A stretch of DNA of 64,000 bases from Vibrio sp. ED004 (GTDB lineage Bacteria; Pseudomonadota; Gammaproteobacteria; Enterobacterales; Vibrionaceae). Within the stretch, counting starts at the first letter, position 1; each line of letters begins with the position of its first letter. Below the pieces are notes generated by a model. The model had not been told where the DNA came from. It was given only the letters and a program-made list of their open reading frames with translations, and did not search any database. Shown here piece after piece: positions 1-64,000 of the stretch. Made by a program: the position numbers and the translations under genes. The stretch lies in NCBI RefSeq assembly GCF_023206395.1, contig NZ_CP066149.1:62001-126000 (forward strand). Direction: 5' to 3'.

Positions 1-1268
1 ATACCATTTACCTGACGATTCTCTACTGACTGTCGAGTTGTCTCTGCAAAACTTGTTGCAACTTCAGTGTGGTCTTTTCCACCTAACTCACCAGTTCTAG
101 TTTGCATTGCGACTTGAGCTTGCTTATGCGTTTCTACATCTGCATAAAGCGCCATTACAGCTTCTTTCTTAGCCATCAGGTCCGCAATACCTTTATTCTT
201 GCGCAACTTTGCAGAAGAACCACTTGCAGGCATTGCATATGCACCAACAAACCAACGAGCACCAGTGTGATCAACATAAGTACGTGGGCCAACAAGCGTT
301 GCTGCATCTTGTTTTGCTAGCCACTGTTGGACTGAAAGAGCCTTTTTAGGTTTAAGTGCCTGTTCTTGACTTGTAATAATGTCCTTTGCACCTTGTTCTA
401 GTTTTGGACTCCAAACGGTTAGAACTGCAACTTCATAACGCTCTTCTTCTGCATTCCAAGACTCAGATTGTGCAAGAATAGATGTCCCCATAAGAGGTGC
501 CTTGGCTAAAGTATCAACCATACTGGTGGCTTCTAGAGCTACAGAGCCTTTAATCGCTTCTGCCTTTGCTACGATCTCTTCATGTTCCACTTGTGCCTCT
601 TCGTAACGAGCTTTTGCTTTCTCATACTTTTTGAGCTTCTTCTCTTCAATTTCACCAGAAGAGTATGCCGCATCAAGCTTCTTAATCACTGCATCCATAA
701 AAGCTTGACCACGGTCTTCATACGTTGCCCCTTGAATGTGAGCTGCTTCAGTGGCATCTACTTCAATAAGCAATTTAGTTAATGTCTTTTGGCTGCTAGC
801 AATTTTCTTTTCTAGCTTTATAAACTTCTCATTAAGCTCAGCATGCACATCTGTACCTGGCGCACTTAGTTGATCGACCGCACTCATCTTCGTACGCATA
901 AATTCCACAACTTTAGCTTTAGCACCCATAGTCGCGAGAGTTGCAAACATAGAACGCTTGATTACAAACGCATCATCATAAGTCGGATCGTCATTATCGA
1001 AAGTTTCACTATGAACGACAAAAATACGCTTCTTATCCGCATCCCAGCCTTGTTGCCAACCTCTGGTTACCATCAAATCACGAAGTTGATCTTCCGCAGA
1101 AACATAGTTCTCTTCGGTGATTTCAATCTGTTCATAAGGTTTTTCTGTCATGTCGGCAACCGCTTCGAGTGCAGGAGTACTTTCTTGAGCGATAAAGTCA
1201 GCAGCACTTGCTGTAGGGAGCATTGCAATACCAATTACCAATGCTAACGGAGTTAAAACTTGCTTCAT
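1..1268 (-). CDS. Secreted protein of unknown function (3' end outside window)
   Basis: An open frame runs from an ATG at 1268 to the window edge, about 422 codons without a stop. The N-terminus is a typical Sec signal peptide ending in ASA-A near residue 22, so the product should be periplasmic. The middle (roughly residues 135-235) is rich in Lys, Glu and Ala in long helical stretches and may form a coiled coil. It starts one base after the stop of the upstream gene, so it is the distal member of the minus-strand envelope operon. I do not recognise the family. No catalytic motif is visible. The true C-terminus is not in the window. Confidence 0.8.
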   Translation of the reverse strand, partial: MKQVLTPLALVIGIAMLPTASAADFIAQESTPALEAVADMTEKPYEQIEITEENYVSAEDQLRDLMVTRGWQQGWDADKKRIFVVHSETFDNDDPTYDDAFVIKRSMFATLATMGAKAKVVEFMRTKMSAVDQLSAPGTDVHAELNEKFIKLEKKIASSQKTLTKLLIEVDATEAAHIQGATYEDRGQAFMDAVIKKLDAAYSSGEIEEKKLKKYEKAKARYEEAQVEHEEIVAKAEAIKGSVALEATSMVDTLAKAPLMGTSILAQSESWNAEEERYEVAVLTVWSPKLEQGAKDIITSQEQALKPKKALSVQQWLAKQDAATLVGPRTYVDHTGARWFVGAYAMPASGSSAKLRKNKGIADLMAKKEAVMALYADVETHKQAQVAMQTRTGELGGKDHTEVATSFAETTRQSVENRQVNG

Positions 1269-1269
1269 G

Positions 1270-2397
1270 TTATTCACCATTTATTTGCTTTTTCGCCCAT
1301 GACGAGAATGATTTTTGTTGGTCAATCAGCTTTAGCCAACGAATTAAATTATTCGCAATTACTGGCTCGGCATCTTTGATAGATAGATAGAGATACACCC
1401 AAGATTCTGCTGACTCAGGTTCTAGGAGGATAGATTGTGCAGTTGCAGCCTTGAACAGATCTTCTTTACCAAGAGCCCTCGCTATATCCGCCAACATTTT
1501 CCAATTTCTTGCCTGTTGGGGCGCAAGGTTGATAGCAAGCGTTAGATCCTGGATTATCTCATTGGCATTTGTTCCTGCTGAGAAATTAGCCTGCGCTTTT
1601 CGATAAAGTAGATCAGCGAGTTGAACACTCGGATTTATGTTTTCAAATTTTACCAACCCGTTATTTAATATCGCTGTTGCTATAACTTTATTAATATCAT
1701 GGGCTGAAAATGGCTTAGCACTGAGCGAACAAAAGCTTGCATTACATAGTTCAACAAGGTCGTTAGTATTTAAATTAACGGACAACACTTGGTTACCATT
1801 AATAAGTTGATAAATATCAGCTAATTTTCTTTGACCCAAACTATGCAAATACTGCTGAGTTAACACAAAATCTTTACGCTCCAGAGCCATCAAAATTAAG
1901 CTCACAGCGCTACTCTCAACTTGGTTTCGCGGAATGATCACGCCGTTAGACTTAAATTGTTCTCTATCTAAGACCACCACATACTCTTGAGTACAAGAAT
2001 CCGTTTGGCTATTGCGATCGAATAAAAGTTTATGCGTTAATGCCGTCCGAGCATTAAGTCTCATAGATACATCTTGTTTAATGTCACTCCGTAAAGGCTG
2101 CATAATTCCTTTAATCTCAGAAGAGAAAGAAACGCTTCGCACGACTACTTCTTTAGCGAGCATCGTATAAAAAGTTTTTTCAGCAGCTTTAGACTCCGCG
2201 GTACCTGCAAATTTTTTGTTAGTTAAACATTGTTGCTTTACAACGAAGAAAACCCAGTTTCCATCTTCGTAAACACCAGTCTCGTTATCTGATAACTTTG
2301 TTTGATAGGCGTCCGATGCACTTTGAGCTGCTACAGACTTAATGAACAGACAGCTACAAGCAAGAAACATCGATAACAGTTTTTTATTAGTAATCAT
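1270..2397 (-). CDS. Secreted TPR-like protein of the LPP20/CsgG-like cluster
   Basis: This 375-residue product has a signal peptide (hydrophobic stretch to about residue 24, cleavage near VAA-Q). The N-terminal half has no motif I recognise. The C-terminal third (about 265-350) has alternating helices with the alanine and leucine spacing of tetratricopeptide repeats, suggesting a protein-interaction scaffold. Four cysteines are present outside the signal peptide, which fits an oxidising periplasm. The ATG at 2397 is preceded by an AAGAGA-type ribosome site. The gene sits 20 bases after the previous one and 1 base before the next, so co-transcription is likely. The function is unknown, and I infer a role only from the cluster. 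Confidence 0.8.
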   Translation of the reverse strand: MITNKKLLSMFLACSCLFIKSVAAQSASDAYQTKLSDNETGVYEDGNWVFFVVKQQCLTNKKFAGTAESKAAEKTFYTMLAKEVVVRSVSFSSEIKGIMQPLRSDIKQDVSMRLNARTALTHKLLFDRNSQTDSCTQEYVVVLDREQFKSNGVIIPRNQVESSAVSLILMALERKDFVLTQQYLHSLGQRKLADIYQLINGNQVLSVNLNTNDLVELCNASFCSLSAKPFSAHDINKVIATAILNNGLVKFENINPSVQLADLLYRKAQANFSAGTNANEIIQDLTLAINLAPQQARNWKMLADIARALGKEDLFKAATAQSILLEPESAESWVYLYLSIKDAEPVIANNLIRWLKLIDQQKSFSSWAKKQINGE

Positions 2398-2417
2398 TTT
2401 ATCTCTTCGAACTGTGC

Positions 2418-3377
2418 TTACTTAATAACAAGCGTAGATTTAGAGGTGTCTAACAAATATCCCATGAACGGGTTATTCTCATTGAAATATTGGATAAAAT
2501 TATCAACTGCATTTGAATATGATGATTTCTTTGAGCCGCTACTGCGTCCTCCAAATGTAACCGTTTTGGACACAATCACTGGAGACCCTAACTCTACAAA
2601 CAGTTTAATTTTGTCTATACGTTGCCCATTTACTTTTGAGCCATCCGAATTAACATTGATCTTCACTGGCTCACACGAAACCAATGTATCAACCGTTATT
2701 CCTGACGATGCCAGCACTTGCTCAACCATAGGTTCAAACATTTTTCGCTCAAAAGATGAGCTCCCTTTGTAGAAGACCTTTATGCAGGATTTATTACTGT
2801 ATTGGTTGAGCTTCTTATTCAAAGATAGAAATGAGGCGTGAAATTCTTTTCCTTTACTTGAATCCTCATAAATTATCGACGCTCTCTCAGCAGCAAGAGC
2901 GATCTTTTCTTGTCCACTAAGTAGCTTAAGATAGTCTTGTAGAGTTAACTCATTTAAAACCAACTGCTTACTATATTCACTCGCGGTGATGGCTAGAGTC
3001 CGCTCATATAGTGCAATCAAGTCGTTCTTTCGAATCTTACCCATCACATAATAAACCCCATTGTATCTCTCTATATGAGGCCACATCAGCTCAGGTAAAA
3101 GCACATTATTCGCATTCGACTTACTGATCGAAGACGTTTCTAAAGTTCCTTCCAACCGAGTAGTATTGACTACTTTCGAAATAGCAAAGCTATGTGTAGA
3201 ACGAATTGAAGAGGCAATCTGGTTCTTGGCATCTAACTTAGCATTAGCCAATGAATCCCCCACGCCAATGCCAGTGAAAGTACTAGGGTCACTCGCTATA
3301 TTCAGCGTCCATGTTGGCTGAGCGCAAACGACATTTGACACTAAGAGCAATAGTAAAATAACGTATTTCATTTTCAT
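2418..3377 (-). CDS. LPP20-like secreted protein
   Basis: A 319-residue protein with a signal peptide ending VCA-Q near residue 19. Residues about 38-70 show the pattern seen in LPP20/FlgP-type proteins: a G-x-G turn, then an Ala-rich helix of the type A-x-x-D-A-x-x-x-I-A. A short segment later reads as a strand-rich domain with YYVMGKI, typical of the same fold. It has no lipobox, so it should be soluble in the periplasm. The start could be the ATG at 3377 or the second Met at 3371. The ribosome site is weak for both. It lies in the same operon as the CsgG-like lipoprotein. The family call is by motif only, and the substrate or partner is unknown. Confidence 0.75.
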   Translation of the reverse strand: MKMKYVILLLLLVSNVVCAQPTWTLNIASDPSTFTGIGVGDSLANAKLDAKNQIASSIRSTHSFAISKVVNTTRLEGTLETSSISKSNANNVLLPELMWPHIERYNGVYYVMGKIRKNDLIALYERTLAITASEYSKQLVLNELTLQDYLKLLSGQEKIALAAERASIIYEDSSKGKEFHASFLSLNKKLNQYSNKSCIKVFYKGSSSFERKMFEPMVEQVLASSGITVDTLVSCEPVKINVNSDGSKVNGQRIDKIKLFVELGSPVIVSKTVTFGGRSSGSKKSSYSNAVDNFIQYFNENNPFMGYLLDTSKSTLVIK

Positions 3378-3392
3378 CCCGTGCTAGCGTTA

Positions 3393-4925
3393 TTAACTAT
3401 TTATAATTTTAAATTCCGCGCTGCGGTTTTTAATGTTGATAGCATGTGGTCGGCGACCTTTACCTTCTATTTTGAAAGTTCGGTAAATCTCACTTAAGCT
3501 CTGTTCAAACGCTTGACTTAGCGGGCCTGAGTAACGAAAATCTAATGTCATCGTTTTTCCATTTTTATCCCAGTTCCATGTTTCTACCTGGCCACTAGTT
3601 CCGTTATTTAAGACATGTTTAAATAGATCCACATCATTGCGCTTCGCGTTTCTTAAAACTATTTTGTATACGGTGCCTTTTTCCGCATGACGAGCAAGCG
3701 ACTGAATAACCTCAATACCCATTTTCTTCTTCAATTGCTTATATGCGATATGTTCCGAAACTTGTTTTGAGCGGCTAATAGGATCTACATAGATACGACT
3801 TTTCAAGGGATCATTAATAATTGTGAATAAAACATCACCTGTGTAATTGTCTTTTAACGCGATACTGACGGATGTTTCAATGCCTTCAACACCTTTGTGA
3901 TTCTCCACTTGTTTTTGGGTTTGGGTTAAGTGGAAGCTATGGGTTGCTTTCGTTTTACCATCGTTAGTTGCAAAACCTAGTTGTTCTAATTCGTCCGTCA
4001 ACCAATCCGTTTTGAGGCTATTTTGCGATTGAATATCGAAAACAGGCTGACCGAGAATAGAAGTGTAAAAACCCACATCATTAAGTAGCTTGCCCGAGTT
4101 CACCTCCGCTTCGATGATTACGTAGTATTGACCCCTAGCAATGTCTTCGTCGAGCATTTCATAAGCACTTACATATCCTTCAGTTTTTGTCGAAATAGCT
4201 AGTGCTATAGCTTCATTAAACTTCCCAGATTTTCCTTGTAACATGACGCCTTGAGTTTGCTGCACCGCATTTTGCATAGCATTAATGAGAGCAAGCTTGC
4301 GAGCTTCTGCCTCGCCGTGCTTCATATCTGCCAAGCCTTTTGATTCAACAAATTGATTAAATAACACACTTTGAGCTACTGTTTGCGATCCTCCAGTAGA
4401 AATAACCACTGTGTTACCACCATCAGTTGCCGCTGATCCGCCTCTTAGACGACTTACTTGGTTAACATCTGTTTCAGTAATGACCATCGCTACAAAATAG
4501 TCACCATCGTAAGAACCGGATTTTAATTCTTTCACCGCTGAAAGCGTGCCTTTAAAGCGGGTGTTGACTACATCGATAAATGACTCTTCTGAAAATTCTC
4601 TCTCACCCTCACCGTCCGAAACAGTGATGTATTTCATCGAGGCCGCAGTGGTACCACTAGTAGTCACACCATTTATCATTTCATTGAGTTTGCGTAAGGC
4701 GTCTAATCGAGCTTCTTCTAATCCTTTATTTTCATTTTTCTTACCAGAAAAGCCCATTGCTACTACGTAATAACCTGTAGCCGCACTTTTCCCTGACACA
4801 GTTCCTCCTCCTATATCGAATAGATGAAAGACGTCATCCATTGGTTCAGTAAAGCTTGCTGAGCTAAACATCAGAGAAAAAGTGATCAACAAGTACTTTT
4901 GGAAAATGTTACGTAGCAACGACAT
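3393..4925 (-). CDS. Secreted two-module LPP20/FlgT-N-like protein
   Basis: The ATG at 4925 lies two bases after the preceding stop. An in-frame TTG 15 bases upstream is less likely. The 510-residue product has a hydrophobic signal segment (about 6-24). Two similar modules follow: one near 55-170 and one near 200-275, each with an Ala-rich helix starting E-A-R and a closing strand (YFVAMVITE and YYVIIEAEV). The second resembles the N-terminal domain of the flagellar protein FlgT. The C-terminal half (about 280-510) is strand-rich and I cannot name it. It probably works with the CsgG-like lipoprotein encoded just upstream. The function is unknown. Confidence 0.75.
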   Translation of the reverse strand: MSLLRNIFQKYLLITFSLMFSSASFTEPMDDVFHLFDIGGGTVSGKSAATGYYVVAMGFSGKKNENKGLEEARLDALRKLNEMINGVTTSGTTAASMKYITVSDGEGEREFSEESFIDVVNTRFKGTLSAVKELKSGSYDGDYFVAMVITETDVNQVSRLRGGSAATDGGNTVVISTGGSQTVAQSVLFNQFVESKGLADMKHGEAEARKLALINAMQNAVQQTQGVMLQGKSGKFNEAIALAISTKTEGYVSAYEMLDEDIARGQYYVIIEAEVNSGKLLNDVGFYTSILGQPVFDIQSQNSLKTDWLTDELEQLGFATNDGKTKATHSFHLTQTQKQVENHKGVEGIETSVSIALKDNYTGDVLFTIINDPLKSRIYVDPISRSKQVSEHIAYKQLKKKMGIEVIQSLARHAEKGTVYKIVLRNAKRNDVDLFKHVLNNGTSGQVETWNWDKNGKTMTLDFRYSGPLSQAFEQSLSEIYRTFKIEGKGRRPHAINIKNRSAEFKIINS

Positions 4926-4927
4926 AC

Positions 4928-5947
4928 TTATAAGGCCCAATCTTCTGGAGTCCCTACAGACACGGCATAGACTTTGTTACGCTTCAAATAATCTTTCCCC
5001 ATTGCCTCAAGCTTTTTTTGAGTATCTTCAGCATCAAGATCGCCCTCTTTCCAAATAAACATCACTCCAGAACCACTTTCTGACTTCGGGGTTACTTCAC
5101 CCGATGCGATAGGAATATCTAGGCCATCATCACTAAGGAATAAAATTACCGGTTGCTTAGTTGCGAAACCCTGGTTTATCCCTGAATCAATAGCAAAACG
5201 GCCGTTACGGTAATTGGTAACACGGCCACCCACTGGGTAGTAATCCATCGTGCGATTGACCAGTACTTGAATCGCTTTTTGAGCAGCTTCTTTGTAAGCT
5301 TCTTGGAGTTCATTCTGGTTACGAAGGTCGAAGCCTCCTAAGAATTTATCTTCCATCATAAAGAATCGCTTAGCAGGCATGTTATGACGTATTGGTTCAA
5401 ATGAATGAACAATACGACCGGTATTTGGCTCTACAACTTTTGTTGTGACTAAGCTTCTAAAAATAATCTCGTTGTGATCACTTTTCTTTTTAACAACGGT
5501 TCCCAGAGATACTGATGTTTCAAATACATAATCAGGATTCAACTGGTCACCACGAGAGATTGCCCCATTTTCTTGTGTGTTTTCGGCTTGATAAGCAACT
5601 TCATACTCACAAGAGTCACAATTTCGAGTTAAAACTTCATAGCGTTTTGTTCGAGCAAGCTCATTTTCTAAGAGCTTTGCAACAATTCCATTATCTATAC
5701 TGGTTTTCTCTGCGTCTTTCTCAAATCGAATATGATCTACGTAAGCAGCAATTGACATTTTAGTGAATGCTTTAACGTCATAATTACTCGGTAATTCTAT
5801 ATTATTGCTATCAAACAACGCTTCACGATTAACCTTATTGATTTTTGAATTCGCACTTATATCCGCTTCAGAGTTAATTTTTAAAGCCGTAGATTGGCAT
5901 CCAAACAGAAAGATCGCTGCACAAAGCAGACTAATAGTTTTTTTCAT
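4928..5947 (-). CDS. CsgG/LpoB-like outer-membrane lipoprotein
   Basis: I place the start at the ATG at 5947, not the longer frame beginning at 5983, because MKK followed by a hydrophobic run and the lipobox FLFG-C (Cys at about 17) then forms a proper lipoprotein signal. The mature 320-residue protein has the layout of CsgG/LpoB-like proteins: an early strand with a helix around 65-95 (L-L-E-N-E-L-A-R-T-K-R-Y-E-V-L), then a long strand-rich region that binds or forms a complex at the outer membrane. Two cysteines in a C-D-S-C pair may form a disulphide. It is 2 bases from the next gene, which argues for translational coupling. It could be a pore (CsgG) or an enzyme activator (LpoB). The sequence does not decide. 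Confidence 0.7.
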   Translation of the reverse strand: MKKTISLLCAAIFLFGCQSTALKINSEADISANSKINKVNREALFDSNNIELPSNYDVKAFTKMSIAAYVDHIRFEKDAEKTSIDNGIVAKLLENELARTKRYEVLTRNCDSCEYEVAYQAENTQENGAISRGDQLNPDYVFETSVSLGTVVKKKSDHNEIIFRSLVTTKVVEPNTGRIVHSFEPIRHNMPAKRFFMMEDKFLGGFDLRNQNELQEAYKEAAQKAIQVLVNRTMDYYPVGGRVTNYRNGRFAIDSGINQGFATKQPVILFLSDDGLDIPIASGEVTPKSESGSGVMFIWKEGDLDAEDTQKKLEAMGKDYLKRNKVYAVSVGTPEDWAL

Positions 5948-5991
5948 ATTCTTATAATTCAGGTATTTCGTTACTGGAGACAAGATTAAAT

Positions 5992-6015
5992 AAAAGCCAG
6001 TCGAAACTGGCTTTT
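5992..6015 (-). terminator. Rho-independent terminator after the small lipoprotein gene
   Basis: Perfect 9-bp arms (AAAAGCCAG and CTGGCTTTT) with a 6-base loop. On the minus strand the hairpin is followed by a T-rich run. It separates the lipoprotein gene ending at 6023 from the CsgG-like gene starting at 5947, so read-through or a second promoter is needed for the remaining cluster. Confidence 0.8.
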
Positions 6016-6022
6016 AGGGGAA

Positions 6023-6634
6023 TTATTCAGCTGAGTTGAATGCTGATATAATTTTGTAGTTTTGATATGCAGAAACGATTGTAGAGTCCAAGTAATCAAC
6101 CTGTTCGATAGTAGTTTCAATCAAATCTGTTTCGGCCATCAATTGACTGAACTCAACCCCAGAGATCATAGAAGTTGTATCAAGAGCAAGGAAGTGGCTA
6201 GCATTCGAAAGAGCAACGGTTGCAGCTTCACCTAGGCCAGACATCATTTCATCAGCAATTGATGATTCCATGAAATTGTCTACAGTTTCTTTTTGTTCAG
6301 GTGTTAGCGCTTCATAAATCGCCAGCTTTTCTTCTTCTGTTTCAGCAGCTTCTGTTGCAGCGAAGTAATTACCTAGCTCAGGTGTGCTTAGAAGTTCGTC
6401 AGTGTAGCGCTCGTAAACTGGCTTAGCTGCAAGAAATGCCGTGTTCACACTAAAACGCGCAACTTCTAGCTCTTGTACTGTAGATGGCTGGTAGCCTTCT
6501 GTATTTGAGACTGCGTAAAGCTCAGCACCTTCATTGCGAAGGTCTTCGTAAGAAACCGCTTCTTGACCACCGATCATTGAACAACCAGAAACCATAGAAG
6601 TTGCAAATACCATTGCTAGTAAAGTTTTTTTCAT
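6023..6634 (-). CDS. Small acidic lipoprotein of unknown function
   Basis: The ATG at 6634 has an AAGG element about ten bases upstream. A TTG two codons earlier is not needed. The 203-residue product has a clear lipobox, VSG-C near residue 18. The mature part is helical and strongly acidic with many Glu and Ala residues and ends with a helix-rich region. No catalytic motif is visible. It is followed by its own terminator and precedes the CsgG/LPP20-like genes on the same strand. I do not recognise the family. Its position suggests an accessory role in the same envelope system. Confidence 0.75.
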   Translation of the reverse strand: MKKTLLAMVFATSMVSGCSMIGGQEAVSYEDLRNEGAELYAVSNTEGYQPSTVQELEVARFSVNTAFLAAKPVYERYTDELLSTPELGNYFAATEAAETEEEKLAIYEALTPEQKETVDNFMESSIADEMMSGLGEAATVALSNASHFLALDTTSMISGVEFSQLMAETDLIETTIEQVDYLDSTIVSAYQNYKIISAFNSAE

Positions 6635-6890
6635 TTTCAAATGCCTTAATTAACTCATATCCATATGATTTGAATAGCACCCCTAACTTGTATAGTACGA
6701 TATATTGTATGAGAGGTATGATATACCATTTAAAAACAATGCGCAAGAAGAAACTTGTTTAACGACTAATTAATCTGTATTTATCGTATTAGTCCCATAG
6801 CTCTAAATTTACAAGTTAAACACCCAATACTAGTGAGTTAACTCATAACTTGTAGGCCCCCTAATTGAAATTTCCACATTAGAAAAAAGA

Positions 6891-6925
6891 AAAAAGGCTG
6901 GGCAGATTACTGACTCAGCCTTTTT
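6891..6925. terminator. Bidirectional terminator
   Basis: Ten-base perfect arms (AAAAAGGCTG at 6891-6900 and its complement at 6916-6925) with A and T runs at both outer ends. It sits just past the stop of the YdjM-like gene on the minus strand and could also stop plus-strand transcripts. Confidence 0.8.
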
Positions 6926-6945
6926 ACTCTCAAGCTCTCTAACTA

Positions 6946-7947
6946 TTAATCACCTTTCAACATATCTAAGAATATCTGTCTCGATTCAGGTGTGTTGTCC
7001 CTGTGAGTTTCGTATTTTATATGTGTCTCTGCATCGGCAGACTGAGACAACTTGATGCTCCAAAGCGCGTTGAGTTGGTTCGGTACAATTGAATATCGGA
7101 CATCGATAATACGCAGCTCGTCTGTTGGGTTCTGAGCAATATAACCATTCGAGAACCAGCGGAAACGTTCAATGTCTTTGGCTTGTTGTGAATTAGGATC
7201 AAGCCAAGGGAAATCCTGACTCACGTTCAGTTTAGCAATTGAATCCCCCGGATAGGTTTTAACGGAGGTGCCGACTCGAACAGCATCTACGTAGTATCGA
7301 GATTCTGTTTCGTACACTACTTTCCACACTAAGATATTCGCGAAGCTCGGCTTTGTCTCTAATCGGATCGGCGTGTGTTGTCTTTCTTGCGCTAATTGCC
7401 AGCCAACCGCCTCTGCTCTGTCTCGCTGAATCATCCCTAGCGTTGGGTAAATCAAAGCCCACAGAAACGCAATACGTGCCAACCAAGGCACTCGTTTCAA
7501 CGTTGCAAACACAAGTAAAATTAGGATGGGAAGCGTATAAACAGGATCGATGATTGATATGGTATTCCAAGCAAAACGCGCGTTGGTCAAAGGCCAAAGT
7601 AACTGCGTGCCATAAGTGGTACAAGCGTCCAACAGTGCATGAGTGCCATAACCCAGTGCACAAAACAGCCAGCTTTGTTTGAAAGAAAGCCCACGCCTTT
7701 TTGCAATCAGGTGATGCAGAACCAAGGCACAGATCAAACTGCCAATGGGGATAAAGAAGAGTGAATGGGTAAATTGTCGATGGAACTCCAAGGCTAGCAA
7801 AGGGTCACTCTGAGACTTGATCAGTGCATCTAAATCTGGAGCCAACCCGGAGAGCAGCCCTAATACCCCAGCAACAACCAAATGTTGTTTTTTGCTCGCC
7901 GATTGTGACAAAGAAGCGCCTAACACGCCCTGCGTTAAAGGATCCAT
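6946..7947 (-). CDS. YdjM-like membrane-bound metal-dependent hydrolase
   Basis: A 333-residue inner-membrane protein of the YdjM (PF04307) type. The N-terminus reads MDPLTQGVLGA, the family signature, followed by an Asp pair in SGLAPDLDAL and the H-R-Q-F-T-H-S motif around residues 56-62, which supply the putative metal ligands. At least four hydrophobic segments follow, then a C-terminal soluble domain of about 140 residues. E. coli YdjM is SOS-induced, but I found no LexA-type CTGT-N8-ACAG box in the short region before this gene. The upstream side is occupied by a group II intron, so native promoter sequences may have been displaced. Substrate unknown. Confidence 0.85.
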   Translation of the reverse strand: MDPLTQGVLGASLSQSASKKQHLVVAGVLGLLSGLAPDLDALIKSQSDPLLALEFHRQFTHSLFFIPIGSLICALVLHHLIAKRRGLSFKQSWLFCALGYGTHALLDACTTYGTQLLWPLTNARFAWNTISIIDPVYTLPILILLVFATLKRVPWLARIAFLWALIYPTLGMIQRDRAEAVGWQLAQERQHTPIRLETKPSFANILVWKVVYETESRYYVDAVRVGTSVKTYPGDSIAKLNVSQDFPWLDPNSQQAKDIERFRWFSNGYIAQNPTDELRIIDVRYSIVPNQLNALWSIKLSQSADAETHIKYETHRDNTPESRQIFLDMLKGD

Positions 7948-8078
7948 AAATCACTCACTTTTAGCATTCCCTTGAATTGAACAAGTACATTTAGCTATAG
8001 CAGTGAATCCAGTTAAACAACAAGATTTTGTCAACATACTCATAGACATAATCGTATAAATGTAGACTGGCAAACATC

Positions 8079-8146
8079 GAGTAGGGTGAGGCGTTACCGC
8101 CTCATCCCTCTCACAGAACCGTACGTACGGACCTCGTATACGGCTC
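8079..8146 (-). ncRNA. Catalytic domains V and VI of intron copy 1
   Basis: Domain V (8116-8146 read on the minus strand) folds as an 8-bp lower stem starting GAGCC, which contains the AGC catalytic triad, a CG bulge on the 3' side, and a 4-bp upper stem with a 5-base loop. Domain VI follows as a GAGGCG/CGCCTC hairpin ending in the AT 3' terminus. Identical sequences occur in copies 2 and 3. Confidence 0.85.
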
Positions 8147-9428
8147 ATGCACACTTCCATTCAGCATATTGGCTGAACACATGCCCTGTCCTTATTGTTC
8201 CAAGATTTACCAACCCTTGGTCATTAAACCATTGATTTGGCATCGCATAGCTTGATAGGGGACTCGCTGCACTGACCCAACTTGTCATTGAGATATGTTG
8301 GAACGGCGGCTTATACCCTAACTGTTTTAACCTTCGGTGTAACCGTTGAGGCTTCTTCCAAAGTTTCAACTGGATACTACGAAGTCTTCTTCGTAGCCAC
8401 CCTGCTAACCTTGAGAACTCTCTGCTGCTATTGGTGATCCTGAAGTATTGACTGAACCCTCTTAACACTGGGTTTAAAGCTTTTATGACTTGCTCAAGTG
8501 GCTTACCGCACCCTCGCTTTGTCAGTCGCTTTAACTTACTTTTGAACCCTTTCAGTTTCTTAGTTTGAATGCGGGTAAATTGACTCCCGATTTCTACACC
8601 TAAGAACTTCACGCCATCACGGCTGTGCGCTATATGTGATTTCGTCTGATTCACTGTGAGTTTAAGCTCTCCTTCTAGGATCTTCGTCGCTTGTGCAAGG
8701 GCATTCTCTGCTCCTGCCTTGCTACGACAAAAGATGAGTATGTCATCCGCATAACGAACGAGCCTATGGTCACGCTTTCGCATTTCCTGATCGAACGCAT
8801 CAAGGTAGATATTGGCAATCAAAGGACTGATAACACCACCTTGTGGACTTCCTAGCTCTGTCTCCTGCCAACTACCGTCTATCATCACGCCACTTTTTTC
8901 AGAAACTGTTTTATCAGCTCTAACACGCTGCTATCTGTGACTCGCCTTCTGATGCTTTGAGGATCAACTCATGGTCGAGTTTGTCAAAGCACTTCGACAA
9001 GTCCATATCTACGACGTGCTGTAATCCGTATCGGCGGATAAACATCGTGGATTTGTTGATTGCATCGTGACAACTTCGATTCGGTCTATACCCAAAACTT
9101 GATGGGTGAAATTGCTCTTCGAAGATGGGGGTGAGGATATCATTGAGTGCTTGTTGGACAACTCTGTCCCTAACGGTTGGGATCCCAAGCAATCGTACCC
9201 CTCCGTCTTCTTTGGGTATCTCTACTCGTTTGACTGGCTGAGGTTTGTATTGCTTGGTTTTGAGTTCAGAGAGGAGTTGATCGAGGTTATCACTCAGATT
9301 TTCGGCGTAGTCGCTCAGGCTCTGCTCATCTATTCCAGCCGCGCCTTTCGCTTTCTTTACCTTTTAAACCCTTTATACAGCCTCTCTTTGTTGAGCAGAT
9401 GACCATATAAACTGTAATAAACTCGCAC
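8145..9428 (-). pseudogene. ltrA: Intron-encoded reverse transcriptase/maturase, frameshifted
   Basis: It would start with GTG at 9428 behind an AAGGAG site and stop with TGA at 8145, the last bases being the first of domain V. RT motifs are visible: the [16 protein letters not shown] block, [17 protein letters not shown] and RYADD. A maturase (X) domain follows and no HNH endonuclease, as in class C ORFs. Compared with copy 2 it has two extra T near 8895, one missing C near 8955 and one missing T near 9364. It keeps the correct frame at sites where copies 2 and 3 are shifted. Corrected for these indels the frame is about 427 residues. Confidence 0.85.
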
Positions 9429-10160
9429 TTTCTCTCCTTGGGTTGTGTGCTGTGTGGGGACAAGTGTTTCATGTCCAGTGTGGGTGTTATTTCTCTCTGC
9501 TATTCAGCCTTCTAGCTCAATGGCAATTTACTGAAGTGTGTCAGAGTTACTCCCCTATACGGTTTCTTAGCTCAGTATCTTGCTTCCACAATCAACCAAA
9601 CTAGGAATACCCCGATAGCGATTCGGTTTGGGTATCACTGAAAAAAAAAACATCTGTTCATCACAGACTTAAAGTGTACTTCCTCCCTTCGCAGCACTGA
9701 GTGCTTTTGGCATTTCAGTGCTCCATCAACTTGATGCTGATGGTCAGCTAAGTTTTCTCCTCCACACCATTACTGGGCTTCTCAGGCTTAGCCTTACTCA
9801 CTACTACGGATTCATCTGCCACCTCGCACCAACACAGCTCTTAGCTTTCGCTTCGAGTTTGTGCTTCCAGACTTTTGGATGTGGTGTCAGGCTTCCCCAG
9901 TTACTGCACTGGCTCCTGTTAACAATGCCACCTCAAGCACAGCATAGGTCTGACTGAGTATAGGGCTTCGCGCTATTTCGGACGCTTACCCACCTATACT
10001 GCCGAAGCAGGTTTACTTGCGTTGTGTACTGTTAACTTCCTATCGCTTCAGACCCTGCCGTTAGCCAGCAACGCCCTTGCGATTCGGATTATCTTCCCCT
10101 CAGTCGGGGTGATTCAGGTTTCTTTCAACCTAACGGGTTTGCCAGCTTCGCTGGGCAAAC

Positions 10161-10190
10161 AAAAAAGAGCAGCCTGATGACTGCTCCTAT
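10161..10190 (-). terminator. Terminator used as intron target
   Basis: GAGCAG/CTGCTC arms with an 8-base loop followed on the minus strand by six T. It terminates the gene starting at 10607. The intron begins at the very next base. Confidence 0.85.
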
Positions 10191-10214
10191 TAGGTTCTCA
10201 TTACTCGTATCTGA

Positions 10215-10607
10215 TCAACGTGATTGCGTCGTCTTACTCAGCAATAGCTCCCAATCAGATAGCTCAACCTGCCCTTTGCGTATATTCACCTTGTGGTAAC
10301 CTTTTTCGGTTAAGGATTTCACTTCAATAAAAGAATGACCAAACAAAGACTTTCTAACCGTTAGATTCGCCTTAATACCATGCAAATACACGTTTCCATC
10401 GTCTAAAGACAAATTGCTTTTCGTGAGCCTTGAGGCAAACATGTAAACCAAAGTCATGAGGGTAATTGAGGTGATGAAAGGAAAAAGCTGAAATTCAGTT
10501 TGATAAAAGAAACTGATCATCAGAGATACGATCGTGTAGGTTATCGTCATTGATAAAACAACGTTCCAATGTGTGCTGTTGTTCTTAAATGAGATTTCTC
10601 GTGCCAT
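10215..10607 (-). CDS. Small two-TM membrane protein with PH-like tail
   Basis: The ATG at 10607 has a near-perfect AAAGGAG site 8 bases upstream, better than the upstream in-frame ATG at 10640. The 130-residue product has two hydrophobic segments (about 13-33 and 40-60) and a strand-rich C-terminus that ends with K-x-x-Y-H-K-V-N-I-R-K-G-Q followed by a S-D-W-E motif. The same architecture and end motif occur in the protein at 15271-15663, so they are likely distant paralogs. Function unknown. Confidence 0.75.
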   Translation of the reverse strand: MAREISFKNNSTHWNVVLSMTITYTIVSLMISFFYQTEFQLFPFITSITLMTLVYMFASRLTKSNLSLDDGNVYLHGIKANLTVRKSLFGHSFIEVKSLTEKGYHKVNIRKGQVELSDWELLLSKTTQSR

Positions 10608-10730
10608 CACTCGCTCCTTTAGGTAAGTATTTGACCACATTTGAACATTTATAAAACGTGAACAATCTTATTATGAGCCATGATGCATTAAAAGGCGTAA
10701 ATACGGCGATTGATAGACTCAGATCGCAAC

Positions 10731-10768
10731 TAGACATTTACATGCGTTTTCTCGCACCTAAATGTCTA
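10731..10768. repeat. Perfect 10-bp inverted repeat between two minus-strand genes
   Basis: TAGACATTTA and its complement flank an 18-base interior that can itself pair (TGCG/CGCA), giving a long hairpin. It lies downstream of the TauE gene on the minus strand but lacks a T-run, so it may be a weak terminator, an mRNA 3' stabiliser or an operator. Confidence 0.6.
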
Positions 10769-10815
10769 ATTGATAAAGAAACTGAACCAGTTACAGGCCA
10801 GAGGGCGGTCTTTAA

Positions 10816-11634
10816 TTAACGCGCCACCATGCTTGCCGCGATAACCACCAGCAATACTGAGAAGATTTTCTTAATCGTTGGAACCGGTAAATGGTTGGTC
10901 GCTTTTGCGCCTAACGGAGCCGTAAACCAAGAAGTGCACACAATACCCAACAGCGCAGGCAGATAAACAAAGCCAGCAAATCCATCAGTTAGAGCAAACT
11001 GGCTGCTGCCTGAACTGATGTAGCCGATTGAACCAAATAACGCGATGACAATGCCACAAGCCGACGCGCAGCCAATGGCCTTTTTCATATCAACAGAGAA
11101 AAATGTTAATAACGGAACCAGCAATGCACCGCCACCAATACCTATCATCGCAGACAAGCCGCCAGTAATGGTTGTCAGCACCGTTAACACACCTTTATTC
11201 GGTAGTTTTCGTTCTTTAGGCGCGTCGCTTTTGCTGCTTAAGAACATCTTAATCGCGATAAGAACCACACTCACTGCAAACACGATACGAACAACCTTTT
11301 CCGGTAGTAACGCAGCCATAAATCCACTAACCAGTGCTCCCAGAGCAACACCTAGCATGATCCAAGGCGCCAGATCCCAAGGCACGTTGCCATTCTTGTG
11401 GTGAGCGAGTGCAGATGAGGTTGACGTAAAAAGAATCGAAGCCAATGAAGTTGCAATCGCAGCGACAACAACTTGGTCAGACGGTAAAACGTCCAAATAA
11501 AGTAAAATGCTGCTTAACACTGGAACAATAATCAGCCCCCCACCAATGCCCAAAAGCCCGGCAAGAAAACCAACACCACTGCCTAGTAACGCACAGTAGA
11601 AAATCAACAACAGCAATTCACTCATTTCATCCAT
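10816..11634 (-). CDS. TauE/SafE-family sulfite/anion exporter
   Basis: A 272-residue inner-membrane protein with about eight hydrophobic segments and the two-fold internal repeat of PF01925: GLLGIGGGLIIVP near residues 26-40 and AMIGIGGGALLVP near 160-175. The family exports sulfite, sulfoacetate or other organic anions. It is divergent from the MesX/MesD-type methionine synthase pair, with about 310 bases between, holding a MetR-type palindrome. A role in sulfur compound export tied to methionine metabolism is therefore plausible but inferred. The start may be the ATG at 11634 or the one at 11625. Confidence 0.85.
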   Translation of the reverse strand: MDEMSELLLLIFYCALLGSGVGFLAGLLGIGGGLIIVPVLSSILLYLDVLPSDQVVVAAIATSLASILFTSTSSALAHHKNGNVPWDLAPWIMLGVALGALVSGFMAALLPEKVVRIVFAVSVVLIAIKMFLSSKSDAPKERKLPNKGVLTVLTTITGGLSAMIGIGGGALLVPLLTFFSVDMKKAIGCASACGIVIALFGSIGYISSGSSQFALTDGFAGFVYLPALLGIVCTSWFTAPLGAKATNHLPVPTIKKIFSVLLVVIAASMVAR

Positions 11635-11738
11635 CTCTTATTCAATTAATTATCTTAAATAACACAGTATTAATGTGGTTATATTTCCATTAAGCTAATT
11701 AATATAACTGACACCGGATTGAATATTCAAACATATAG

Positions 11739-11759
11739 ATCATGAAGATTCTTCATGAT
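11739..11759. promoter_or_regulatory. Candidate MetR operator
   Basis: A perfect 8-bp inverted repeat, ATCATGAA-5-TTCATGAT, containing the MetR consensus TGAA-N5-TTCA at 11743-11755. A second palindrome, TTGAATATTCAA, lies at 11719-11730. The site is in the divergent promoter region between the TauE-like exporter and the methionine synthase pair, the expected place for a methionine regulator. MetR itself is not in the window. Confidence 0.7.
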
Positions 11760-11943
11760 GAATGTGAAGTAATACCATTATTAATCCCACTCCCATCCAC
11801 GTATAAAAACCTTAAGCAAATAAATTTATACGACACTTTTAGTGAAGACAGCCTCGATTCTTAATCCGGTCACAAGCAAAAATAAAGCATTTAATTATTA
11901 AAGACCGAGAGAATCAGACAACGAATTGGGATACCAGATCAAC

Positions 11944-12921
11944 ATGAATAATGAATTTAACTTTACGATTAAGAGCATTAGCCTCGACGAAAACTACCAG
12001 CCTGCAGACAGCACGCGTATCACAACTAACTTTGCTAACTTGGCTCGTGGCGACAGCCGTCAAGCGAACTTACGTAACGCACTCCAAATGATTGACAACA
12101 GTTTCAATGCCTTAGCACATTGGGACAACCCAAAGGGCGACCGCTACTCTGTAGAGCTTGAAATCATTTCTGTTGATATGGACATCGAAAGCAACGGCGA
12201 AGCATTCCCTTCAATTGAAGTGCTAAAAACAAACATCTTGGACCACAAAACGAATGAGCGCATTGAAGGTATTATCGGGAATAACTTCTCTTCTTATGTT
12301 CGTGATTATGATTTCAGCGTATTACTTTTAGACCATAATAAAGGCCAAGATAAATTCAGTATTCCAGCCGATTTTGGTGATTTACACGGTAAGCTGTTTA
12401 AATATTTCGTTAACTCTCAAGCGTACAAAGAGAACTTTAAGAAACCACCGGTTATTTGTTTGAGTGTTTCAGATAATAAAACTTATTACCGTACTGAAAA
12501 CCAACACCCAGTATTAGGTTTTGAATACCAACCGAATGAGTCTTCTTTAACTGAACAATATTTCAAGAAGATGGGATTACAGGTTCGTTATTTCATGCCG
12601 CCAAACAGTGTTGCTCCTCTGGCTTTCTATTTCTTTGGTGATCTGCTGAACGATTACTCTAACCTAGAACTTATCAGCACCATCAGTACCATGGGTACTT
12701 TCCAGAAGATCTACCGCCCTGAGATTTACAACGCGAACGCCGTTGCGGGCAACTGCTACCAACCAAACTTGAAAAACTTGGATCACTCACTGACTCAAAT
12801 CGTGTATGACCGAGAAGAACGAAGCAAGCTAGCTGTTGAACAAGGTAAGTTCGCAGAAGAAAACTTCATTAAGCCATATCAGTCGGTACTAGAGAACTGG
12901 TCTGCCAACTACGCGCTGTAA
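11944..12921 (+). CDS. mesX: DUF1852 protein, MesX-like partner of core methionine synthase
   Basis: The ATG at 11944 gives a 325-residue protein. A TTG 18 bases upstream is less likely. The sequence has the start I associate with DUF1852 (NFTIKSISLDENYQPADSTRITTNFANLARG region) and is followed 69 bases later by a short MetE-like protein. This pair is known: MesX is required by MesD, a core methionine synthase that works without folate-binding N-terminal half and depends on oxygen. No cofactor motif is obvious in MesX. The candidate MetR site upstream supports a methionine role. The symbol is assigned from pairing and family recall. Confidence 0.8.
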   Translation: MNNEFNFTIKSISLDENYQPADSTRITTNFANLARGDSRQANLRNALQMIDNSFNALAHWDNPKGDRYSVELEIISVDMDIESNGEAFPSIEVLKTNILDHKTNERIEGIIGNNFSSYVRDYDFSVLLLDHNKGQDKFSIPADFGDLHGKLFKYFVNSQAYKENFKKPPVICLSVSDNKTYYRTENQHPVLGFEYQPNESSLTEQYFKKMGLQVRYFMPPNSVAPLAFYFFGDLLNDYSNLELISTISTMGTFQKIYRPEIYNANAVAGNCYQPNLKNLDHSLTQIVYDREERSKLAVEQGKFAEENFIKPYQSVLENWSANYAL

Positions 12922-12990
12922 TCGAGCTATTTTACGCGCATTAGGAAACGTACGATCCACTTTAGGAATCTAAGGACAGGCAGAATCATT

Positions 12991-14019
12991 ATGAAAACAC
13001 TATTACCGACTTCAACAGCAGGCAGTTTGCCTAAGCCATCTTGGCTAGCACAACCAGAAACACTTTGGTCTCCATGGAAACTGGAAGGCGACGAACTAAC
13101 GGATGGCAAACAGGATGCGCTGCGTGTGTCTTTGCATGAGCAACAGCAAGCCGGCATAGATATCGTGAGTGATGGCGAACAAACCCGCCAACACTTTGTG
13201 ACCACCTTCATTGAACACCTGAATGGTGTCGATTTCGAGAAGCGTGAGACCGTTAAAATCCGTGACCGCTACGATGCAAGTGTACCGACAGTGGTTGGCC
13301 CAGTTTCTCGTCAGAAATCGGTATTTGTTGAAGATGCTAAATTCTTACGTCAGCAAACCGACCAACCTATAAAATGGGCTTTGCCGGGGCCTATGACCAT
13401 GATTGACACTCTTTACGATGCACATTACCAAAGCCGTGAAAAACTGGCGTGGGAATTTGCAAAGATCCTCAACGAAGAAGCCAAAGAACTTGAAGCTGCT
13501 GGCGTGGATATTATTCAGTTCGATGAGCCCGCATTTAACGTGTTCTTTGATGAAGTGAACGATTGGGGTATCGCTTGTTTGGAAAGAGCCATTGAAGGCC
13601 TTAAATGCGAAACCGCAGTCCATATTTGCTATGGCTACGGCATCAAAGCAAACACAGATTGGAAGAAGACACTAGGCACTGAGTGGCGCCAATATGAAGA
13701 AGTCTTCCCTAAGCTACAGCAATCAAATATCGATATCATCTCATTAGAGTGTCACAACTCTCATGTACCACTTGAACTGCTTGAGCTTGTTCGCGGCAAG
13801 AAAGTGATGGTTGGCGCTATTGATGTTGCTACAGATTCTATTGAAACACCGGAAGAAGTGGCTAGCACGCTAAGAGAAACACTTAAGTATGTTGATCCCG
13901 ACAAGCTCTACCCTTGCACCAACTGCGGTATGGCTCCCCTACCTCGCGACATTGCCTCAGCTAAGCTGAATGCACTCAGCGCTGGCGCAGAGATCGTTCG
14001 TAAAGAGCTTTCAGCGTAA
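12991..14019 (+). CDS. mesD: Core methionine synthase (MesD-type MetE C-terminal domain)
   Basis: A 342-residue protein corresponding to the C-terminal catalytic barrel of cobalamin-independent methionine synthase, with no N-terminal folate-binding half. Predicted zinc ligands are visible as H211 and C213 (VHICYGYG), E253 (SLECHNS) and C312 (CTNCGMAP). The substrate-site motif IIQFDEPAF is present. An AAGGA element precedes the ATG at 12991. It sits directly behind the DUF1852 gene and ends at a strong terminator, so the two form one transcription unit. It should make methionine from homocysteine with a methyl donor other than the normal polyglutamyl folate. The donor cannot be read from sequence. 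Confidence 0.85.
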   Translation: MKTLLPTSTAGSLPKPSWLAQPETLWSPWKLEGDELTDGKQDALRVSLHEQQQAGIDIVSDGEQTRQHFVTTFIEHLNGVDFEKRETVKIRDRYDASVPTVVGPVSRQKSVFVEDAKFLRQQTDQPIKWALPGPMTMIDTLYDAHYQSREKLAWEFAKILNEEAKELEAAGVDIIQFDEPAFNVFFDEVNDWGIACLERAIEGLKCETAVHICYGYGIKANTDWKKTLGTEWRQYEEVFPKLQQSNIDIISLECHNSHVPLELLELVRGKKVMVGAIDVATDSIETPEEVASTLRETLKYVDPDKLYPCTNCGMAPLPRDIASAKLNALSAGAEIVRKELSA

Positions 14020-14050
14020 CGGCTGATCTGAATAGAAAAACTAAATCTTG

Positions 14051-14082
14051 AAGCCTAAGTATCGAATGATGCTTAGGCTTTT
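14051..14082 (+). terminator. Terminator of the mesX-mesD unit
   Basis: Perfect arms AAGCCTAAG and CTTAGGCTT with a 12-base interior and a following T-run. Confidence 0.85.
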
Positions 14083-14119
14083 CTCGTATTAAGTGAAGCG
14101 TGTTACTCAAAGCTCTCGC

Positions 14120-14602
14120 TTACCAAGTTTTATCCAAGTCTTGAGCGTATAAGGAGATCGCTCTTTGGTACTCTTTGATCGCATCACTATTGGTTGTAGA
14201 AACCAACAACTCCAGTAGCAGAGACGTCGCTTCTTTATGGCGACCTAAATTGTACAGACACATCGCGTAGAAAGGCTGAACTTCAAGAGATTCAGGATAC
14301 TCAGCCATCGTCTGTTCGAAATAGCTTAAAGCCTCTGCATAAAGCCCTAGACTTCGATAAGTACTCGCCAACCCGAAAAGCGCATCAAAGCGTTCTGTAG
14401 AAGTAAGTTCGCCCAAAAGAGACAGCAAATAATGCTCGATAGCCTGCTGTTCTTTACCTTGGTTGTCGTAAGACCAAGCTATCTGCAAGTGCGCTTTCGC
14501 AGCATACTTTTCATCATCGAGCAGTGCCGCCAGCAAGTCTCGTGACTCTTGATACTTGGCTTCTTTTCGCAACTCGATGGCTTGTTTGATAATGGTGTCC
14601 AT
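14120..14602 (-). CDS. Tetratricopeptide repeat protein
   Basis: A 160-residue soluble helical protein without a signal peptide. It shows about three to four TPR-like pairs, for example A-H-L-Q-I-A-W-S-Y-D-N-Q-G-K near residue 35, and G-L-A-S-T-Y-R-S-L-G-L-Y-A-E-A-L near 75. The ATG at 14602 has a GGGAG site. It starts 27 bases after the CYTH gene on the same strand, so the two are likely co-transcribed. Probably a protein-interaction adaptor; partner unknown. Confidence 0.8.
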   Translation of the reverse strand: MDTIIKQAIELRKEAKYQESRDLLAALLDDEKYAAKAHLQIAWSYDNQGKEQQAIEHYLLSLLGELTSTERFDALFGLASTYRSLGLYAEALSYFEQTMAEYPESLEVQPFYAMCLYNLGRHKEATSLLLELLVSTTNSDAIKEYQRAISLYAQDLDKTW

Positions 14603-14629
14603 AACTCTCCCTAACGCTTAAGTGCTGTG

Positions 14630-15181
14630 CTATGCGTTCATTTCCTCGAACATCTGTTTGTAAGATTGAGTTTGTAGTGCTGATTGAGTCAGCCCAAACC
14701 GACTGGCTAATAACTCCAATTCATCTTTATAAACCGATAACTTAGACTCATCGTCCGTCATGATAGCGAACTCTGCAAAATCACCGATACCCTTTAGTGA
14801 GTCGACAGTAATATGAAATTCGCCCACGAAGTAAATACTGCGCGTCTTCTGCGCTTTTAGAATCACTTCGTAACCCAAATTTTCAAGCATACTCTTAGCA
14901 TTCGACGCATCGGTGATGTTTGTCGCTTCGCATCGGTCAGACTCTGGGCCTTTTACAATCCATAGCTTAATGCCTGAGGGCTCCATTGTCCGAATGCACA
15001 AACTCTTGTTTTGAGCTTGTAAGCTTCTGTCTGGGCTATCGAAATACCAATCGCACTCAAGGTTATCTTGGAGCATCACTTCGTGGGGAATAAGACTCAA
15101 TGTCTTCAAAAATTCTGATTTAGAATCGAGACGATACTTAAGCTCTACTTCGTATCTACCTTGGAAATGGTCGTTAGTCAT
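14630..15181 (-). CDS. CYTH-domain protein, class IV adenylate cyclase-like
   Basis: A 183-residue cytoplasmic protein with the E-x-E-x-K signature (E11, E13, K15 in YEVELKYRL) at the N-terminus and the late motif HITVDSLKGIGDFAEF, both typical of CyaB-type class IV adenylate cyclases in the CYTH superfamily. Members bind triphosphates in a tunnel. The activity could be cAMP formation or triphosphate hydrolysis, and sequence alone does not separate them. Length fits the class IV family. It is followed by a TPR protein gene. In Vibrio the main cAMP source is class I CyaA, so this would be an accessory enzyme. Confidence 0.8.
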   Translation of the reverse strand: MTNDHFQGRYEVELKYRLDSKSEFLKTLSLIPHEVMLQDNLECDWYFDSPDRSLQAQNKSLCIRTMEPSGIKLWIVKGPESDRCEATNITDASNAKSMLENLGYEVILKAQKTRSIYFVGEFHITVDSLKGIGDFAEFAIMTDDESKLSVYKDELELLASRFGLTQSALQTQSYKQMFEEMNA

Positions 15182-15270
15182 ATACTAGCTCGGTGCAAAA
15201 AAAGGGATACTAGCACACCCACAGAGCCTGAAATACAAACTGGCGCACAACACAAACCAAAGCTGTGGAA

Positions 15271-15663
15271 CTATATTCGACACGCTAACACACGCTGCCA
15301 TTCATCTTGGTTCATTGCCCCTTTCGGAAGGTAGATGTTGCGTTTTTGCATCGCACCTTTCGTGTAGGAAAGCTTGATAACAGACCCGATACCAAAAGGA
15401 AGAATATTTCCCTGTAACTTGATATCGCAAGCGTGACCATCGAAACAAACATGGTTGTTCGATACTTCAAAAGAGCGATTGCGGAACTGCCACCACAACA
15501 TTACGACTTTTAATACCGCAACAGCACTGAACATCAACCCAATAGTAGGTAGTGATTGAGGGTTACCATCAAATAACCAATAAATAGACACTAATAAGAA
15601 CACAGCGAGTGCGAACTCAAGCAGAGTATATTTAACAAAATTTAATCGGATACGGCTATCCAT
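15271..15663 (-). CDS. Small two-TM membrane protein with PH-like tail
   Basis: The ATG at 15663 has an AAGGAAGG site. A longer frame from 15774 would lie inside the neighbouring acetyltransferase gene and is rejected. The 130-residue product has two hydrophobic segments (about 13-30 and 37-55) and a strand-rich tail ending in K-G-A-x-x-Q-D-E-W. It matches the layout of the protein at 10215-10607. Its start overlaps the stop of the acetyltransferase gene by 8 bases, so translation is probably coupled. Confidence 0.75.
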   Translation of the reverse strand: MDSRIRLNFVKYTLLEFALAVFLLVSIYWLFDGNPQSLPTIGLMFSAVAVLKVVMLWWQFRNRSFEVSNNHVCFDGHACDIKLQGNILPFGIGSVIKLSYTKGAMQKRNIYLPKGAMNQDEWQRVLACRI

Positions 15664-16105
15664 GGAACCTTCCTTGTAGTGAATCCAAACGTAGCTCCAT
15701 TTCAACCAAGCCTTTAATCTCGGAAAGTTTGGTGAAGCCTTTTGATTGATAAAGCTTAATGGCGGGATTCTCACTGAACACGCGCAACACTAACTGAGCC
15801 GATGCTTGATTGTTCGCATGTTCGATCACTAAATCTAAACACTTAGCACCAAAGCCTCGGCCTTGATGTTCAGCTAATATCTGAAAGTCTCTGAGAAACG
15901 TGGTGTCACTGGTATAGCTGAATCGAATAACTCCAATACGGTTACCACCAACATAAACTTCATAGTTATCCAGCTCATCCCAACTTCGTAAAAACTGACT
16001 ATGACCCCAAGCAACGTCGCGAGCCTGATAGTAACTCGCCATATTCGTTTTGGTGATCGATTCAGCGAACTGAGGATCTGAACCTTTGACCAGCTTTACT
16101 TCCAT
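15656..16105 (-). CDS. GNAT-family N-acetyltransferase
   Basis: A 149-residue cytoplasmic protein with the GNAT acetyl-CoA binding motif A: FQILAEHQGRGFGAKCLDL near residues 75-95 (Q-G-R-G-F-G), followed by the N-P-A-I-K-L-Y-Q-S-K-G-F motif B near 125. The substrate cannot be deduced. It overlaps the small membrane protein gene by 8 bases. A second acetyltransferase gene lies about 70 bases upstream on the same strand. Confidence 0.85.
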   Translation of the reverse strand: MEVKLVKGSDPQFAESITKTNMASYYQARDVAWGHSQFLRSWDELDNYEVYVGGNRIGVIRFSYTSDTTFLRDFQILAEHQGRGFGAKCLDLVIEHANNQASAQLVLRVFSENPAIKLYQSKGFTKLSEIKGLVEMELRLDSLQGRFHG

Positions 16106-16177
16106 ATTGTTTTCCTTACCTTCAAGTTGCTCCCTAATACTGCATCCAAAAATGCCATAAGTATTGAATCAAAAACG

Positions 16178-16696
16178 TTAAGAAGATTTAAGAGACATAT
16201 CTGCGTCTAAAGCCTTTTCCAACCACATTGAACTGATGTATTGGCCACTTTTCTTTGCATATTCATTGAACACACCAACTTCTCGAAAGCCAAAATGCTT
16301 ATGCAGAGCGATAGATGCCTCATTAGGTAATGCCACACCGGAAAGAACTCGATGAACACCGAAATCAATGATTGATGCGAAGAGCTGAGAATACAACTTA
16401 GAGCCTATCCCTTTACCTTTTGCATCTTCAGTTAAATAAATGGTGACTTCAGCTGTATCTTCAAATGCCGATGTAGCTCTGTATTGTTGAGAGCATGCGA
16501 AACCAAGTAGCGAGTCGTTTTCGGTTGCGACGTAAAGTTGATATTTACTATTGCTCGAGAATTGAGAGAACCATTGCTGTCGATTTTCCAACGTAAACTT
16601 CTCTTCTTCAAAGCGCGCATTGGTATGTTCAATATAAAAGTTGAAGATATCAGTAACTCCTTCAACGTCAGACAATGTTCCTATTCTAATGTCCAT
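16178..16696 (-). CDS. GNAT acetyltransferase, phosphinothricin/methionine sulfoximine type
   Basis: The ATG at 16696 has an AAAGGA site seven bases upstream. Upstream in-frame codons are not used. The 172-residue protein resembles PAT/MnaT-type acetyltransferases: an N-terminal D-V-E-G-V-T-D-I-F-N-F-Y-I region, the CoA motif E-D-A-K-G-K-G-I-G-S-K near 90-100, and a late A-L-P-N-E-A-S-I-A-L-H-K-H-F-G-F motif. Family members acetylate small amino acids or sulfoximines. Specificity here is unknown. Confidence 0.85.
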   Translation of the reverse strand: MDIRIGTLSDVEGVTDIFNFYIEHTNARFEEEKFTLENRQQWFSQFSSNSKYQLYVATENDSLLGFACSQQYRATSAFEDTAEVTIYLTEDAKGKGIGSKLYSQLFASIIDFGVHRVLSGVALPNEASIALHKHFGFREVGVFNEYAKKSGQYISSMWLEKALDADMSLKSS

Positions 16697-16780
16697 GTAA
16701 TGTCCTTTTTCAATTGTGCTTAACACCCAAACCAACACATAAAATACACAACACACGTAGATTCATCTTTCGAGAGTGAG

Positions 16781-17359
16781 CTATGAACATTCCAGCCAAC
16801 TGTACTCCATTTGACGCGCAACTTTCTTGGCAAACTGTAGGCCGTTATGTACTGATACCAAATGTAAGCTCATGTCTATACCTGCCGAGATACCGCCAGA
16901 TGTAGTGAATTTACCTGATGCCACCCATCGTTTATCACTAATCACATTTAAACTTGGGAATTGCTGCGCTAAGTCGGAGATGTCTTCCCAATGAGTTGTT
17001 ACTGTTAACCCCTCAAGTAAGCCGGCTTTCGCTAAAAGAAATACACCAGTACAAACAGACACGACTTGTGAGGCCGATTCTGAAACAGAGGATATCCAGT
17101 CGAGCACATATGGCTTGTTCATTTCGTCAGTATGTACACCACCAACGACCATCAACAAATCTATTTTGGGGTGGTTATTTAACGAGTAGTCAGACAATAC
17201 CTTAAAACCGCCGCGAGCTATAATCGGTTCTACGGTTTCGGAGATTAAGAACACATTTAGATCTTCAGCACCTAAACGTTTTGCAGTGCAAAAAACTTCA
17301 AATGGGCCAGAAAAGTCGAGAACTTCTGCTTGATTATAAATATAAATTCCGATGTTCAT
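16781..17359 (-). CDS. DJ-1/PfpI family protein
   Basis: A 192-residue class I glutamine amidotransferase-like protein. The nucleophile elbow is C103 in S-V-C-T-G-V-F-L-L-A-K-A-G-L-L, preceded by the strand VVGG at about 71-74. A conserved acidic residue near E16-S17 of the first helix is replaced by a D-F-S-G-P-F-E pattern typical of the isonitrile hydratase/ThiJ subgroup. No AraC DNA-binding domain follows, so it is a stand-alone enzyme, perhaps a hydratase or glyoxalase-like stress protein. The actual substrate is unknown. Confidence 0.85.
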   Translation of the reverse strand: MNIGIYIYNQAEVLDFSGPFEVFCTAKRLGAEDLNVFLISETVEPIIARGGFKVLSDYSLNNHPKIDLLMVVGGVHTDEMNKPYVLDWISSVSESASQVVSVCTGVFLLAKAGLLEGLTVTTHWEDISDLAQQFPSLNVISDKRWVASGKFTTSGGISAGIDMSLHLVSVHNGLQFAKKVARQMEYSWLECS

Positions 17360-17434
17360 TGCACCTCCATGTACAACTTCATTAATAACTAGAATTTACC
17401 ATAAACATCTTGTTCGGCTAATTCATACAACCCA

Positions 17435-17647
17435 TTAAGGGTTCTTAACTTTACCCATTTTAGTCAGGATGCCTTTGCCCTTCTCATAAACAAGAGATAA
17501 ACCAAAGTAAACTGAAACCCACAAGACAAAATCAAGAGCGGCTAACTTGATATCAAGTGGATCTGAAAAGATGTTATAGGTGTGCCCAAACTTTGCTTCA
17601 ATTGATTTAACTAAAATCACTGTAGCGATAAAAATCACAATCCTCAT
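17435..17647 (-). CDS. Small membrane protein, hypothetical
   Basis: A 70-residue product with two hydrophobic stretches (about 2-16 and 34-52) and a basic C-terminus. No family is recognised. It is bounded by intergenic spacers on both sides. The ATG at 17647 gives the frame; no strong ribosome site is seen. Confidence 0.5.
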   Translation of the reverse strand: MRIVIFIATVILVKSIEAKFGHTYNIFSDPLDIKLAALDFVLWVSVYFGLSLVYEKGKGILTKMGKVKNP

Positions 17648-17737
17648 GAGTTTCCCTATCTATACGTTTAAACTAAATCGTACACATGCGTGTGGATATT
17701 GTTTAAGTTATTCCAAGTATATAATGCGTTTATGGCC

Positions 17738-18178
17738 CTACATGTCATCGACCTTTTCTATAAACCAAGTTCCTTGGCATGGGCCATTGGTTAAGTGCCA
17801 CCGGCCGTCAAATCTATTGCTACTGCCATGTGCGGAAAAACGATAATCCCATTGGCGATGTTTGGCATATAGGCGTAAGTCACCGCTTTCTGTCACCCAA
17901 CCTTCTAATGGTGTTCCGTTGTAGGTAAGCCTTAGCGTGGCTTTACCCTCACGAATGGATCCGGTGATGGTTGTTCGTTCACACATATTATTGCCAGTGG
18001 TGTTAATGCGACGGCCTAGCCACTCACCGTCGAATTCGGTAGAAGGAACAAATTGGGGACTATCAGGAAGTTTAGGGAACGACTCGGAATTATTAGATCC
18101 GAACCACAGAAACTCACGACCAACGAGGATGAAGACAACAAAACCGACTGATATCGCTATCAAAAATCCCTTTTTCAT
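17738..18178 (-). CDS. Membrane-anchored small beta-rich protein, hypothetical
   Basis: A 146-residue protein with one N-terminal transmembrane or uncleaved signal segment (about 5-25) and an exported domain rich in Trp, Gly and aromatic strands (F-D-G-E-W-L-G-R, F-D-G-R-W-H-L). The two F-D-G-x-W repeats about 75 residues apart suggest a small lipocalin-like barrel. Two cysteines (in N-M-C-E-R and G-P-C-Q-G) could form a disulphide. Function unknown. Confidence 0.65.
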   Translation of the reverse strand: MKKGFLIAISVGFVVFILVGREFLWFGSNNSESFPKLPDSPQFVPSTEFDGEWLGRRINTTGNNMCERTTITGSIREGKATLRLTYNGTPLEGWVTESGDLRLYAKHRQWDYRFSAHGSSNRFDGRWHLTNGPCQGTWFIEKVDDM

Positions 18179-18304
18179 TAGCCTCTTCCCTAATCAGCTG
18201 ACCTTAAGAAAAGAACCCTAACATAATGAAAAATAATAACTTACCATCAATTTAATTAATTTTGACATATTCCACAAATTGCATTCAAATGTTGAATATA
18301 GAGA

Positions 18305-18331
18305 AAGCGGCATCGTACAAAAATGCCGCGC
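18305..18331 (-). terminator. Terminator of the OGFr-like gene
   Basis: GCGGCAT/ATGCCGC arms with a T-rich tail on the minus strand, about 50 bases past the stop codon. Confidence 0.65.
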
Positions 18332-18378
18332 ATTGATAATCAATTATGTGCAGTGTCGAAAGATCTGCACAGAACGCC

Positions 18379-18879
18379 CTAACCTTCCAAGGCATTACGC
18401 CAATATTGCACCGTTTTATCAGACACAGAACCGTTTTCATTCGCTGCTGCGATCAAGAAGTCACATAAGTTGGTCGCAACCTCTTCATTAGCTAACAAAT
18501 ACAAACTGCGAATTGCTCGCGTCAACCGAAGTTGGTTATGGTCGTGATTCTTCAACCATACATGGTTCGCTGGGCTAAGTGGCAAGGATGACGATATTTC
18601 ACTCCCTTTCCGCTGCATACCCCAAAACTCAAGCATCAGATCAAGCACTTGTAGATGAGCTGTGCGGAGCGCTTCTGAATTAGCAAAAAGCACCCTATCT
18701 TCTTGAGTAACCAACGGTGCATGTTGATTAAACTTAGTCCCCTCATCGATTGGGAAAAACACTTGAATATACTTATGGTCGTGCTCCAACCAAAAGTGAT
18801 TGTAAGCTAACAACTGTTCAATATTACGACCAAATTTGTCTGGCACTTCACCAGAGATAAAGCGAGCGATCTCACTCAT
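18379..18879 (-). CDS. Opioid growth factor receptor (OGFr)-like conserved-region protein
   Basis: A 166-residue cytoplasmic protein with the conserved region known from OGFr_N proteins: G-E-V-P-D-K-F-G-R-N near residues 10-19, then L-E-H-D-H-K-Y-I-Q-V-F-F-P near 32-45 and F-N-Q-H-A-P near 50-55. Bacterial members are common in gammaproteobacteria and have no known function. The later H-V-W-L-K-N-H-D-H-N-Q-L-R-L-T-R motif is also typical. It ends in a terminator and stands alone. Confidence 0.75.
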   Translation of the reverse strand: MSEIARFISGEVPDKFGRNIEQLLAYNHFWLEHDHKYIQVFFPIDEGTKFNQHAPLVTQEDRVLFANSEALRTAHLQVLDLMLEFWGMQRKGSEISSSLPLSPANHVWLKNHDHNQLRLTRAIRSLYLLANEEVATNLCDFLIAAANENGSVSDKTVQYWRNALEG

Positions 18880-18988
18880 TTAAAATCCTACTGACAATAA
18901 ACCCCCACTTGCGGGCAAATACATTATTACGCAGTAATCAGTGAAAAGCCTAGTCCTTTACATTGTAAGTACCCATCTGGCTTCCGGC

Positions 18989-19097
18989 TCACTTTTCGAG
19001 TAAACGACACTGGGACTCTGCGACACATTTTAGCTCTGCTGCATGTTCAGGGAATCGTTCGTGAAGAAAATACAATGCATCCGCTGGCGTTATCTGG
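18989..19097 (-). pseudogene. 3' fragment of a paralog of the 22805-23695 gene
   Basis: Read on the minus strand, this stretch encodes about 34 residues ending in the stop at 18989. They match the last 34 residues of the orphan protein encoded at 22805-23695 with only a handful of changes, for example T-L-A-D changed to T-P-A-D and L-C-F-L-Q to L-Y-F-L-H. No start codon or upstream part of the gene is present, so it is a truncated duplicate. The neighbouring 3' flanks differ after the stop. This region of 18880-19365 otherwise holds no gene. Confidence 0.8.
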
Positions 19098-19133
19098 AGA
19101 CATACACGGCACTAATGTGGTGTTTTGTTCTCG

Positions 19134-19163
19134 TTGGCATTGGCGTTGGCGTTGGCGTTGGCG
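19134..19163 (+). repeat. Hexanucleotide tandem repeat, five units of TTGGCR
   Basis: Five tandem copies, one with A in the last position. It lies upstream of the gene fragment ending at 18989, on the minus strand encoding Ala-Asn repeats in one frame. A phase-variable tract is possible, but no intact reading frame uses it. Confidence 0.75.
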
Positions 19164-19253
19164 TAGTGTATGAGTTTTAGACTTAAGCCAGCAACCAGTG
19201 TGTTAATAACTGAGTACTAAAACCTGAACGACTAAAAGAGATAGGTAATATAG

Positions 19254-19310
19254 GCACCGAAGGGTTACATCTTTCAAAGAAAAAAACCTTCAGAAAGCGT
19301 CCTTCGGTGC
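19254..19310. repeat. Inverted repeat with 10-bp arms
   Basis: GCACCGAAGG at 19254-19263 is complementary to 19301-19310, with about 37 bases between. On the minus strand it lies downstream of the response regulator gene (stop at 19366), so it may form a 3' hairpin. A 12-bp direct repeat (GACTAGCGTAAG at 19338 and 19364) lies between it and the gene end. Confidence 0.5.
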
Positions 19311-19365
19311 ATACAATTTCAAGCGACTGACATCAATGACTAGCGTAAGTCGCTAACATAAGAGA

Positions 19366-19839
19366 CTAGCGTAAGCGTCTCAACACAACCTGCTGGTCAA
19401 GCTCATTCTGATAGTCCGTGTAATCAAGCCCTTGATCAAATATGTACTCAGTGACAAGGGTACGAATGCACTCAACTAATGTGCTTGCTTGCCAAGGTTT
19501 TTCAAAGTAACGGTCGATGCCTGCTGCATTAATCGCATTGATAGTATCAGTATGAGTGGCCTGCCCCGTAAGAAGAATTTTCTTTGTATTCGGAAAGCGG
19601 CTGTCATGGAACACTTCAGTGAGTAACTCCACACCCGTTTTCCCTGGCATCACATGATCAGACACGATGACGGTAATGTGTTCGCCTTCTGCGTCAAGTT
19701 CATCAATGAGATCAAGCACTTCTTGCGCTGATTCACAATCTTCAATATTCAGCCAACTCGCCAGCGGCTCTAAATCTTGTATCACTGCGCTCAGTACTTC
19801 TCTCTGGTCATCGACACAGATTAAATTAAGCTTCTCCAT
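19366..19839 (-). CDS. Response regulator, receiver domain only
   Basis: The ATG at 19839 has a GAGG site; the GTG six bases upstream is less likely. The 157-residue protein is a CheY-like receiver: acidic pair D10-D11, phospho-acceptor D61 (VIVSDHVMPG), the conserved T in LLTGQ and K in EKPW. There is no output domain beyond a short C-terminal helix, so it must act by protein contact or as a phospho-sink. It overlaps the histidine kinase gene by 14 bases, a strong sign of coupling. Confidence 0.9.
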   Translation of the reverse strand: MEKLNLICVDDQREVLSAVIQDLEPLASWLNIEDCESAQEVLDLIDELDAEGEHITVIVSDHVMPGKTGVELLTEVFHDSRFPNTKKILLTGQATHTDTINAINAAGIDRYFEKPWQASTLVECIRTLVTEYIFDQGLDYTDYQNELDQQVVLRRLR

Positions 19840-21181
19840 GTTCACCCTCTATTGGTAACTTGATTCTAAATACAGTTTTAGAAGCATCACTTTTCACAAT
19901 GACACTTCCGCCATAACCTGCCACAATCCGCTTAACTACTGATAAACCCAAGCCCAATCCAAACGATAAACCACCTTTTTTAGTGGTGAAGTTGGGCTGA
20001 AATACCTTTCTACGAGTCGCCTCGTCTATCTCAGGGCCGTTATTCGCGATCGTAACTAATATTCTTTTCTTACTTAATCTGGTTTGAATCTCTATTGCAG
20101 CATCATCTGAATTCGACATTGCATCACAAGCATTCTTTACAATGTTGACCCAAATCTGAACGAGCTCTGTTTTCGAGCCTTTAAAAGACGGTAGATCCGC
20201 AGGGCTCAATCGCACAGACACTCTACGTAACTCACTTTGTAACAACGATAAGGCATGGTTAATGGAGTCGTTAATATCTACCGCTTCTTCGGTGTCGATA
20301 TCAACTCTGCCAAGTTGTTTAACCGATTTTACAATGCCGACAGTGTGTCTAGATGCCAAACGTAAATCATGTAAATCACAGCCCATCTGCCAAAAACGAA
20401 TCGCTTCTTCTGGATTTTTCAGCCAATGCTTTGAAATAACGTCTGTTGCAGATAAAGCATCAATTGGAATCGCCTTTGCAAGAGAGCGAGCAGTGTTTTT
20501 GTCTAAACCATATTTTCTTTCAAATTGTCGCCCACGTGTTCGCGCTTCTGACGACGACGCTTTCTGACCATGCATTAACCCAAAATCGAAAAATTGACTG
20601 GCTTCTGGATGCACTTCTTCAAGCAGATCCATTATGACCGTTTCAAGTCGACCAGATTTACTATTTACTACACCAATAGCGTTGTTAAGTTCATGAGCAA
20701 TCCCGGCAGCCAATTGACCCAAGGTCGTCATTTGCTCTGCAGTATGTAACTTCTCTAGCGCTTTTTGTTTCGCGATCGCTTCCTGTGTTGCGCGGCGTTG
20801 ACGACGCGACAACTCATTGACAATCACAGGTGTGAACTGTGCGGTAAGAGGACCAAATTTACGTTCATCTTCTGCAGGCGTGTCTTTATCGATCCACGCT
20901 AACTCAACATCGGTTTTAGCAACAACCGTTGAAGATGCAGTCCAATTACCTGAAAAGAAGCTATGAACACCTATAAAAGCCCCACTACCCGCACTAAATA
21001 CTCGCACTTGCGGTGTATTCGCATCGGTATAAAAGCCTTCCAGTTCTCCACTAAACACATAATATAAACGAGTGTTTAACGCTGATTGTTCAATAATGGT
21101 GTTACCGGCACGGCACGTCACCCGACGTTCTGTCTGATTAAAATAACGATCGATAAGTGCTTCTAGCTTTTGTTGATACAC
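19826..21181 (-). CDS. Histidine kinase with N-terminal cyclic-nucleotide-binding-like domain
   Basis: A 451-residue protein starting with GTG at 21181 behind an AGGG site. Residues about 10-120 are a CRP-like cNMP-binding-type domain, and no transmembrane segment is present, so sensing is cytoplasmic. H163 lies in the H-box (LAAGIAHELNNAIG). The N-box is NIVKNACDAM and the G-boxes are NNGPEIDE and GLGLGLSVVKRI, with the FTTKKGG lid. A variable helical stretch of about 100 residues separates dimerisation and ATPase parts. It is 7 bases from the transporter gene and overlaps the regulator gene. A link to cAMP or another nucleotide is inferred from the domain; the arginine-containing phosphate-binding cassette is not well conserved. 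Confidence 0.85.
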   Translation of the reverse strand: MYQQKLEALIDRYFNQTERRVTCRAGNTIIEQSALNTRLYYVFSGELEGFYTDANTPQVRVFSAGSGAFIGVHSFFSGNWTASSTVVAKTDVELAWIDKDTPAEDERKFGPLTAQFTPVIVNELSRRQRRATQEAIAKQKALEKLHTAEQMTTLGQLAAGIAHELNNAIGVVNSKSGRLETVIMDLLEEVHPEASQFFDFGLMHGQKASSSEARTRGRQFERKYGLDKNTARSLAKAIPIDALSATDVISKHWLKNPEEAIRFWQMGCDLHDLRLASRHTVGIVKSVKQLGRVDIDTEEAVDINDSINHALSLLQSELRRVSVRLSPADLPSFKGSKTELVQIWVNIVKNACDAMSNSDDAAIEIQTRLSKKRILVTIANNGPEIDEATRRKVFQPNFTTKKGGLSFGLGLGLSVVKRIVAGYGGSVIVKSDASKTVFRIKLPIEGEHGEA

Positions 21182-21187
21182 GTATCG

Positions 21188-22606
21188 TTACCCTATGTGA
21201 CCAATTGAATGTAGCACCCACACCATAACAAAACTCAGTAGCACACCAACCACACCCAAAATAATACCGATTCTGGCCATTTGATTACTTTGCACATGGC
21301 CAGTGGCATGAGCCAACGCATTCGGTGGTGTACTGATTGGCAGCGACATACCTAATGAAGCGGCAAAAGTCACAACCAGAATTAACGTTAACTCACCGCC
21401 TAGTGGCGTGAGTGAAGCCATAGACGAACCTAATGCCGCCATAATTGGCATTAACAAGTTAGCCGTTGCGGTATGAGACATAAAGTTTGCCATTACCAAA
21501 CACAAGAACGCCGCTCCGAACAACACCACATAGGGTGAGTAAGCATCAAACGGAATACTGTGTACCACCAGCTTTGCTAAGCCAGTTTTATCGAGCGCTA
21601 AACCAAGCGCAATACCACCTGATACAAGCCACAATACGTCCCAAGAAATTTTCTTCAGGTCTTCTTTATTGATGATCCCAGTAAGAGAGAACACAGCAAC
21701 AGGAATCAGAGCGACGGTATAAGAGTTCATGCCATGGCTTGAGCCCATTAACCAAAGAATGATGGTGAGCGCAAAAGTGACGTACACCGCAATGGCTTTG
21801 GGTGTTTTAAGGAATTTACCTTTAATACTTAGTTCGATTTTCTTTTGGTCAGCTTTGTACATAAATCCGATTAAAAACCACGCTAACGCCATCATAATAA
21901 CGACAAACGGCACACCAAATGCCATCCATTCGCCGAACGTAATGAGGTTATCGCCAACTAAATATTTAAGTGCGATAGCGTTCGGTGGGGTGCCGATCGG
22001 GGTACCAATGCCACCAATGTTAGCGGCAACAGGAATACAAAGCGCAAACGCTACACGACCGGGGTCTTTCGGACCAAACACAGCCAGCACCGGCGTTAAA
22101 ATGGATAGCATCATTGCCGTTGTTGCCGTGTTAGACATAAACATCGAAAAGATACCAGTGATCAACATTAAGCCGAGCATCACAAACTTTGGGTCTTGTC
22201 CAAATGGCTTCAACAACACGCGAGCTAAGTTTACGTCTAATCGATATTTAGTGGCAGCCATCGCTAAGAAGAAACCACCTAAAAACAGCATGATGATTGG
22301 GCTAGCGAATGTCGCCATGATATCGCTGTATTTTAACAACTCACCAAAATGTTCCTCCCCATGCTCAAGCCTTAAAAAGATCAGCCCTTTATCCGACAAC
22401 ATCAATAATTGCAGAACGATAATAACAACAGACGTCGCGTAAATCGGGATAGGCTCGAACACCCAGCACAATGCCGCTAATAAAAAGATCGCAATAACGC
22501 GTTGTTGAATAATCGTAAGGCCTTCAAATGGAAACGCTGATAGCGGCATTACGAGGATAATGAAAGGAATTAAAATAGGGATAATGTATTTAATATAGGG
22601 GCGCAT
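21188..22606 (-). CDS. DASS-family (SLC13) sodium:dicarboxylate symporter
   Basis: A 472-residue inner-membrane protein with about 11 hydrophobic segments and the paired family signatures: SNTATTAMML with GTPIGTPPNAIA in the first half, and SHTATANLLMP with SLPISTPPNALA in the second. These S-N-T and T-P-P-N motifs bind sodium and the carboxylates. Likely substrates are succinate, malate, citrate or similar. It heads a three-gene operon with a histidine kinase and a receiver protein, which suggests that the kinase senses or controls uptake, but this is inference. Confidence 0.9.
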   Translation of the reverse strand: MRPYIKYIIPILIPFIILVMPLSAFPFEGLTIIQQRVIAIFLLAALCWVFEPIPIYATSVVIIVLQLLMLSDKGLIFLRLEHGEEHFGELLKYSDIMATFASPIIMLFLGGFFLAMAATKYRLDVNLARVLLKPFGQDPKFVMLGLMLITGIFSMFMSNTATTAMMLSILTPVLAVFGPKDPGRVAFALCIPVAANIGGIGTPIGTPPNAIALKYLVGDNLITFGEWMAFGVPFVVIMMALAWFLIGFMYKADQKKIELSIKGKFLKTPKAIAVYVTFALTIILWLMGSSHGMNSYTVALIPVAVFSLTGIINKEDLKKISWDVLWLVSGGIALGLALDKTGLAKLVVHSIPFDAYSPYVVLFGAAFLCLVMANFMSHTATANLLMPIMAALGSSMASLTPLGGELTLILVVTFAASLGMSLPISTPPNALAHATGHVQSNQMARIGIILGVVGVLLSFVMVWVLHSIGHIG

Positions 22607-22804
22607 AGCACAAAAACTCTTCCTGAGATAACAACTACTTAGAAATTAGATTTAAAGTTCTAATTTGGATCCGACAACGAATTATCGAACTCTTGTCACT
22701 ATCTCACTATCGGCTAGATCAATGATTACGTGATCACGATATCCCCTTTTTCGATTCTGTGCGCTACCTCTACGTTTGTATGTCGTTTATTGTTGCAAAT
22801 AAAT

Positions 22805-23695
22805 TTACTGTTCTAACAAACGACACTGATACTCTGCGACACATTTTAGCTCTGCTGCATGCTCAGGGAACCGTTCCTGAAGAAAACATAATGCATCCGC
22901 TAGGGTTATCTGGTGTAGATTCGAGGTATACCCAAAAACCAATCGGTGCACATTGTCATAGAGCTCATCTGAATTATCTGAGCTTTGACACTGCGCCAAG
23001 ATAGCTTGATCGATTTCATCGTCTGGATCTTCCAAAGGGCTATTGGCCTGTCGATAAAGATTAGAAAGCATAGCCTCATATTGCTCTTTCGACAGATCTT
23101 CCTTACAACGCAATATCCACGTAAGCGTAATGAGGTTGTGCCCGAAGAAACCAAACTGTTTGAGGCACGCTTGCATTACCTTATCGAGATCTACGACTTC
23201 GCTTGTGTCAGTGCTTCGGTCGCCATCAGAACGGGTCGATGTGACAAATTCAGTGAAGCGGTTAAGGAATGCAGGAACTTGAGACGGCTCTAACTCACGG
23301 TAAACACGGTTCAGCGCCAATAAGATAGTCACATTGTGGGAAAGGTATTCGCTTGTTTTAGAAGCCTGCGAAACGTAATACGAGAAGATATCTTGAAAGC
23401 CCTTATTCTCATGCCACTGCATCAAAGCGGTATACGCAGCTGGGTATACCCCACTTTTCAATATCCTGTGAATACGAAATTCTGAGAACTTTGGGGCCTG
23501 CACCGTTGCAGAGTACTCGCCTAAAACTTCAATCTCGGTTTGGTCTATTAGCTCACTCGTTTTAAGCCAGACATTGTCTGATTTAACGAAATAAGCATTC
23601 AGATAATTCGCAGCCAAATAAGCTTTTAACGAATGAGGTTGATGGATGCTGGCACTGCTATAAAGTGCCTTTTCCAATAGTTGGTCGCTTGTCAT
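22805..23695 (-). CDS. Orphan protein of unknown function (parent of the 19-kb fragment)
   Basis: The ATG at 23695 has a GGAGG site at ideal spacing, so the longer frame from 23746 is rejected. The 296-residue soluble product has no signal peptide or membrane segment and shows no motif I know. It is largely helical with acidic and aromatic content. The last 34 residues are repeated as a fragment at 18989-19097. It stands between the DASS operon and panB. Probably a Vibrio-restricted hypothetical protein. Confidence 0.7.
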   Translation of the reverse strand: MTSDQLLEKALYSSASIHQPHSLKAYLAANYLNAYFVKSDNVWLKTSELIDQTEIEVLGEYSATVQAPKFSEFRIHRILKSGVYPAAYTALMQWHENKGFQDIFSYYVSQASKTSEYLSHNVTILLALNRVYRELEPSQVPAFLNRFTEFVTSTRSDGDRSTDTSEVVDLDKVMQACLKQFGFFGHNLITLTWILRCKEDLSKEQYEAMLSNLYRQANSPLEDPDDEIDQAILAQCQSSDNSDELYDNVHRLVFGYTSNLHQITLADALCFLQERFPEHAAELKCVAEYQCRLLEQ

Positions 23696-23774
23696 GTTTC
23701 CTCCGTGAAACTGACGTTTGGTGAGAGAATCAAGACTGCTCAACACCGAACGTCCAAATACACATCATATGCTT

Positions 23775-23809
23775 ATCGTAATGCACGGAAAAATACCATG
23801 CATTACGAT
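23775..23809. repeat. Perfect 11-bp inverted repeat after panB
   Basis: ATCGTAATGCA at 23775-23785 pairs with 23799-23809 across a 13-base loop. It lies about 30 bases past the panB stop on the minus strand but has no T-run. It may be a weak terminator or protect the 3' end. Confidence 0.55.
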
Positions 23810-23836
23810 TCAACCCAAAGCCATTATCTAAGTGGC

Positions 23837-24601
23837 TTATTTGCTCAAGTTGTTTGGAAATACGTTCGTTTTGACTTCCGTAGCAAACTCATTTGCAGCG
23901 TCAAAGATAGTTTGGCTGCAATGGGCGTACTGTTTTGAAAAGGGAGGCCATCGGTTACCAAGTCCGAGCGCATCATTGATCACTAATACCTGACCATCAC
24001 AATCGGCACCCGCGCCAATTCCAATCGTAGGAATGCTTATCTCTTGAGTAATCGATTCGCCAAGTGAAGAAGGAATGTGCTCAAGCACCAACATAAACGC
24101 ACCCGCTTCTTGAATCGCTTTTGCTTCCTCGCTAACGGTTTGAGCATCTTCAGCAGATTGCCCGACTTTCTTGAAGTTTGTTGCCGTTTGCGGAGTTAAC
24201 CCCGTGTGGCCAACGACTGGAATATTGTTTGCGACAAGGTGAGCAATAACATCGAGTTTCGCACCTTCCAGCTTTATGCTGTCGGCACCTGCCTGCATCA
24301 GCCTTTTAGCATTAACTAACGCTACTTCAGGAGAACGATCGGTTAAGTATGGGAGGTCACCAATAATGTGAGTATTTGGAGCACCGCGACGCACTGCCCC
24401 TACATGATATTCCATGTGCTCAATGGTCACATCTCGCGTACTGCTAAAGCCCATTTCAACCATGCCGACAGTATCACCAACAAGAATAATAGGTATCCCA
24501 GCAGATTCGATACTTGCAGCCACTGGGAATGTATAAGCGGTCAACATCGGAATACGTTGTTTCCCTTTCATTTCCATAAAAGAACTTGGAGTGTGTTTCA
24601 T
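23837..24601 (-). CDS. panB: 3-methyl-2-oxobutanoate hydroxymethyltransferase
   Basis: A 254-residue protein, close to the usual 260-265, that makes ketopantoate from ketoisovalerate and methylene-tetrahydrofolate for pantothenate and CoA. Seen motifs: VGDTVGMVEMG (metal and substrate binding), Y-H-V-G-A-V-R-R-G-A-P-N, D-L-P-Y-L, and TIGIGAG-x-x-x-D-G-Q-V-L-V-x-x-D-A-L-G-L. The C-terminal tail after L-G-L differs from E. coli PanB but aligns. No panC or panD is adjacent, so this is a stand-alone, possibly second, panB. It has no convincing promoter signal that I can read. Confidence 0.9.
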   Translation of the reverse strand: MKHTPSSFMEMKGKQRIPMLTAYTFPVAASIESAGIPIILVGDTVGMVEMGFSSTRDVTIEHMEYHVGAVRRGAPNTHIIGDLPYLTDRSPEVALVNAKRLMQAGADSIKLEGAKLDVIAHLVANNIPVVGHTGLTPQTATNFKKVGQSAEDAQTVSEEAKAIQEAGAFMLVLEHIPSSLGESITQEISIPTIGIGAGADCDGQVLVINDALGLGNRWPPFSKQYAHCSQTIFDAANEFATEVKTNVFPNNLSK

Positions 24602-24810
24602 GTTCTTGCTCTCATAAAATCATGCGTTATTAAAGCACTGATACTATTAGTTTTAATTGAGCTATGGAAGAGAAAATGTGGTGTTGATTAAACGCCCACA
24701 AATTAGGTTCAATTCAGCAAATGCGCTGAGTTAGTAGGCGTTAAACTCACGAAGAGTAATGATCAAGAGGAATTGAGTTTTCGTCTATAAATCCGTAACC
24801 CAATCTCAAA

Positions 24811-25197
24811 CTATGTGTAGTGGCTCAAATGCTTCTCTATAAACTCGATATCTGCACGATAAAAATCACCAAGAGGTATCGCTGAGGGTTCTAGCCAATA
24901 AAAAGTTTGCTGTCTTTCTGCGTCGACCATTTTCGGTTCATTATTTAGATCTGCACGCAAAACGACGTAATGAATCTCACCACCGAAGTTGTTCAGAGCT
25001 TGATGAGTGCCGAGAAGTTGTAAATCTTTAAGACCCGTTTCTTCCCACAACTCTCTAATTGCGGCTTCGCGCCCCAACTCTCCGGGATCAACTGAACCTC
25101 CAGGGAACTCAAAAACCATACCTTGGCGATGTCTAAAACGCTTTTGGATTAAGACTTTCCCTTCTCTCACAACCACGGCCATAGCTATGTTTTTCAT
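24811..25197 (-). CDS. Nudix hydrolase
   Basis: The ATG at 25197 has an AGGGA site; the longer frame from 25233 is not needed. The 128-residue protein contains a perfect Nudix box at residues 34-56 (G-x5-E-x7-R-E-L-x-E-E-x-G-L). The N-terminus M-K-N-I-A-M-A-V-V-V and the length fit a small MutT-like nucleotide or ADP-ribose pyrophosphatase, but substrate is not predictable. It lies alone on the minus strand. Confidence 0.9.
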   Translation of the reverse strand: MKNIAMAVVVREGKVLIQKRFRHRQGMVFEFPGGSVDPGELGREAAIRELWEETGLKDLQLLGTHQALNNFGGEIHYVVLRADLNNEPKMVDAERQQTFYWLEPSAIPLGDFYRADIEFIEKHLSHYT

Positions 25198-25292
25198 ATG
25201 AGATTCCCTGTACTTTAAAAGCACTTTAAACAAAATGAACTAAGAATAAAGAATCCGTCTTGGGTGTGCCGTTGTATTTGCACCACTATTAC

Positions 25293-26615
25293 TTAACTTA
25301 AAAGAGACTCACACTGTCTTAGTGATTGTTGCTTTCTGAGCATTAGGTATAAAGCCCATGTAATCATTGCGTCTAGAGTTATACCCAAGCCGAACATCAA
25401 CCCGATAGTTTGAAGTGTAGGAACAAATATGCCGGTTTGATAACACACAAAAGCACCACCATAAAACACACTATTAACCGCCAAAGATTGATAGAGCATG
25501 AGGTCTGTTCGACCAATACCATAGAAGTAACTGTCTATGACATTGTTGAAGCTAAACACAACATAGAATCCGACTAACAACCATATTAAATCGATAATTG
25601 AACCTGAGCTCTTAACCCCCATTACACTAGATATAAAGCCATCCCACATCGGTATTGTGATAGCCCAAGCGACAATGACCCCAACAGTTAGCCAAAAGTA
25701 ACCATTTATCCGTTCAATCGATAACCCTTTGTTGGTTGCAGCGTCTTGTTTCACTAATTGACCTAAAGCTAATATAGGAAGTAACAACCATCCCCAAATA
25801 AATTGATTCGCAACCCAGAACGTTCCGGATTGTTGTACTTGGTTCACTAACTGCAAAATCATTACAATAAAAGCAGCATTGCGAACAAATGACTCTAGGC
25901 CTGACTTCCACCCAATGACTACCCACTCCTTTAGCCATATATTTTGGTTTCGATTACTTTGTCCAAACTTAAGAGATACACCTAATCGAATAAGATAAGT
26001 AATAGCGACTGCGGCGATTATTAAATTGACAATAATATTACTAAAAGCGATACCATGAACGCCCAATTCAAAGGAAATTGGTAACTGGCTAACAAATAGA
26101 GCATCACACAAAATCGTTAGTATCATTTGTACGACTAACAACTTGTACAGAGTCTTCTTCTGATTTTTCAATACTAAAACTAACGATAAAAAGGCGTAAA
26201 CACTAGAAAGTAATATAGCTAATGATTCCAATCGGATATATTGTATCGTCGTAGTGAACAGCTCTTTTTGTTGTTGCATCGCAGTAACCAAGATTGGCGT
26301 AAACCACAAGACAACAGCAGTGACTAAAAGATAACTGATTACTATAATTTTTAGTCCTAGGCTAACCCTCTCTTGAAATTTTCTATCATCACTTACGACC
26401 TTACCAAAGATAAATGCTAGCGGAATGAATAACGCTTCATGGAGTACTTCATAACCAACATTTAGCCAAGCTACTTGCGCTGCGATACTATATGCCCAAG
26501 GGCTTTCGATGCTCCCTAAAAAATAAATTCTAGTTGTCGCATAAATTAAGGGAATAAAACTCGTAAGCATCAACACCAACCAGAGTTGATAATTAATTTT
26601 CTTGTTCACACCCAC
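25293..26615 (-). CDS. MATE-like multidrug or metabolite exporter
   Basis: A 440-residue protein with about 12 hydrophobic segments in two halves, consistent with the MATE/MOP superfamily, though MATE motifs are weak and the N-terminal half contains an unusual R-I-Y-F-L-G start. The frame begins with GTG at 26615, with another GTG at 26609; the start is uncertain. It lies downstream of an orphan gene at 26822-27463 but a terminator separates them. A divergent MATE-family member, or another flippase of the same fold, are both possible. Confidence 0.7.
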   Translation of the reverse strand: MGVNKKINYQLWLVLMLTSFIPLIYATTRIYFLGSIESPWAYSIAAQVAWLNVGYEVLHEALFIPLAFIFGKVVSDDRKFQERVSLGLKIIVISYLLVTAVVLWFTPILVTAMQQQKELFTTTIQYIRLESLAILLSSVYAFLSLVLVLKNQKKTLYKLLVVQMILTILCDALFVSQLPISFELGVHGIAFSNIIVNLIIAAVAITYLIRLGVSLKFGQSNRNQNIWLKEWVVIGWKSGLESFVRNAAFIVMILQLVNQVQQSGTFWVANQFIWGWLLLPILALGQLVKQDAATNKGLSIERINGYFWLTVGVIVAWAITIPMWDGFISSVMGVKSSGSIIDLIWLLVGFYVVFSFNNVIDSYFYGIGRTDLMLYQSLAVNSVFYGGAFVCYQTGIFVPTLQTIGLMFGLGITLDAMITWALYLMLRKQQSLRQCESLLS

Positions 26616-26713
26616 ACCCTAGAAGCTATTTTCAGCTTTCTGACAAAAACATAACTGCGCGTCAAGCATGAGCAACACAGTCTCGAAGCTTTAACAAGCC
26701 GTCTCAAACAATA

Positions 26714-26747
26714 AACGCAACGCATCGTTAAAATGCCACGCGTTGCG
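26714..26747 (-). terminator. Terminator after the 26822-27463 orphan gene
   Basis: CGCAACGC/GCGTTGCG arms with a T-rich tail (TTTATTGTTTG) on the minus strand. The small ORF ending at 26767 lies before it. Confidence 0.75.
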
Positions 26748-26766
26748 AATCACTCTTAAATGATTG

Positions 26767-26871
26767 TTAAGCCTCTGCGTCGTGGGCTTCACTGTCTGTG
26801 ATTTCTGACTCAGTAACACTTTTAAGTAAATACCGTATAGGCTGACTGACTATGGTTTTCATCAGCGACAT
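26767..26871 (-). CDS. Candidate 34-residue acidic small ORF overlapping the orphan gene
   Basis: In a different frame from the orphan gene, an ATG at 26871 (MSLMK start) with a GAAGAG element seven bases upstream opens a 34-codon frame ending at TAA 26767. Its first half would be basic and slightly hydrophobic, and its last half is strongly acidic (T-E-S-E-I-T-D-S-E-A). The stop lies before the terminator, so it would be on the same mRNA. It might be a real small protein or the C-terminus of a frameshifted extension of the orphan protein. Confidence is low. Confidence 0.3.
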   Translation of the reverse strand: MSLMKTIVSQPIRYLLKSVTESEITDSEAHDAEA

Positions 26872-27463
26872 TACGAAGCTCTTCTTGATTGGTTACTACT
26901 GCACCAATTGTACCTTGTAGTGCATCTTTTAGACCTTTCGCACCTTTTATCTTATACATTGATATCGCATTTCGAAGGCGCTCTACCTCCTCTAATAACG
27001 CAAGTCGCAACGCGTCTGGTAAATCGGAGGAATACACAGTGTCGAATAATGTTTCGATTTTTTCGATTATGTTTTTTAGCTCTTCTTCAGAAAGGCTGTC
27101 TTCAGCATAAAAGCTCGAAAGTTCTTCTGCACAAAATTGCAACCTTATTAACGCTTCGTCAGACAAGTGAACTTTTACATTGCTCCAACTCGATGCCAGG
27201 TTAAGAGGAATCAAAGCCCTTTCGACACGACTAAACGAACTTAGATATAAATCGTGATTTAGACCCTCTTTCATTTTAATTAAAGATTGGATCTGGTGAG
27301 TCAAGGAATACAACTCCACAACTGCTTTGGTTACTTCAGCATCATTTGGTTCGACGTTTAGCGCATAAGCCCAAACATCTCTTACTGATTTTTTGTCAGA
27401 CTGTTCTTTCGCCGTTGCTAATATTTTATACAACCTACCTGCTGGATTTGTTTCATCAATCAA
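26822..27463 (-). CDS. Orphan helical protein with TTG start
   Basis: The frame is 213 residues and starts with TTG at 27463, 9 bases behind a strong AAGGAG site. No ATG occurs in this frame before residue 66. The product is soluble, mostly helical and acidic, with a heptad-like segment around residues 110-170. I recognise no family. The coding end overlaps a 34-codon small ORF and a terminator follows. A 12-bp inverted repeat stands upstream of the start at 27496-27539. The unusual start and isolation suggest an accessory gene, perhaps gained by transfer. Confidence 0.65.
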   Translation of the reverse strand: MIDETNPAGRLYKILATAKEQSDKKSVRDVWAYALNVEPNDAEVTKAVVELYSLTHQIQSLIKMKEGLNHDLYLSSFSRVERALIPLNLASSWSNVKVHLSDEALIRLQFCAEELSSFYAEDSLSEEELKNIIEKIETLFDTVYSSDLPDALRLALLEEVERLRNAISMYKIKGAKGLKDALQGTIGAVVTNQEELRNVADENHSQSAYTVFT

Positions 27464-27495
27464 CTTTAATATCTCCTTTGAGGCTCAACAGCTAT

Positions 27496-27539
27496 TAGAC
27501 AGAAAAAATCTGTATCTAAATGCAGCGTTTTTCTGTCTA
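27496..27539. repeat. Inverted repeat (12-bp arms) in the leader of the orphan gene
   Basis: TAGACAGAAAAA and TTTTTCTGTCTA are perfect complements about 20 bases apart. The structure lies 33-76 bases upstream of the TTG start on the minus strand and could be a leader hairpin or operator. Confidence 0.65.
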
Positions 27540-28084
27540 GTTTCTTATGCTGCCTATCTTAAGCGACTTACTTTATTTATAACAATGACTTATCGTTCTT
27601 GATTTGTCATTGAGCAACAAAGCGTAGGTTTTTTCTTTCTGATAGGATCAAATGAAGAAAACTTGATAACTTTTATGACTGATATTGTTAAGGTAAGTTT
27701 ACTATTGATAATAAAGATAATATTTCCACTTCCAAAAACCTGCTTATTTACTCATTTGTAGTTAAGGTAAAAACAGAGAAATATCGAGATTAACTTAGAT
27801 ACTTTCATTCTATAAATTAAAACAAAGCGGATTTTAATAACTCCCTGCCCTTCATATATTTACGATAAATAATAAAGTTGGATTTTATAAAAACAATTTG
27901 ATCGATAAGGATTTTTGTAAACTTTGAATTACATACTCTAAAATTTAATCTCTAATCAAAACTTGTCATAAGCCGAAATGCTCTTCCAATCTTGATTCGC
28001 AACACATGGCATTAGTGTGTTGCATATAGACTTCCTATAAAGCCGTTGGGAAGAAGGAGTTTATATTAAAATCAGGAACGAAAA
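27540..28084. other. Intergenic region upstream of the M4 protease
   Basis: About 545 bases, AT-rich, no plausible ORF. It includes a 7-bp perfect inverted repeat CAACACA-9-TGTGTTG at 28000-28022, about 60 bases before the protease start, which could be a regulator site. No recognisable LuxR/HapR palindrome was found. Confidence 0.5.
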
Positions 28085-29908
28085 ATGAACCAACAACGTC
28101 AACTAAGCTGGAAAATAGCAGCTATTCTAGGTACATCTTTTGGCTTTAATGCACACGCTGCAGAAATGGTCAGAATCGATAACGATACACTGCTACAACA
28201 AAGCCTCATCGCGCAGTCGAAGAGTGTTGCCCCACTAGAATTAGGTTTTTCTGAAGTAAAACGGGTGGTATTGCCCAATGGGAAAACGAAAGTCCGCTAT
28301 CAACAAACTCACCTAGGTTTACCCGTCTTTGATACCTCCGTTGTCGCCACCCTTTCTAAGAACCAACCCACTCAGGTATTCGGTTCAATGGCACAAGGCA
28401 TCAGTGGAGACCTGTCCAGCATCGCGCCAAAGCTGAATCAGGAACAAGCGATTGAAGCTGCGATTTCCTCTCACCGCACGTTTACTGTCGGCAAAAAGTC
28501 GATTGAAAACAAAAATGCAAAACTCATGGTGAGACTGGACGAGAACCAAACCGCGCAAATGGTGTATCTGGTCGATTTCTTTATCGCTTCCTCTTATCCA
28601 GAGCGCCCTTTTTACTTTATTGATGCCATGACTGGCGAGGTAATCCAAAAATGGAATGGTTTAAACCACGCTAAATCGTCTGGTACTGGCCCCGGTGGTA
28701 ATCTCAAAACCACTCGATATGAATATGGCAGTGACTTCCCTAGCTTTTCCATCGACAAAACAGGCACGACGTGTAAGTTAGAAAACGATTCAGTTAAGAC
28801 GGTCAACTTGAACCACGGAACATCTGGCAGCACCGCCTACAGTTACAACTGTGCCGATGGAACCAACTACACCGATCATAAATACATTAACGGTGCTTAC
28901 TCGCCTCTTAACGATGCGCACTACTTCGGTAATGTCGTGTTTGATATGTACAAAGAGTGGATGAACACCTCGCCGTTAACTTTCCAGCTGACCATGCGTG
29001 TTCACTACAGCTCGAATTACGAGAATGCGTTTTGGAATGGTTCATCAATGACCTTTGGCGATGGTGGCAGCACCTTCTATCCATTGGTCGATATTAACGT
29101 GAGTGCTCACGAAGTCAGCCACGGGTTCACAGAGCAAAACTCTGGTCTTGTGTACCGAAACATGTCGGGCGGTATTAACGAAGCCTTCTCCGATATTGCA
29201 GGCGAAGCGGCAGAATACTATCTGCGTGGCAATGTGGATTGGATTGTCGGTAGCGACATATTCAAATCGGAAGGTGGCTTGCGTTACTTTGATCAACCTT
29301 CAAAAGATGGCCGCTCGATTGACCATGCCTCTCAATACTACGATGGTTTGAACGTTCACTTGTCTAGCGGTGTTTATAACCGCGCCTTTTACCTTTTAGC
29401 GAACAAGTCGGGTTGGGATGTACGTAAAGGCTTTGAAATATTCACAGTCGCAAACCAACTGTATTGGACGGCAAACAGTACCTTTGATGCCGGTGCGTGT
29501 GGCGTTGCGAAAGCCGCAGCAGACATGGGCTATGTGGTTACCGATGTTGAAGATGCATTTAACACTGTAGGCGTGAATGCAAGCTGTGGTGTCACACCGC
29601 CAACTGGCAATGTATTAACGAAAGGCACACCGATTGCGAACCTAAGCGGGAATCAATCCTCAGAGAGCTTCTACACCTTCACTGTGGATTCTGCATCAAG
29701 CGTGACGGTTTCAATGTCTGGCGGTTCAGGCGATGCCGACCTTTACGTGAAATCGGGCAGCAAGCCAACCACTTCGAGTTACGACTGTCGCCCCTATCGC
29801 GCTGGCAACAATGAACAGTGCAGTGTGAGCGCGCAACCGGGCGTGACTTATCATGTGTTACTTCGCGGGTACTCGAACTACTCTGGCCTAACGTTGCGTT
29901 TAGATTGA
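28085..29908 (+). CDS. Secreted M4 zinc metalloprotease, vibriolysin-like, with PPC domain
   Basis: A 607-residue precursor. The ATG at 28085 has an AGGAA site. Domains: signal peptide (to about 26, AHA-A), FTP and PepSY-type propeptide (about 30-195), catalytic domain (200-500) with H342-E343-x-x-H346 and the third zinc ligand E366 (G-G-I-N-E-A-F-S-D) at the spacing seen in thermolysin, and a C-terminal PPC domain (about 515-607) that is usually removed after secretion. Related enzymes are the major extracellular proteases of Vibrio, often quorum-regulated. It is adjacent to an outward hairpin and a LysR gene on the opposite strand. Confidence 0.9.
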   Translation: MNQQRQLSWKIAAILGTSFGFNAHAAEMVRIDNDTLLQQSLIAQSKSVAPLELGFSEVKRVVLPNGKTKVRYQQTHLGLPVFDTSVVATLSKNQPTQVFGSMAQGISGDLSSIAPKLNQEQAIEAAISSHRTFTVGKKSIENKNAKLMVRLDENQTAQMVYLVDFFIASSYPERPFYFIDAMTGEVIQKWNGLNHAKSSGTGPGGNLKTTRYEYGSDFPSFSIDKTGTTCKLENDSVKTVNLNHGTSGSTAYSYNCADGTNYTDHKYINGAYSPLNDAHYFGNVVFDMYKEWMNTSPLTFQLTMRVHYSSNYENAFWNGSSMTFGDGGSTFYPLVDINVSAHEVSHGFTEQNSGLVYRNMSGGINEAFSDIAGEAAEYYLRGNVDWIVGSDIFKSEGGLRYFDQPSKDGRSIDHASQYYDGLNVHLSSGVYNRAFYLLANKSGWDVRKGFEIFTVANQLYWTANSTFDAGACGVAKAAADMGYVVTDVEDAFNTVGVNASCGVTPPTGNVLTKGTPIANLSGNQSSESFYTFTVDSASSVTVSMSGGSGDADLYVKSGSKPTTSSYDCRPYRAGNNEQCSVSAQPGVTYHVLLRGYSNYSGLTLRLD

Positions 29909-29945
29909 GTTAAAACTTAGCGCTTAAGGTAGCAACCAATAACAA

Positions 29946-29967
29946 AGCCTACTCACATGAGTAGGCT
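29946..29967. terminator. Hairpin between the convergent protease and LysR genes
   Basis: A perfect 10-bp palindromic stem AGCCTACTCA with a 2-base centre. The minus-strand side is followed by TTTGTTATT and the plus-strand side by GGATTGC, so termination would be better for the LysR gene. Confidence 0.5.
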
Positions 29968-30012
29968 GGATTGCTTCAGAGGCTTGGACAACCCATTAAG
30001 ATGCCAAATTGA

Positions 30013-30912
30013 TCACGCAGACAGTTTTAAGATCTCACTGGTAAACAGTTCTCTTAGCCATCGGTTTACGATGTCGTCATTGCGGTTGCTGTGCCAATAC
30101 ACACTCAATGATGGCTTGGTGTATTCGAATGGCAGTTCAAACATCTTTATTTTTTCTTCATCGAAGTACGCTTTCGCCACACTTTTGGGGAAGGTGGCGA
30201 TCCAATCACTGTTGTAGATGGTCTCAGAGAAATCAGCGATCGAATTCAGCTTTCTTGCTACTTTTCGCTCTGAAAAGACAGGGCTGTGAAACTCGGAGAG
30301 TTGGTTCACTCGGTAGTTATCATGCGTGAGCGTTACATGCTTTTCTGAAAGGTATCGCTCTAAGCTGACTTGCTCGTCGATATTAGAGTGGTTTTGGCTG
30401 CACACGATACACAACTCATCGCTCCATACCTCTTGGCTTAATAAGGTTGGATGTGCGCTGGTTAAGTCGACAACAAGGTCGATCTTTTTCTCTCGAATGT
30501 CGGTCGCCATATCTTCTTTGATGTTCACGATTTCTATCACGCAGTCTGGCGCTTCTTTCTGAATCCTATCCAGAACTTGCGGCAGCGTCACACTGCTTGA
30601 AATGCTCATCGCGGCGATTCTAAATGTGTAACTGCACTCTTTGGGTTCAAAGTCGTGCGTTTCAGGTAACGAATGAGAGACAAGTTTGTGCGCTTGCTTA
30701 AAGATTGGGTACAAATCGTTAGCAACAGGCGTCGGTTCAAGCGTGTACGATTTTCTAACGAAGAGCAGATCGCGATACTCGTCTCGAAGCTGCTTCAAGT
30801 GAGCACTGAGGCTGGGTTGTGAGATGTTGAGTCGCTCCGCTGCGTACGTTAAGTTTCCTTCTTCATATATCGCAATAAAGTAATAGATGAGGTTCAGATT
30901 AAATCGTTTCAT
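30013..30912 (-). CDS. LysR-family transcriptional regulator
   Basis: A 299-residue protein with an N-terminal winged helix-turn-helix (residues about 5-62: N-L-T-Y-A-A-E-R-L-N-I-S-Q-P-S-L-S-A-H-L-K) and a periplasmic-binding-protein-like effector domain (about 90-295). It is convergent with the protease gene and divergent from the DUF3332 lipoprotein gene. The usual target is a divergent neighbour, so the lipoprotein gene at 31235 is the first candidate. Effector unknown. Confidence 0.9.
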   Translation of the reverse strand: MKRFNLNLIYYFIAIYEEGNLTYAAERLNISQPSLSAHLKQLRDEYRDLLFVRKSYTLEPTPVANDLYPIFKQAHKLVSHSLPETHDFEPKECSYTFRIAAMSISSSVTLPQVLDRIQKEAPDCVIEIVNIKEDMATDIREKKIDLVVDLTSAHPTLLSQEVWSDELCIVCSQNHSNIDEQVSLERYLSEKHVTLTHDNYRVNQLSEFHSPVFSERKVARKLNSIADFSETIYNSDWIATFPKSVAKAYFDEEKIKMFELPFEYTKPSLSVYWHSNRNDDIVNRWLRELFTSEILKLSA

Positions 30913-31234
30913 TCGAGCTCTTTAGGCGGTCATTTATATGAATAAACGGAGAATTAATATCGTTTAACTTGTCCTCTATTATCCTGTTCAATTTCCATCA
31001 TTCAGTTATGGTCATGACAGTTCATTGTAAAAACACCAAGTACAAATAACACGAACTAGTACGGTAGGATCGAACGAAATAGCAAAGAAAACAAACAAAG
31101 CCAATAAGCAAGGTGTTGGTTTATATAGAGATATAGGATTTTCTGATATCAAGTATAGGCGTGGCGTTATATTAGAACACAGATGACTTTGACATAATTA
31201 TCCGTTCCTAAACAGACACGTGTAGAAATAGATA
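30913..31234. other. Divergent regulatory region, LysR / DUF3332 gene
   Basis: About 320 bases between two divergent starts. Interrupted LysR-type T-N11-A patterns are expected here, but I cannot single one out. No ORF or RNA is evident. Confidence 0.4.
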
Positions 31235-31783
31235 ATGATTAACCGATTTGCAAAACCGATAATAATCTCAATGAGCCTTGTGACCTTATTTGGTTGTGTG
31301 GGCAGCAATGCCGTAACCGGAAAACTAATGGAATTTAACGTAAAAGCCGTTGATAACCGTTACGCTCGTGGTGGCCTAAACATGTTACTTGCCCCTGCTT
31401 ACGGTATTACCGTTGCCGCCGATTACATCGTATTTAACTCACTGGAATTTTGGACGGGTAAGAACCCAATCAACAAAAAACCACACATCTTTGACACCAA
31501 AGTGGATACCTACATTGATGTTAATGACCAACTGGATGACAGCCTAACTGAAGCGCCGATCGACCCGCTGGCAAAGCATGTGATTGACCACAGTGAAATG
31601 AGAGTGATAAACGAAGACCAAATCGCAATTGAGCTAACTTACAACGACGGTTCTCACGCGACATTAACGGGCGAGCGCTTTGGCGATGAAGTTCACTACT
31701 CTATTGATAACCAAGTTATCGCTAAAACAAGCTTAGAAGAGATGCAAATGTACATGGCATCCGCAGAGCAATCACAAGGCTAA
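31235..31783 (+). CDS. DUF3332-type lipoprotein
   Basis: A 182-residue lipoprotein with a lipobox F-G-C near residue 21 and the hallmark stretch FNVKAVDNRYARGG, then A-D-Y-I-V-F-N-S-L-E-F-W-T-G-K-N-P-I. The family is widespread in Vibrio and of unknown function. The mature part has a basic middle and ends in a small beta-rich tail. Start ATG at 31235; no strong ribosome site is seen. A terminator follows about 90 bases downstream. Confidence 0.8.
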   Translation: MINRFAKPIIISMSLVTLFGCVGSNAVTGKLMEFNVKAVDNRYARGGLNMLLAPAYGITVAADYIVFNSLEFWTGKNPINKKPHIFDTKVDTYIDVNDQLDDSLTEAPIDPLAKHVIDHSEMRVINEDQIAIELTYNDGSHATLTGERFGDEVHYSIDNQVIAKTSLEEMQMYMASAEQSQG

Positions 31784-31873
31784 AGCGCTTAGATAACGCC
31801 GCTCTGTAATGAGATAATAGCGACACCAACAACAGTCAGTATTTATAAGCATTGACGTTCGCTTATAAACATA

Positions 31874-31904
31874 AAAGGGTTAGCCAAGCGCTAGCCCTTT
31901 TTCT
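31874..31904 (+). terminator. Terminator of the DUF3332 gene
   Basis: AAAGGGTTAGC and GCTAGCCCTTT pair with one wobble across a 5-base loop, followed by a T-run. Confidence 0.8.
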
Positions 31905-32208
31905 TATCTGCCCTATACAAGCCAACAAATACCCTCATACCTAAGCGCACTCTTTTGAACCTACAGACCTATATACTCAGCCTATACAGTTAATAATTTT
32001 GTTAATTAACTACTGATTGGTTTATAAATTTGGATATATCAAGTCGTTACACACTTAATATTTTATAAATTACTTAAATTGAGATCCTGTGCTGCACAAC
32101 GAAATAAAAATCAACTGTCTAACTTTTAAACACATTCACCTTGCTGATAGGTTAATCATTATAGGGCAAATGCTCTATTAATGATAAAAATTAAAATAAG
32201 GATTATTT
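31905..32208. other. Intergenic region upstream of the DUF3103-like gene
   Basis: About 300 AT-rich bases with no ORF that I trust. It carries the promoter of the 32209 gene. No operator palindrome was recognised. Confidence 0.4.
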
Positions 32209-33435
32209 ATGAGACCATCTTTCTCAATCAGTATGGTGCTTGCAACAACAGTGGTTGGCTTCCAGTCCTATGCAAACAATATCGACACGACAGACGCACG
32301 CTCTCTTTCAGAGAACTCCTCAGCACAAAAGCAAACTTTGGCGTTGCAAATCAGTGCCCGCTACTCGGATCTTGAGCTTTCTTTAAAAGATCAGATAACA
32401 GAAAAGCAGCTGTCTACGCCGATAGACAGGCTTAACTCAGACAAGCCCTACTCCGCGTTTTCAAACAAAATGCAGAAAGCCGACCTTAGTTACCGCAAGA
32501 TGAAAGGGATCAACGAATTCAGTGACTCGCTGTTAGAAATTCGCATAGCCGATGAAGCGATGATTGAAGCTTGGAAGAATGGTGAAAGCCCACTGTTTGC
32601 TTACGAGCCCTCTGGTGACGATTCAAATTGGCAATACATCGAAGCGTACGATGTGTATGGTCAAGTTCATGAGTTAGATGTGTACCAAATGCCTGACGTT
32701 CCTGTGTTTGTTATTGATAGCAACGGATCAGAAGAACTCAAAGCAGGCTTAATGGCGATGCAGGCCGAGATGAACAAGCTGGGTACTGCAACACAAATCA
32801 ATTCCGATTCCAAAACCACCAGCGACAGTGAAGCGAGTAAAAACAGTAAGGTTCAGAAGCAAACCTTTATGGGCAAAGCTCAACGCTCGATGGCGATGTC
32901 TGAACCTGAACCATTGAACACCACACAGTTAACGAAAATCCGTTTGGCTGTCGACCAAGAACCGTGGATCTCTGGCAAAGCTGAAATCTATGCCATTGTG
33001 ACGGGTGTCGATTCAAGTCGTTTAGAGCCACAAATTGATCTCGTTGAGATGCCTTATCTGGACTATGACAAACAGACGTATTACCCAAATCAAACCGTGA
33101 TCTTCTGGCCTCGTTACCGTTGGGGCGCTGCCGATATGATTTTGATGGAGCACGATGACGGCACCGATTACAAAGCGTTAGCCAAGTTGCTGGTTGAAGC
33201 CGCAGAAGAGATATTGAAGATGATTCCTGACCCAGAAGTTCAAGGGTATGCGATCATTGCTCAGATCACAGGTAAGATCATTGATGTGATTCCTGAAGGC
33301 GTATTAGTGAATGACGATGACTTCGTAGACGTGTACTACACCTTAATGCAAAACACCCCTTACGTTGATCGCCCGGGCGCAGGCGGAAATGCCGTTGCTT
33401 CGTTCGCCCCTGTCACGATTTCACCAACAGAGTAA
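32209..33435 (+). CDS. Secreted DUF3103-like protein
   Basis: A 408-residue product with a signal peptide (cleavage near Y-A-N around residue 22). The mature protein begins with K-Q-T-L-A-L-Q-I-S-A-R-Y and continues with a strand-rich middle and a C-terminal stretch V-Y-Y-T-L-M-Q-N-T-P-Y that I associate with DUF3103 (Vibrio secreted proteins). The family call is tentative. No catalytic motif is evident. A weak AAGGATT site precedes the ATG. Confidence 0.65.
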   Translation: MRPSFSISMVLATTVVGFQSYANNIDTTDARSLSENSSAQKQTLALQISARYSDLELSLKDQITEKQLSTPIDRLNSDKPYSAFSNKMQKADLSYRKMKGINEFSDSLLEIRIADEAMIEAWKNGESPLFAYEPSGDDSNWQYIEAYDVYGQVHELDVYQMPDVPVFVIDSNGSEELKAGLMAMQAEMNKLGTATQINSDSKTTSDSEASKNSKVQKQTFMGKAQRSMAMSEPEPLNTTQLTKIRLAVDQEPWISGKAEIYAIVTGVDSSRLEPQIDLVEMPYLDYDKQTYYPNQTVIFWPRYRWGAADMILMEHDDGTDYKALAKLLVEAAEEILKMIPDPEVQGYAIIAQITGKIIDVIPEGVLVNDDDFVDVYYTLMQNTPYVDRPGAGGNAVASFAPVTISPTE

Positions 33436-33450
33436 ATCGTTTCTTATTTA

Positions 33451-33480
33451 GTTAGGGCTTAATCGTTAGGCCCTAACTCT
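33451..33480 (+). terminator. Terminator of the DUF3103-like gene
   Basis: GTTAGGGC/GCCCTAAC arms with an 11-base loop followed by TCTTC. The T-run is short. Confidence 0.65.
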
Positions 33481-33527
33481 TCATTATCAAAGGTAAGTAA
33501 AACATAAGAGGCGTACTGAGAAGCTGA

Positions 33528-33845
33528 TTACAGGGAGTAATCAAACACAATGATATCGTCTAGAAGTGGACGAAACACATCTTTCAGCACATCATGCTCT
33601 GGGTGTGGAAGGTAGTTCTGACGGCCTGCTTCATCAGCGAACGTCATTAGCACCGAATGGGTATAACCTTGATTCTTGTTTTCTGGGCTGTCATTTAGCC
33701 CCCACTCGACTGAAGTTACGCCTTCAACCTTGCTTGGCATCGCTTCAAACAGTCCTTTCAGCTTCTCTATTTCAGAAACTTCTGCATCTTGTTTAAACTT
33801 AATCAGCAAAATATGACGAATCATTCCCGTTTCTTTTCGATTCAT
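33528..33845 (-). CDS. Dabb-family (stress-responsive A/B barrel) protein
   Basis: The ATG at 33845 has an AAAGGA site and gives 105 residues. The ATG seven codons later is an alternative. The sequence M-I-R-H-I-L-L-I-K-F-K near the start, then G-V-T-S-V-E-W-G and H-S-V-L-M-T-F-A-D-E near 55-85, followed by H-P-E-H-D-V-L, is the Dabb pattern. These are small dimeric ferredoxin-like proteins, some acting in stress responses or as polyketide cyclases. Substrate unknown. Confidence 0.85.
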   Translation of the reverse strand: MNRKETGMIRHILLIKFKQDAEVSEIEKLKGLFEAMPSKVEGVTSVEWGLNDSPENKNQGYTHSVLMTFADEAGRQNYLPHPEHDVLKDVFRPLLDDIIVFDYSL

Positions 33846-33992
33846 TGCTAGTCCTTTTCGAGTCTTCGTTTGCTTGTGTGTCATTCTTAGCCCACACCGA
33901 GGCGCAAGTTAACATTAATAGAAAGACAAAATGCCACAGGTTACAGATACAGCCAAGGCTAGATGACTGAGTTTTATAAAAGACTCTAAAAC

Positions 33993-34019
33993 GAAAAACG
34001 CTGCACCCGAAGGCACAGC
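33993..34019 (-). terminator. Terminator of the 34054-34293 gene
   Basis: GCTGTGCC/GGTGCAGC pair around a TTCG tetraloop, followed by TTTTT on the minus strand. Confidence 0.85.
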
Positions 34020-34053
34020 ATTTTCCATGGACATGGTAAGCACAGATTAAGCG

Positions 34054-34293
34054 TTAGTCACGGCGACCCGTTAATTGAATAGCTTGGTCTTGATCAACGG
34101 TCTTTTGGAATTTTATTCCGCCATTGCTGGCGTCATTTCTTCCTTCAAGAGTAAGGTCCGACTCAACACGCTCTACATTTACCTGATTGCCTTGGCTCAT
34201 TGTCATATCAATGGTGCCTGTATAGGTTCCATCAGCCGCAAAAGCAGTATTCATTGAAATAGCCATCAAGCCTAGTGCGATTAACTTGTTCAT
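34054..34293 (-). CDS. Small secreted protein, hypothetical
   Basis: A 79-residue precursor with a signal peptide ending A-F-A-A near residue 20. The mature 59 residues are beta-like with repeated T-G-T-I and L-T-L-E-G patterns. An AGGGGTGA site precedes the ATG at 34293. It is monocistronic with its own terminator. Family not recognised. Confidence 0.65.
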   Translation of the reverse strand: MNKLIALGLMAISMNTAFAADGTYTGTIDMTMSQGNQVNVERVESDLTLEGRNDASNGGIKFQKTVDQDQAIQLTGRRD

Positions 34294-34596
34294 ACATCAC
34301 CCCTCGTTATTTTTAATATTATGTTCGTTTAGTTACTGTGTTTCTTTGTTGAGGTAACTTTAACAACCGGATGCAGGCCATTCGAGGAAAAGCAAGATTT
34401 ACAAAATGGAAACTTGCCCTAGAAATCAACGAAATAGTTCACATCTTGACGTTGTGCTGTCTTAAAACTTAGAACTCATGACTATGATATTAGAGTCAGA
34501 TGCTTTTACGTTTCTCTGTTGTCGCGCTTTTATGCTTTAACGCTGCATTCGCAACAAAGAATCGCATCGTAATCACCTAACCAATTCGGAGTGCTT
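34294..34596. other. Divergent region between small secreted gene and LysR gene
   Basis: About 300 bases; no ORF. The LysR regulator at 34597 may act here, but no T-N11-A palindrome is convincing. Confidence 0.4.
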
Positions 34597-35475
34597 GTGG
34601 ACATCAATCTCGATATTCAGAATATCTTGGTCATCAAACGTATGTATGAACTTCGCAATGTTGGTTTGGTTGCAGAGTCGCTAGGAAAAACCTCTGGGGC
34701 GATCAGCAAGAACCTATCGAAGCTAAAATTGCAGCTTGATGACCCCTTGTTTATTCAAACCAAACACGGGTTTGAGCCAACGACGTTTGTCGAAACCAAT
34801 ATCGAAAACTTTGAGCAGATACTCACGAGTGTCGAAGCCATCAAACACCAAGTGTTCACTCCTGAGACTTATCAGGGCGACATCAAAATTTACGCCAATA
34901 CCCTGTTTTGGGAACGCTACGGATCTAAGCTCTACTTTGCTCTCAGCCAAGAAGCACCACATACTCACTATTCCTTTGTGAGATGGGGAACCAATGTTAA
35001 AAACAGGCTCATCGACGGTGAGGATGCTGTCGCGGTTCACTACTTTGATGAAGGCTTGCCGCAATCCATTTCACAGAAGGAAATAGGTAAAGGCAAAGCG
35101 GTGTTTTTCGTTCGAAATGACCACGAAGCCCAGACCTTTGAGTCATTGGTTAACTACCCAATCATTCTGTTCAAGACTCCTGGGTGGAATGACAATAAAT
35201 ACCCAATTATCGACAGGCTCAGAAACGTCGGTTTCAACGTCACTCCAAAAGTTGAAGTCGACCACCCTGCGATGATCCACGATGTGGTGTTGAAGTCTGA
35301 CTATTTTGGTATCACCTTAGATGGCAGTGTGCCAGAAGGCTGTCGAAGCATTGATTTACCCGAGAAGCTGACTATCGGTGTCAGCTATGTGATGAGCTGT
35401 CGTCGTTCACAAAAAGACGCACCTGTGAACCAATGGCTTTTAAAGATCCTCAAATCCGTATTGCAAAACAAATAG
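34597..35475 (+). CDS. LysR-family transcriptional regulator
   Basis: Two GTG codons compete at 34591 and 34597. The second has a CGGAG site at suitable spacing. The 292-residue product has the LysR wHTH near residues 10-70 (K-T-S-G-A-I-S-K-N-L-S-K-L as recognition helix) and an effector domain. It is divergent from the small secreted protein gene and precedes an amidohydrolase gene on the other strand. It belongs to a more divergent LysR subgroup; the effector is unknown. Confidence 0.85.
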   Translation: MDINLDIQNILVIKRMYELRNVGLVAESLGKTSGAISKNLSKLKLQLDDPLFIQTKHGFEPTTFVETNIENFEQILTSVEAIKHQVFTPETYQGDIKIYANTLFWERYGSKLYFALSQEAPHTHYSFVRWGTNVKNRLIDGEDAVAVHYFDEGLPQSISQKEIGKGKAVFFVRNDHEAQTFESLVNYPIILFKTPGWNDNKYPIIDRLRNVGFNVTPKVEVDHPAMIHDVVLKSDYFGITLDGSVPEGCRSIDLPEKLTIGVSYVMSCRRSQKDAPVNQWLLKILKSVLQNK

Positions 35476-35491
35476 CCACGAACCAATAAGA

Positions 35492-35515
35492 GCCTGCTTC
35501 ATCAGTAGGCCCTTT
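35492..35515 (+). terminator. Terminator of the LysR gene
   Basis: GCCTGCT/AGTAGGC stem with a G-T pair, 5-base loop and a CCTTTGTTTA tail. Confidence 0.6.
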
Positions 35516-35564
35516 GTTTATTCGCGATTCGGCTGTTGATATCAACCGACAGCTATCGAGTTAC

Positions 35565-36890
35565 TTAGTCTTGAGTCGTGTTTTTGTAGATAGTCCCGTT
35601 TTTCATGATCATGTCGAAGTTGTCTGTTGGATTCGTTAATACCGACAAGTCTTCCAACGGGTTACCGTCGACCAAAATCAAATCCGCCAGTGCGCCCTCT
35701 TTTACAACGCCAAGCTTCCCTTCATATGGGTTTCTAGGGCCAGACATTTCAAGCAGCGCAGCGTTACCAGAAGTCGCTTGGCGAAGGATCTCGTAGTTTG
35801 AGAACCACTTAGTGCGGTTGGTAAACTCTTCGTTTTGACGCGCCATTAATGAGTGATCGGCAATCACATCCGTACCAAAAGCTATCTTCTTGTATCCCTT
35901 CTTCTTGATAAGCGAGAACGTATTATCTAAGCCGTCAAACGCTTGTGCGAATTTGGCTTTCTGGCTTTCGTTCACTCCTGCGGGTGTGTTGATGTACACC
36001 AAGGTTTGAACGCTCAACCACGCGTCTTTCTCAATCAATAAGTCGAGATTTTCTTCGCTGATGAAGTTAGCGTGTTCAATCGATTTCACACCATTATCCA
36101 GCGCCATACGAATCCCATGATTGTTGTACACGTGCGCTGCGACATAAGTGTTCCAGTTATCTGCGGCTCTTACTGCCACATCCACCTCTTCTGGCAAGAA
36201 CTGAGTCACATCAAGAGGATCGGTTGGTGAAGCAGCGCCGCCTCCAACTAAGATTTTGACCTGACTTGCACCTTTACGAAGCTGTTCGCGAGCACCCGTT
36301 AATACTTGAGACTGACCATCAACAATCTCGGTGTGACCACCACGAACGAATGGATCAGGATCATTGGTGTGCAGCTTAGACAGACTATTTGGCATACGAT
36401 AGTCAGCGTGACCACCTGTTTGCGTTAGAACGCCACCAGACGGGTAAATTCTTGGGCCCTTGACCATGTCAGAATCAATCGCCTTCTTTAGAGAGAAGGT
36501 GTTGCCGCCCATGTCACGAGCCGTAGTGAAACCACGCATCAACATAGCTTCAGATTCTTCAACCTGACCAATGGCAAAACGGTACTCATCCGCCACCATC
36601 ATTTCGCCAAAACCTAGCTGGAGCGACAGATGCACGTGAGCATCGATAAAGCCAGGTGTCAGAGTTTTTCCCTCACCTTGAATCACTGACGTTACACCTT
36701 GTTGATCAAGGTTCTCACCAATCGATTTAATGGTGCTGCCTTTAACCAAAACATCCATGTTGGATGTTAGGCCGTTGGTGGTGCCGTCGAATATTTTCAC
36801 GTCTTTGATCAGCACGCTGTCTGCTGCAAATGAAGAGAAAGAAAGCGCCGACAAGATTAAAGAAGAGATCACTGTTTTTTTGTAAAGCAT
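35565..36890 (-). CDS. Secreted amidohydrolase (prolidase/imidazolonepropionase type)
   Basis: The ATG at 36890 (MLYKK) gives a 441-residue protein with a signal peptide ending F-A-A near residue 22. The longer frame from 36929 is rejected. Metal ligands of the amidohydrolase barrel are visible: H-x-H in FIDAHVHLSL, a Lys in QVKILVGGGA, a His in AAHVYNNHG and another in SIEHANF, and D in AFGTDVIADHS. Relatives cleave N-acyl or prolyl substrates. It is 53 bases from the DUF3299 gene start side on the same strand, so they probably form a unit. Confidence 0.85.
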   Translation of the reverse strand: MLYKKTVISSLILSALSFSSFAADSVLIKDVKIFDGTTNGLTSNMDVLVKGSTIKSIGENLDQQGVTSVIQGEGKTLTPGFIDAHVHLSLQLGFGEMMVADEYRFAIGQVEESEAMLMRGFTTARDMGGNTFSLKKAIDSDMVKGPRIYPSGGVLTQTGGHADYRMPNSLSKLHTNDPDPFVRGGHTEIVDGQSQVLTGAREQLRKGASQVKILVGGGAASPTDPLDVTQFLPEEVDVAVRAADNWNTYVAAHVYNNHGIRMALDNGVKSIEHANFISEENLDLLIEKDAWLSVQTLVYINTPAGVNESQKAKFAQAFDGLDNTFSLIKKKGYKKIAFGTDVIADHSLMARQNEEFTNRTKWFSNYEILRQATSGNAALLEMSGPRNPYEGKLGVVKEGALADLILVDGNPLEDLSVLTNPTDNFDMIMKNGTIYKNTTQD

Positions 36891-36943
36891 AACGATAAAC
36901 CTAAGTAATTTGGATTGGATTAGTTTCAATTGGATAAAGTGAA

Positions 36944-37639
36944 TCAGTTTAGAAATGCAACGTTAGCCGCCGTCATGTGGTAAATACTTTCCACACTGTT
37001 CGTTCCATCGTAGTAATTGCCTTGGTCGATGTTTAACTCGCTTTGCAATGTCCCTTCAATGAACAATGGCGCCTCTAAAGAGGACATCACGATCCCCTCT
37101 GGGTAGTTAACCAGTATGATCTGATTCGCAGGTGGCGCAGGTGTGTGAATGCATTGGCCAGCGATAGGTACGAGAAAGAACTTGGTAACAGAAAGCCCTT
37201 CAAAATCAATCGGTACCATGTAACCGCCCAGCTTCCAGTTCTTATCCAAAACTTTAGGATTCGGGGTGTAAAAACGTTCTTCGTTGAGCGTTATCATCTC
37301 ATTTCGCAAGTCGTAGAGTTTGTTCGCATCTAGCCCTTCATCGAGCAAAACATCTGCGATTTTGTGCACTTGGTTATTGATGTAGTCGCTGTATTTGGGG
37401 TCACGGTCTAAGTCACCCGTTTTGATCGCATCCTGGAAACTGGCGTATTCTCTTAATAAGGAGATGTTCTCGTAAGAGAGGTCTTCAAAAGGGTTCTGAA
37501 TTTCTTTGGTTGGCTTGATAAGCGCATCCCAATTAAGGTCGGCATTATCCTGAGAGATATTCGAACTGTGAACGGCATTAGACGTCATCAAATACCCGAT
37601 TAAGGCCACCAATAACGCGATTAAAACTTTAGTCTTCAT
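36944..37639 (-). CDS. DUF3299-domain exported protein
   Basis: The ATG at 37639 has an AAGGGG site. The 231-residue protein has an N-terminal hydrophobic segment (signal or anchor), then a helical linker, then the domain W-K-L-G-G-Y-M-V-P-I-D-F-E-G around 140-160 with F-F-L-V-P-I-A-G-Q-C-I-H-T-P-A-P-P-A-N-Q. The C-I-H-x-P-x-P-P-x-N-Q block is the DUF3299 hallmark. Many DUF3299 proteins occur with exporters; the role is unknown. It probably shares an operon with the downstream amidohydrolase. Confidence 0.8.
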   Translation of the reverse strand: MKTKVLIALLVALIGYLMTSNAVHSSNISQDNADLNWDALIKPTKEIQNPFEDLSYENISLLREYASFQDAIKTGDLDRDPKYSDYINNQVHKIADVLLDEGLDANKLYDLRNEMITLNEERFYTPNPKVLDKNWKLGGYMVPIDFEGLSVTKFFLVPIAGQCIHTPAPPANQIILVNYPEGIVMSSLEAPLFIEGTLQSELNIDQGNYYDGTNSVESIYHMTAANVAFLN

Positions 37640-37837
37640 ACACACCCCTTCTACTATTCCACTTGAGTAAACAACGTTTCAAAGCCTGCTCATCGATAAC
37701 GACCTAGGCGATGAATGGAATTATATGAGATGCACCGATTTTCCTTTTATCCCACTTGTAGGATCGGATCCTACGTATTTCGATGTCTTCTTTTCTCTCG
37801 ATTGCTGCTTTTCCAACAATAGAAAGAGCGCGCACAA

Positions 37838-37864
37838 AAAAAGAGCCGCTAAAAACGGCTCTTT
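37838..37864 (-). terminator. Terminator of tnaA
   Basis: AGAGCCG/CGGCTCT arms flanked by A7 on the left, so the minus-strand transcript ends in a T-run. Confidence 0.85.
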
Positions 37865-37895
37865 GGTTCTGTGACTATTCGCTTATGTTGTTATT

Positions 37896-39368
37896 TTAAA
37901 ATGCTTCTTCGAGCGTTTGTTCATTCTTTTTTCCTGCTTGTTTCTCGCTTATTTCTACCTCTTTCAAGCGCGCAGTAAAGTGTCTTAACACTGGCGGTTC
38001 ATAGGTAAAGTCGAGCCCTTTCACTTTGCTTGCGTTCTCTTTCACTTTCCCGAACGCTTCAATAATGAAATCCATGTGTGTTTGTGTGTAAGTCGCGCGT
38101 GGAATGGTTAAGCGCAATAGCTCTGCTGGACATGGATGTTGCTCTCCCGTTACCGGGTCACGGCCTTGCAATAACGAGCCAATCTCAACTGCTCTTATGC
38201 CTGCCACTTTGTACAGCTCACACGCCAACGCATGTGCGGGGAATTGACCTGCTGGAATATGAGGAAGCAGCTTACCCGCGTCGACAAACGCAGCATGACC
38301 GCCCGCTTGCTGACACACGATACCTATCGCCTCTAAGCCATCAACGAGGTATTGAACCTGACCGATGCGGTACTCTAACCAATCTTGACGCATACCGTCA
38401 TATAGGCCAACCGCAAGGCGTTCCATTGCACCGCCCTCTAAGCCGCCATAGGTTGGGAAGCCTTCTTGCACGACACACAAAGTTCGACACTCTGTGTACA
38501 CATCCATGAAAGAGTCGTCTTTAAAGCACAACAAGCCACCCATTTGTACCATTGCGTCTTTCTTGGCCGACATAGCCAAAGCATCCGCGTATTTGTAAGA
38601 CTCACGTGTGATTTGTTCGATAGTCCAATCTTGATAACCGGATTCTCGCTGCTGAATGAAGTAAGCATTTTCAGCATAGCGTGCAGAGTCCATGATCACT
38701 GGAATATCGTACTTCTGTGCAATCTCATACACAGCTTTGAGGTTGGCGATAGAGACAGGCTGTCCACCAGCTGAGTTACAGGTAATGGTGCTAACGATGT
38801 AAGGAACGTTGGCAGCGCCCGCTTCCAAGATCGCCTCTTCCAATTTCACTATATCGAAATTGCCTTTAAAGTCGGCATTCACTGAGGTATCGAACGCTTC
38901 TTTGGTATAAACGTTCTTCGCCACGCAGCAATTCACTTGAGTGTGGCCTTGCGTGGTATCGAAGAAGTAATTCGACAAAGCGACCATTTTGCTGCGATCG
39001 AGTCCCTTTTCCATTTCACGCTTCTTAATCAGAACAGGAATGTAAATCTGCTCTGCGCCACGCCCTTGGTGAGTAGGAATAGTCAGCTCATAGCCAAAGA
39101 TATCTTTCACCGCATTCGACAGTGCATAGTAACTGCGGCTGCCACTGTAGGCTTCGTCACCCATCAACATTGCTGCTTGCATACGTTGTGTGATTGAACC
39201 GGTCCCGCTGTCGGTCAGCAAATCGATGAACACGTCATCACTGTCGAGCAAAAATGGGTTCATGCCCGCTTCGACAATGGCTTGCTCACGGTAAGCGCGA
39301 GTTGTTCTTTTTACTGGTTCTACAACGCGAATACGAAACGGTTCTGGTAGATGTTTGAAATTTTCCAT
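37896..39368 (-). CDS. tnaA: Tryptophanase (L-tryptophan indole-lyase)
   Basis: The ATG at 39368 has an AAAGG site and gives about 490 residues, near the family length with a short extension. It is a PLP enzyme that splits tryptophan into indole, pyruvate and ammonia. Seen: the N-terminal [27 protein letters not shown]-x-[23 protein letters not shown], and S-A-K-K-D with the PLP lysine. No tnaB-type permease follows. Its leader region has hairpins but no convincing tnaC. Indole is a signal in many vibrios. Confidence 0.95.
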
Positions 39369-40123
39369 AATAGTACCTTTCAACAAATTCAGCCTAAGGC
39401 GAAAAGGCCAAATTCATTATTTTTAGATGTCACGAGTCATCACCATTAATTTTATTTCACGCACGATCACACTCGTGATAATTACGATGAAAATTAATAG
39501 CTAGAAATAGATAATTTAATCAATGATGTGTTGATTAGGATCCAATTAATAATGACTAAGAGATAAAGAACCACATGCACAACAATACAAATAGCGAACA
39601 CATGAATTACTAAATTTCTTAAAACGAAATTAACAGGATTGGGCAAAGCTCAGGAGCTCTGCTGGCGCGTGACGCCTAGAGGGAACTACTCTGAAGAAAG
39701 GTGGAACGAGAGCTGATGATCTAAAGTATACCAAGCTAACAAGGTTAGCCATGTTGTTGATTGCCATTTCAGATACATGTTCACAATATATCCCTACGTT
39801 GAAATCAAGGTGATCCGAAATTTAAATATAGTGCAATTGTTTTATAAATACAGCGAAAGAAAGTATAAATGTGATCAATATTTAGAATGGAAATTAAATA
39901 CGATAGCGTGTTATATAAACTGTGAATATTGTCAGTTTATATACTATTAAACTAGTTCACGGAATTAACTAGTGCCGACAAATAGCTGTAGTGATAAGGG
40001 ATTTCGGTAATAGAGATTTAATTAAAACTAATGGCAGATAAAACAAGCTCTGATAATCACTGAGTTTCGTTAACTTCTTCTTCAGCTTCATCAGAGCTTG
40101 GTTGCCAGTTCTATTAGTTCGGG
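39369..40123. other. Intergenic region, 755 bases, between GTPase pair and tnaA
   Basis: The next gene to the right (40124-41788) also runs minus, so tnaA has its promoter here. An 8-bp inverted repeat TCACGAGT/ACTCGTGA (39430-39437 and 39471-39478) lies in the leader, and TGTGATCGTGCGTGAAA is a half-matching CRP site. A 15-codon ORF with a Trp at codon 11 begins at 39603 on the minus strand but lacks the other conserved residues of TnaC. A block around 39630-39720 is distinctly GC-richer and can form hairpins, unlike the AT-rich surroundings. No ORF of note. Confidence 0.5.
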
Positions 40124-41788
40124 TTACTTCTTCTTAACCACTTGTTTAATCGCCATTTCAGCTAACTTCGGTGTCGCGGCTTTCAATGCACTTGGTGCCA
40201 CCTTCTTACCGGCTTTTACCGCTTTGTTCAGCTGTCCTTTGACCGACGTCCCTCTTTTCATTGCTTCAAAACGTTGGCGATTTCTCTGCACGTTATTTGC
40301 GTCTGCGATACGCTCGAGCAGCGTCTGTCTTAAAGCATCTAAACCAAACTGCGCCTTTTCAGGAGCAATCGCCAGTGGCAATGCAATATCGGGTTGTAGC
40401 AGTGTTTGATTATATTCAAGAGCCTGAGCAATGATCTTCCCCTTGGCCGACGTCGGGTTATCCAAATCATAAGGCGGCTGCCATTCATCCACAGGCTTGA
40501 GTCTGTCGACCTGATTCACAACCGTGACAAGTATTGGCTTCTTGCGTGAGATGTTCTTCGGGTCGTCATAGAATGCGTCAAACTTACCCTTCAACTGTTT
40601 ATCCAATTCACGAGCCGATTGATTGGCTTTAAGCACCCAAAGCACCACATCGGCTTGAGTCATTTCTTTAAGCATCAAGGCTTCGGTTTTGGCATTGCCA
40701 TCAAGCCCTTGAAGATCAACCACTCGAACGTCATTGTCATCGACAAACGCGTTGTAGACGGTTGAAGTATCGGTTGACGGCAGAACATCGACCTCGGCAA
40801 CCAGTTCTTGCTTAAGCGCATTAATGAGTGAGGACTTCCCAGAGCTTGTTTGACCCACCAGCACTATTCGTACGGGCTCTAATTCAGGAGCAAAGCGTTT
40901 CTCGTCGGCTTCTGAAACATCAGACGCTCTCAGCGATTCATCTTCAATGCTGAATCGCCCGCTATAGAGATCAATTGCTACCGCGGCTACTTCATCGAGT
41001 AAAGCTTGTTTGGCAGCGTATTGCATATCATCGACCACACCTTTGGTCATGGTAGATGTCGCTTGTTCTCGACCTAAATCAGAAATCACCTTGAGGGGAT
41101 TCAAATACAGGTTTTTAAGGTGATTACCCCAAATCGCCGCTTTGAAGATCTTCTGCCCTAGCTCACCGTATTTATCGTAGGCTTCGTAGCCCGCTTTGAT
41201 GTAAGAAACCTTAAGATACTCAATACCCGGAATGTGTTCTTTCACCACTAACTTGTAGCGGCGGCTGACCTCTTCGAAGAGTTTTAGGCCTTCCGGAATC
41301 GAAAAATCGAGTGATTTCTTATCAAACTTTGTAGCGACAAATTCAAGCACCTCTAAACCAGTTTGGTCGAGGTTGCCCCACTCTATCTCGTTACTTAATT
41401 GCTGACGTACATAGTGTTTCGAGTCGTTCCAAATCAACAACTCAGCTTGCGACCATTCATCAGATGCTTTGACCATTGCATCGTTTATTAACGGATCAGC
41501 AGTCTTAGGCGATGATTCGGCTTCACCCTCGCTTGCTGAGTTGGCAGACGCATTGCTATAAGTTGGTTGGCGAGAAGAACGGCTCGAAATGTATAAAGGA
41601 ATGGTGAACACCAAGGTACTCACGGCAATGGCAATCGACATTTCCAACAGATAGCCGTATTTAACCGCCAAAAACAGACCAAAGCCCATCATGATGAGGC
41701 TTGGGAAGATCGCCGAAATCAGCGCAATTCCCCAACGCCCGCTCGATAAAACGGCAAGTAGTCGAAATAGGTTTCTAATTTTCTTCAT
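40124..41788 (-). CDS. Membrane-anchored GTPase, second gene of a GTPase pair
   Basis: A 554-residue protein with an N-terminal double transmembrane segment (about 18-65), a long helical region and a C-terminal TRAFAC-type GTPase domain: P-loop G-Q-T-S-S-G-K-S-S near 311-320, G3 motif D-L-Q-G-L-D-G near 351 and G4 N-Q-V-D near 423. The tail is basic (K-K repeats). The first 14 bases overlap the end of the upstream GTPase gene, so the two proteins are probably made together. Members of this class are related to Era/dynamin-like membrane-remodelling GTPases. Role unknown. Confidence 0.8.
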   Translation of the reverse strand: MKKIRNLFRLLAVLSSGRWGIALISAIFPSLIMMGFGLFLAVKYGYLLEMSIAIAVSTLVFTIPLYISSRSSRQPTYSNASANSASEGEAESSPKTADPLINDAMVKASDEWSQAELLIWNDSKHYVRQQLSNEIEWGNLDQTGLEVLEFVATKFDKKSLDFSIPEGLKLFEEVSRRYKLVVKEHIPGIEYLKVSYIKAGYEAYDKYGELGQKIFKAAIWGNHLKNLYLNPLKVISDLGREQATSTMTKGVVDDMQYAAKQALLDEVAAVAIDLYSGRFSIEDESLRASDVSEADEKRFAPELEPVRIVLVGQTSSGKSSLINALKQELVAEVDVLPSTDTSTVYNAFVDDNDVRVVDLQGLDGNAKTEALMLKEMTQADVVLWVLKANQSARELDKQLKGKFDAFYDDPKNISRKKPILVTVVNQVDRLKPVDEWQPPYDLDNPTSAKGKIIAQALEYNQTLLQPDIALPLAIAPEKAQFGLDALRQTLLERIADANNVQRNRQRFEAMKRGTSVKGQLNKAVKAGKKVAPSALKAATPKLAEMAIKQVVKKK

Positions 41789-42887
41789 AGCCCGACGCCG
41801 CCTTACCTTTTTTCAGGGATTCATTGTAGATCTTTTGCATCTCTTGTTCAGACACTTCTTCGCCTTTGTTCTTATGATAGAAGTAAAAACACGCCGCTCG
41901 ACCTAAACCGTAACTGGTACCAAAACTCATGGCTGCGGCCGCAACCGCGCCGACCGTTTGGCCATAAACGGGAATCAGCTTGATCAGCTGTCGAGTTCCG
42001 AGCTTCATGCCGTATTGCACTGCAAAGCTACTTCCCAAAGTGCCTATTAGCTCGCTAAAGACTCTCTTGTTCCATTCAACCCCATATTGGTTTGCCAAAC
42101 TATGGAGCATCTTCGCTTGAATTGCAGGTACAGACACCAAGCCAACGCCCGGAATCAAGTCACTGGCCGCTGCACTTCCTGCGTACCAAAGCACTTCGTT
42201 TTCGACTTGGTCAAAGTTGGCTTCTTCTTGGGTGGAATGCTCTTTGTCGACCACCATCATTCCGATAACAGGAAGCATATTAGTCAGCTGTTCAATCAAG
42301 GCTTCATAATTGTAGATTTCGCCACTGTTGTTGCTCTCGCCCTCCGTTTCAAAATCCACCGCGACCGATTCAAATCCCTTTCCCCACACCTTCTCTATTT
42401 GATTGGTGTTGAATTGAACTTGCCTTGCGCGGTCTGCTTCATTGGAAGACAACACAGCAGTATGAACCAACAGTAAGTGTTTAATCTTCTTTTGCTTCTT
42501 GATCTGTTGCAGGGCGGAAAGCACGGCGGATTGTTCAGGCTCATCGGCTTTCATCACCACGACGAGCGCATTACCCGCTTGGCCGATCTCTTGAAGATCG
42601 TCTGCCGGATCGTAATCAACCTCACCCAAACCTCGAGTATCGAGAAATCGCATGACTGGTTTGTCTTGAGGAAACGCATACGACATTGCTGTCATGGTGC
42701 ATGGCGCAAAACCGTTACCGACTTCAACAGAGGAATCCCCCGTGACTGCTTGAATAAACGATGACTTGCCCGCGCCCGTTTTGCCCAACAGCCACAAGGT
42801 CGGTAGATGCTTACGCTGATATTCATGAGCCTGAGTGAGATCGGGATTCTTGCTCGGATTAATGAAGTCTTTAATTTGATCAAACAT
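41775..42887 (-). CDS. GTPase with DUF697-like C-terminal membrane domain
   Basis: The ATG at 42887 gives 370 residues; a GTG at 42905 is possible. The N-terminal Era/YcjF-type GTPase has the P-loop G-K-T-G-A-G-K-S (35-42), G3 D-T-R-G-L-G-E near 82 and a V-H-T-A-V-L motif. The C-terminal third is a hydrophobic Ala/Gly-rich region (A-S-D-L-I-P-G-V-G-L, then A-V-A-A-A-A-M-S-F-G-T-S-Y-G) of DUF697 type. It starts the two-gene operon. Confidence 0.8.
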   Translation of the reverse strand: MFDQIKDFINPSKNPDLTQAHEYQRKHLPTLWLLGKTGAGKSSFIQAVTGDSSVEVGNGFAPCTMTAMSYAFPQDKPVMRFLDTRGLGEVDYDPADDLQEIGQAGNALVVVMKADEPEQSAVLSALQQIKKQKKIKHLLLVHTAVLSSNEADRARQVQFNTNQIEKVWGKGFESVAVDFETEGESNNSGEIYNYEALIEQLTNMLPVIGMMVVDKEHSTQEEANFDQVENEVLWYAGSAAASDLIPGVGLVSVPAIQAKMLHSLANQYGVEWNKRVFSELIGTLGSSFAVQYGMKLGTRQLIKLIPVYGQTVGAVAAAAMSFGTSYGLGRAACFYFYHKNKGEEVSEQEMQKIYNESLKKGKAASGYEEN

Positions 42888-43188
42888 GGTTAGACTAACG
42901 CTCACTTGATGTTGAGATTCGGGTTGGTGACCAGGTGCGATGACTTATATAATCGGGTTATCGCCTTTAGCTTAAGTTTGTTCAGTGACGCGTTTGTTCA
43001 GTCGTGCTGATTTACAATTGCTTAAGCGCTTGTTTTTATAAGCCTGTTTTATATACGGTTCTATCACGTATTTAAGCATGCTCCAAGCTATTGATATGCT
43101 TGATACCTCAACAGTTTAGGCCGTCTATTTGTAATCAACAGCCATCAGTGAGTCGCTAGCAACAAACACAGAGAGCCCAAAGAGAAGT
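42888..43188. other. Divergent region between the GTPase pair and msrA
   Basis: About 300 bases with the promoters of both. No ORF or structured element noticed. Confidence 0.4.
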
Positions 43189-43698
43189 ATGGAACAAATT
43201 TATTTAGCAGGCGGATGCTTGTGGGGTGTGCAAGAGTTCATCAAGTATGTGCCTGGCGTGATCAGCACAGAAGCAGGCCGCGCCAATGGTAGCGACCAAC
43301 CAAAAGAAGCCGAGGCATCAAAAAGCGATGACACCCAAAACGCTTATGATGGTTACGCAGAGTGTGTGCAGATTGAGTTCGACCCAAGCATCACATCGGT
43401 CACGGTTCTGATGGAACATCTGTTTGAGATTATCGACCCTTACAGCGTAAATAAACAAGGTGTCGATGTGGGCGAAAAGTATCGCACCGGAGTTTACAGC
43501 ACCGACGATCAACACTTAGCGGAAGCCGAGCGCTACATTGCATCACGTGAAGATGCAGATCGAATCGCCCTAGAGGTTTTGCCATTAACCAAATACGTCG
43601 CCAGTGACGATATCCACCAGCATCACTTAAGCCACTTTCCTGAAGATCATCACTTATGCCATATCCCTTGGGATCTGCTGCATAAATATAAATCTTAG
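43189..43698 (+). CDS. msrA: Peptide-methionine (S)-S-oxide reductase
   Basis: A 169-residue cytoplasmic enzyme that repairs methionine-S-sulfoxide. The catalytic Cys is in the motif G-G-C-L-W-G at residues 8-13, where the family usually has F at the L position. Other MsrA blocks: Y-D-G-Y-A-E-C-V-Q-I-E-F-D-P in place of the usual G-H-A-E-x-V, E-I-I-D-P, and the central Y-R-T-G-V-Y. The two distal resolving cysteines common in larger MsrAs are replaced by a single C near the end (H-L-C-H-I-P-W). The ATG has an AGAAGT site. Confidence 0.85.
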   Translation: MEQIYLAGGCLWGVQEFIKYVPGVISTEAGRANGSDQPKEAEASKSDDTQNAYDGYAECVQIEFDPSITSVTVLMEHLFEIIDPYSVNKQGVDVGEKYRTGVYSTDDQHLAEAERYIASREDADRIALEVLPLTKYVASDDIHQHHLSHFPEDHHLCHIPWDLLHKYKS

Positions 43699-43746
43699 TT
43701 TGAGCCTCCAACCTAGCTGCTAAGATATTTAGCCTAGAACCTAAAA

Positions 43747-43782
43747 AGCCCCAGAACGCTGACACGTTCTGGGGCTCGTTTT
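43747..43782. terminator. Bidirectional terminator between msrA and the PL6 lyase gene
   Basis: A 12-bp perfect GC-rich stem (AGCCCCAGAACG) with T-run on the plus side and A5 on the other. Confidence 0.85.
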
Positions 43783-43817
43783 TATCGTTGCCAGTTAAAA
43801 ACTGACTTTATTCTGCG

Positions 43818-45434
43818 TTACTTGTTTGTGTTTTCAAGCACGTAATCTGGACCTGCTGTTTCAGCTGTTACCACTGCCAGTTTAGACACATCTGCACCTT
43901 CACCTTGGTAAGCGTTCATGCCGTTTTCTACCGCTACTTTTGGTAGTTCAACCGAGTAGCTTTCAATCAGCTCAGAATCCGTCACTTGACCCACGTAAGT
44001 TTCGTCTGTGTATGTCGCACCCACTAATGGGAAGTCGTGAGTTGCACGTACACTTACAAACTCAGGTGATTGCGAGTTATCAACCACGTTGTGTTTGAAT
44101 GCCACATCTACACCTGCGTAAATGCCTTCAACTTCTGCGTTGTTAAACAGGCTTACACGGTGGCTTTGGTTACCGTAAACAATGCCCCACTCAGTATCGA
44201 CTAGAGAGTTGTTTTCGATGGTGATGTTTTTCGGTGTCCATTGCTTGTTAAGCTCTTTGCCTTTCACCGATTGATCTAACTGCTCGCCATTTGCTACGTC
44301 GATGATGCCCGTGTTAATCACGATACCGCCACGTAGGTCAGCGTTGCCTTCAATCACACCATCACGGCCACGAGTGTTAGCAATGTAGTTGTTGCGGATC
44401 ACATGGTCTTCATCGTAGATACGAATACCGCCTGTTAGACGTTTTTCGTTACCCAAGATCATGTTGTTCTCAACCGTGTTGCCTTTGCCGTGACGCAGTG
44501 AAATCAGTGCCGCACTTTGGAAGATGGTATTGCCTGAAATCGTGTTATCGCCCGACTTAATGGAGATCAGCTCACGCTCACCATCCATATCGATCATCAG
44601 GTTGTTTACAAACTTAGAGCTTGAATCCCACTGTGAAGATTTAGAATCGCCGATGCGAATCGCTTCCCAGCTGTTGCCGTTGTAACGAATCGCTTCTTTG
44701 ATATCGAATTCATTAAACTGGTTTGGCTTTTGATCCATAAAGATGTTGTTCGCGATCAGGTGGTTGTCTGACGTGTCGTCCTTTTGAACACCAATCAAAG
44801 TGCCGCGCTTTTGCTTACCTTCGAAACGGTTGTTGATCACTTTACCGTCTTTACCCCATAGGGAAACCCAAAGGTACTTTGGATACTCAGAGCGACGCTC
44901 ATCTGGTTCGTACGTGTAATCGTGGTTGAAGTAGTAGAATGTTGAGTTTTGCAGCGTGTTGCCATTACCCATCATACGTACTGCACCGAAACGTTCGTTT
45001 GGACCACCTTCCGTAAACACTAGGCCATCAAGCGTGATGTCATCACCTTTCAATTCGAACTGGATCAAACCAGTGATCCACGCAGAACCTGCTTGTTCAG
45101 CTTTGATGGTGATGTCATTCGCGGTGATCGTCACTTGACCTAAGTTTGCATATTTACCGTTAGGGATAACAACTTCGTCGCCATCTTTTAGGTTTTCAAA
45201 TTGTGCTTTAAGTGCAGCCACTTGTTCTTCTGAAGCAACATCTAGTGTATTGCCATCAACCTCAGTTAAGCGGTCACTGCTTAGTAAGTAACTACGATCG
45301 ATTTCGCTGATCGAAGGTACCGCTTGCTCAGCTGCGCTGATCACGGGTGCTGCTTTTTCTTGAGTCGTGCAGCCTGTCGCGAAAGCTAACGTAAACGCGC
45401 TAATAATGCTTACCGAAATTAATTTTTTCTTCAT
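43818..45434 (-). CDS. PL6-family alginate (mannuronate) lyase lipoprotein
   Basis: The ATG at 45434 gives 538 residues and a lipobox A-T-G-C near residue 22, so it is a membrane-anchored enzyme. The mature part starts with a linker and then a parallel beta-helix with many N-x-I and N-x-F rungs typical of chondroitinase B/PL6. The active-site region R-F-E-G-K-Q-K-R-G-T-L-I near residue 240 matches the family. PL6 enzymes cleave poly-mannuronate or mixed alginate to oligomers or monomers. It is about 145 bases behind the SSS symporter gene, likely the same operon. Confidence 0.85.
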   Translation of the reverse strand: MKKKLISVSIISAFTLAFATGCTTQEKAAPVISAAEQAVPSISEIDRSYLLSSDRLTEVDGNTLDVASEEQVAALKAQFENLKDGDEVVIPNGKYANLGQVTITANDITIKAEQAGSAWITGLIQFELKGDDITLDGLVFTEGGPNERFGAVRMMGNGNTLQNSTFYYFNHDYTYEPDERRSEYPKYLWVSLWGKDGKVINNRFEGKQKRGTLIGVQKDDTSDNHLIANNIFMDQKPNQFNEFDIKEAIRYNGNSWEAIRIGDSKSSQWDSSSKFVNNLMIDMDGERELISIKSGDNTISGNTIFQSAALISLRHGKGNTVENNMILGNEKRLTGGIRIYDEDHVIRNNYIANTRGRDGVIEGNADLRGGIVINTGIIDVANGEQLDQSVKGKELNKQWTPKNITIENNSLVDTEWGIVYGNQSHRVSLFNNAEVEGIYAGVDVAFKHNVVDNSQSPEFVSVRATHDFPLVGATYTDETYVGQVTDSELIESYSVELPKVAVENGMNAYQGEGADVSKLAVVTAETAGPDYVLENTNK

Positions 45435-45579
45435 CTTACATCTCACATTAAATAATGGATTACCAAAATAACGGCCACCCAAACTGGTGACCGTTTTATT
45501 AAAGTTTTCTTTGTTTGAACTTATAATTTCTTAAGACTTGTCGTCTTATTGAAAGCCGTATCTCTTGAGGGATAAGGAC

Positions 45580-47352
45580 TTAGCTTTCAGCTGGTGTTAC
45601 TTCGTCTTGCTTCTCTACTTTGTCATCCACCGCTTTAACAAGCAGCAAACCAACAGAGAATACAATCAAGCCACAAAGAACGAACACCATGCGTCCCCAC
45701 ATTGGGTTAGGCAGTACGAACATTGTCATTACGCCCACACCCGCAACTGCGATAAGTGAACCCAACATACGACGTTGCTTGTTATCCAGTTTCTTCTGCT
45801 CGTTACTTTCAGCAACCAATGGTGTCGCTAGGTTGTTGAAGAACTTGTCTACGTCTTTCTCACGGTGCTCAGCAAGAGGCTTGTAGAACAGTGTTGAAAG
45901 TACGAAGAAGCCAGCAGTAAATACGATGTGACCGATAAGGCCGATAGCCACTTTCAGGTCAGCCCACTCACGGCCTGTTAGCTCGTTTAGACCGAACCAG
46001 TTTTGGATCATGTCAGCAGTGATAACGAAACCAACGAAGTAAGAAACCACACCACCTACAACTAGCGTGCCCCAACCTGCCCAATCCGGAGTTTTACGAA
46101 TGAAGAAGCCACAGAATGCTGGAATCGTCATTGGGAAGCCGATCAATGCACCCACATACATCATGGTGTCGAAAAGGCTCAGACCTTTAAGAGAGTTGAT
46201 GAACAGAGCCACTAAGATGATAGCGATGCCGAAGAAAGTAGACGTTAGTTTAGAAACAACCATTAGCTCTTTCTCTGTCGCTTTAGGGCGAAGAATCGGC
46301 TCGTAGAAGTTCTTAACGAAGATACCTGAGTTACGGTTTAGACCTGAGTCCATTGAAGACATGGTTGCTGCGAACATAGCGGCAATCAGAAGACCAACCA
46401 TACCTGCAGGCATGTATTCTTGAACGAAGTAAAGGTAAGCGAAGTCAGCGGCTTTGCTGCCAGCTTCAGGGTAAGCTGCAGCTAAATCAACACCTTGACC
46501 AGCCATGAACCAAGAAGGCATGAACCAGATGATTGGACCAAGCGTCATTAGTACACATGCAAGTAGAGCGGCTTTACGTGCGTTGTTTGAATCTTTCGCA
46601 GCAAGGTAGCGGTAAGAGTTAAGCATGTTGTTGGTAATGCTGAACTGCTTTAAGAAGATGAACACAGCCCAGATGCTGAAGATGCTCATGTAGTTAAGGT
46701 TGTCACCCGTGATGAACGAATCCGTTGGGAAGTCGCTAACGATTTGCGTAACACCGCCACCGTGGTAAATAGCAACGACTGCACATGTCACCGTTACTGC
46801 CATGATGATAACCATCTGCATAAAGTCAGATGCGATTACCGCCCAAGAGCCGCCCGTCACTGACATGATCAGTACAACCAGACCCGTAAGGATAATCGTT
46901 GTTGTCATATCAAAGCCGAAGATACCCGATGCGATGATCGCTAGACCATTCAACCAGATACCTGCAGAGATAACGCTGTTTGGCATACCAGACCAAGTGA
47001 ATACTTGCTCATTCACTTTACCAAAACGCATACGAATCGCTTCAATTACCGTCACAACACGCAGTTGGCGGAACTTCGGAGCGAAGTAAAGGTAGTTCAT
47101 TAGGTAACCGAACGCGTTAGCAATGAAGATAATCGCTACCGCAAAACCATCGGTAAAAGCTTTACCTGCGGCGCCAGTAAATGTCCACGCACTGAACTGG
47201 GTCATAAATGCTGTTGCACCTACCATCCACCACAGCATGTTACCTCCCCCACGGAAGTAGTCACTTGTCGTACTTGTAAACGTTCTAAACATCCACCCTA
47301 TCGCAATTAAGAATAGGAAATAGATGCCAACTATCAGGGTATTGAGTTCCAT
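45580..47352 (-). CDS. SSS-family sodium symporter, ToaA-like alginate product uptake
   Basis: A 590-residue inner-membrane protein with 13 or more hydrophobic segments. It starts M-E-L-N-T-L-I-V-G-I-Y and has the SSS pattern A-T-A-F-M-T-Q-F-S-A-W-T-F-T-G and S-S-M-D-S-G-L-N-R-N-S-G-I. Related transporters of V. splendidus (Toa) take up unsaturated alginate oligomers or the keto-uronate. The gene lies directly upstream of the PL6 lyase gene. Two palindromes are found upstream of its start. Confidence 0.85.
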   Translation of the reverse strand: MELNTLIVGIYFLFLIAIGWMFRTFTSTTSDYFRGGGNMLWWMVGATAFMTQFSAWTFTGAAGKAFTDGFAVAIIFIANAFGYLMNYLYFAPKFRQLRVVTVIEAIRMRFGKVNEQVFTWSGMPNSVISAGIWLNGLAIIASGIFGFDMTTTIILTGLVVLIMSVTGGSWAVIASDFMQMVIIMAVTVTCAVVAIYHGGGVTQIVSDFPTDSFITGDNLNYMSIFSIWAVFIFLKQFSITNNMLNSYRYLAAKDSNNARKAALLACVLMTLGPIIWFMPSWFMAGQGVDLAAAYPEAGSKAADFAYLYFVQEYMPAGMVGLLIAAMFAATMSSMDSGLNRNSGIFVKNFYEPILRPKATEKELMVVSKLTSTFFGIAIILVALFINSLKGLSLFDTMMYVGALIGFPMTIPAFCGFFIRKTPDWAGWGTLVVGGVVSYFVGFVITADMIQNWFGLNELTGREWADLKVAIGLIGHIVFTAGFFVLSTLFYKPLAEHREKDVDKFFNNLATPLVAESNEQKKLDNKQRRMLGSLIAVAGVGVMTMFVLPNPMWGRMVFVLCGLIVFSVGLLLVKAVDDKVEKQDEVTPAES

Positions 47353-47412
47353 CTTTAAGACCTTTTTATTTATGTTTTTTTGTTAGGGTCACTATAGATA
47401 GATGGCAAGCAC

Positions 47413-47427
47413 ATTTGTACTACAATA
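47413..47427. promoter_or_regulatory. Candidate GntR operator upstream of the symporter gene
   Basis: ATTTGTA-C-TACAATA, core TTGTA-C-TACAA perfect. It lies 60-75 bases upstream of the symporter start codon. Same core as the site at 47697. Confidence 0.55.
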
Positions 47428-47435
47428 ATTTAAAT

Positions 47436-47461
47436 GCGTGACAGTGATCTTACAGTCACGC
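47436..47461. repeat. 7-bp inverted repeat GCGTGAC-12-GTCACGC
   Basis: It lies immediately next to the candidate operator and includes TGTGA-like halves. It may be a regulator or cAMP-CRP related site, but the spacing does not fit the CRP consensus. Confidence 0.4.
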
Positions 47462-47696
47462 CCTCAATTAATCATACAAGTGATCGAGTTCAAATTTGCA
47501 CCACCTGCGAGCGCTTTTCATCAACTTAGTGCAGCACACAGCGTCGAAAACCCATCAAAACGCCGAAAAATAAGAACAAAGTCACTAAAATATTGATAAC
47601 AGTCGTTAAAAACGGTTAATCGTTACGGAAAATTTTCACATGCGAACAACGGAAACACGGCTAGATATAGCTTATGAAAATGAATAAACTGGACAC

Positions 47697-47711
47697 ATTT
47701 GTATTACAAAT
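47697..47711. promoter_or_regulatory. Candidate GntR operator (perfect palindrome)
   Basis: ATTTGTA-T-TACAAAT, a perfect 15-bp palindrome. It lies upstream of both the symporter gene (345 bases away) and the YwqK-repeat gene (164 bases away). The two FadR-type regulators at 56-59 kb are the obvious candidates to bind it. Confidence 0.6.
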
Positions 47712-47874
47712 ATCACAAATTTATAGTCAAATTTCGATTTGAAAAGTTCCCTTCATTAGACCGCTAATAATGAAAACTTGAAAACCACTAATAGATGCTG
47801 ACAGCCGGCCACTGAAGTGAAATGCTTTTAACACACCGGTTACACTTTCCCCTGTCCAATAAAAAGGTGTCATT

Positions 47875-48486
47875 ATGAAGAAATACATCCCTATATTGAT
47901 TGCTCTTAGTACGATGTCTTCTATGAGTTATGCAGCTACACCACGCGAAGATGCTGTCGACTATTTACAGATGCGTAAAGGCTTGGCTTATCAAGTAAAC
48001 CATTCAAAACCCTTTACTGGTCAGTTTGAAGAGAAGTTCGATAACGGCCAAGTCGCGACCCAAGCTCAATTTGCCGACGGCCTAGAACTTGGTTTAGAAA
48101 CCAGTTGGTATCCAAATGGCCAAGTTGCTTCTAAAGTGAATTACGTCAAAGGTGAATTACAAGGCAAGGCAGAAACCTGGTATCCCAACGGCCAGAAGAA
48201 AGCCGAGCTCAACTATAAAGACAACGAATTATCAGGTGTTGCCTCTCGATGGTACCCAAATGGCGAACAAAGCCTAACGGCAGAATACAGTGACGGACAA
48301 AAAGATGGTCTGGTCACCGACTACTACCCGAATGGCAATAAGGCGAGCCAAGCGAAGTTCAGTGACGGTGAAATGGCGAACGGGAAACTGACTCGCTGGA
48401 ACTCTAATGGCGATAAGGTTGAAGAATTGACGTTCAAAGACCAGAAAATCACGTCAAAACAAGTGTGGATGCCAACTCAAAGCTAG
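47875..48486 (+). CDS. Secreted YwqK/MORN-like repeat protein
   Basis: A 203-residue product with a signal peptide (A-Y-A-A or S-Y-A near residue 21). The mature protein has five to six repeats of about 24 residues with the core W-Y-P-N-G-Q-x-x, as in YwqK-type (PF07661) proteins. The sixth unit is degenerate (R-W-N-S-N-G-D). Such repeats form beta-sheet scaffolds; the name toxin-antitoxin in databases for YwqK is not supported here by any toxin gene. It stands alone next to the alginate locus. Function unknown. Confidence 0.8.
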   Translation: MKKYIPILIALSTMSSMSYAATPREDAVDYLQMRKGLAYQVNHSKPFTGQFEEKFDNGQVATQAQFADGLELGLETSWYPNGQVASKVNYVKGELQGKAETWYPNGQKKAELNYKDNELSGVASRWYPNGEQSLTAEYSDGQKDGLVTDYYPNGNKASQAKFSDGEMANGKLTRWNSNGDKVEELTFKDQKITSKQVWMPTQS

Positions 48487-48549
48487 ATCTGCTTAGTATC
48501 TAGATTCGCACAAAAGTTAGATCCGCTTAGTCGCTAGGTCTTCATAAAA
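48482..48549 (+). repeat. Two tandem imperfect 34-bp units after the YwqK-repeat gene
   Basis: Units at 48482-48515 and 48516-48549 share TAGATC-x-GCTTAGT-xx-CTAG-x-T and CA-xAAAA. The first begins inside the stop codon region. It is followed by a partial third unit (GCTAAGCC). Function unclear. Confidence 0.55.
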
Positions 48550-49015
48550 GCTAAGCCTACTTTATGTCGCTTATAGAGAGAGATGGGTAACCTAAAACAT
48601 AGCCACAAAAACTCATACTATGGTTCTTAGATAACCTTTCTCTCAAATAAATCGACACTAGAAACGAGCATTCATGCGAATCAACGTGAATGCTCGTATT
48701 TTTTGTCTTTAGATCGTGCCTTTCTTTTCCTACTTGTTGTATTCCTTTCTCTTCTAGCGGCCTTCCAGCAATCTTTTAGTGACAAACAACATCTTAGTGA
48801 CAAAGCAGTCTCTTAATAACAAAACAATCACCAATAGTCATTGAAATAATAAATATTTAACTTGTTAATAATCATTTTATAAAATACTGTTAGCAAACGT
48901 TTCCGTTGCGAGTCAGATCTCAATTACCGACCTCGTAAGCTATCTACACGCAAATAAGAGAAACACGATTCCAAATACGTTGTTGAGTCATATTGTTTTG
49001 CTTTGGTGCCCGCCT
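48487..49015. other. Intergenic region between YwqK-repeat gene and chemoreceptor
   Basis: About 530 bases. It holds the 34-bp tandem units, a GAGAGA/TCTCTC-framed foldable stretch at about 48576-48645, the terminator at 48664-48704, and the chemoreceptor promoter. The long distance from the stop to the terminator leaves room for a 3'-UTR small RNA, but no promoter for it is evident. Confidence 0.45.
48664..48704 (+). terminator. Terminator about 180 bases past the YwqK-repeat gene
   Basis: ACGAGCATTCA/TGAATGCTCGT stem of 11 bp with a 12-base loop and TTTTTT tail. Confidence 0.85.
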
Positions 49016-50569
49016 ATGAAAATTAAAACCTCCCTTTTCAGCCTTACTTGCTTGTCGATTATTTCGTTATTGGTTGTTGTGTCATTCACAGAACTGGCCA
49101 ATCTAAAACTGATCAAACTTGAGAAAACGCTGATCAAAGTAAAGTCACTCGAAGTCTCTATGCTTCAGCTCAATCGAACAGAATTAGAGTTTCTAATAAG
49201 CCACGATAAAACGCTCAAGCCGGTGTTTGCTCAAGAGTACACTCACTTTCAACAACTGATGGGCAGTTTCTCTGTCTTGCTTAAAGAGTCTGATATCGCA
49301 GTCCCTGAGTTAGACAAGCTGACACTTGAAGTAAAGCAATACAACAAAGACTTCTCGTTGATGGTAGATGCCATCTCCCGCAACCCCGCCAAGGTCGCTG
49401 AGCTGAAATCAGAAATGAAAATGCTGTTTGAAGATATCATCTCTATATTCATCAACGTTGAAGGGCGATTAGAACAGCAGGTCGAATCGATTCAGCAAAC
49501 CATTGCCACCTTCATTGTAAGCTCCATTATTACCGTCGCGGCATTATTGATGGCGCTGTCTTTCGGCATATCAAATCGCGTAGCAAAGAAAATAGCCTCG
49601 CTGAACTCAACCATGATGCTCGTAGCCCAACAGCGCGACTTTACCGTAAGAGCCGAAGACAAGGGATCGGACGAGATTGCTGATATCGCAAAGGCATTTA
49701 ATACAGTCCTTACTGATATTCGCCAGCTTGTCGGCCAAGTTCAGGGCTCTATTCAAGCACTCGGCAATATTTCGAACCAGCTACAACACGACGGAATAGA
49801 AGTTGAGAGTGCTTTAAACAAACAACAGCAACAGACCGAGAACATTGCGACCGCGATAAACCAGATGGGCAGCAATATTCAAAACGTAGCGACCAACAGT
49901 GAAAACGCCTCATCCAATGCGCAAACCAGTTTCACTACGGCGAACGAAGGTCTAAATGATGTGGCATTCACCAGAGACACCATCAATACCCTTTCCACTG
50001 ATCTTGTCAGTGCCAGTGAAGAAGTGAATCGCCTTTCTGTTCACTCAGAGAAGATTAATACCGTGTTAGAGGTGATTAAAGACATCGCAGAACAAACCAA
50101 CCTACTGGCTCTCAATGCAGCCATTGAGGCAGCTCGTGCAGGAGAACAAGGCCGTAGCTTTGCAGTGGTCGCAGATGAAGTAAGAACGTTGGCTGGCCGA
50201 ACACAACTTTCTACTGAAGAGATCTCAAAGATAATCCAAGGCGTTCAGGACCAAACAAAAATGGTCGTAAATACGATTCAAAGTTGTTGTGAGAAGGGTA
50301 ACAGCAGCGTCGACTCTTGTGAGAATGCACACTCAAGAATCACTTCTGTTATTGCAGACATGGAAACGATTTTAAACAACAGTTTGGAAGTGGCGAATGC
50401 AATGAAAGAACAAAGCGCTGTTACCTCAGAGATCATTGAAAACGTGGGTGCCATTAAGCAGCTAACATTAGCCAATGTAACGGGAGCGTCGAAAAACGCC
50501 GCTTCTGCAACGTCTGTGGTAGAACAAACCGACTCACTTGAGCGAGCTGTCATCAACCTAAGAGCCTAG
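49016..50569 (+). CDS. Methyl-accepting chemotaxis protein
   Basis: The ATG at 49016 gives 517 residues. TM1 is at about 7-27, a periplasmic helical sensor of about 130 residues, TM2 near 165-187, a HAMP segment ([13 protein letters not shown]), and the conserved signalling hairpin tip [21 protein letters not shown]. The upstream frame from TTG at 48980 is not needed. Position in the alginate locus suggests sensing of alginate products, but that is not shown. Confidence 0.9.
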
Positions 50570-50631
50570 CTTTTAAACCTCGGTTTACACGCTTATTGAG
50601 CCTCAAACGACTCTTTACTCAAATTCCAGAT

Positions 50632-50720
50632 AAAAAAACGCTCATGTTGCCTGTATCAACATGAGCGCAAGGGCAGATCTTCGACTACCATCTCCTACCT
50701 TTCTAAATGAAAGCAGAAGT
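50632..50720 (-). ncRNA. Candidate minus-strand small RNA ending in a strong terminator
   Basis: A perfect 11-bp stem CGCTCATGTTG with a 7-base loop at 50639-50667 is followed on the minus strand by seven T. On the plus strand there is no T-run, so it does not serve the chemoreceptor gene. No minus-strand gene exists in the 620 bases to the right. About 50 bases upstream on the minus strand a TTGATT and TAATTA pair with 17 bases between could be a promoter, giving a transcript of about 90 nt. It contains AGGAGATGG. An 11-codon frame could start at this ATG. Confidence 0.4.
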
Positions 50721-51036
50721 TATAATTAGAATAGTTGGGAGCAATAATCAAAATGCTCTTGCAAGCACTTCAACGATTTCTTTTTTTCATCGATTTAGAG
50801 AGGCGTTAACCGTCTTAACTAAATTCGATTCTATATAGCAGGCGATGTCACTGCCTTGCCTACTACATTTCAAACCTGCTCTGATTGAAGCTTTTATCAC
50901 CTCAAGCAAATGCCTCGTCCTTTGAACTATCCGTTCCTCTATCCACTTTACTTCACTACTTAGCGGTTATTTATTGAATCTACATATATTCAACATACGA
51001 AAGATAAGTGTTGCTACATAAAGTTAGTAAATAATA

Positions 51037-51050
51037 ATGTATTACAAATA
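51037..51050. promoter_or_regulatory. Near-match to the alginate palindrome
   Basis: AATGTATTACAAAT, differing from the perfect palindrome in its left half. It lies about 245 bases upstream of the lyase start. Confidence 0.4.
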
Positions 51051-51255
51051 AAAATAACATCTAAAGATTCAATTTTTTGCTGTAGCGCACATTTATTGAT
51101 AAACAAGAACTTTATAAACAGACTTATCAAGATAAATTAACCAATAAAAACATAATGTTACATCAGGATTTAACTTTGTAACCCTTTGTAAATAGTGGTT
51201 TTGTCACTACAACACGATCTAATTCACAGATCATCACGCCTCGGATCGCTACCAT

Positions 51256-51270
51256 ATTTGTATTATTTTA
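51256..51270. promoter_or_regulatory. Half-site of the alginate palindrome
   Basis: ATTTGTATTATTTTA: left half matches, right half TAC changed to TAT. It lies 23-37 bases before the lyase start codon, a position where a bound repressor would block transcription or translation. Confidence 0.35.
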
Positions 51271-51292
51271 ATTCAAAACAAAAGGCGTAAAT

Positions 51293-52552
51293 ATGAAAGC
51301 CCCCCGACTCCTACATCTGGCTGCCTGTATTGGTGCTATCACTTTCGGTTCACAAGCTATGGCCGCTGAATTCGTTTTCCTCGATGAAGCAACATTAGAA
51401 GCGAACCGCACTCTTCTTCAGTCAGATAAAGCTTCTGGTTCAATGAAAGATGCTTACACCAAGCTGATTGAAGAAGCAGAACTAACTATGAACGATGGTC
51501 CTTTCAGCGTTGCTGATAAAGGCATGGTTCCGCCAAGCGGCAGCAAAAACGATTACATGAGCATCAGCCCTTACTGGTGGCCTGATGAATCAAAAGAAGA
51601 TGGGCTTCCATGGGTACGCCATGACGGAAAAACCAACCCAGCATCAAAAACTGACGAAACTGACTCAAAACGTATTGGCCACTTCACCCGTTCTGTTCGC
51701 GCATTAGCGATCGCCTACTACTTTAGCCAAGACGAAAAATACGCTCAGCAAGGTATCGAATATGTAAGAACTTGGTTCTTCAATGAAGATACGAAGATGA
51801 ACCCGAACGTGAACTACGGACAAGGTGTACCTGGCGTTGCTGAAGGTCGCCGCGGTGGAATCATCGATACCAGAACTCTGACTGATCGCATGCTGGATTC
51901 AATCGCCATTCTGTCTCAATCACCAACGTGGACTGAGTCTGATGAAACACAAATCACTCAGTGGTACAGCGAATACCTAGATTGGTTGATCATCGATGAT
52001 CTGTCTGGTGGCCCTAAAGGCGAAGCTTACGCAGAAAACAACCACGGCACTTGGTACGACTATCAAGTAGCAGGCGTTTCTTACTTTATTGGTAACGACG
52101 CACTGGCTAAGCAGATGGTTCAGAAAGGCAAAATGCGTATCGACACACAATTCGAAAAAGATGGCTCTCAGCCCCATGAAATCGAACGTACACGTGCTTA
52201 CCACTACCACTACTTCAGCCTAGACCCATTGGTCGGTATGGCTCAGATCGGTGACAAAGTCGGCATCGATCTTTGGAACTACACAAACAAAAAAGGTGGC
52301 TCTTTAGACACAGGTATTCAGCTAATGGCTGACTACAACGACCTGTCGAAAAAGTGGCCATACACACAAAAAGATGAACGTCGTCGCGTTGAACGCATGA
52401 CTCCGCTTTACCTGAAAGCCGGTGTTGCTATGGAAAACCCTGAGTGGGTGAAACTGGCAACAGAAACTGACTTCAGTGCGTTCACGGTTAAGAAGAACCT
52501 AGCGGAAGTTTGGGCTCAACGAGATGTAGAACTGCTTTACCCGAAGCTTTAA
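51293..52552 (+). CDS. Secreted PF05426-type alginate lyase, PL38-like
   Basis: A 419-residue protein with a signal peptide (Q-A-M-A-A, cleavage near residue 24). It has the alginate lyase (PF05426) alpha-barrel features: S-I-S-P-Y-W-W-P-D-E, W-V-R-H-D-G-K-T-N-P, the catalytic-region N-N-H-G-T-W-Y-D (N and H), and H-E-I-E-R-T-R-A-Y-H-Y-H-Y near residues 300-312. The Y-W-W-P-D block and size suggest the PL38 branch of glucuronan/alginate lyases rather than PL5. It is followed 74 bases later by the KdgM-like porin gene. Confidence 0.8.
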   Translation: MKAPRLLHLAACIGAITFGSQAMAAEFVFLDEATLEANRTLLQSDKASGSMKDAYTKLIEEAELTMNDGPFSVADKGMVPPSGSKNDYMSISPYWWPDESKEDGLPWVRHDGKTNPASKTDETDSKRIGHFTRSVRALAIAYYFSQDEKYAQQGIEYVRTWFFNEDTKMNPNVNYGQGVPGVAEGRRGGIIDTRTLTDRMLDSIAILSQSPTWTESDETQITQWYSEYLDWLIIDDLSGGPKGEAYAENNHGTWYDYQVAGVSYFIGNDALAKQMVQKGKMRIDTQFEKDGSQPHEIERTRAYHYHYFSLDPLVGMAQIGDKVGIDLWNYTNKKGGSLDTGIQLMADYNDLSKKWPYTQKDERRRVERMTPLYLKAGVAMENPEWVKLATETDFSAFTVKKNLAEVWAQRDVELLYPKL

Positions 52553-52626
52553 TCCAAACGCTCGAAAAGGGGCATGTACCCGCCCCTTGAAAAACCATTT
52601 TTAATTAAAAACAGTGGAACAAATCA

Positions 52627-53301
52627 ATGTTAAAAAATAATAAAATCGCTTTAGCTGTCGTAGCAACTCTATTTGCAGGCAGCGTTTCAGCAGCATCACT
52701 TGATGCCCGCCAAGAGTACAAACACGGTTCAGAAGACTGGGCAAGCCGTATCAAGATGAGCGGTTCGGTAGATAACCACTTCTTCGGCGCTGAAATGAAG
52801 CAAAAAGGTAAGCCTTTCTCTGAATGGGAAGCAGCGGACAACGAATTTGAATACGGCTACAAATTCAAAATCAGCGATCACTGGTTAATCCAACCAAGTA
52901 TGCCAGTAACATTTGGTTCTGATAGCGTAACCTACAAACCACAGGTACGTGTTCAATACTCTTTCGATTCAGGTGTAAAAGCGAAGCTTCGCTACCGTCA
53001 CGAGTTCCGTGACTACACCTCTGATTCTTCAAACGACAACAAGAACCGCAGTAAAGTAACAGGTAACATCGATTACAACTGGAATGCTTGGCAGTTCGGC
53101 TTCGAAGCTAACTACGCAGAAGACTTCATTGATAACGAGTGGACTGGCGGCGGCGGTGCTGACAACGAGTGGGATTACAACCTTAAAGTGGGTTACAAAG
53201 AGGCTGACTGGAGCTGGCGTCCATACGTTGAGTTCGGTAACGTTCAAGACAGCCGTGACCGTCAACTGCGTAGCCGTGTAGGTATTACTTACAGCTTCTA
53301 A
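52627..53301 (+). CDS. KdgM-family oligouronate outer-membrane porin
   Basis: A 224-residue precursor with signal peptide (V-S-A-A near residue 20). The mature protein has alternating hydrophobic strands, aromatic girdles and a C-terminal Phe (G-I-T-Y-S-F), as in small 12-stranded KdgM/KdgN porins that pass oligogalacturonate or alginate oligomers. Acidic and basic residues alternate in the strands (R-L-R-Y-R-H-E-F-R type), matching an anionic-sugar pore. A terminator lies 60 bases downstream. Transcribed with the lyase gene. Confidence 0.85.
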   Translation: MLKNNKIALAVVATLFAGSVSAASLDARQEYKHGSEDWASRIKMSGSVDNHFFGAEMKQKGKPFSEWEAADNEFEYGYKFKISDHWLIQPSMPVTFGSDSVTYKPQVRVQYSFDSGVKAKLRYRHEFRDYTSDSSNDNKNRSKVTGNIDYNWNAWQFGFEANYAEDFIDNEWTGGGGADNEWDYNLKVGYKEADWSWRPYVEFGNVQDSRDRQLRSRVGITYSF

Positions 53302-53363
53302 GCAGCACGCTACATGAAAAATCTAAGATAATTACTGTCCTAATTTTCTAAGACCTAAACAAA

Positions 53364-53391
53364 AGCCAGCTTAATTCGCTGGCTTTTTTTG
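53364..53391 (+). terminator. Terminator of the lyase-porin unit
   Basis: AGCCAGC/GCTGGCT arms with a 7-base loop and TTTTTTT tail. Confidence 0.85.
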
Positions 53392-53455
53392 TTCATCGCG
53401 GATTTCCGAGGAAATCCGTTCATCCAATAAGTATCGAGTATTTAAAGCTACTGCC

Positions 53456-54172
53456 CTAGTGACTGATTCGATATAGAAATGAAAGTGTCACTTCATCGTT
53501 AGGCACTACTCGCTTCTGCTGTGCCAATAGTAGCTCAGCTGTAGAGACGGCATCTGCTAACGCGTTGTGGCTGTTGTACTCAGGCAGACCATACCTTTCA
53601 CGTGTGCCCGCCAGAGTTAAGTCCACCTCTTCATGGTTGCTGATAGCTTTTTCCATGCTCTTCTCAATACACAGTGTATCCAACCAAAGTAAAGGCAGTT
53701 GCCTTAAGCCATAACATCTCAGCAGATATTGGCTAATGAACTTCTCTTCGACCACACACGCGTGCGCGACGATGATCTTACCTTTCGCTGCTTCGAAGAA
53801 AGTGAGCATCGCATCATGAATGGATGCACCCTCTTCCAACATCTGTGGCGTGATATGGTTAATCACCGCAGTTTCAGCGTTGATCTGAGAATCATTGTTC
53901 AGGTAGATATGCTTGGCCGAAGCCAAATCGATTCGTCCTTTCACCACATCGACCCATCCCATAGATAAGATCAGATCTTGTTCGCTGTCTAAGCCTGTGG
54001 TTTCGAGATCCAACACGATATAGTCGCTGTCTTTTGCCAAATCCGTCATTTCAGGACAAGGCTGTTCTACCAGATCATGTAACGCTTCTGGGAGCTTAAC
54101 CGTACCCAGATATTGCTTACGCTTGCGTTTTATTCGCTCAAGCGGGTGAAAGTAGTTCAACAAGGCTTTCAT
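53456..54172 (-). CDS. DnaQ-like 3'-5' exonuclease
   Basis: A 238-residue cytoplasmic protein with the DEDDh exonuclease fold. Exo I is D-L-E-T-T-G near residue 52, Exo II region is A-H-A-C-V-V-E (the usual D is E), and Exo III is H-N-A-L-A-D-A near 195. The ATG at 54172 overlaps the stop of the DUF294 gene by one base (TAATG), so translation is coupled. It is probably a proofreading-type or RNA-directed exonuclease. A D to E change in Exo II may reduce or alter activity. Confidence 0.85.
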   Translation of the reverse strand: MKALLNYFHPLERIKRKRKQYLGTVKLPEALHDLVEQPCPEMTDLAKDSDYIVLDLETTGLDSEQDLILSMGWVDVVKGRIDLASAKHIYLNNDSQINAETAVINHITPQMLEEGASIHDAMLTFFEAAKGKIIVAHACVVEEKFISQYLLRCYGLRQLPLLWLDTLCIEKSMEKAISNHEEVDLTLAGTRERYGLPEYNSHNALADAVSTAELLLAQQKRVVPNDEVTLSFLYRISH

Positions 54173-56034
54173 TAACGCGCTCCGAAACGAATTTTCGCCG
54201 CTTCTTGAAGGTCGGCAATGATTCTAAAGGCATCTTTCAAGTGCTTGCGTTCAAAGCTACCAAAGCTGTCTGGGTTAATATTGTTGTCTGGCACTTCCCC
54301 GTTCTTCAAGGCTTCTAATTGGTGTCCGAAACGGAAAGACAGAATGAACTGATACGCGCCAAGGATGTTCTTGAATGCATCGTCACTCAACATGCCTTTT
54401 TCATTAGCAGCAGCGAAACGTTCGTCCGTTGCCGACAAATCACACTCAACCGCCAGACCGTAAATACGCGCTAAATCGATGATCAAATTAATGGCGTACT
54501 TCTTCACGTTGAGTGTTTTCTTGTTCTCACCTGACTTCTCAAGTACCAAACTATTGAAGATACCCAGTGGTGGATTTGTATTGACCGCATCTTTCACTAG
54601 CGTGCTTAAGAACTCACGGTTACTGCGAATATTGTTATGCAGTTCATCACGGAGAATGCCTTCAAACTCACTGTTGCCGTAAATTGTACGAATCTCTAGG
54701 AACACACTGATGTTAAGTAAGCGTTCGTACTCAGGATTTGCCACCCACTTCTTATAGTAATGCTTCCATACGCTGAGCGGCTGACACCATTTTGGCGTCG
54801 CTGCCATGAATTTACCCGGACAGAGTGGGTAGTCGCAGCTCGCTAAGCCGTTGGTCACCATCATGGCTAAGTGTTTGAAGTAAATACGGTCACTGTCAGT
54901 TGCATCGTCAGCCAGTACGATCGCACTGTCTTGATCAGACAACATGTGAACTTCGTTACGAGCATGCGAACCTGCAACAATCCATGAGAAATCACACGGC
55001 GGTGGGCCCAACTTATCAATCGCGATCTGAATCAATCGGCGTGTGTAGGCATCCATAATCATGGTCATTACCTTGCCGACCGTTTCCGGTGCAACCTTAC
55101 CTTCCACCAGCGCTTCAAAGATTGCTTGTCGCTCTGAAGTGAAGGAAGACATGGTTTTCACGCTGCCCGCATATTTGATCTTCTCGATTAAGAAGATCGC
55201 TTGAACACGGTGGTTTTGAACCAAGTGAGATGTGGTCAGAAGGCCAACAACTTTGTTCTCTTTCACTACAGGAAGGTTACGAATGTTGAATTGCATCATG
55301 ATAGACGCAGCATGCAACACAAGATCGTCCGGTTTTACTGTGAGTGGAGAATGCGTCATTACCTCAGAGATTAAATTTTCAGTGCTAACACCGTGCGCAA
55401 TCACGCGTTTGGTCATATCACGGTCGGTGATCAAGCCAACAATGGTTTCACCTTCATAGATCACTGCACAAGGAGAACGTTGATGCAGCATTTCAACTGC
55501 GACCGATTGGATGGTTTGTTCAGACTTAACGATGGCCACCTGCCCGCTTGCCACCTCTTCAACCTTACGAATGAACAAGCCCTTCTCTTTATTTGACCAC
55601 ACCACATCAAGCGCCGACTTCAAGCGAACTTGAGCCTGCGATGCAAAGTGTTCAGCACAGCTTGGAAATGCTTTGAACAGCGTTTGAAGTGCCGAGTGTG
55701 GAATAACATAAAGTAAGGTGTTTTCGATGGCGACAGCTCGATAGCCTTTCTCGTCGTTAACTTCAGAATCTAAGAACGTAAAACCGAACAAATCTTCACT
55801 GCCTAAGCGCGCACGAAGTACGCCGTCTGATTTTCTTTGCTCCATCGAACCCGTTCGAATGATATAGAGCGACTTCTCTTTACCCGACTCACACAGATCA
55901 ACCACATCTCCTTTACCGAGGTAAGTGATCTGAACATTAGAGGCAAGCTCACGAAGTGCTTCTTTAGGGATCTTATCGAAAGGGTCTATCTGACCGATGA
56001 ATTGAAGAATATTTGGCAGCAGAGACTGGGGCAT
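54172..56034 (-). CDS. cNMP/CBS/DUF294 nucleotidyltransferase-like protein
   Basis: The ATG at 56034 or GTG at 56046 begins a 620-residue protein. Domains in order: cNMP-binding-like domain (about 20-130), CBS pair (about 155-280), then a DUF294 nucleotidyltransferase-like domain with G-S-H-A-R-N-E-V-H-M-L-S-D-Q-D-S-A near 353-370, and the helical DUF294 C-terminal domain. The layout matches the bacterial proteins that combine these domains. It likely senses nucleotides and modifies an unknown partner. It is followed by the coupled exonuclease gene. Confidence 0.9.
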   Translation of the reverse strand: MPQSLLPNILQFIGQIDPFDKIPKEALRELASNVQITYLGKGDVVDLCESGKEKSLYIIRTGSMEQRKSDGVLRARLGSEDLFGFTFLDSEVNDEKGYRAVAIENTLLYVIPHSALQTLFKAFPSCAEHFASQAQVRLKSALDVVWSNKEKGLFIRKVEEVASGQVAIVKSEQTIQSVAVEMLHQRSPCAVIYEGETIVGLITDRDMTKRVIAHGVSTENLISEVMTHSPLTVKPDDLVLHAASIMMQFNIRNLPVVKENKVVGLLTTSHLVQNHRVQAIFLIEKIKYAGSVKTMSSFTSERQAIFEALVEGKVAPETVGKVMTMIMDAYTRRLIQIAIDKLGPPPCDFSWIVAGSHARNEVHMLSDQDSAIVLADDATDSDRIYFKHLAMMVTNGLASCDYPLCPGKFMAATPKWCQPLSVWKHYYKKWVANPEYERLLNISVFLEIRTIYGNSEFEGILRDELHNNIRSNREFLSTLVKDAVNTNPPLGIFNSLVLEKSGENKKTLNVKKYAINLIIDLARIYGLAVECDLSATDERFAAANEKGMLSDDAFKNILGAYQFILSFRFGHQLEALKNGEVPDNNINPDSFGSFERKHLKDAFRIIADLQEAAKIRFGAR

Positions 56035-56168
56035 AATCACACTCACAATAATTTAATTAGTATTATTATATAACTTAAAATACTGGTTACTAGTGATTTT
56101 AATAAAACGGTAAATAATAGATTAAATATTGGACACTGGTCAGGTTTTCATCAAATTTGAATACAAAA

Positions 56169-56194
56169 AAAGCACGTATCGAACGTGCTTTTTA
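56169..56194 (-). terminator. Terminator of the first GntR gene
   Basis: AGCACGT/ACGTGCT arms with a 5-base loop flanked by A and T runs. Confidence 0.8.
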
Positions 56195-56281
56195 GGTGTC
56201 AGTTTGTTTTAACTAAGATTTTTAAATCTCTAATCTTTTTATAAACCAAAGTCTTTTTAAAACTAAAGCTTTTTAAAACAA

Positions 56282-57001
56282 TCAGCTAGCCACTGGTAAT
56301 CTGTGATTAGTTTCTAACAGGTGACTTGCAGACGCTTGGCGTGCTTTGTCACTGTTACCCGCCATGATTGCTTCATAAATTTGGCGGTGTTCGTTAATAC
56401 AGGTACTTCCCTCTTCAGAAGAGTGAGAAATAAAGTTAACAAACATCGTCGTCAAGATATTACCGAACGGTAGGTAGAAGTCGTTGCCCGTTGCATTAAA
56501 AATCAGGCTATGGAACTTCATGTCGATATCTAACCAACTCTCTTGGTCGAATTCTTCGGCACTCGAGATTTCTACCATCTGTTGGAAAATACCCGAGAGT
56601 TCAATACGTTGCTCAGCGCTCGCAAATTGAGCAGCCAACGCACACGCTTCTGGTTCAATCGCACGGCGTAAACCCAAGAACTGATGACAAAATTGGTCTG
56701 TGTCTGCTAGGCCATCCATCCACTCGATCAATTGTGGATCGAGGAAGTTCCAGAATGCGCGGTCAACCACACGAGTACCAATCTTAGGACGAGATTCTAG
56801 TAGACCTTTTGAAGTCAGTAGTTTCACCGCTTCTCTTAATGCTGTTCTACTGATACCAAATTGCTCACACAGAGCCATTTCACCAGGGATAATAGAACCT
56901 TGAGGCAAATTGCCCGACAAAATACCACGAGCGATTTCACGTGCAACTTGCACATGAAGGCTTCGCTTAGAGCCTGAAATCGAATTGAAAGAGCCAGCCA
57001 T
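56282..57001 (-). CDS. FadR-subfamily GntR regulator A
   Basis: A 239-residue regulator. The N-terminal wHTH (residues about 15-80: H-V-Q-V-A-R-E-I-A-R-G-I-L-S-G, G-I-S-R-T-A-L-R-E-A-V-K-L-L) is followed by an FCD domain (about 100-235) with metal or effector ligands such as D-x-x-x-H (D-I-D-M-K-F-H). It starts divergently from the SDR gene. The paralog at 58297-59019 is close in sequence. Likely a repressor of alginate genes that responds to a keto-uronate product. The effector is inferred. Confidence 0.9.
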   Translation of the reverse strand: MAGSFNSISGSKRSLHVQVAREIARGILSGNLPQGSIIPGEMALCEQFGISRTALREAVKLLTSKGLLESRPKIGTRVVDRAFWNFLDPQLIEWMDGLADTDQFCHQFLGLRRAIEPEACALAAQFASAEQRIELSGIFQQMVEISSAEEFDQESWLDIDMKFHSLIFNATGNDFYLPFGNILTTMFVNFISHSSEEGSTCINEHRQIYEAIMAGNSDKARQASASHLLETNHRLPVAS

Positions 57002-57343
57002 GTGTCTACTTACTTATTAGATATGTATTATTTAACCCGGACTATAGCACTGATTTATATCTGCACCAACTCAGTATAAGAATAACGTGAGGTCACTCCT
57101 GATATAGTCTAGAGCAATATTTCACTCACCTTATACCTATTCAACACATTAGACCTCTTCAACTCATTTATTCATACAAATAGTTCTTATTTACATTTTT
57201 TGAGTATGCGCGAACTCACAAAACCACTCTTACTCTCACTATTTATGTCGTTAATGATCGGTTTTGAGATGAACACCCTTGAATATGGCAAGTGTTATTG
57301 TATGATTTATTAACGCAAATAATCTACAATATAGGCGACTCTG
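57002..57343. other. Divergent region between GntR A and SDR
   Basis: 340 bases. Weak TTGTA-like half-sites occur at about 57021-57035 and 57296-57309 but no perfect palindrome. No ORF is evident. Confidence 0.4.
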
Positions 57344-58120
57344 ATGTTTAACGATTTAAAAGGCAAACGCATTCTAATTACTGGCTCTACTGCTGGTATG
57401 GGCTTAGCTACCGCACGTATTTTTGCAAAGTATGGTGCAAAGATTGGCATCAATAGTCGTGCATTCAGCCCAAAAGTGGATGACGTTCTAACAGAACTCA
57501 CTGCACTGGGTGGCGATGTTGCGTTTTTCCCAGAAAATCTGATGGACACATCAGAGTGCGAAAGATTAGTAAAAGAGTTCACCGAGCATTTTGGTGGCAT
57601 GGATGTCTTGATCAATAACGCAGGTGGCTTAGGCGGTCGTGCAAATCTAGAAAGTATCGATGACGTGTTTTATGAACGAGTCATGGATCTCAACGTTCGC
57701 TCTGCATTAATGACAACCAGGTTCTCTATCCCCCACTTACGTGCTTCTGCTGCTGAGTCGGGGCAAACATCGTGTGTTATCAGCACGGGTTCGATTGCCG
57801 CTCGTGAAGGTGGCGGTGTGGGTGCTGGCATCTATGCAGCTTCAAAAGCGTGGTTGCACGACATTCACCGTAACTGGGTGAAAGAGTTTGCGAAAGACAA
57901 TATCCGTTTCAACATTGTTTCTCCGGGCACTATCGATACTGCATTTCACGATGGTAAAAGCGACGAGCTAAAATCGAACATTGCTAGCAACATCCCAATG
58001 GGGCGCTTTGGCGATATCGAAGAAGTTGCACCGACTTTTGCTTTCTTTGCATCCCATGCTTGCAGCGGTTACATCACAGGACAAATCTTGGATGTCAACG
58101 GCGGACAGATAGCGCCTTAG
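57344..58120 (+). CDS. SDR-family oxidoreductase, candidate keto-uronate reductase
   Basis: A 258-residue classical SDR with the nucleotide motif T-G-S-T-A-G-M-G (13-20), N-N-A-G-G near 92, and catalytic S150, Y164, K168. The S-N-R-A motif near position 40 could favour NADPH. In alginate utilisation an SDR reduces 4-deoxy-L-erythro-5-hexoseulose uronate (DEH) to KDG; location next to two GntR genes and downstream of alginate genes makes that the most likely job. No KDG kinase or aldolase is near. Confidence 0.8.
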   Translation: MFNDLKGKRILITGSTAGMGLATARIFAKYGAKIGINSRAFSPKVDDVLTELTALGGDVAFFPENLMDTSECERLVKEFTEHFGGMDVLINNAGGLGGRANLESIDDVFYERVMDLNVRSALMTTRFSIPHLRASAAESGQTSCVISTGSIAAREGGGVGAGIYAASKAWLHDIHRNWVKEFAKDNIRFNIVSPGTIDTAFHDGKSDELKSNIASNIPMGRFGDIEEVAPTFAFFASHACSGYITGQILDVNGGQIAP

Positions 58121-58240
58121 CTTAACGGCTGTAGATCAGCTTTAAGGCTGCGCTTTAAGTTACACATTACATTAGGTCACAAGACCTTAATAGATGAGGC
58201 AAAACCTCACGCTATATTAGACGTATACACTGACATAAAA

Positions 58241-58272
58241 ACGCCAGATTCGTCTGGCTTTTTTTGTTTTTA
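58241..58272 (+). terminator. Terminator of the SDR gene
   Basis: GCCAGA/TCTGGC stem with TTCG tetraloop and a long T-run. Confidence 0.85.
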
Positions 58273-58296
58273 AAGTTTCAATTTCAGGTGGTTTAA

Positions 58297-59019
58297 ATGT
58301 CAATATTTACATTGGTGGAAGATTCAAGCCGCCGAATTCATGTTCAAGTGGCGCGACAAATTGCTCGCAAGATCTTATCTGGCGAGTTACAAGAAAATCA
58401 AAAGTTACCTAGCGAAATGGAGCTGTGCGATATCTTTGGAGTAAGCAGAACTGCCCTCCGAGAATCAACCAAGCTGCTTTCTGCAAAGGGGTTGATTGAG
58501 TCAAAACCGAAAGTCGGCACTCGTATCAAACCAAGAACGCAATGGCACTTCTTAGATCCACAATTGCTGTACTGGATTCAAGACTTAGAAGACACCAAAC
58601 CCTTCTTGTCTCAGTTCTTAGGCTTAAGAAAAGCGATTGACCCAGAAGCGTGTGCGCTAGCAGCAACCAACGCAACGGTAGAGCAACGCAAAGAGCTTTC
58701 GATTCTGTTCCAGAAGATGACTATTGCGGCAAACAGCTTTGATTATGAAGAGTGGACAACCAACGATCACCTGTTTCACCAAACGATTTTCTTATCGACA
58801 GGTAATCAGTTCTACATCCCATTCGCGAACATTCTGTCGACAATCTTCAAGCAGTTCATCGACCATTCAGCCGAAGGCGGTCGCTTCTGTTTAGAAGAAC
58901 ATAAAGCGATATACGACGCGATTATGTCGGGTAACGCTCAGCAGGCTCGAATAGCCTCACAAGTGTTACTAGACGATGAAAACCAAAAGCTGTCTCGGGT
59001 TGAACTCGCCATCGCATAA
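58297..59019 (+). CDS. FadR-subfamily GntR regulator B
   Basis: A 240-residue paralog of the regulator at 56282-57001. The wHTH and FCD domains align end to end (H-V-Q-V-A-R-Q-I-A-R-K-I-L-S-G, V-S-R-T-A-L-R-E-S-T-K-L-L). It has an AGGTGG site and follows the SDR gene after a terminator. Two near-identical regulators in one locus suggest duplication with different effectors or promoters. The recognition helix reads nearly the same in both, so they may share operators. Confidence 0.9.
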   Translation: MSIFTLVEDSSRRIHVQVARQIARKILSGELQENQKLPSEMELCDIFGVSRTALRESTKLLSAKGLIESKPKVGTRIKPRTQWHFLDPQLLYWIQDLEDTKPFLSQFLGLRKAIDPEACALAATNATVEQRKELSILFQKMTIAANSFDYEEWTTNDHLFHQTIFLSTGNQFYIPFANILSTIFKQFIDHSAEGGRFCLEEHKAIYDAIMSGNAQQARIASQVLLDDENQKLSRVELAIA

Positions 59020-59032
59020 CCAAGATTTACCC

Positions 59033-59070
59033 ACTGACTCGTGTATCTCAATACACGAGTCAGTCACATT
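59033..59070 (+). terminator. Terminator of GntR B
   Basis: A perfect 14-bp stem ACTGACTCGTGTAT with a CTCA loop, followed by CACATTTTAG. Confidence 0.75.
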
Positions 59071-59175
59071 TTAGCATCCAATTTTTTACCATCCATACCG
59101 TAGTGTTTCATCTTTAAGCCTTGAAGTCAGGTCGTCTCAGAGAAAGCTTACGGTTATACACATAAGGTGTTGTTT

Positions 59176-60534
59176 GTGTCTTCGCAATCGTACGTAAGGA
59201 AAAACTTCTCTCTCGCCTGGCCCCTAGCCTTAAACGGTATCTTGATGCAGTCGATGTTGATGATCGACACACTGCTTGTCTCTCCTCTTGGTGAAATCCC
59301 TTTAGCTGCAATGGGGATTGCGACGACTATCGTTGCATTTGTACTGGGAATTCAAATGGCGCTGGCAAACGGCACTCAGTTAGTATTAAGCCGTGCAGTG
59401 GGCTCTGGCATCGCCGCGTCATTATCTAAAGCATTTTGGGCAGGGTTATTTATCAACCTTGGCGTGGCAACACTGTTTTGGCTTCTACTTACTTTTTTCA
59501 AACAACCCTTGATTCAAGCATTAACAGATGACGCTTCTCTTCATTCAGAAATCAGCCGCTATCTAGATATCTCGAAATACATCGTTATTTTCACAGCATT
59601 GACGCAAGTGATCATTGCTTTATTTAATGCGCTAGGCAGAACCAAAGTCCCATTTAAAGGTTACTTAATTGAACTGCCTATCAATGCTGTACTCTCGTAT
59701 GTGCTGATTCATGGCTTCTCCAATTTTGAAGGCATTGGTGTACAAGGCGCCGCATTAGGCAGCATCATTGCAATAACGATCCGCTTGCTGTATTTGGTTT
59801 TGTGCGTGCATTTAAGCTCTGCGATTTCACTCAAATTAGATGCTCAGCGATCTGAGTTCTTTACAAACGTTCGCCGTCACTTTATCGAGATATTCCCCGT
59901 AGCAGCGAACGTGACCATGCTTTTGATTGGCGCAACGATATACCAATTGTTGTATTCGCAACTTAACATCAACGCTTACGTAGCGGTTACTTTGGTGATG
60001 CCTTGGGTAAGGGCTGTCTCTCAGTTTATTACCGCTTGGGCTCACTCTTCGGCAATTACTATCAGCCAAGCGATTGGGTCCAAAAAGATGGATGACCTAG
60101 TCAAAAACGTCGATACCAGTATCGATATTGCAGTCGTCATTTCTTTTGTTTGTGCACTTTTGTTCGCAGGATTAAGTCTGGTCATTGGTGACATTTACCC
60201 GAACTTGGATGAGTCTACCTATCAAGCATTGGCTGTTATCGCCCCACTCTACATATTCTTGCCAATTGTTCGTGGCTACAACACGGTTCATGGGAATGTA
60301 TTAAGAGCACTAGGAAAAACGACCGCTGTCTTCAAAATCAACTTTACAGGTCAATGGGTCATTTCAATTCCATTGTGCGCATTGATCATCTTTGGATTAG
60401 ACGGCTCTATCTTTTGGGCCTTCGCTATCCAGCCATTCGAAGAAATAGTCAAAGCCTTCCCATTCCGTCATTTGGCACGCAAATCTCTTAAAGAGTTTGA
60501 TGCCGACAAAGCCAAAGAATTGATGTATGACTAA
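59176..60534 (+). CDS. MATE-family efflux transporter
   Basis: A GTG at 59176 with an AAGG site gives about 452 residues; a GTG at 59167 is an alternative. Twelve hydrophobic segments and MATE-like features: N-G-I-L-M-Q-S-M-L-M-I-D-T-L-L-V near residue 18, P-L-A-A-M-G-I near 42, and G-V-Q-G-A-A-L-G-S near 195. Sodium- or proton-driven export of cations or metabolites. It is not clearly linked to alginate use, and the terminator at 59033 separates it from GntR B. Confidence 0.85.
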   Translation: MSSQSYVRKNFSLAWPLALNGILMQSMLMIDTLLVSPLGEIPLAAMGIATTIVAFVLGIQMALANGTQLVLSRAVGSGIAASLSKAFWAGLFINLGVATLFWLLLTFFKQPLIQALTDDASLHSEISRYLDISKYIVIFTALTQVIIALFNALGRTKVPFKGYLIELPINAVLSYVLIHGFSNFEGIGVQGAALGSIIAITIRLLYLVLCVHLSSAISLKLDAQRSEFFTNVRRHFIEIFPVAANVTMLLIGATIYQLLYSQLNINAYVAVTLVMPWVRAVSQFITAWAHSSAITISQAIGSKKMDDLVKNVDTSIDIAVVISFVCALLFAGLSLVIGDIYPNLDESTYQALAVIAPLYIFLPIVRGYNTVHGNVLRALGKTTAVFKINFTGQWVISIPLCALIIFGLDGSIFWAFAIQPFEEIVKAFPFRHLARKSLKEFDADKAKELMYD

Positions 60535-60620
60535 CTCCCAACTCACTATCGACTAACCTAAATATCGGCGTTGGTGACTAAGTGTCAGAAATATCGAGAG
60601 TTCACATAAAATCTCAAACA

Positions 60621-60648
60621 TACAACCTTGTCCTTTGACAAGGTTGTA
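60621..60648. repeat. Perfect 12-bp inverted repeat between MATE and nitroreductase genes
   Basis: TACAACCTTGTC pairs with its complement across a 4-base loop. The following bases are not T-rich. It is either a weak terminator of the MATE gene or an operator of the nitroreductase gene. Confidence 0.6.
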
Positions 60649-60758
60649 CTAGTTTGAAAGGTAGGAATTTATAGGGTCTGTTGCTAAAGCCTTTCGACTA
60701 GCAAAAGACTCATCAATCCAACGTCGATTAATCATTAAGAGAATTGGGTAAACACACT

Positions 60759-61415
60759 ATGCATGACATTATTCAAGATCTTCACAAGCGCTACACTGTC
60801 AAAAAATATGATCCTAGCAAGCGCATTTCCTCTGAAAAGATAGAGATAATCAAAGAAGCTATCCGCCTTTCTGCTTCGTCTATTAATTCACAGCCGTGGA
60901 AATTCATTCTGATAGAAAGCGAAGAAGCTAAGCAACGCTTCCACGACACTTTCGCTATTAAGTTCCAGTTTAATCAACATCACGCGATTGAGTCGTCACA
61001 CATCATTCTTTTTGCCTACGATCCAAACTATACCAAAGATAAATACGCTCACCGCGTGGATGTTGAAGTAAAGTCTGGTCACCTACCAGCAGAGATGTAC
61101 GACAACATGTTAAATGGTGGCTACGCTTTTGCCGATCTCAATACTGATGAGACCGGTTTTAATGGCAACTGGACCAAAGCACAACTTTACCTTGCGCTCG
61201 GAAATGCACTCCACGTTCTTGCAAGGCTAGATATAGGTTCAACACCAATGGAAGGTGTTGATATGGACTTGATCGGACAGGAGTTTAGTGACGAACTGGA
61301 CGGCCACGTGTGTGAGGTGGCTCTCGCGATGGGCTATTTCTTAGAGGGTGAAGACTACAACCACGGGCTACCAAAAGCACGACTCCCTCTCGACGAAATC
61401 TTTAAAGTGATTTAA
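60759..61415 (+). CDS. Nitroreductase family flavoprotein (NfsB-like)
   Basis: The ATG at 60759 gives 218 residues. FMN-dependent nitroreductase of the NfsB/FRase I group: R-Y-T-V-K-K-Y-D-P near residue 12, S-A-S-S-I-N-S-Q-P-W-K-F near 38, and the later L-A-L-G-N-A-L-H-V-L-A-R-L-D-I-G-S-T-P-M-E-G. It reduces quinones, nitroaromatics or similar with NAD(P)H. Two GNAT-type or regulator genes are not adjacent; it is isolated, with an inverted repeat upstream and the intron cluster converging on its 3' side. Confidence 0.9.
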   Translation: MHDIIQDLHKRYTVKKYDPSKRISSEKIEIIKEAIRLSASSINSQPWKFILIESEEAKQRFHDTFAIKFQFNQHHAIESSHIILFAYDPNYTKDKYAHRVDVEVKSGHLPAEMYDNMLNGGYAFADLNTDETGFNGNWTKAQLYLALGNALHVLARLDIGSTPMEGVDMDLIGQEFSDELDGHVCEVALAMGYFLEGEDYNHGLPKARLPLDEIFKVI

Positions 61416-61448
61416 CAAGCACCTTAAATAATCATGCTTTGAAAGCAC

Positions 61449-63537
61449 ATCGAGTAGGGTGAGGCGTTACCGCCTCATCCCTCTCACAGAACCGTACGTA
61501 CGGACCTCGTATACGGCTCATGCACACTTCCATTCAGCATATTGGCTGAACACATGCCCTGTCCTTATTGTTCCAAGATTTACCAACCCTTGGTCATTAA
61601 ACCATTGATTTGGCATCGCATAGCTTGATAGGGGGACTCGCTGCACTGACCCAACTTGTCATTGAGATATGTTGGAACGGCGGCTTATACCTAACTGTTT
61701 TAACCTTCGGTGTAACCGTTGAGGCTTCTTCCAAAGTTTCAACTGGATACTACGAAGTCTTCTTCGTAGCCACCCTGCTAACCTTGAGAACTCTCTGCTG
61801 CTATTGGTGATCCTGAAGTATTGACTGAACCCTCTTAACACTGGGTTTAAAGCTTTTATGACTTGCTCAAGTGGCTTACCGCACCTCGCTTTGTCAGTCG
61901 CTTTAACTTACTTTTGAACCCTTTCAGTTTCTTAGTTTGAATGCGGGTAAATTGACTCCCGATTTCTACACCTAAGAACTTCACGCCATCACGGCTGTGC
62001 GCTATATGTGATTTCGTCTGATTCACTGTGAGTTTAAGCTCTCCTTCTAGGATCTTCGTCGCTTGTGCAAGGGCATTCTCTGCTCCTGCCTTGCTACGAC
62101 AAAGATGAGTATGTCATCCGCATAACGAACGAGCCTATGGTCACGCTTTCGCATTTCCTGATCGAACGCATCAAGGTAGATATTGGCAATCAAAGGACTG
62201 ATAACACCACCTTGTGGACTTCCTAGCTCTGTCTCCTGCCAACTACCGTCTATCATCACGCCACTTTTCAGAAACTGTTTTATCAGCTCTAACACGCTGC
62301 TATCTGTGACTCGCCTTCTGATGCTCTTGAGGATCAACTCATGGTCGAGTTTGTCAAAGCACTTCGACAAGTCCATATCTACGACGTGCTGTAATCCGTA
62401 TCGGCGGATAAACATCGTGGATTTGTTGATTGCATCGTGACAACTTCGATTCGGTCTATACCCAAAACTTGATGGGTGAAATTGCTCTTCGAAGATGGGG
62501 GTGAGGATATCATTGAGTGCTTGTTGGACAACTCTGTCCCTAACGGTTGGGATCCCAAGCAATCGTACCCCTCCGTCTTCTTTGGGTATCTCTACTCGTT
62601 TGACTGGCTGAGGTTTGTATTGCTTGGTTTTGAGTTCAGAGAGGAGTTGATCGAGGTTATCACTCAGATTTTTCGGCGTAGTCGCTCAGGCTCTGCTCAT
62701 CTATTCCAGCCGCGCCTTTCGCTTTCTTTACCTTTTTAAACCCTTTATACAGCCTCTCTTTGTTGAGCAGATGACCATATAAACTGTAATAAACTCGCAC
62801 TTTCTCTCCTTGGGTTGTGTGCTGTGTGGGGACAAGTGTTTCATGTCCAGTGTGGGTGTTATTTCTCTCTGCTATTCAGCCTTCTAGCTCAATGGCAATT
62901 TACTGAAGTGTGTCAGAGTTACTCCCCTATACGGTTTCTTAGCTCAGTATCTTGCTTCCACAATCAACCAAACTAGGAATACCCCGATAGCGATTCGGTT
63001 TGGGTATCACTGAAAAAAAAAACATCTGTTCATCACAGACTTAAAGTGTACTTCCTCCCTTCGCAGCACTGAGTGCTTTTGGCATTTCAGTGCTCCATCA
63101 GACTTGATGCTGATGGTCAGCTAAGTTTTCTCCTCCACACCATTACTGGGCTTCTCGGGCTTAGCCTTACTCACTACTACGGATTCATCTGCCACCTCGC
63201 ACCAACACAGCTCTTAGCTTTCGCTTCGAGTTTGTGCTTCCAGACTTTGGATGTGGTGTCAGGCTTCCCAGTTACTGCACTGGCTCCCTGTTAACAATGC
63301 CACCCTCAAGCACAGCATAGGTCTGACTGAGTATAGGGCTTCGCGCTATTTCGGACGCTTACCCACCTATACTGCCGAAGCAGGTTTACTTGCGTTGTGT
63401 ACTGTTAACTTCCTATCGCTTCCTTCAGACCCTGCCGTTAGCCAGCAACGCCCTTGCGATTCGGATTATCTTCCCCTCAGTCGGGGTGATTCAGGTTTCT
63501 TTCAACCTAACGGGTTTGCCAGCTTCGCTGGGCAAAC
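61449..63537 (-). mobile_element. Group II intron, copy 2 (degenerate ORF)
   Basis: A 2089-bp copy with the same ends as copy 1 (5' GTTTGCCCAGC at 63537, 3' CTACTCGAT at 61449). It starts directly at the 3' end of copy 3. Nucleotide identity to copy 1 is very high; the differences I saw are mostly single-base homopolymer indels, two substitution-type changes and a 4-base duplication near 63420. The maturase frame is broken. The 3' exon begins G as in copies 1 and 3. It lies 33 bases past the nitroreductase stop, on the opposite strand. Confidence 0.9.
61518..62800 (-). pseudogene. ltrA: Intron-encoded reverse transcriptase/maturase, frameshifted
   Basis: GTG start at 62800, stop position 61518. 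It keeps frame through the central RT block (including the L-K-S-I-R-R-R-V region broken in copy 1) but has an extra T near 62670, a missing A near 62100, a missing C near 61886, a missing C near 61690 and an extra G near 61630. The net length is one base short of an intact frame of 1284 bases. At each shifted site another copy has the in-frame version. Confidence 0.85.
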
Positions 63538-64000
63538 ATCGAGTAGGGTGAGGCGTTACCGCCTCATCCCTCTCACAGAACCGTACGTACGGACCTCGTA
63601 TACGGCTCATGCACACTTCCATTCAGCATATTGGCTGAACACATGCCCTGTCCTTATTGTTCCAAGATTTACCAACCCTTGGTCATTAAACCATTGATTT
63701 GGCATCGCATAGCTTGATAGGGGACTCGCTGCACTGACCCAACTTGTCATTGAGATATGTTGGAACGGCGGCTTATACCCTAACTGTTTTAACCTTCGGT
63801 GTAACCGTTGAGGCTTCTTCCAAAGTTTCAACTGGATACTACGAAGTCTTCTTCGTAGCCACCCTGCTAACCTTGAGAACTCTCTGCTGCTATTGGTGAT
63901 CCTGAAGTATTGACTGAACCCTCTTAACACTGGGTTTAAAGCTTTTATGACTTGCTCAAGTGGCTTACCGCACCTCGCTTTGTCAGTCGCTTTAACTTAC
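63538..64000 (-). mobile_element. Group II intron, copy 3, 3' part (continues beyond window)
   Basis: The last 463 bases of a third copy, from its 3' end at 63538. Domains V and VI are identical to copies 1 and 2. It is directly joined to the 5' end of copy 2 in the same orientation. The rest lies outside the window, so the 5' insertion site cannot be seen. Confidence 0.9.
63607..64000 (-). pseudogene. ltrA: 3' part of the intron maturase ORF, frameshifted
   Basis: The C-terminal maturase domain (W-L-R-R-R-L-R-S-I-Q-L-K-L-W-K-K) reads in frame to the stop at 63607 but the frame breaks near 63974, where one C is missing as in copy 2. The remainder is beyond the window. Confidence 0.75.

Follow-up and report, generated by a model that had tools for sequence, protein, structure and literature searches.

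Organization and extent of the gene cluster

The window analyzed here, a 64,000-nucleotide stretch of Vibrio sp. ED004 DNA, begins with six consecutive minus-strand open reading frames (ORFs) within positions 1 to 6640, and each of these opens with a signal-peptide-like stretch as read from the translations, in line with the first-pass annotation, which had described six consecutive genes for exported proteins. The cluster of six is real within the window, but the left window edge cuts it: g6 is incomplete there (counted from its first ATG, the complete gene runs to 531 codons), and past the edge follow two more genes, g7 for an LPP20 lipoprotein and g8 for an MltC-like lytic transglycosylase. 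The full operon comprises eight genes for predicted exported proteins, g1 to g8 (Table 1). The spacings of 1 to 20 bases noted earlier for the last five genes of the window were measured as 2 (g2-g3), 15 (g3-g4), 20 (g4-g5), and 1 (g5-g6) bases from the likely ATG starts. These gaps agree with the proposal of a single operon, which needs the qualification that a terminator-like hairpin parts g1 from g2.

TABLE 1 Features of the locus, in window coordinates unless L002 is given; the higher coordinate of g1 to g6 is the likely ATG start
Feature	Position	Strand	Remarks
g1, small acidic lipoprotein, first operon gene	6023..6634	-	203 aa from ATG; lipobox VSGC
Terminator-type hairpin between g1 and g2	5991..6016	-	Stem-loop, then T run
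g2, lipoprotein, CsgG/PelC/TolB-N-type domain and C-terminal domain, maybe FlgT-C-like	4928..5947	-	339 aa
g3, secreted, two LPP20/FlgT-N-type modules and C-terminal part	3393..4925	-	hhalign; Pfam below cut-offs
g4, secreted LPP20-type protein	2418..3377	-	Pfam below cut-off; hhalign to g7
g5, secreted, C-terminal half possibly TPR-like	1270..2397	-	Weak TPR match
g6, cut by window edge, continues to about -315	1..1268	-	Two LPP20/SHS2-type domains by element order
g7, LPP20 lipoprotein, outside window	L002:7021-7632 (about -979 to -368)		Pfam PF02169
g8, MltC-like transglycosylase, outside window	L002:5858-7009 (about -2142 to -991)		SLT domain
Right part of 9128-bp presence/absence segment	1..6877		Whole segment about -2251 to 6877

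The operon lies in a 9,128-bp segment that is cleanly absent at the same site in the related Vibrio L082, where the sequences corresponding to L002:5749 and L002:14878 are joined with 4 bases between them. Of six related Vibrio genomes in the comparison, one showed this absence; in the other five, the DNA available next to the peptidase gene had no match to the right flank. The segment has a G+C content of 39.9%; the flanking genes have 46.7% and 46.2%, and the window as a whole has 43.3%.

Conservation and linkage in relatives

Loci were chosen by g2, and 28 were compared, 14 of them close (type A) and 14 distant (type B, 20 to 26% identity). Outside these counts are the truncated loci L010 and L011, duplicates of other loci (L014 to L017, L027, and L028), and L129, which carries a g2-like gene without the operon. 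Orthologues stay linked across relatives rather than being scattered: g3 is linked in all 28 loci and the transglycosylase gene (g8/b8) in 22, and g5 and g6 are either both present or both absent in every one of the 28. Because the homologues keep their linkage, the cluster is not a chance arrangement. A crude comparison, in which 25 of 69 lengths of g6-bearing contigs also occur among 89 distinct lengths of g2-bearing contigs, is supportive of linkage. In several relatives, g4 sits after g8.

With signal peptides removed, profiles showed five of the eight families to be homologous between types A and B, and no off-diagonal family pair scored above 50% in this comparison. Two further candidate relationships were discarded: a g1-b1 profile match (94.9%) fell to 1.1% once the signal peptides were cut, and a b1-b7 relation was treated as an artifact of iterative searching; direct BLAST of the two seeds gave nothing convincing. 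A lipobox is present in g1, g2, and g7 of both operon types, and none of these lipoboxes, as recognized by pattern, has Asp at position +2. Separately, genome G723 gave a g2-like match at 3.8e-6 that was absent in a later search.

The product of g1 had no family match above cut-off in Pfam or NCBIfam; its orthologues lie directly upstream of g2, and the lipobox is kept in 9 of the 10 copies listed. Of 13 type A loci, 11 carry the terminator-type g1-g2 hairpin, the stem of which varies in sequence among them, and in each of the 11 its score was reached by none of 200 mononucleotide shuffles; loci L007 and L013 have no hairpin under this definition. In the control gap between g6 and g7, none of six stood out in the same test. 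The terminator-type hairpin suggests that g1 is probably made in excess over the rest of the operon.

Domain relationships of the encoded proteins

The predicted model of g2 has the CsgG fold, with FlgT and CsgG as its best Foldseek matches and the CsgG and PelC folds ranking high, whereas the g2 profile had no match in a PDB sequence search. Residues 62 to 238 match CsgG 47 to 247 (163 aligned), and the core domain is common to g2, CsgG, and PelC. Unlike these two, g2 has an extra C-terminal domain, which may be FlgT-C-like (no FlgT_C or FlgT_M match was found in Pfam at an E value of ≤1), and by our count about 38 CsgG residues, taken to include the membrane hairpins, have no counterpart in the alignment. 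This residue count suggests that the membrane hairpins of CsgG are missing from the g2 model, which thus gives no indication of a curli-type pore. The CsgG-type core and the apparent excess of g1 are what a secretion or surface-polymer system would offer, with g2 as a CsgG- or PelC-like channel or collar exporting g1 or an unlinked product. Given the unmatched residues, the retention of the g1 lipobox, and the lack of any csg gene (CsgA/B/E/F-like) recognized among the operon genes by Pfam or NCBIfam, we consider this reading quite improbable.

The CsgG-like half of the earlier description of g2 as a CsgG/LpoB-like lipoprotein stands at the level of the modeled core fold, and the LpoB half is unsupported as a family assignment. 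The best NCBIfam match is indeed LpoB (TIGR02722; E value, 1.7e-4; residues 14 to 191), but at 21.7 bits it lies far under the equivalog cut-off of 110.55, and g2 had no match at an E value of ≤1 to Pfam PF13036, which we take to be the LpoB family. Among 92 g2 homologues, 18 bear the name LpoB or penicillin-binding protein activator, and one (P0033) has a precomputed PF13036 domain. LpoB is absent among the Foldseek matches listed for the g2 model. Neither "LpoB" nor "CsgG" is supported as a family name.

The g8 product is an SLT lytic transglycosylase (SLT domain E value, 8.2e-25), and its residue E232, which we take to be the catalytic glutamate by comparison with MltC, is invariant in all 17 aligned sequences. 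It resembles MltC in the SLT domain, the conserved glutamate motif, and a sub-threshold Mltc_N match; it differs in that no lipobox was recognized and in its score against the MltC model NF008670 (180.4 bits over residues 80 to 376; equivalog cut-off, 375). The genome holds a second MltC-like copy (C1:1266728-1267231), 45% identical over residues 200 to 369. An MltC-like enzyme beside a protein with LpoB-named homologues would suit a regulator of peptidoglycan metabolism, in which g2 activates a penicillin-binding protein through the wall as LpoB does, g8 is the matching hydrolase, and the LPP20-type proteins are adaptors. The low TIGR02722 score of g2 and its lack of a PF13036 match, its structural matches to FlgT and CsgG, its whole second domain, and the lack of g8 in 6 of 28 loci argue against this explanation, and we hold it to be unlikely. 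The operon partners of g2 also differ from those of LpoB.

The LPP20/FlgT-N-like modules proposed at first reading are supported by profile comparison, within the window only below the Pfam cut-offs. Outside it, g7 exceeds its cut-off (LPP20, PF02169; 1.6e-7; 32.1 bits versus 25.9). The match of g4 to LPP20 (E value, 0.0019; 19 bits versus 25.9) and those of g3 to FlgT_N (0.0053; 17.7 versus 28.8) and LPP20 (0.14; 13 versus 25.9) stay below. In hhalign, g3 groups with FlgT-N and FlgP (module 2 to FlgT-N, 96.9%; module 1 to module 2, 90.8%; module 1 to FlgP, 79.2%) and g4 with g7 (76.9%); the known relatives FlgT-N and FlgP score 64.3% in the same test. An apparent g7-FlgP match was not upheld at 15% once the signal peptide was cut. 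The g5 protein has a weak TPR match (Pfam; E value, 0.021) and an N-terminal half with an LPP20-like pattern as read from sequence only, and its profile matched none of the other families compared at 15% or more in hhalign.

According to one study, FlgP, Lpp20, and FlgT have an SHS2-like fold in common, and ring formation accompanies an insertion that separates the helix of this fold from its second strand (PMC12222027). The g6 model, which matches Lpp20 only weakly, contains two domains with the LPP20/SHS2-type order of elements, the first of them carrying a long insert of coiled-coil type; the inserts lie at the helix/second-strand position in both modules and are helical, not beta-hairpins. 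PDB sequence matches of g6 to two aBAK chains (E values, 3.9 and 9.6) were taken as chance coiled-coil matches, and the function-unknown protein FTT1539c (PDB 4qvr; 12% identity), counted among the nearest known counterparts, is absent from the g6 sequence-profile matches at an E value of ≤10.

A possible ring- or disk-type assembly apart from the flagellum

Flagellar motors are the main setting in which disk and ring proteins of the FlgP/FlgT/Lpp20 type are known, and the Helicobacter Lpp20 operon lies outside the flagellar genes. The operon shares with FlgO/FlgP/FlgT (Vibrio H/T ring, Campylobacter basal disk) the SHS2-like FlgT-N/FlgP modules of g3 and the FlgT match of the g2 lipoprotein model. 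It differs in its location (about 0.06 Mb, whereas the canonical flgO/flgP/flgT trio lies at about 2.719 to 2.721 Mb on C1), in the spread of the domains over more proteins, and in its transglycosylase. It contains no adjacent flgO-flgP-flgT and no single protein with Pfam FlgT_N/FlgT_C above cut-off; the genome encodes its true FlgT elsewhere. An accessory of the polar flagellum, such as an additional disk or sheath component whose genes happen to stand away from the flagellar ones, would fit these relationships and the presence of flagellar flgT/O/P in the genome. It would also fit the report that Helicobacter Lpp20 (HP1456) and HP1454, encoded in one operon, both interact with FlgP, but bacitracin resistance of an hp1456 mutant was at the wild-type level (PMC11756786). 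We nevertheless judge it very improbable: the distribution is patchy, with g2/b2 in at least 14 of 394 genomes of the order (five candidates scored per genome) versus FlgT in 67 of 119, and an unsystematic look around the loci showed no flagellar genes. By description only, that Helicobacter operon resembles g1 to g8 in holding LPP20-type exported proteins together; the accessible part mentions no transglycosylase or CsgG-type lipoprotein (PMC11756786). No described system matching the operon was found in the literature, mostly without subscription papers. As for anti-phage defense, the eight proteins had no meaningful PADLOC match (weak g4-LmuC match; E value, 0.0087).

A conserved operon that joins several relatives of these disk and ring proteins to a transglycosylase, stands apart from the flagellar set, and occurs in two very diverged versions suggests a ring kit with a life of its own. 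The earlier proposal of a separate outer-membrane assembly system finds backing in the FlgT/LPP20- and CsgG-type parts, the separate flgT/O/P genes, and the linked orthologues; the assembly itself we infer. We give about an even chance to the reading that g1 to g8 encode a free-standing complex of ring or disk type in the outer membrane and periplasm, which would use the domain kit of the FlgP/FlgT ring and basal disk without a flagellum. The lipoproteins g1, g2, and g7 would lie at the outer membrane on its periplasmic side. Through partner contacts, g2 (with FlgT middle- and C-terminal-type domains) and g3, g4, g6, and g7 would oligomerize into stacked or concentric rings, and g5 and g6, the latter with its long helical arms, would form a scaffold that is missing in some versions. 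By opening or trimming peptidoglycan at the complex, g8 could let the assembly fit into or through the wall. Probably made in excess by way of the g1-g2 terminator, g1 may be an abundant subunit or the cargo that the complex puts in place. A bolder version, which we regard as rather doubtful, is a self-contained, mobile, motor-less "basal disk," an outer-membrane ring machine with its own wall-cutting enzyme and an abundant lipoprotein subunit, which arose beside the FlgP/FlgT rings in evolution or is older than them and which builds an envelope structure as yet unseen.

In marine bacteria, database entries that bear the name "penicillin-binding protein activator LpoB," such as the 18 homologues above, may be misnamed. 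If a ring kit independent of flagella is indeed encoded here, it would bear on the origin of flagellar disks, and so compact a gene set would allow ring assembly and wall opening to be tested without a motor.

Operon extent and genomic site

ORF calls in the window (bases 62001 to 126000 of a 3.86-Mb contig; the host genome is 5.83 Mb in two contigs) confirmed the six minus-strand genes for exported proteins described in the first-pass annotation. The sixth, g6, is split by the left window edge, and the adjoining DNA holds two additional genes in the same direction, g7, for an LPP20 lipoprotein (score over the Pfam cut-off), and g8, predicted to encode an exported MltC-like lytic transglycosylase; the operon was therefore extended to g1-g8. 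A 9128-bp segment with just these eight genes is absent from one of six related Vibrio genomes compared (L082), where the flanking sequences lie 4 bases apart. In the DNA compared from the other five, the right flank was not found beside the peptidase gene, so the site has been altered there in other ways. The G+C content of the segment is 39.9%, against 46.7% and 46.2% for the flanking genes and 43.3% for the window. We read the segment as an accessory block that was gained or lost as one unit.

Coordinates of features beside and beyond the operon (L002, host DNA including that left of the window; G000, the host genome, with contigs C1 and C2)
Feature	Location	Remark
Left flanking gene, presumably M32-type carboxypeptidase	L002:4275-5747	Abuts the right flanking gene in L082 (clean empty site)
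Right flanking gene, presumably YdjM-like membrane hydrolase	window 6946-7947
Reverse transcriptase in pieces, which we take to be group II intron-type	window 8068-10804	ORFs 8145-8888 and 8920-9192; missing from L082 at the same site
Second ORF, similar to those reverse transcriptase ORFs	window 62047-62562
Weak FlgT_N-like match, 298-aa frame	G000:C1:1112120-1112248	E 0.065
Weak FlgT_N-like match, 298-aa frame	G000:C2:1043429-1043593	E 0.26

Distribution and two operon types

The profile of g2, the CsgG/FlgT-type lipoprotein, found 8 close and 22 distant copies in 296 Vibrionaceae genomes, one per genome; a homologue with 99% identity is listed for Vibrio lentus, which makes the host a Vibrio, probably near that species. 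Since scoring was limited to the top 5 to 7 candidates per genome, counts are lower bounds. The combined profile found g2 in at least 14 of the 394 genomes from the order and in at least 2 of the 369 from the class (host included); with the type A profile, the class count was at least 3 of 369. For comparison, FlgT occurs in 67 of 119 order genomes. The names of several listed carriers hint at hosts that are marine or live with animals (Aliivibrio, Photobacterium, Endozoicomonas, Spongorhabdus, Pelagibaculum spongiae, Vibrio ichthyoenteri, V. scophthalmi).

All nine of the 22 distant Vibrionaceae copies that were fetched lie within a similar, diverged operon (type B, genes b1-b8), as does a plasmid-borne Pseudoalteromonas copy. 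With signal peptides cut, profiles matched between type A (the window's version) and type B for g2 (99.5%), g3 (98.5%), g4 (98.5%), g7 (94.4%) and g8 (100%), each family best with its own counterpart (top non-counterpart pair, g7-b4, 42.3%); g1, g5 and g6 gave no match.

Gene order, modules and the g1-g2 hairpin

Gene order was counted in 28 of 29 loci, all picked by g2 (14 per type, some closely related, such as Aliivibrio L004-L006). Synteny bore out the linkage at issue in the first-pass annotation: g3/b3 adjoins g2/b2 in 28/28. Genes g7/b7 and g8/b8 are present in 24 and 22 loci, each once on the opposite strand (L128 and L127, respectively), and g5 and g6 are both there in 20 and both missing in 8. 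The four type A loci lacking g8 (L007, L008, L013, L123) also lack g4 and g7 in the DNA compared. We read g1-g2-g3 as the core, and g5+g6 and g4+g7+g8 as two optional modules. Three genomes without the operon's g8 were searched for MltC-like genes elsewhere; two have only more distant ones and none was found in the third. The transglycosylase is thus a usual, yet dispensable, partner.

Individual loci vary further. In L122, a 470-aa exported protein occupies the g5+g6 position. Photobacterium chitinilyticum (L012) has two copies of g1, and its g2 is only 46% identical, versus 64% for g3 and 57% for g6; g2 was possibly exchanged inside that operon. The compact type B operons L025 and L029 lack b5/b6 and adjoin genes for an MscS-type channel (in L029, PF00924 at 2e-9) and for a 242-aa protein whose N-terminus is hydrophobic; a 258-aa look-alike of that protein adjoins the L127 operon.

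A hairpin scan of type A loci found a stem-loop with a downstream T run between g1, the small lipoprotein gene, and g2 in 11/13, with differing stem sequences; in each of the 11, none of 200 mononucleotide shuffles reached its score. The L007 gap has a hairpin without a T run, and the same scan found none in L013. The g6-g7 gap, of similar length, gave nothing notable in 6/6. Three of eight g7-g8 junctions gave matches, equalled by 84, 7 and 3 of 200 shuffles; these gaps are short, and the 95 bases scanned extend into g8. Conservation of structure while sequence changes suggests a retained attenuator, by which g1 is probably produced in excess of the other genes. In type B, the gene preceding b2 stops within a few bases of it.

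Candidate functions

The host's own flgT, flgO and flgP lie 2.65 Mb from the operon (about 1.2 Mb the other way round if the contig is circular), so the operon is not the flagellar set, in line with the separation proposed at first pass; despite the FlgT-N-type modules of g3, a flagellar accessory is improbable. LpoB, the database name of g2 relatives, is unsupported for this g2 by the curated LpoB cut-off, though 1 of 92 g2 homologues carries a precomputed PF13036 domain; an LpoB-like regulator is unlikely. The CsgG-type character of g2 would also suit a CsgG/PelC-like export system, which we consider rather improbable.

A literature search of incomplete coverage found no published description of such an operon; the building blocks are known and, as far as we have seen, their combination was not previously known. 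The parts resemble builders of outer-membrane-associated rings or disks, accompanied in most versions by a wall-cutting enzyme, and on these grounds we favour, with about even confidence, a putative motor-less ring or disk complex.
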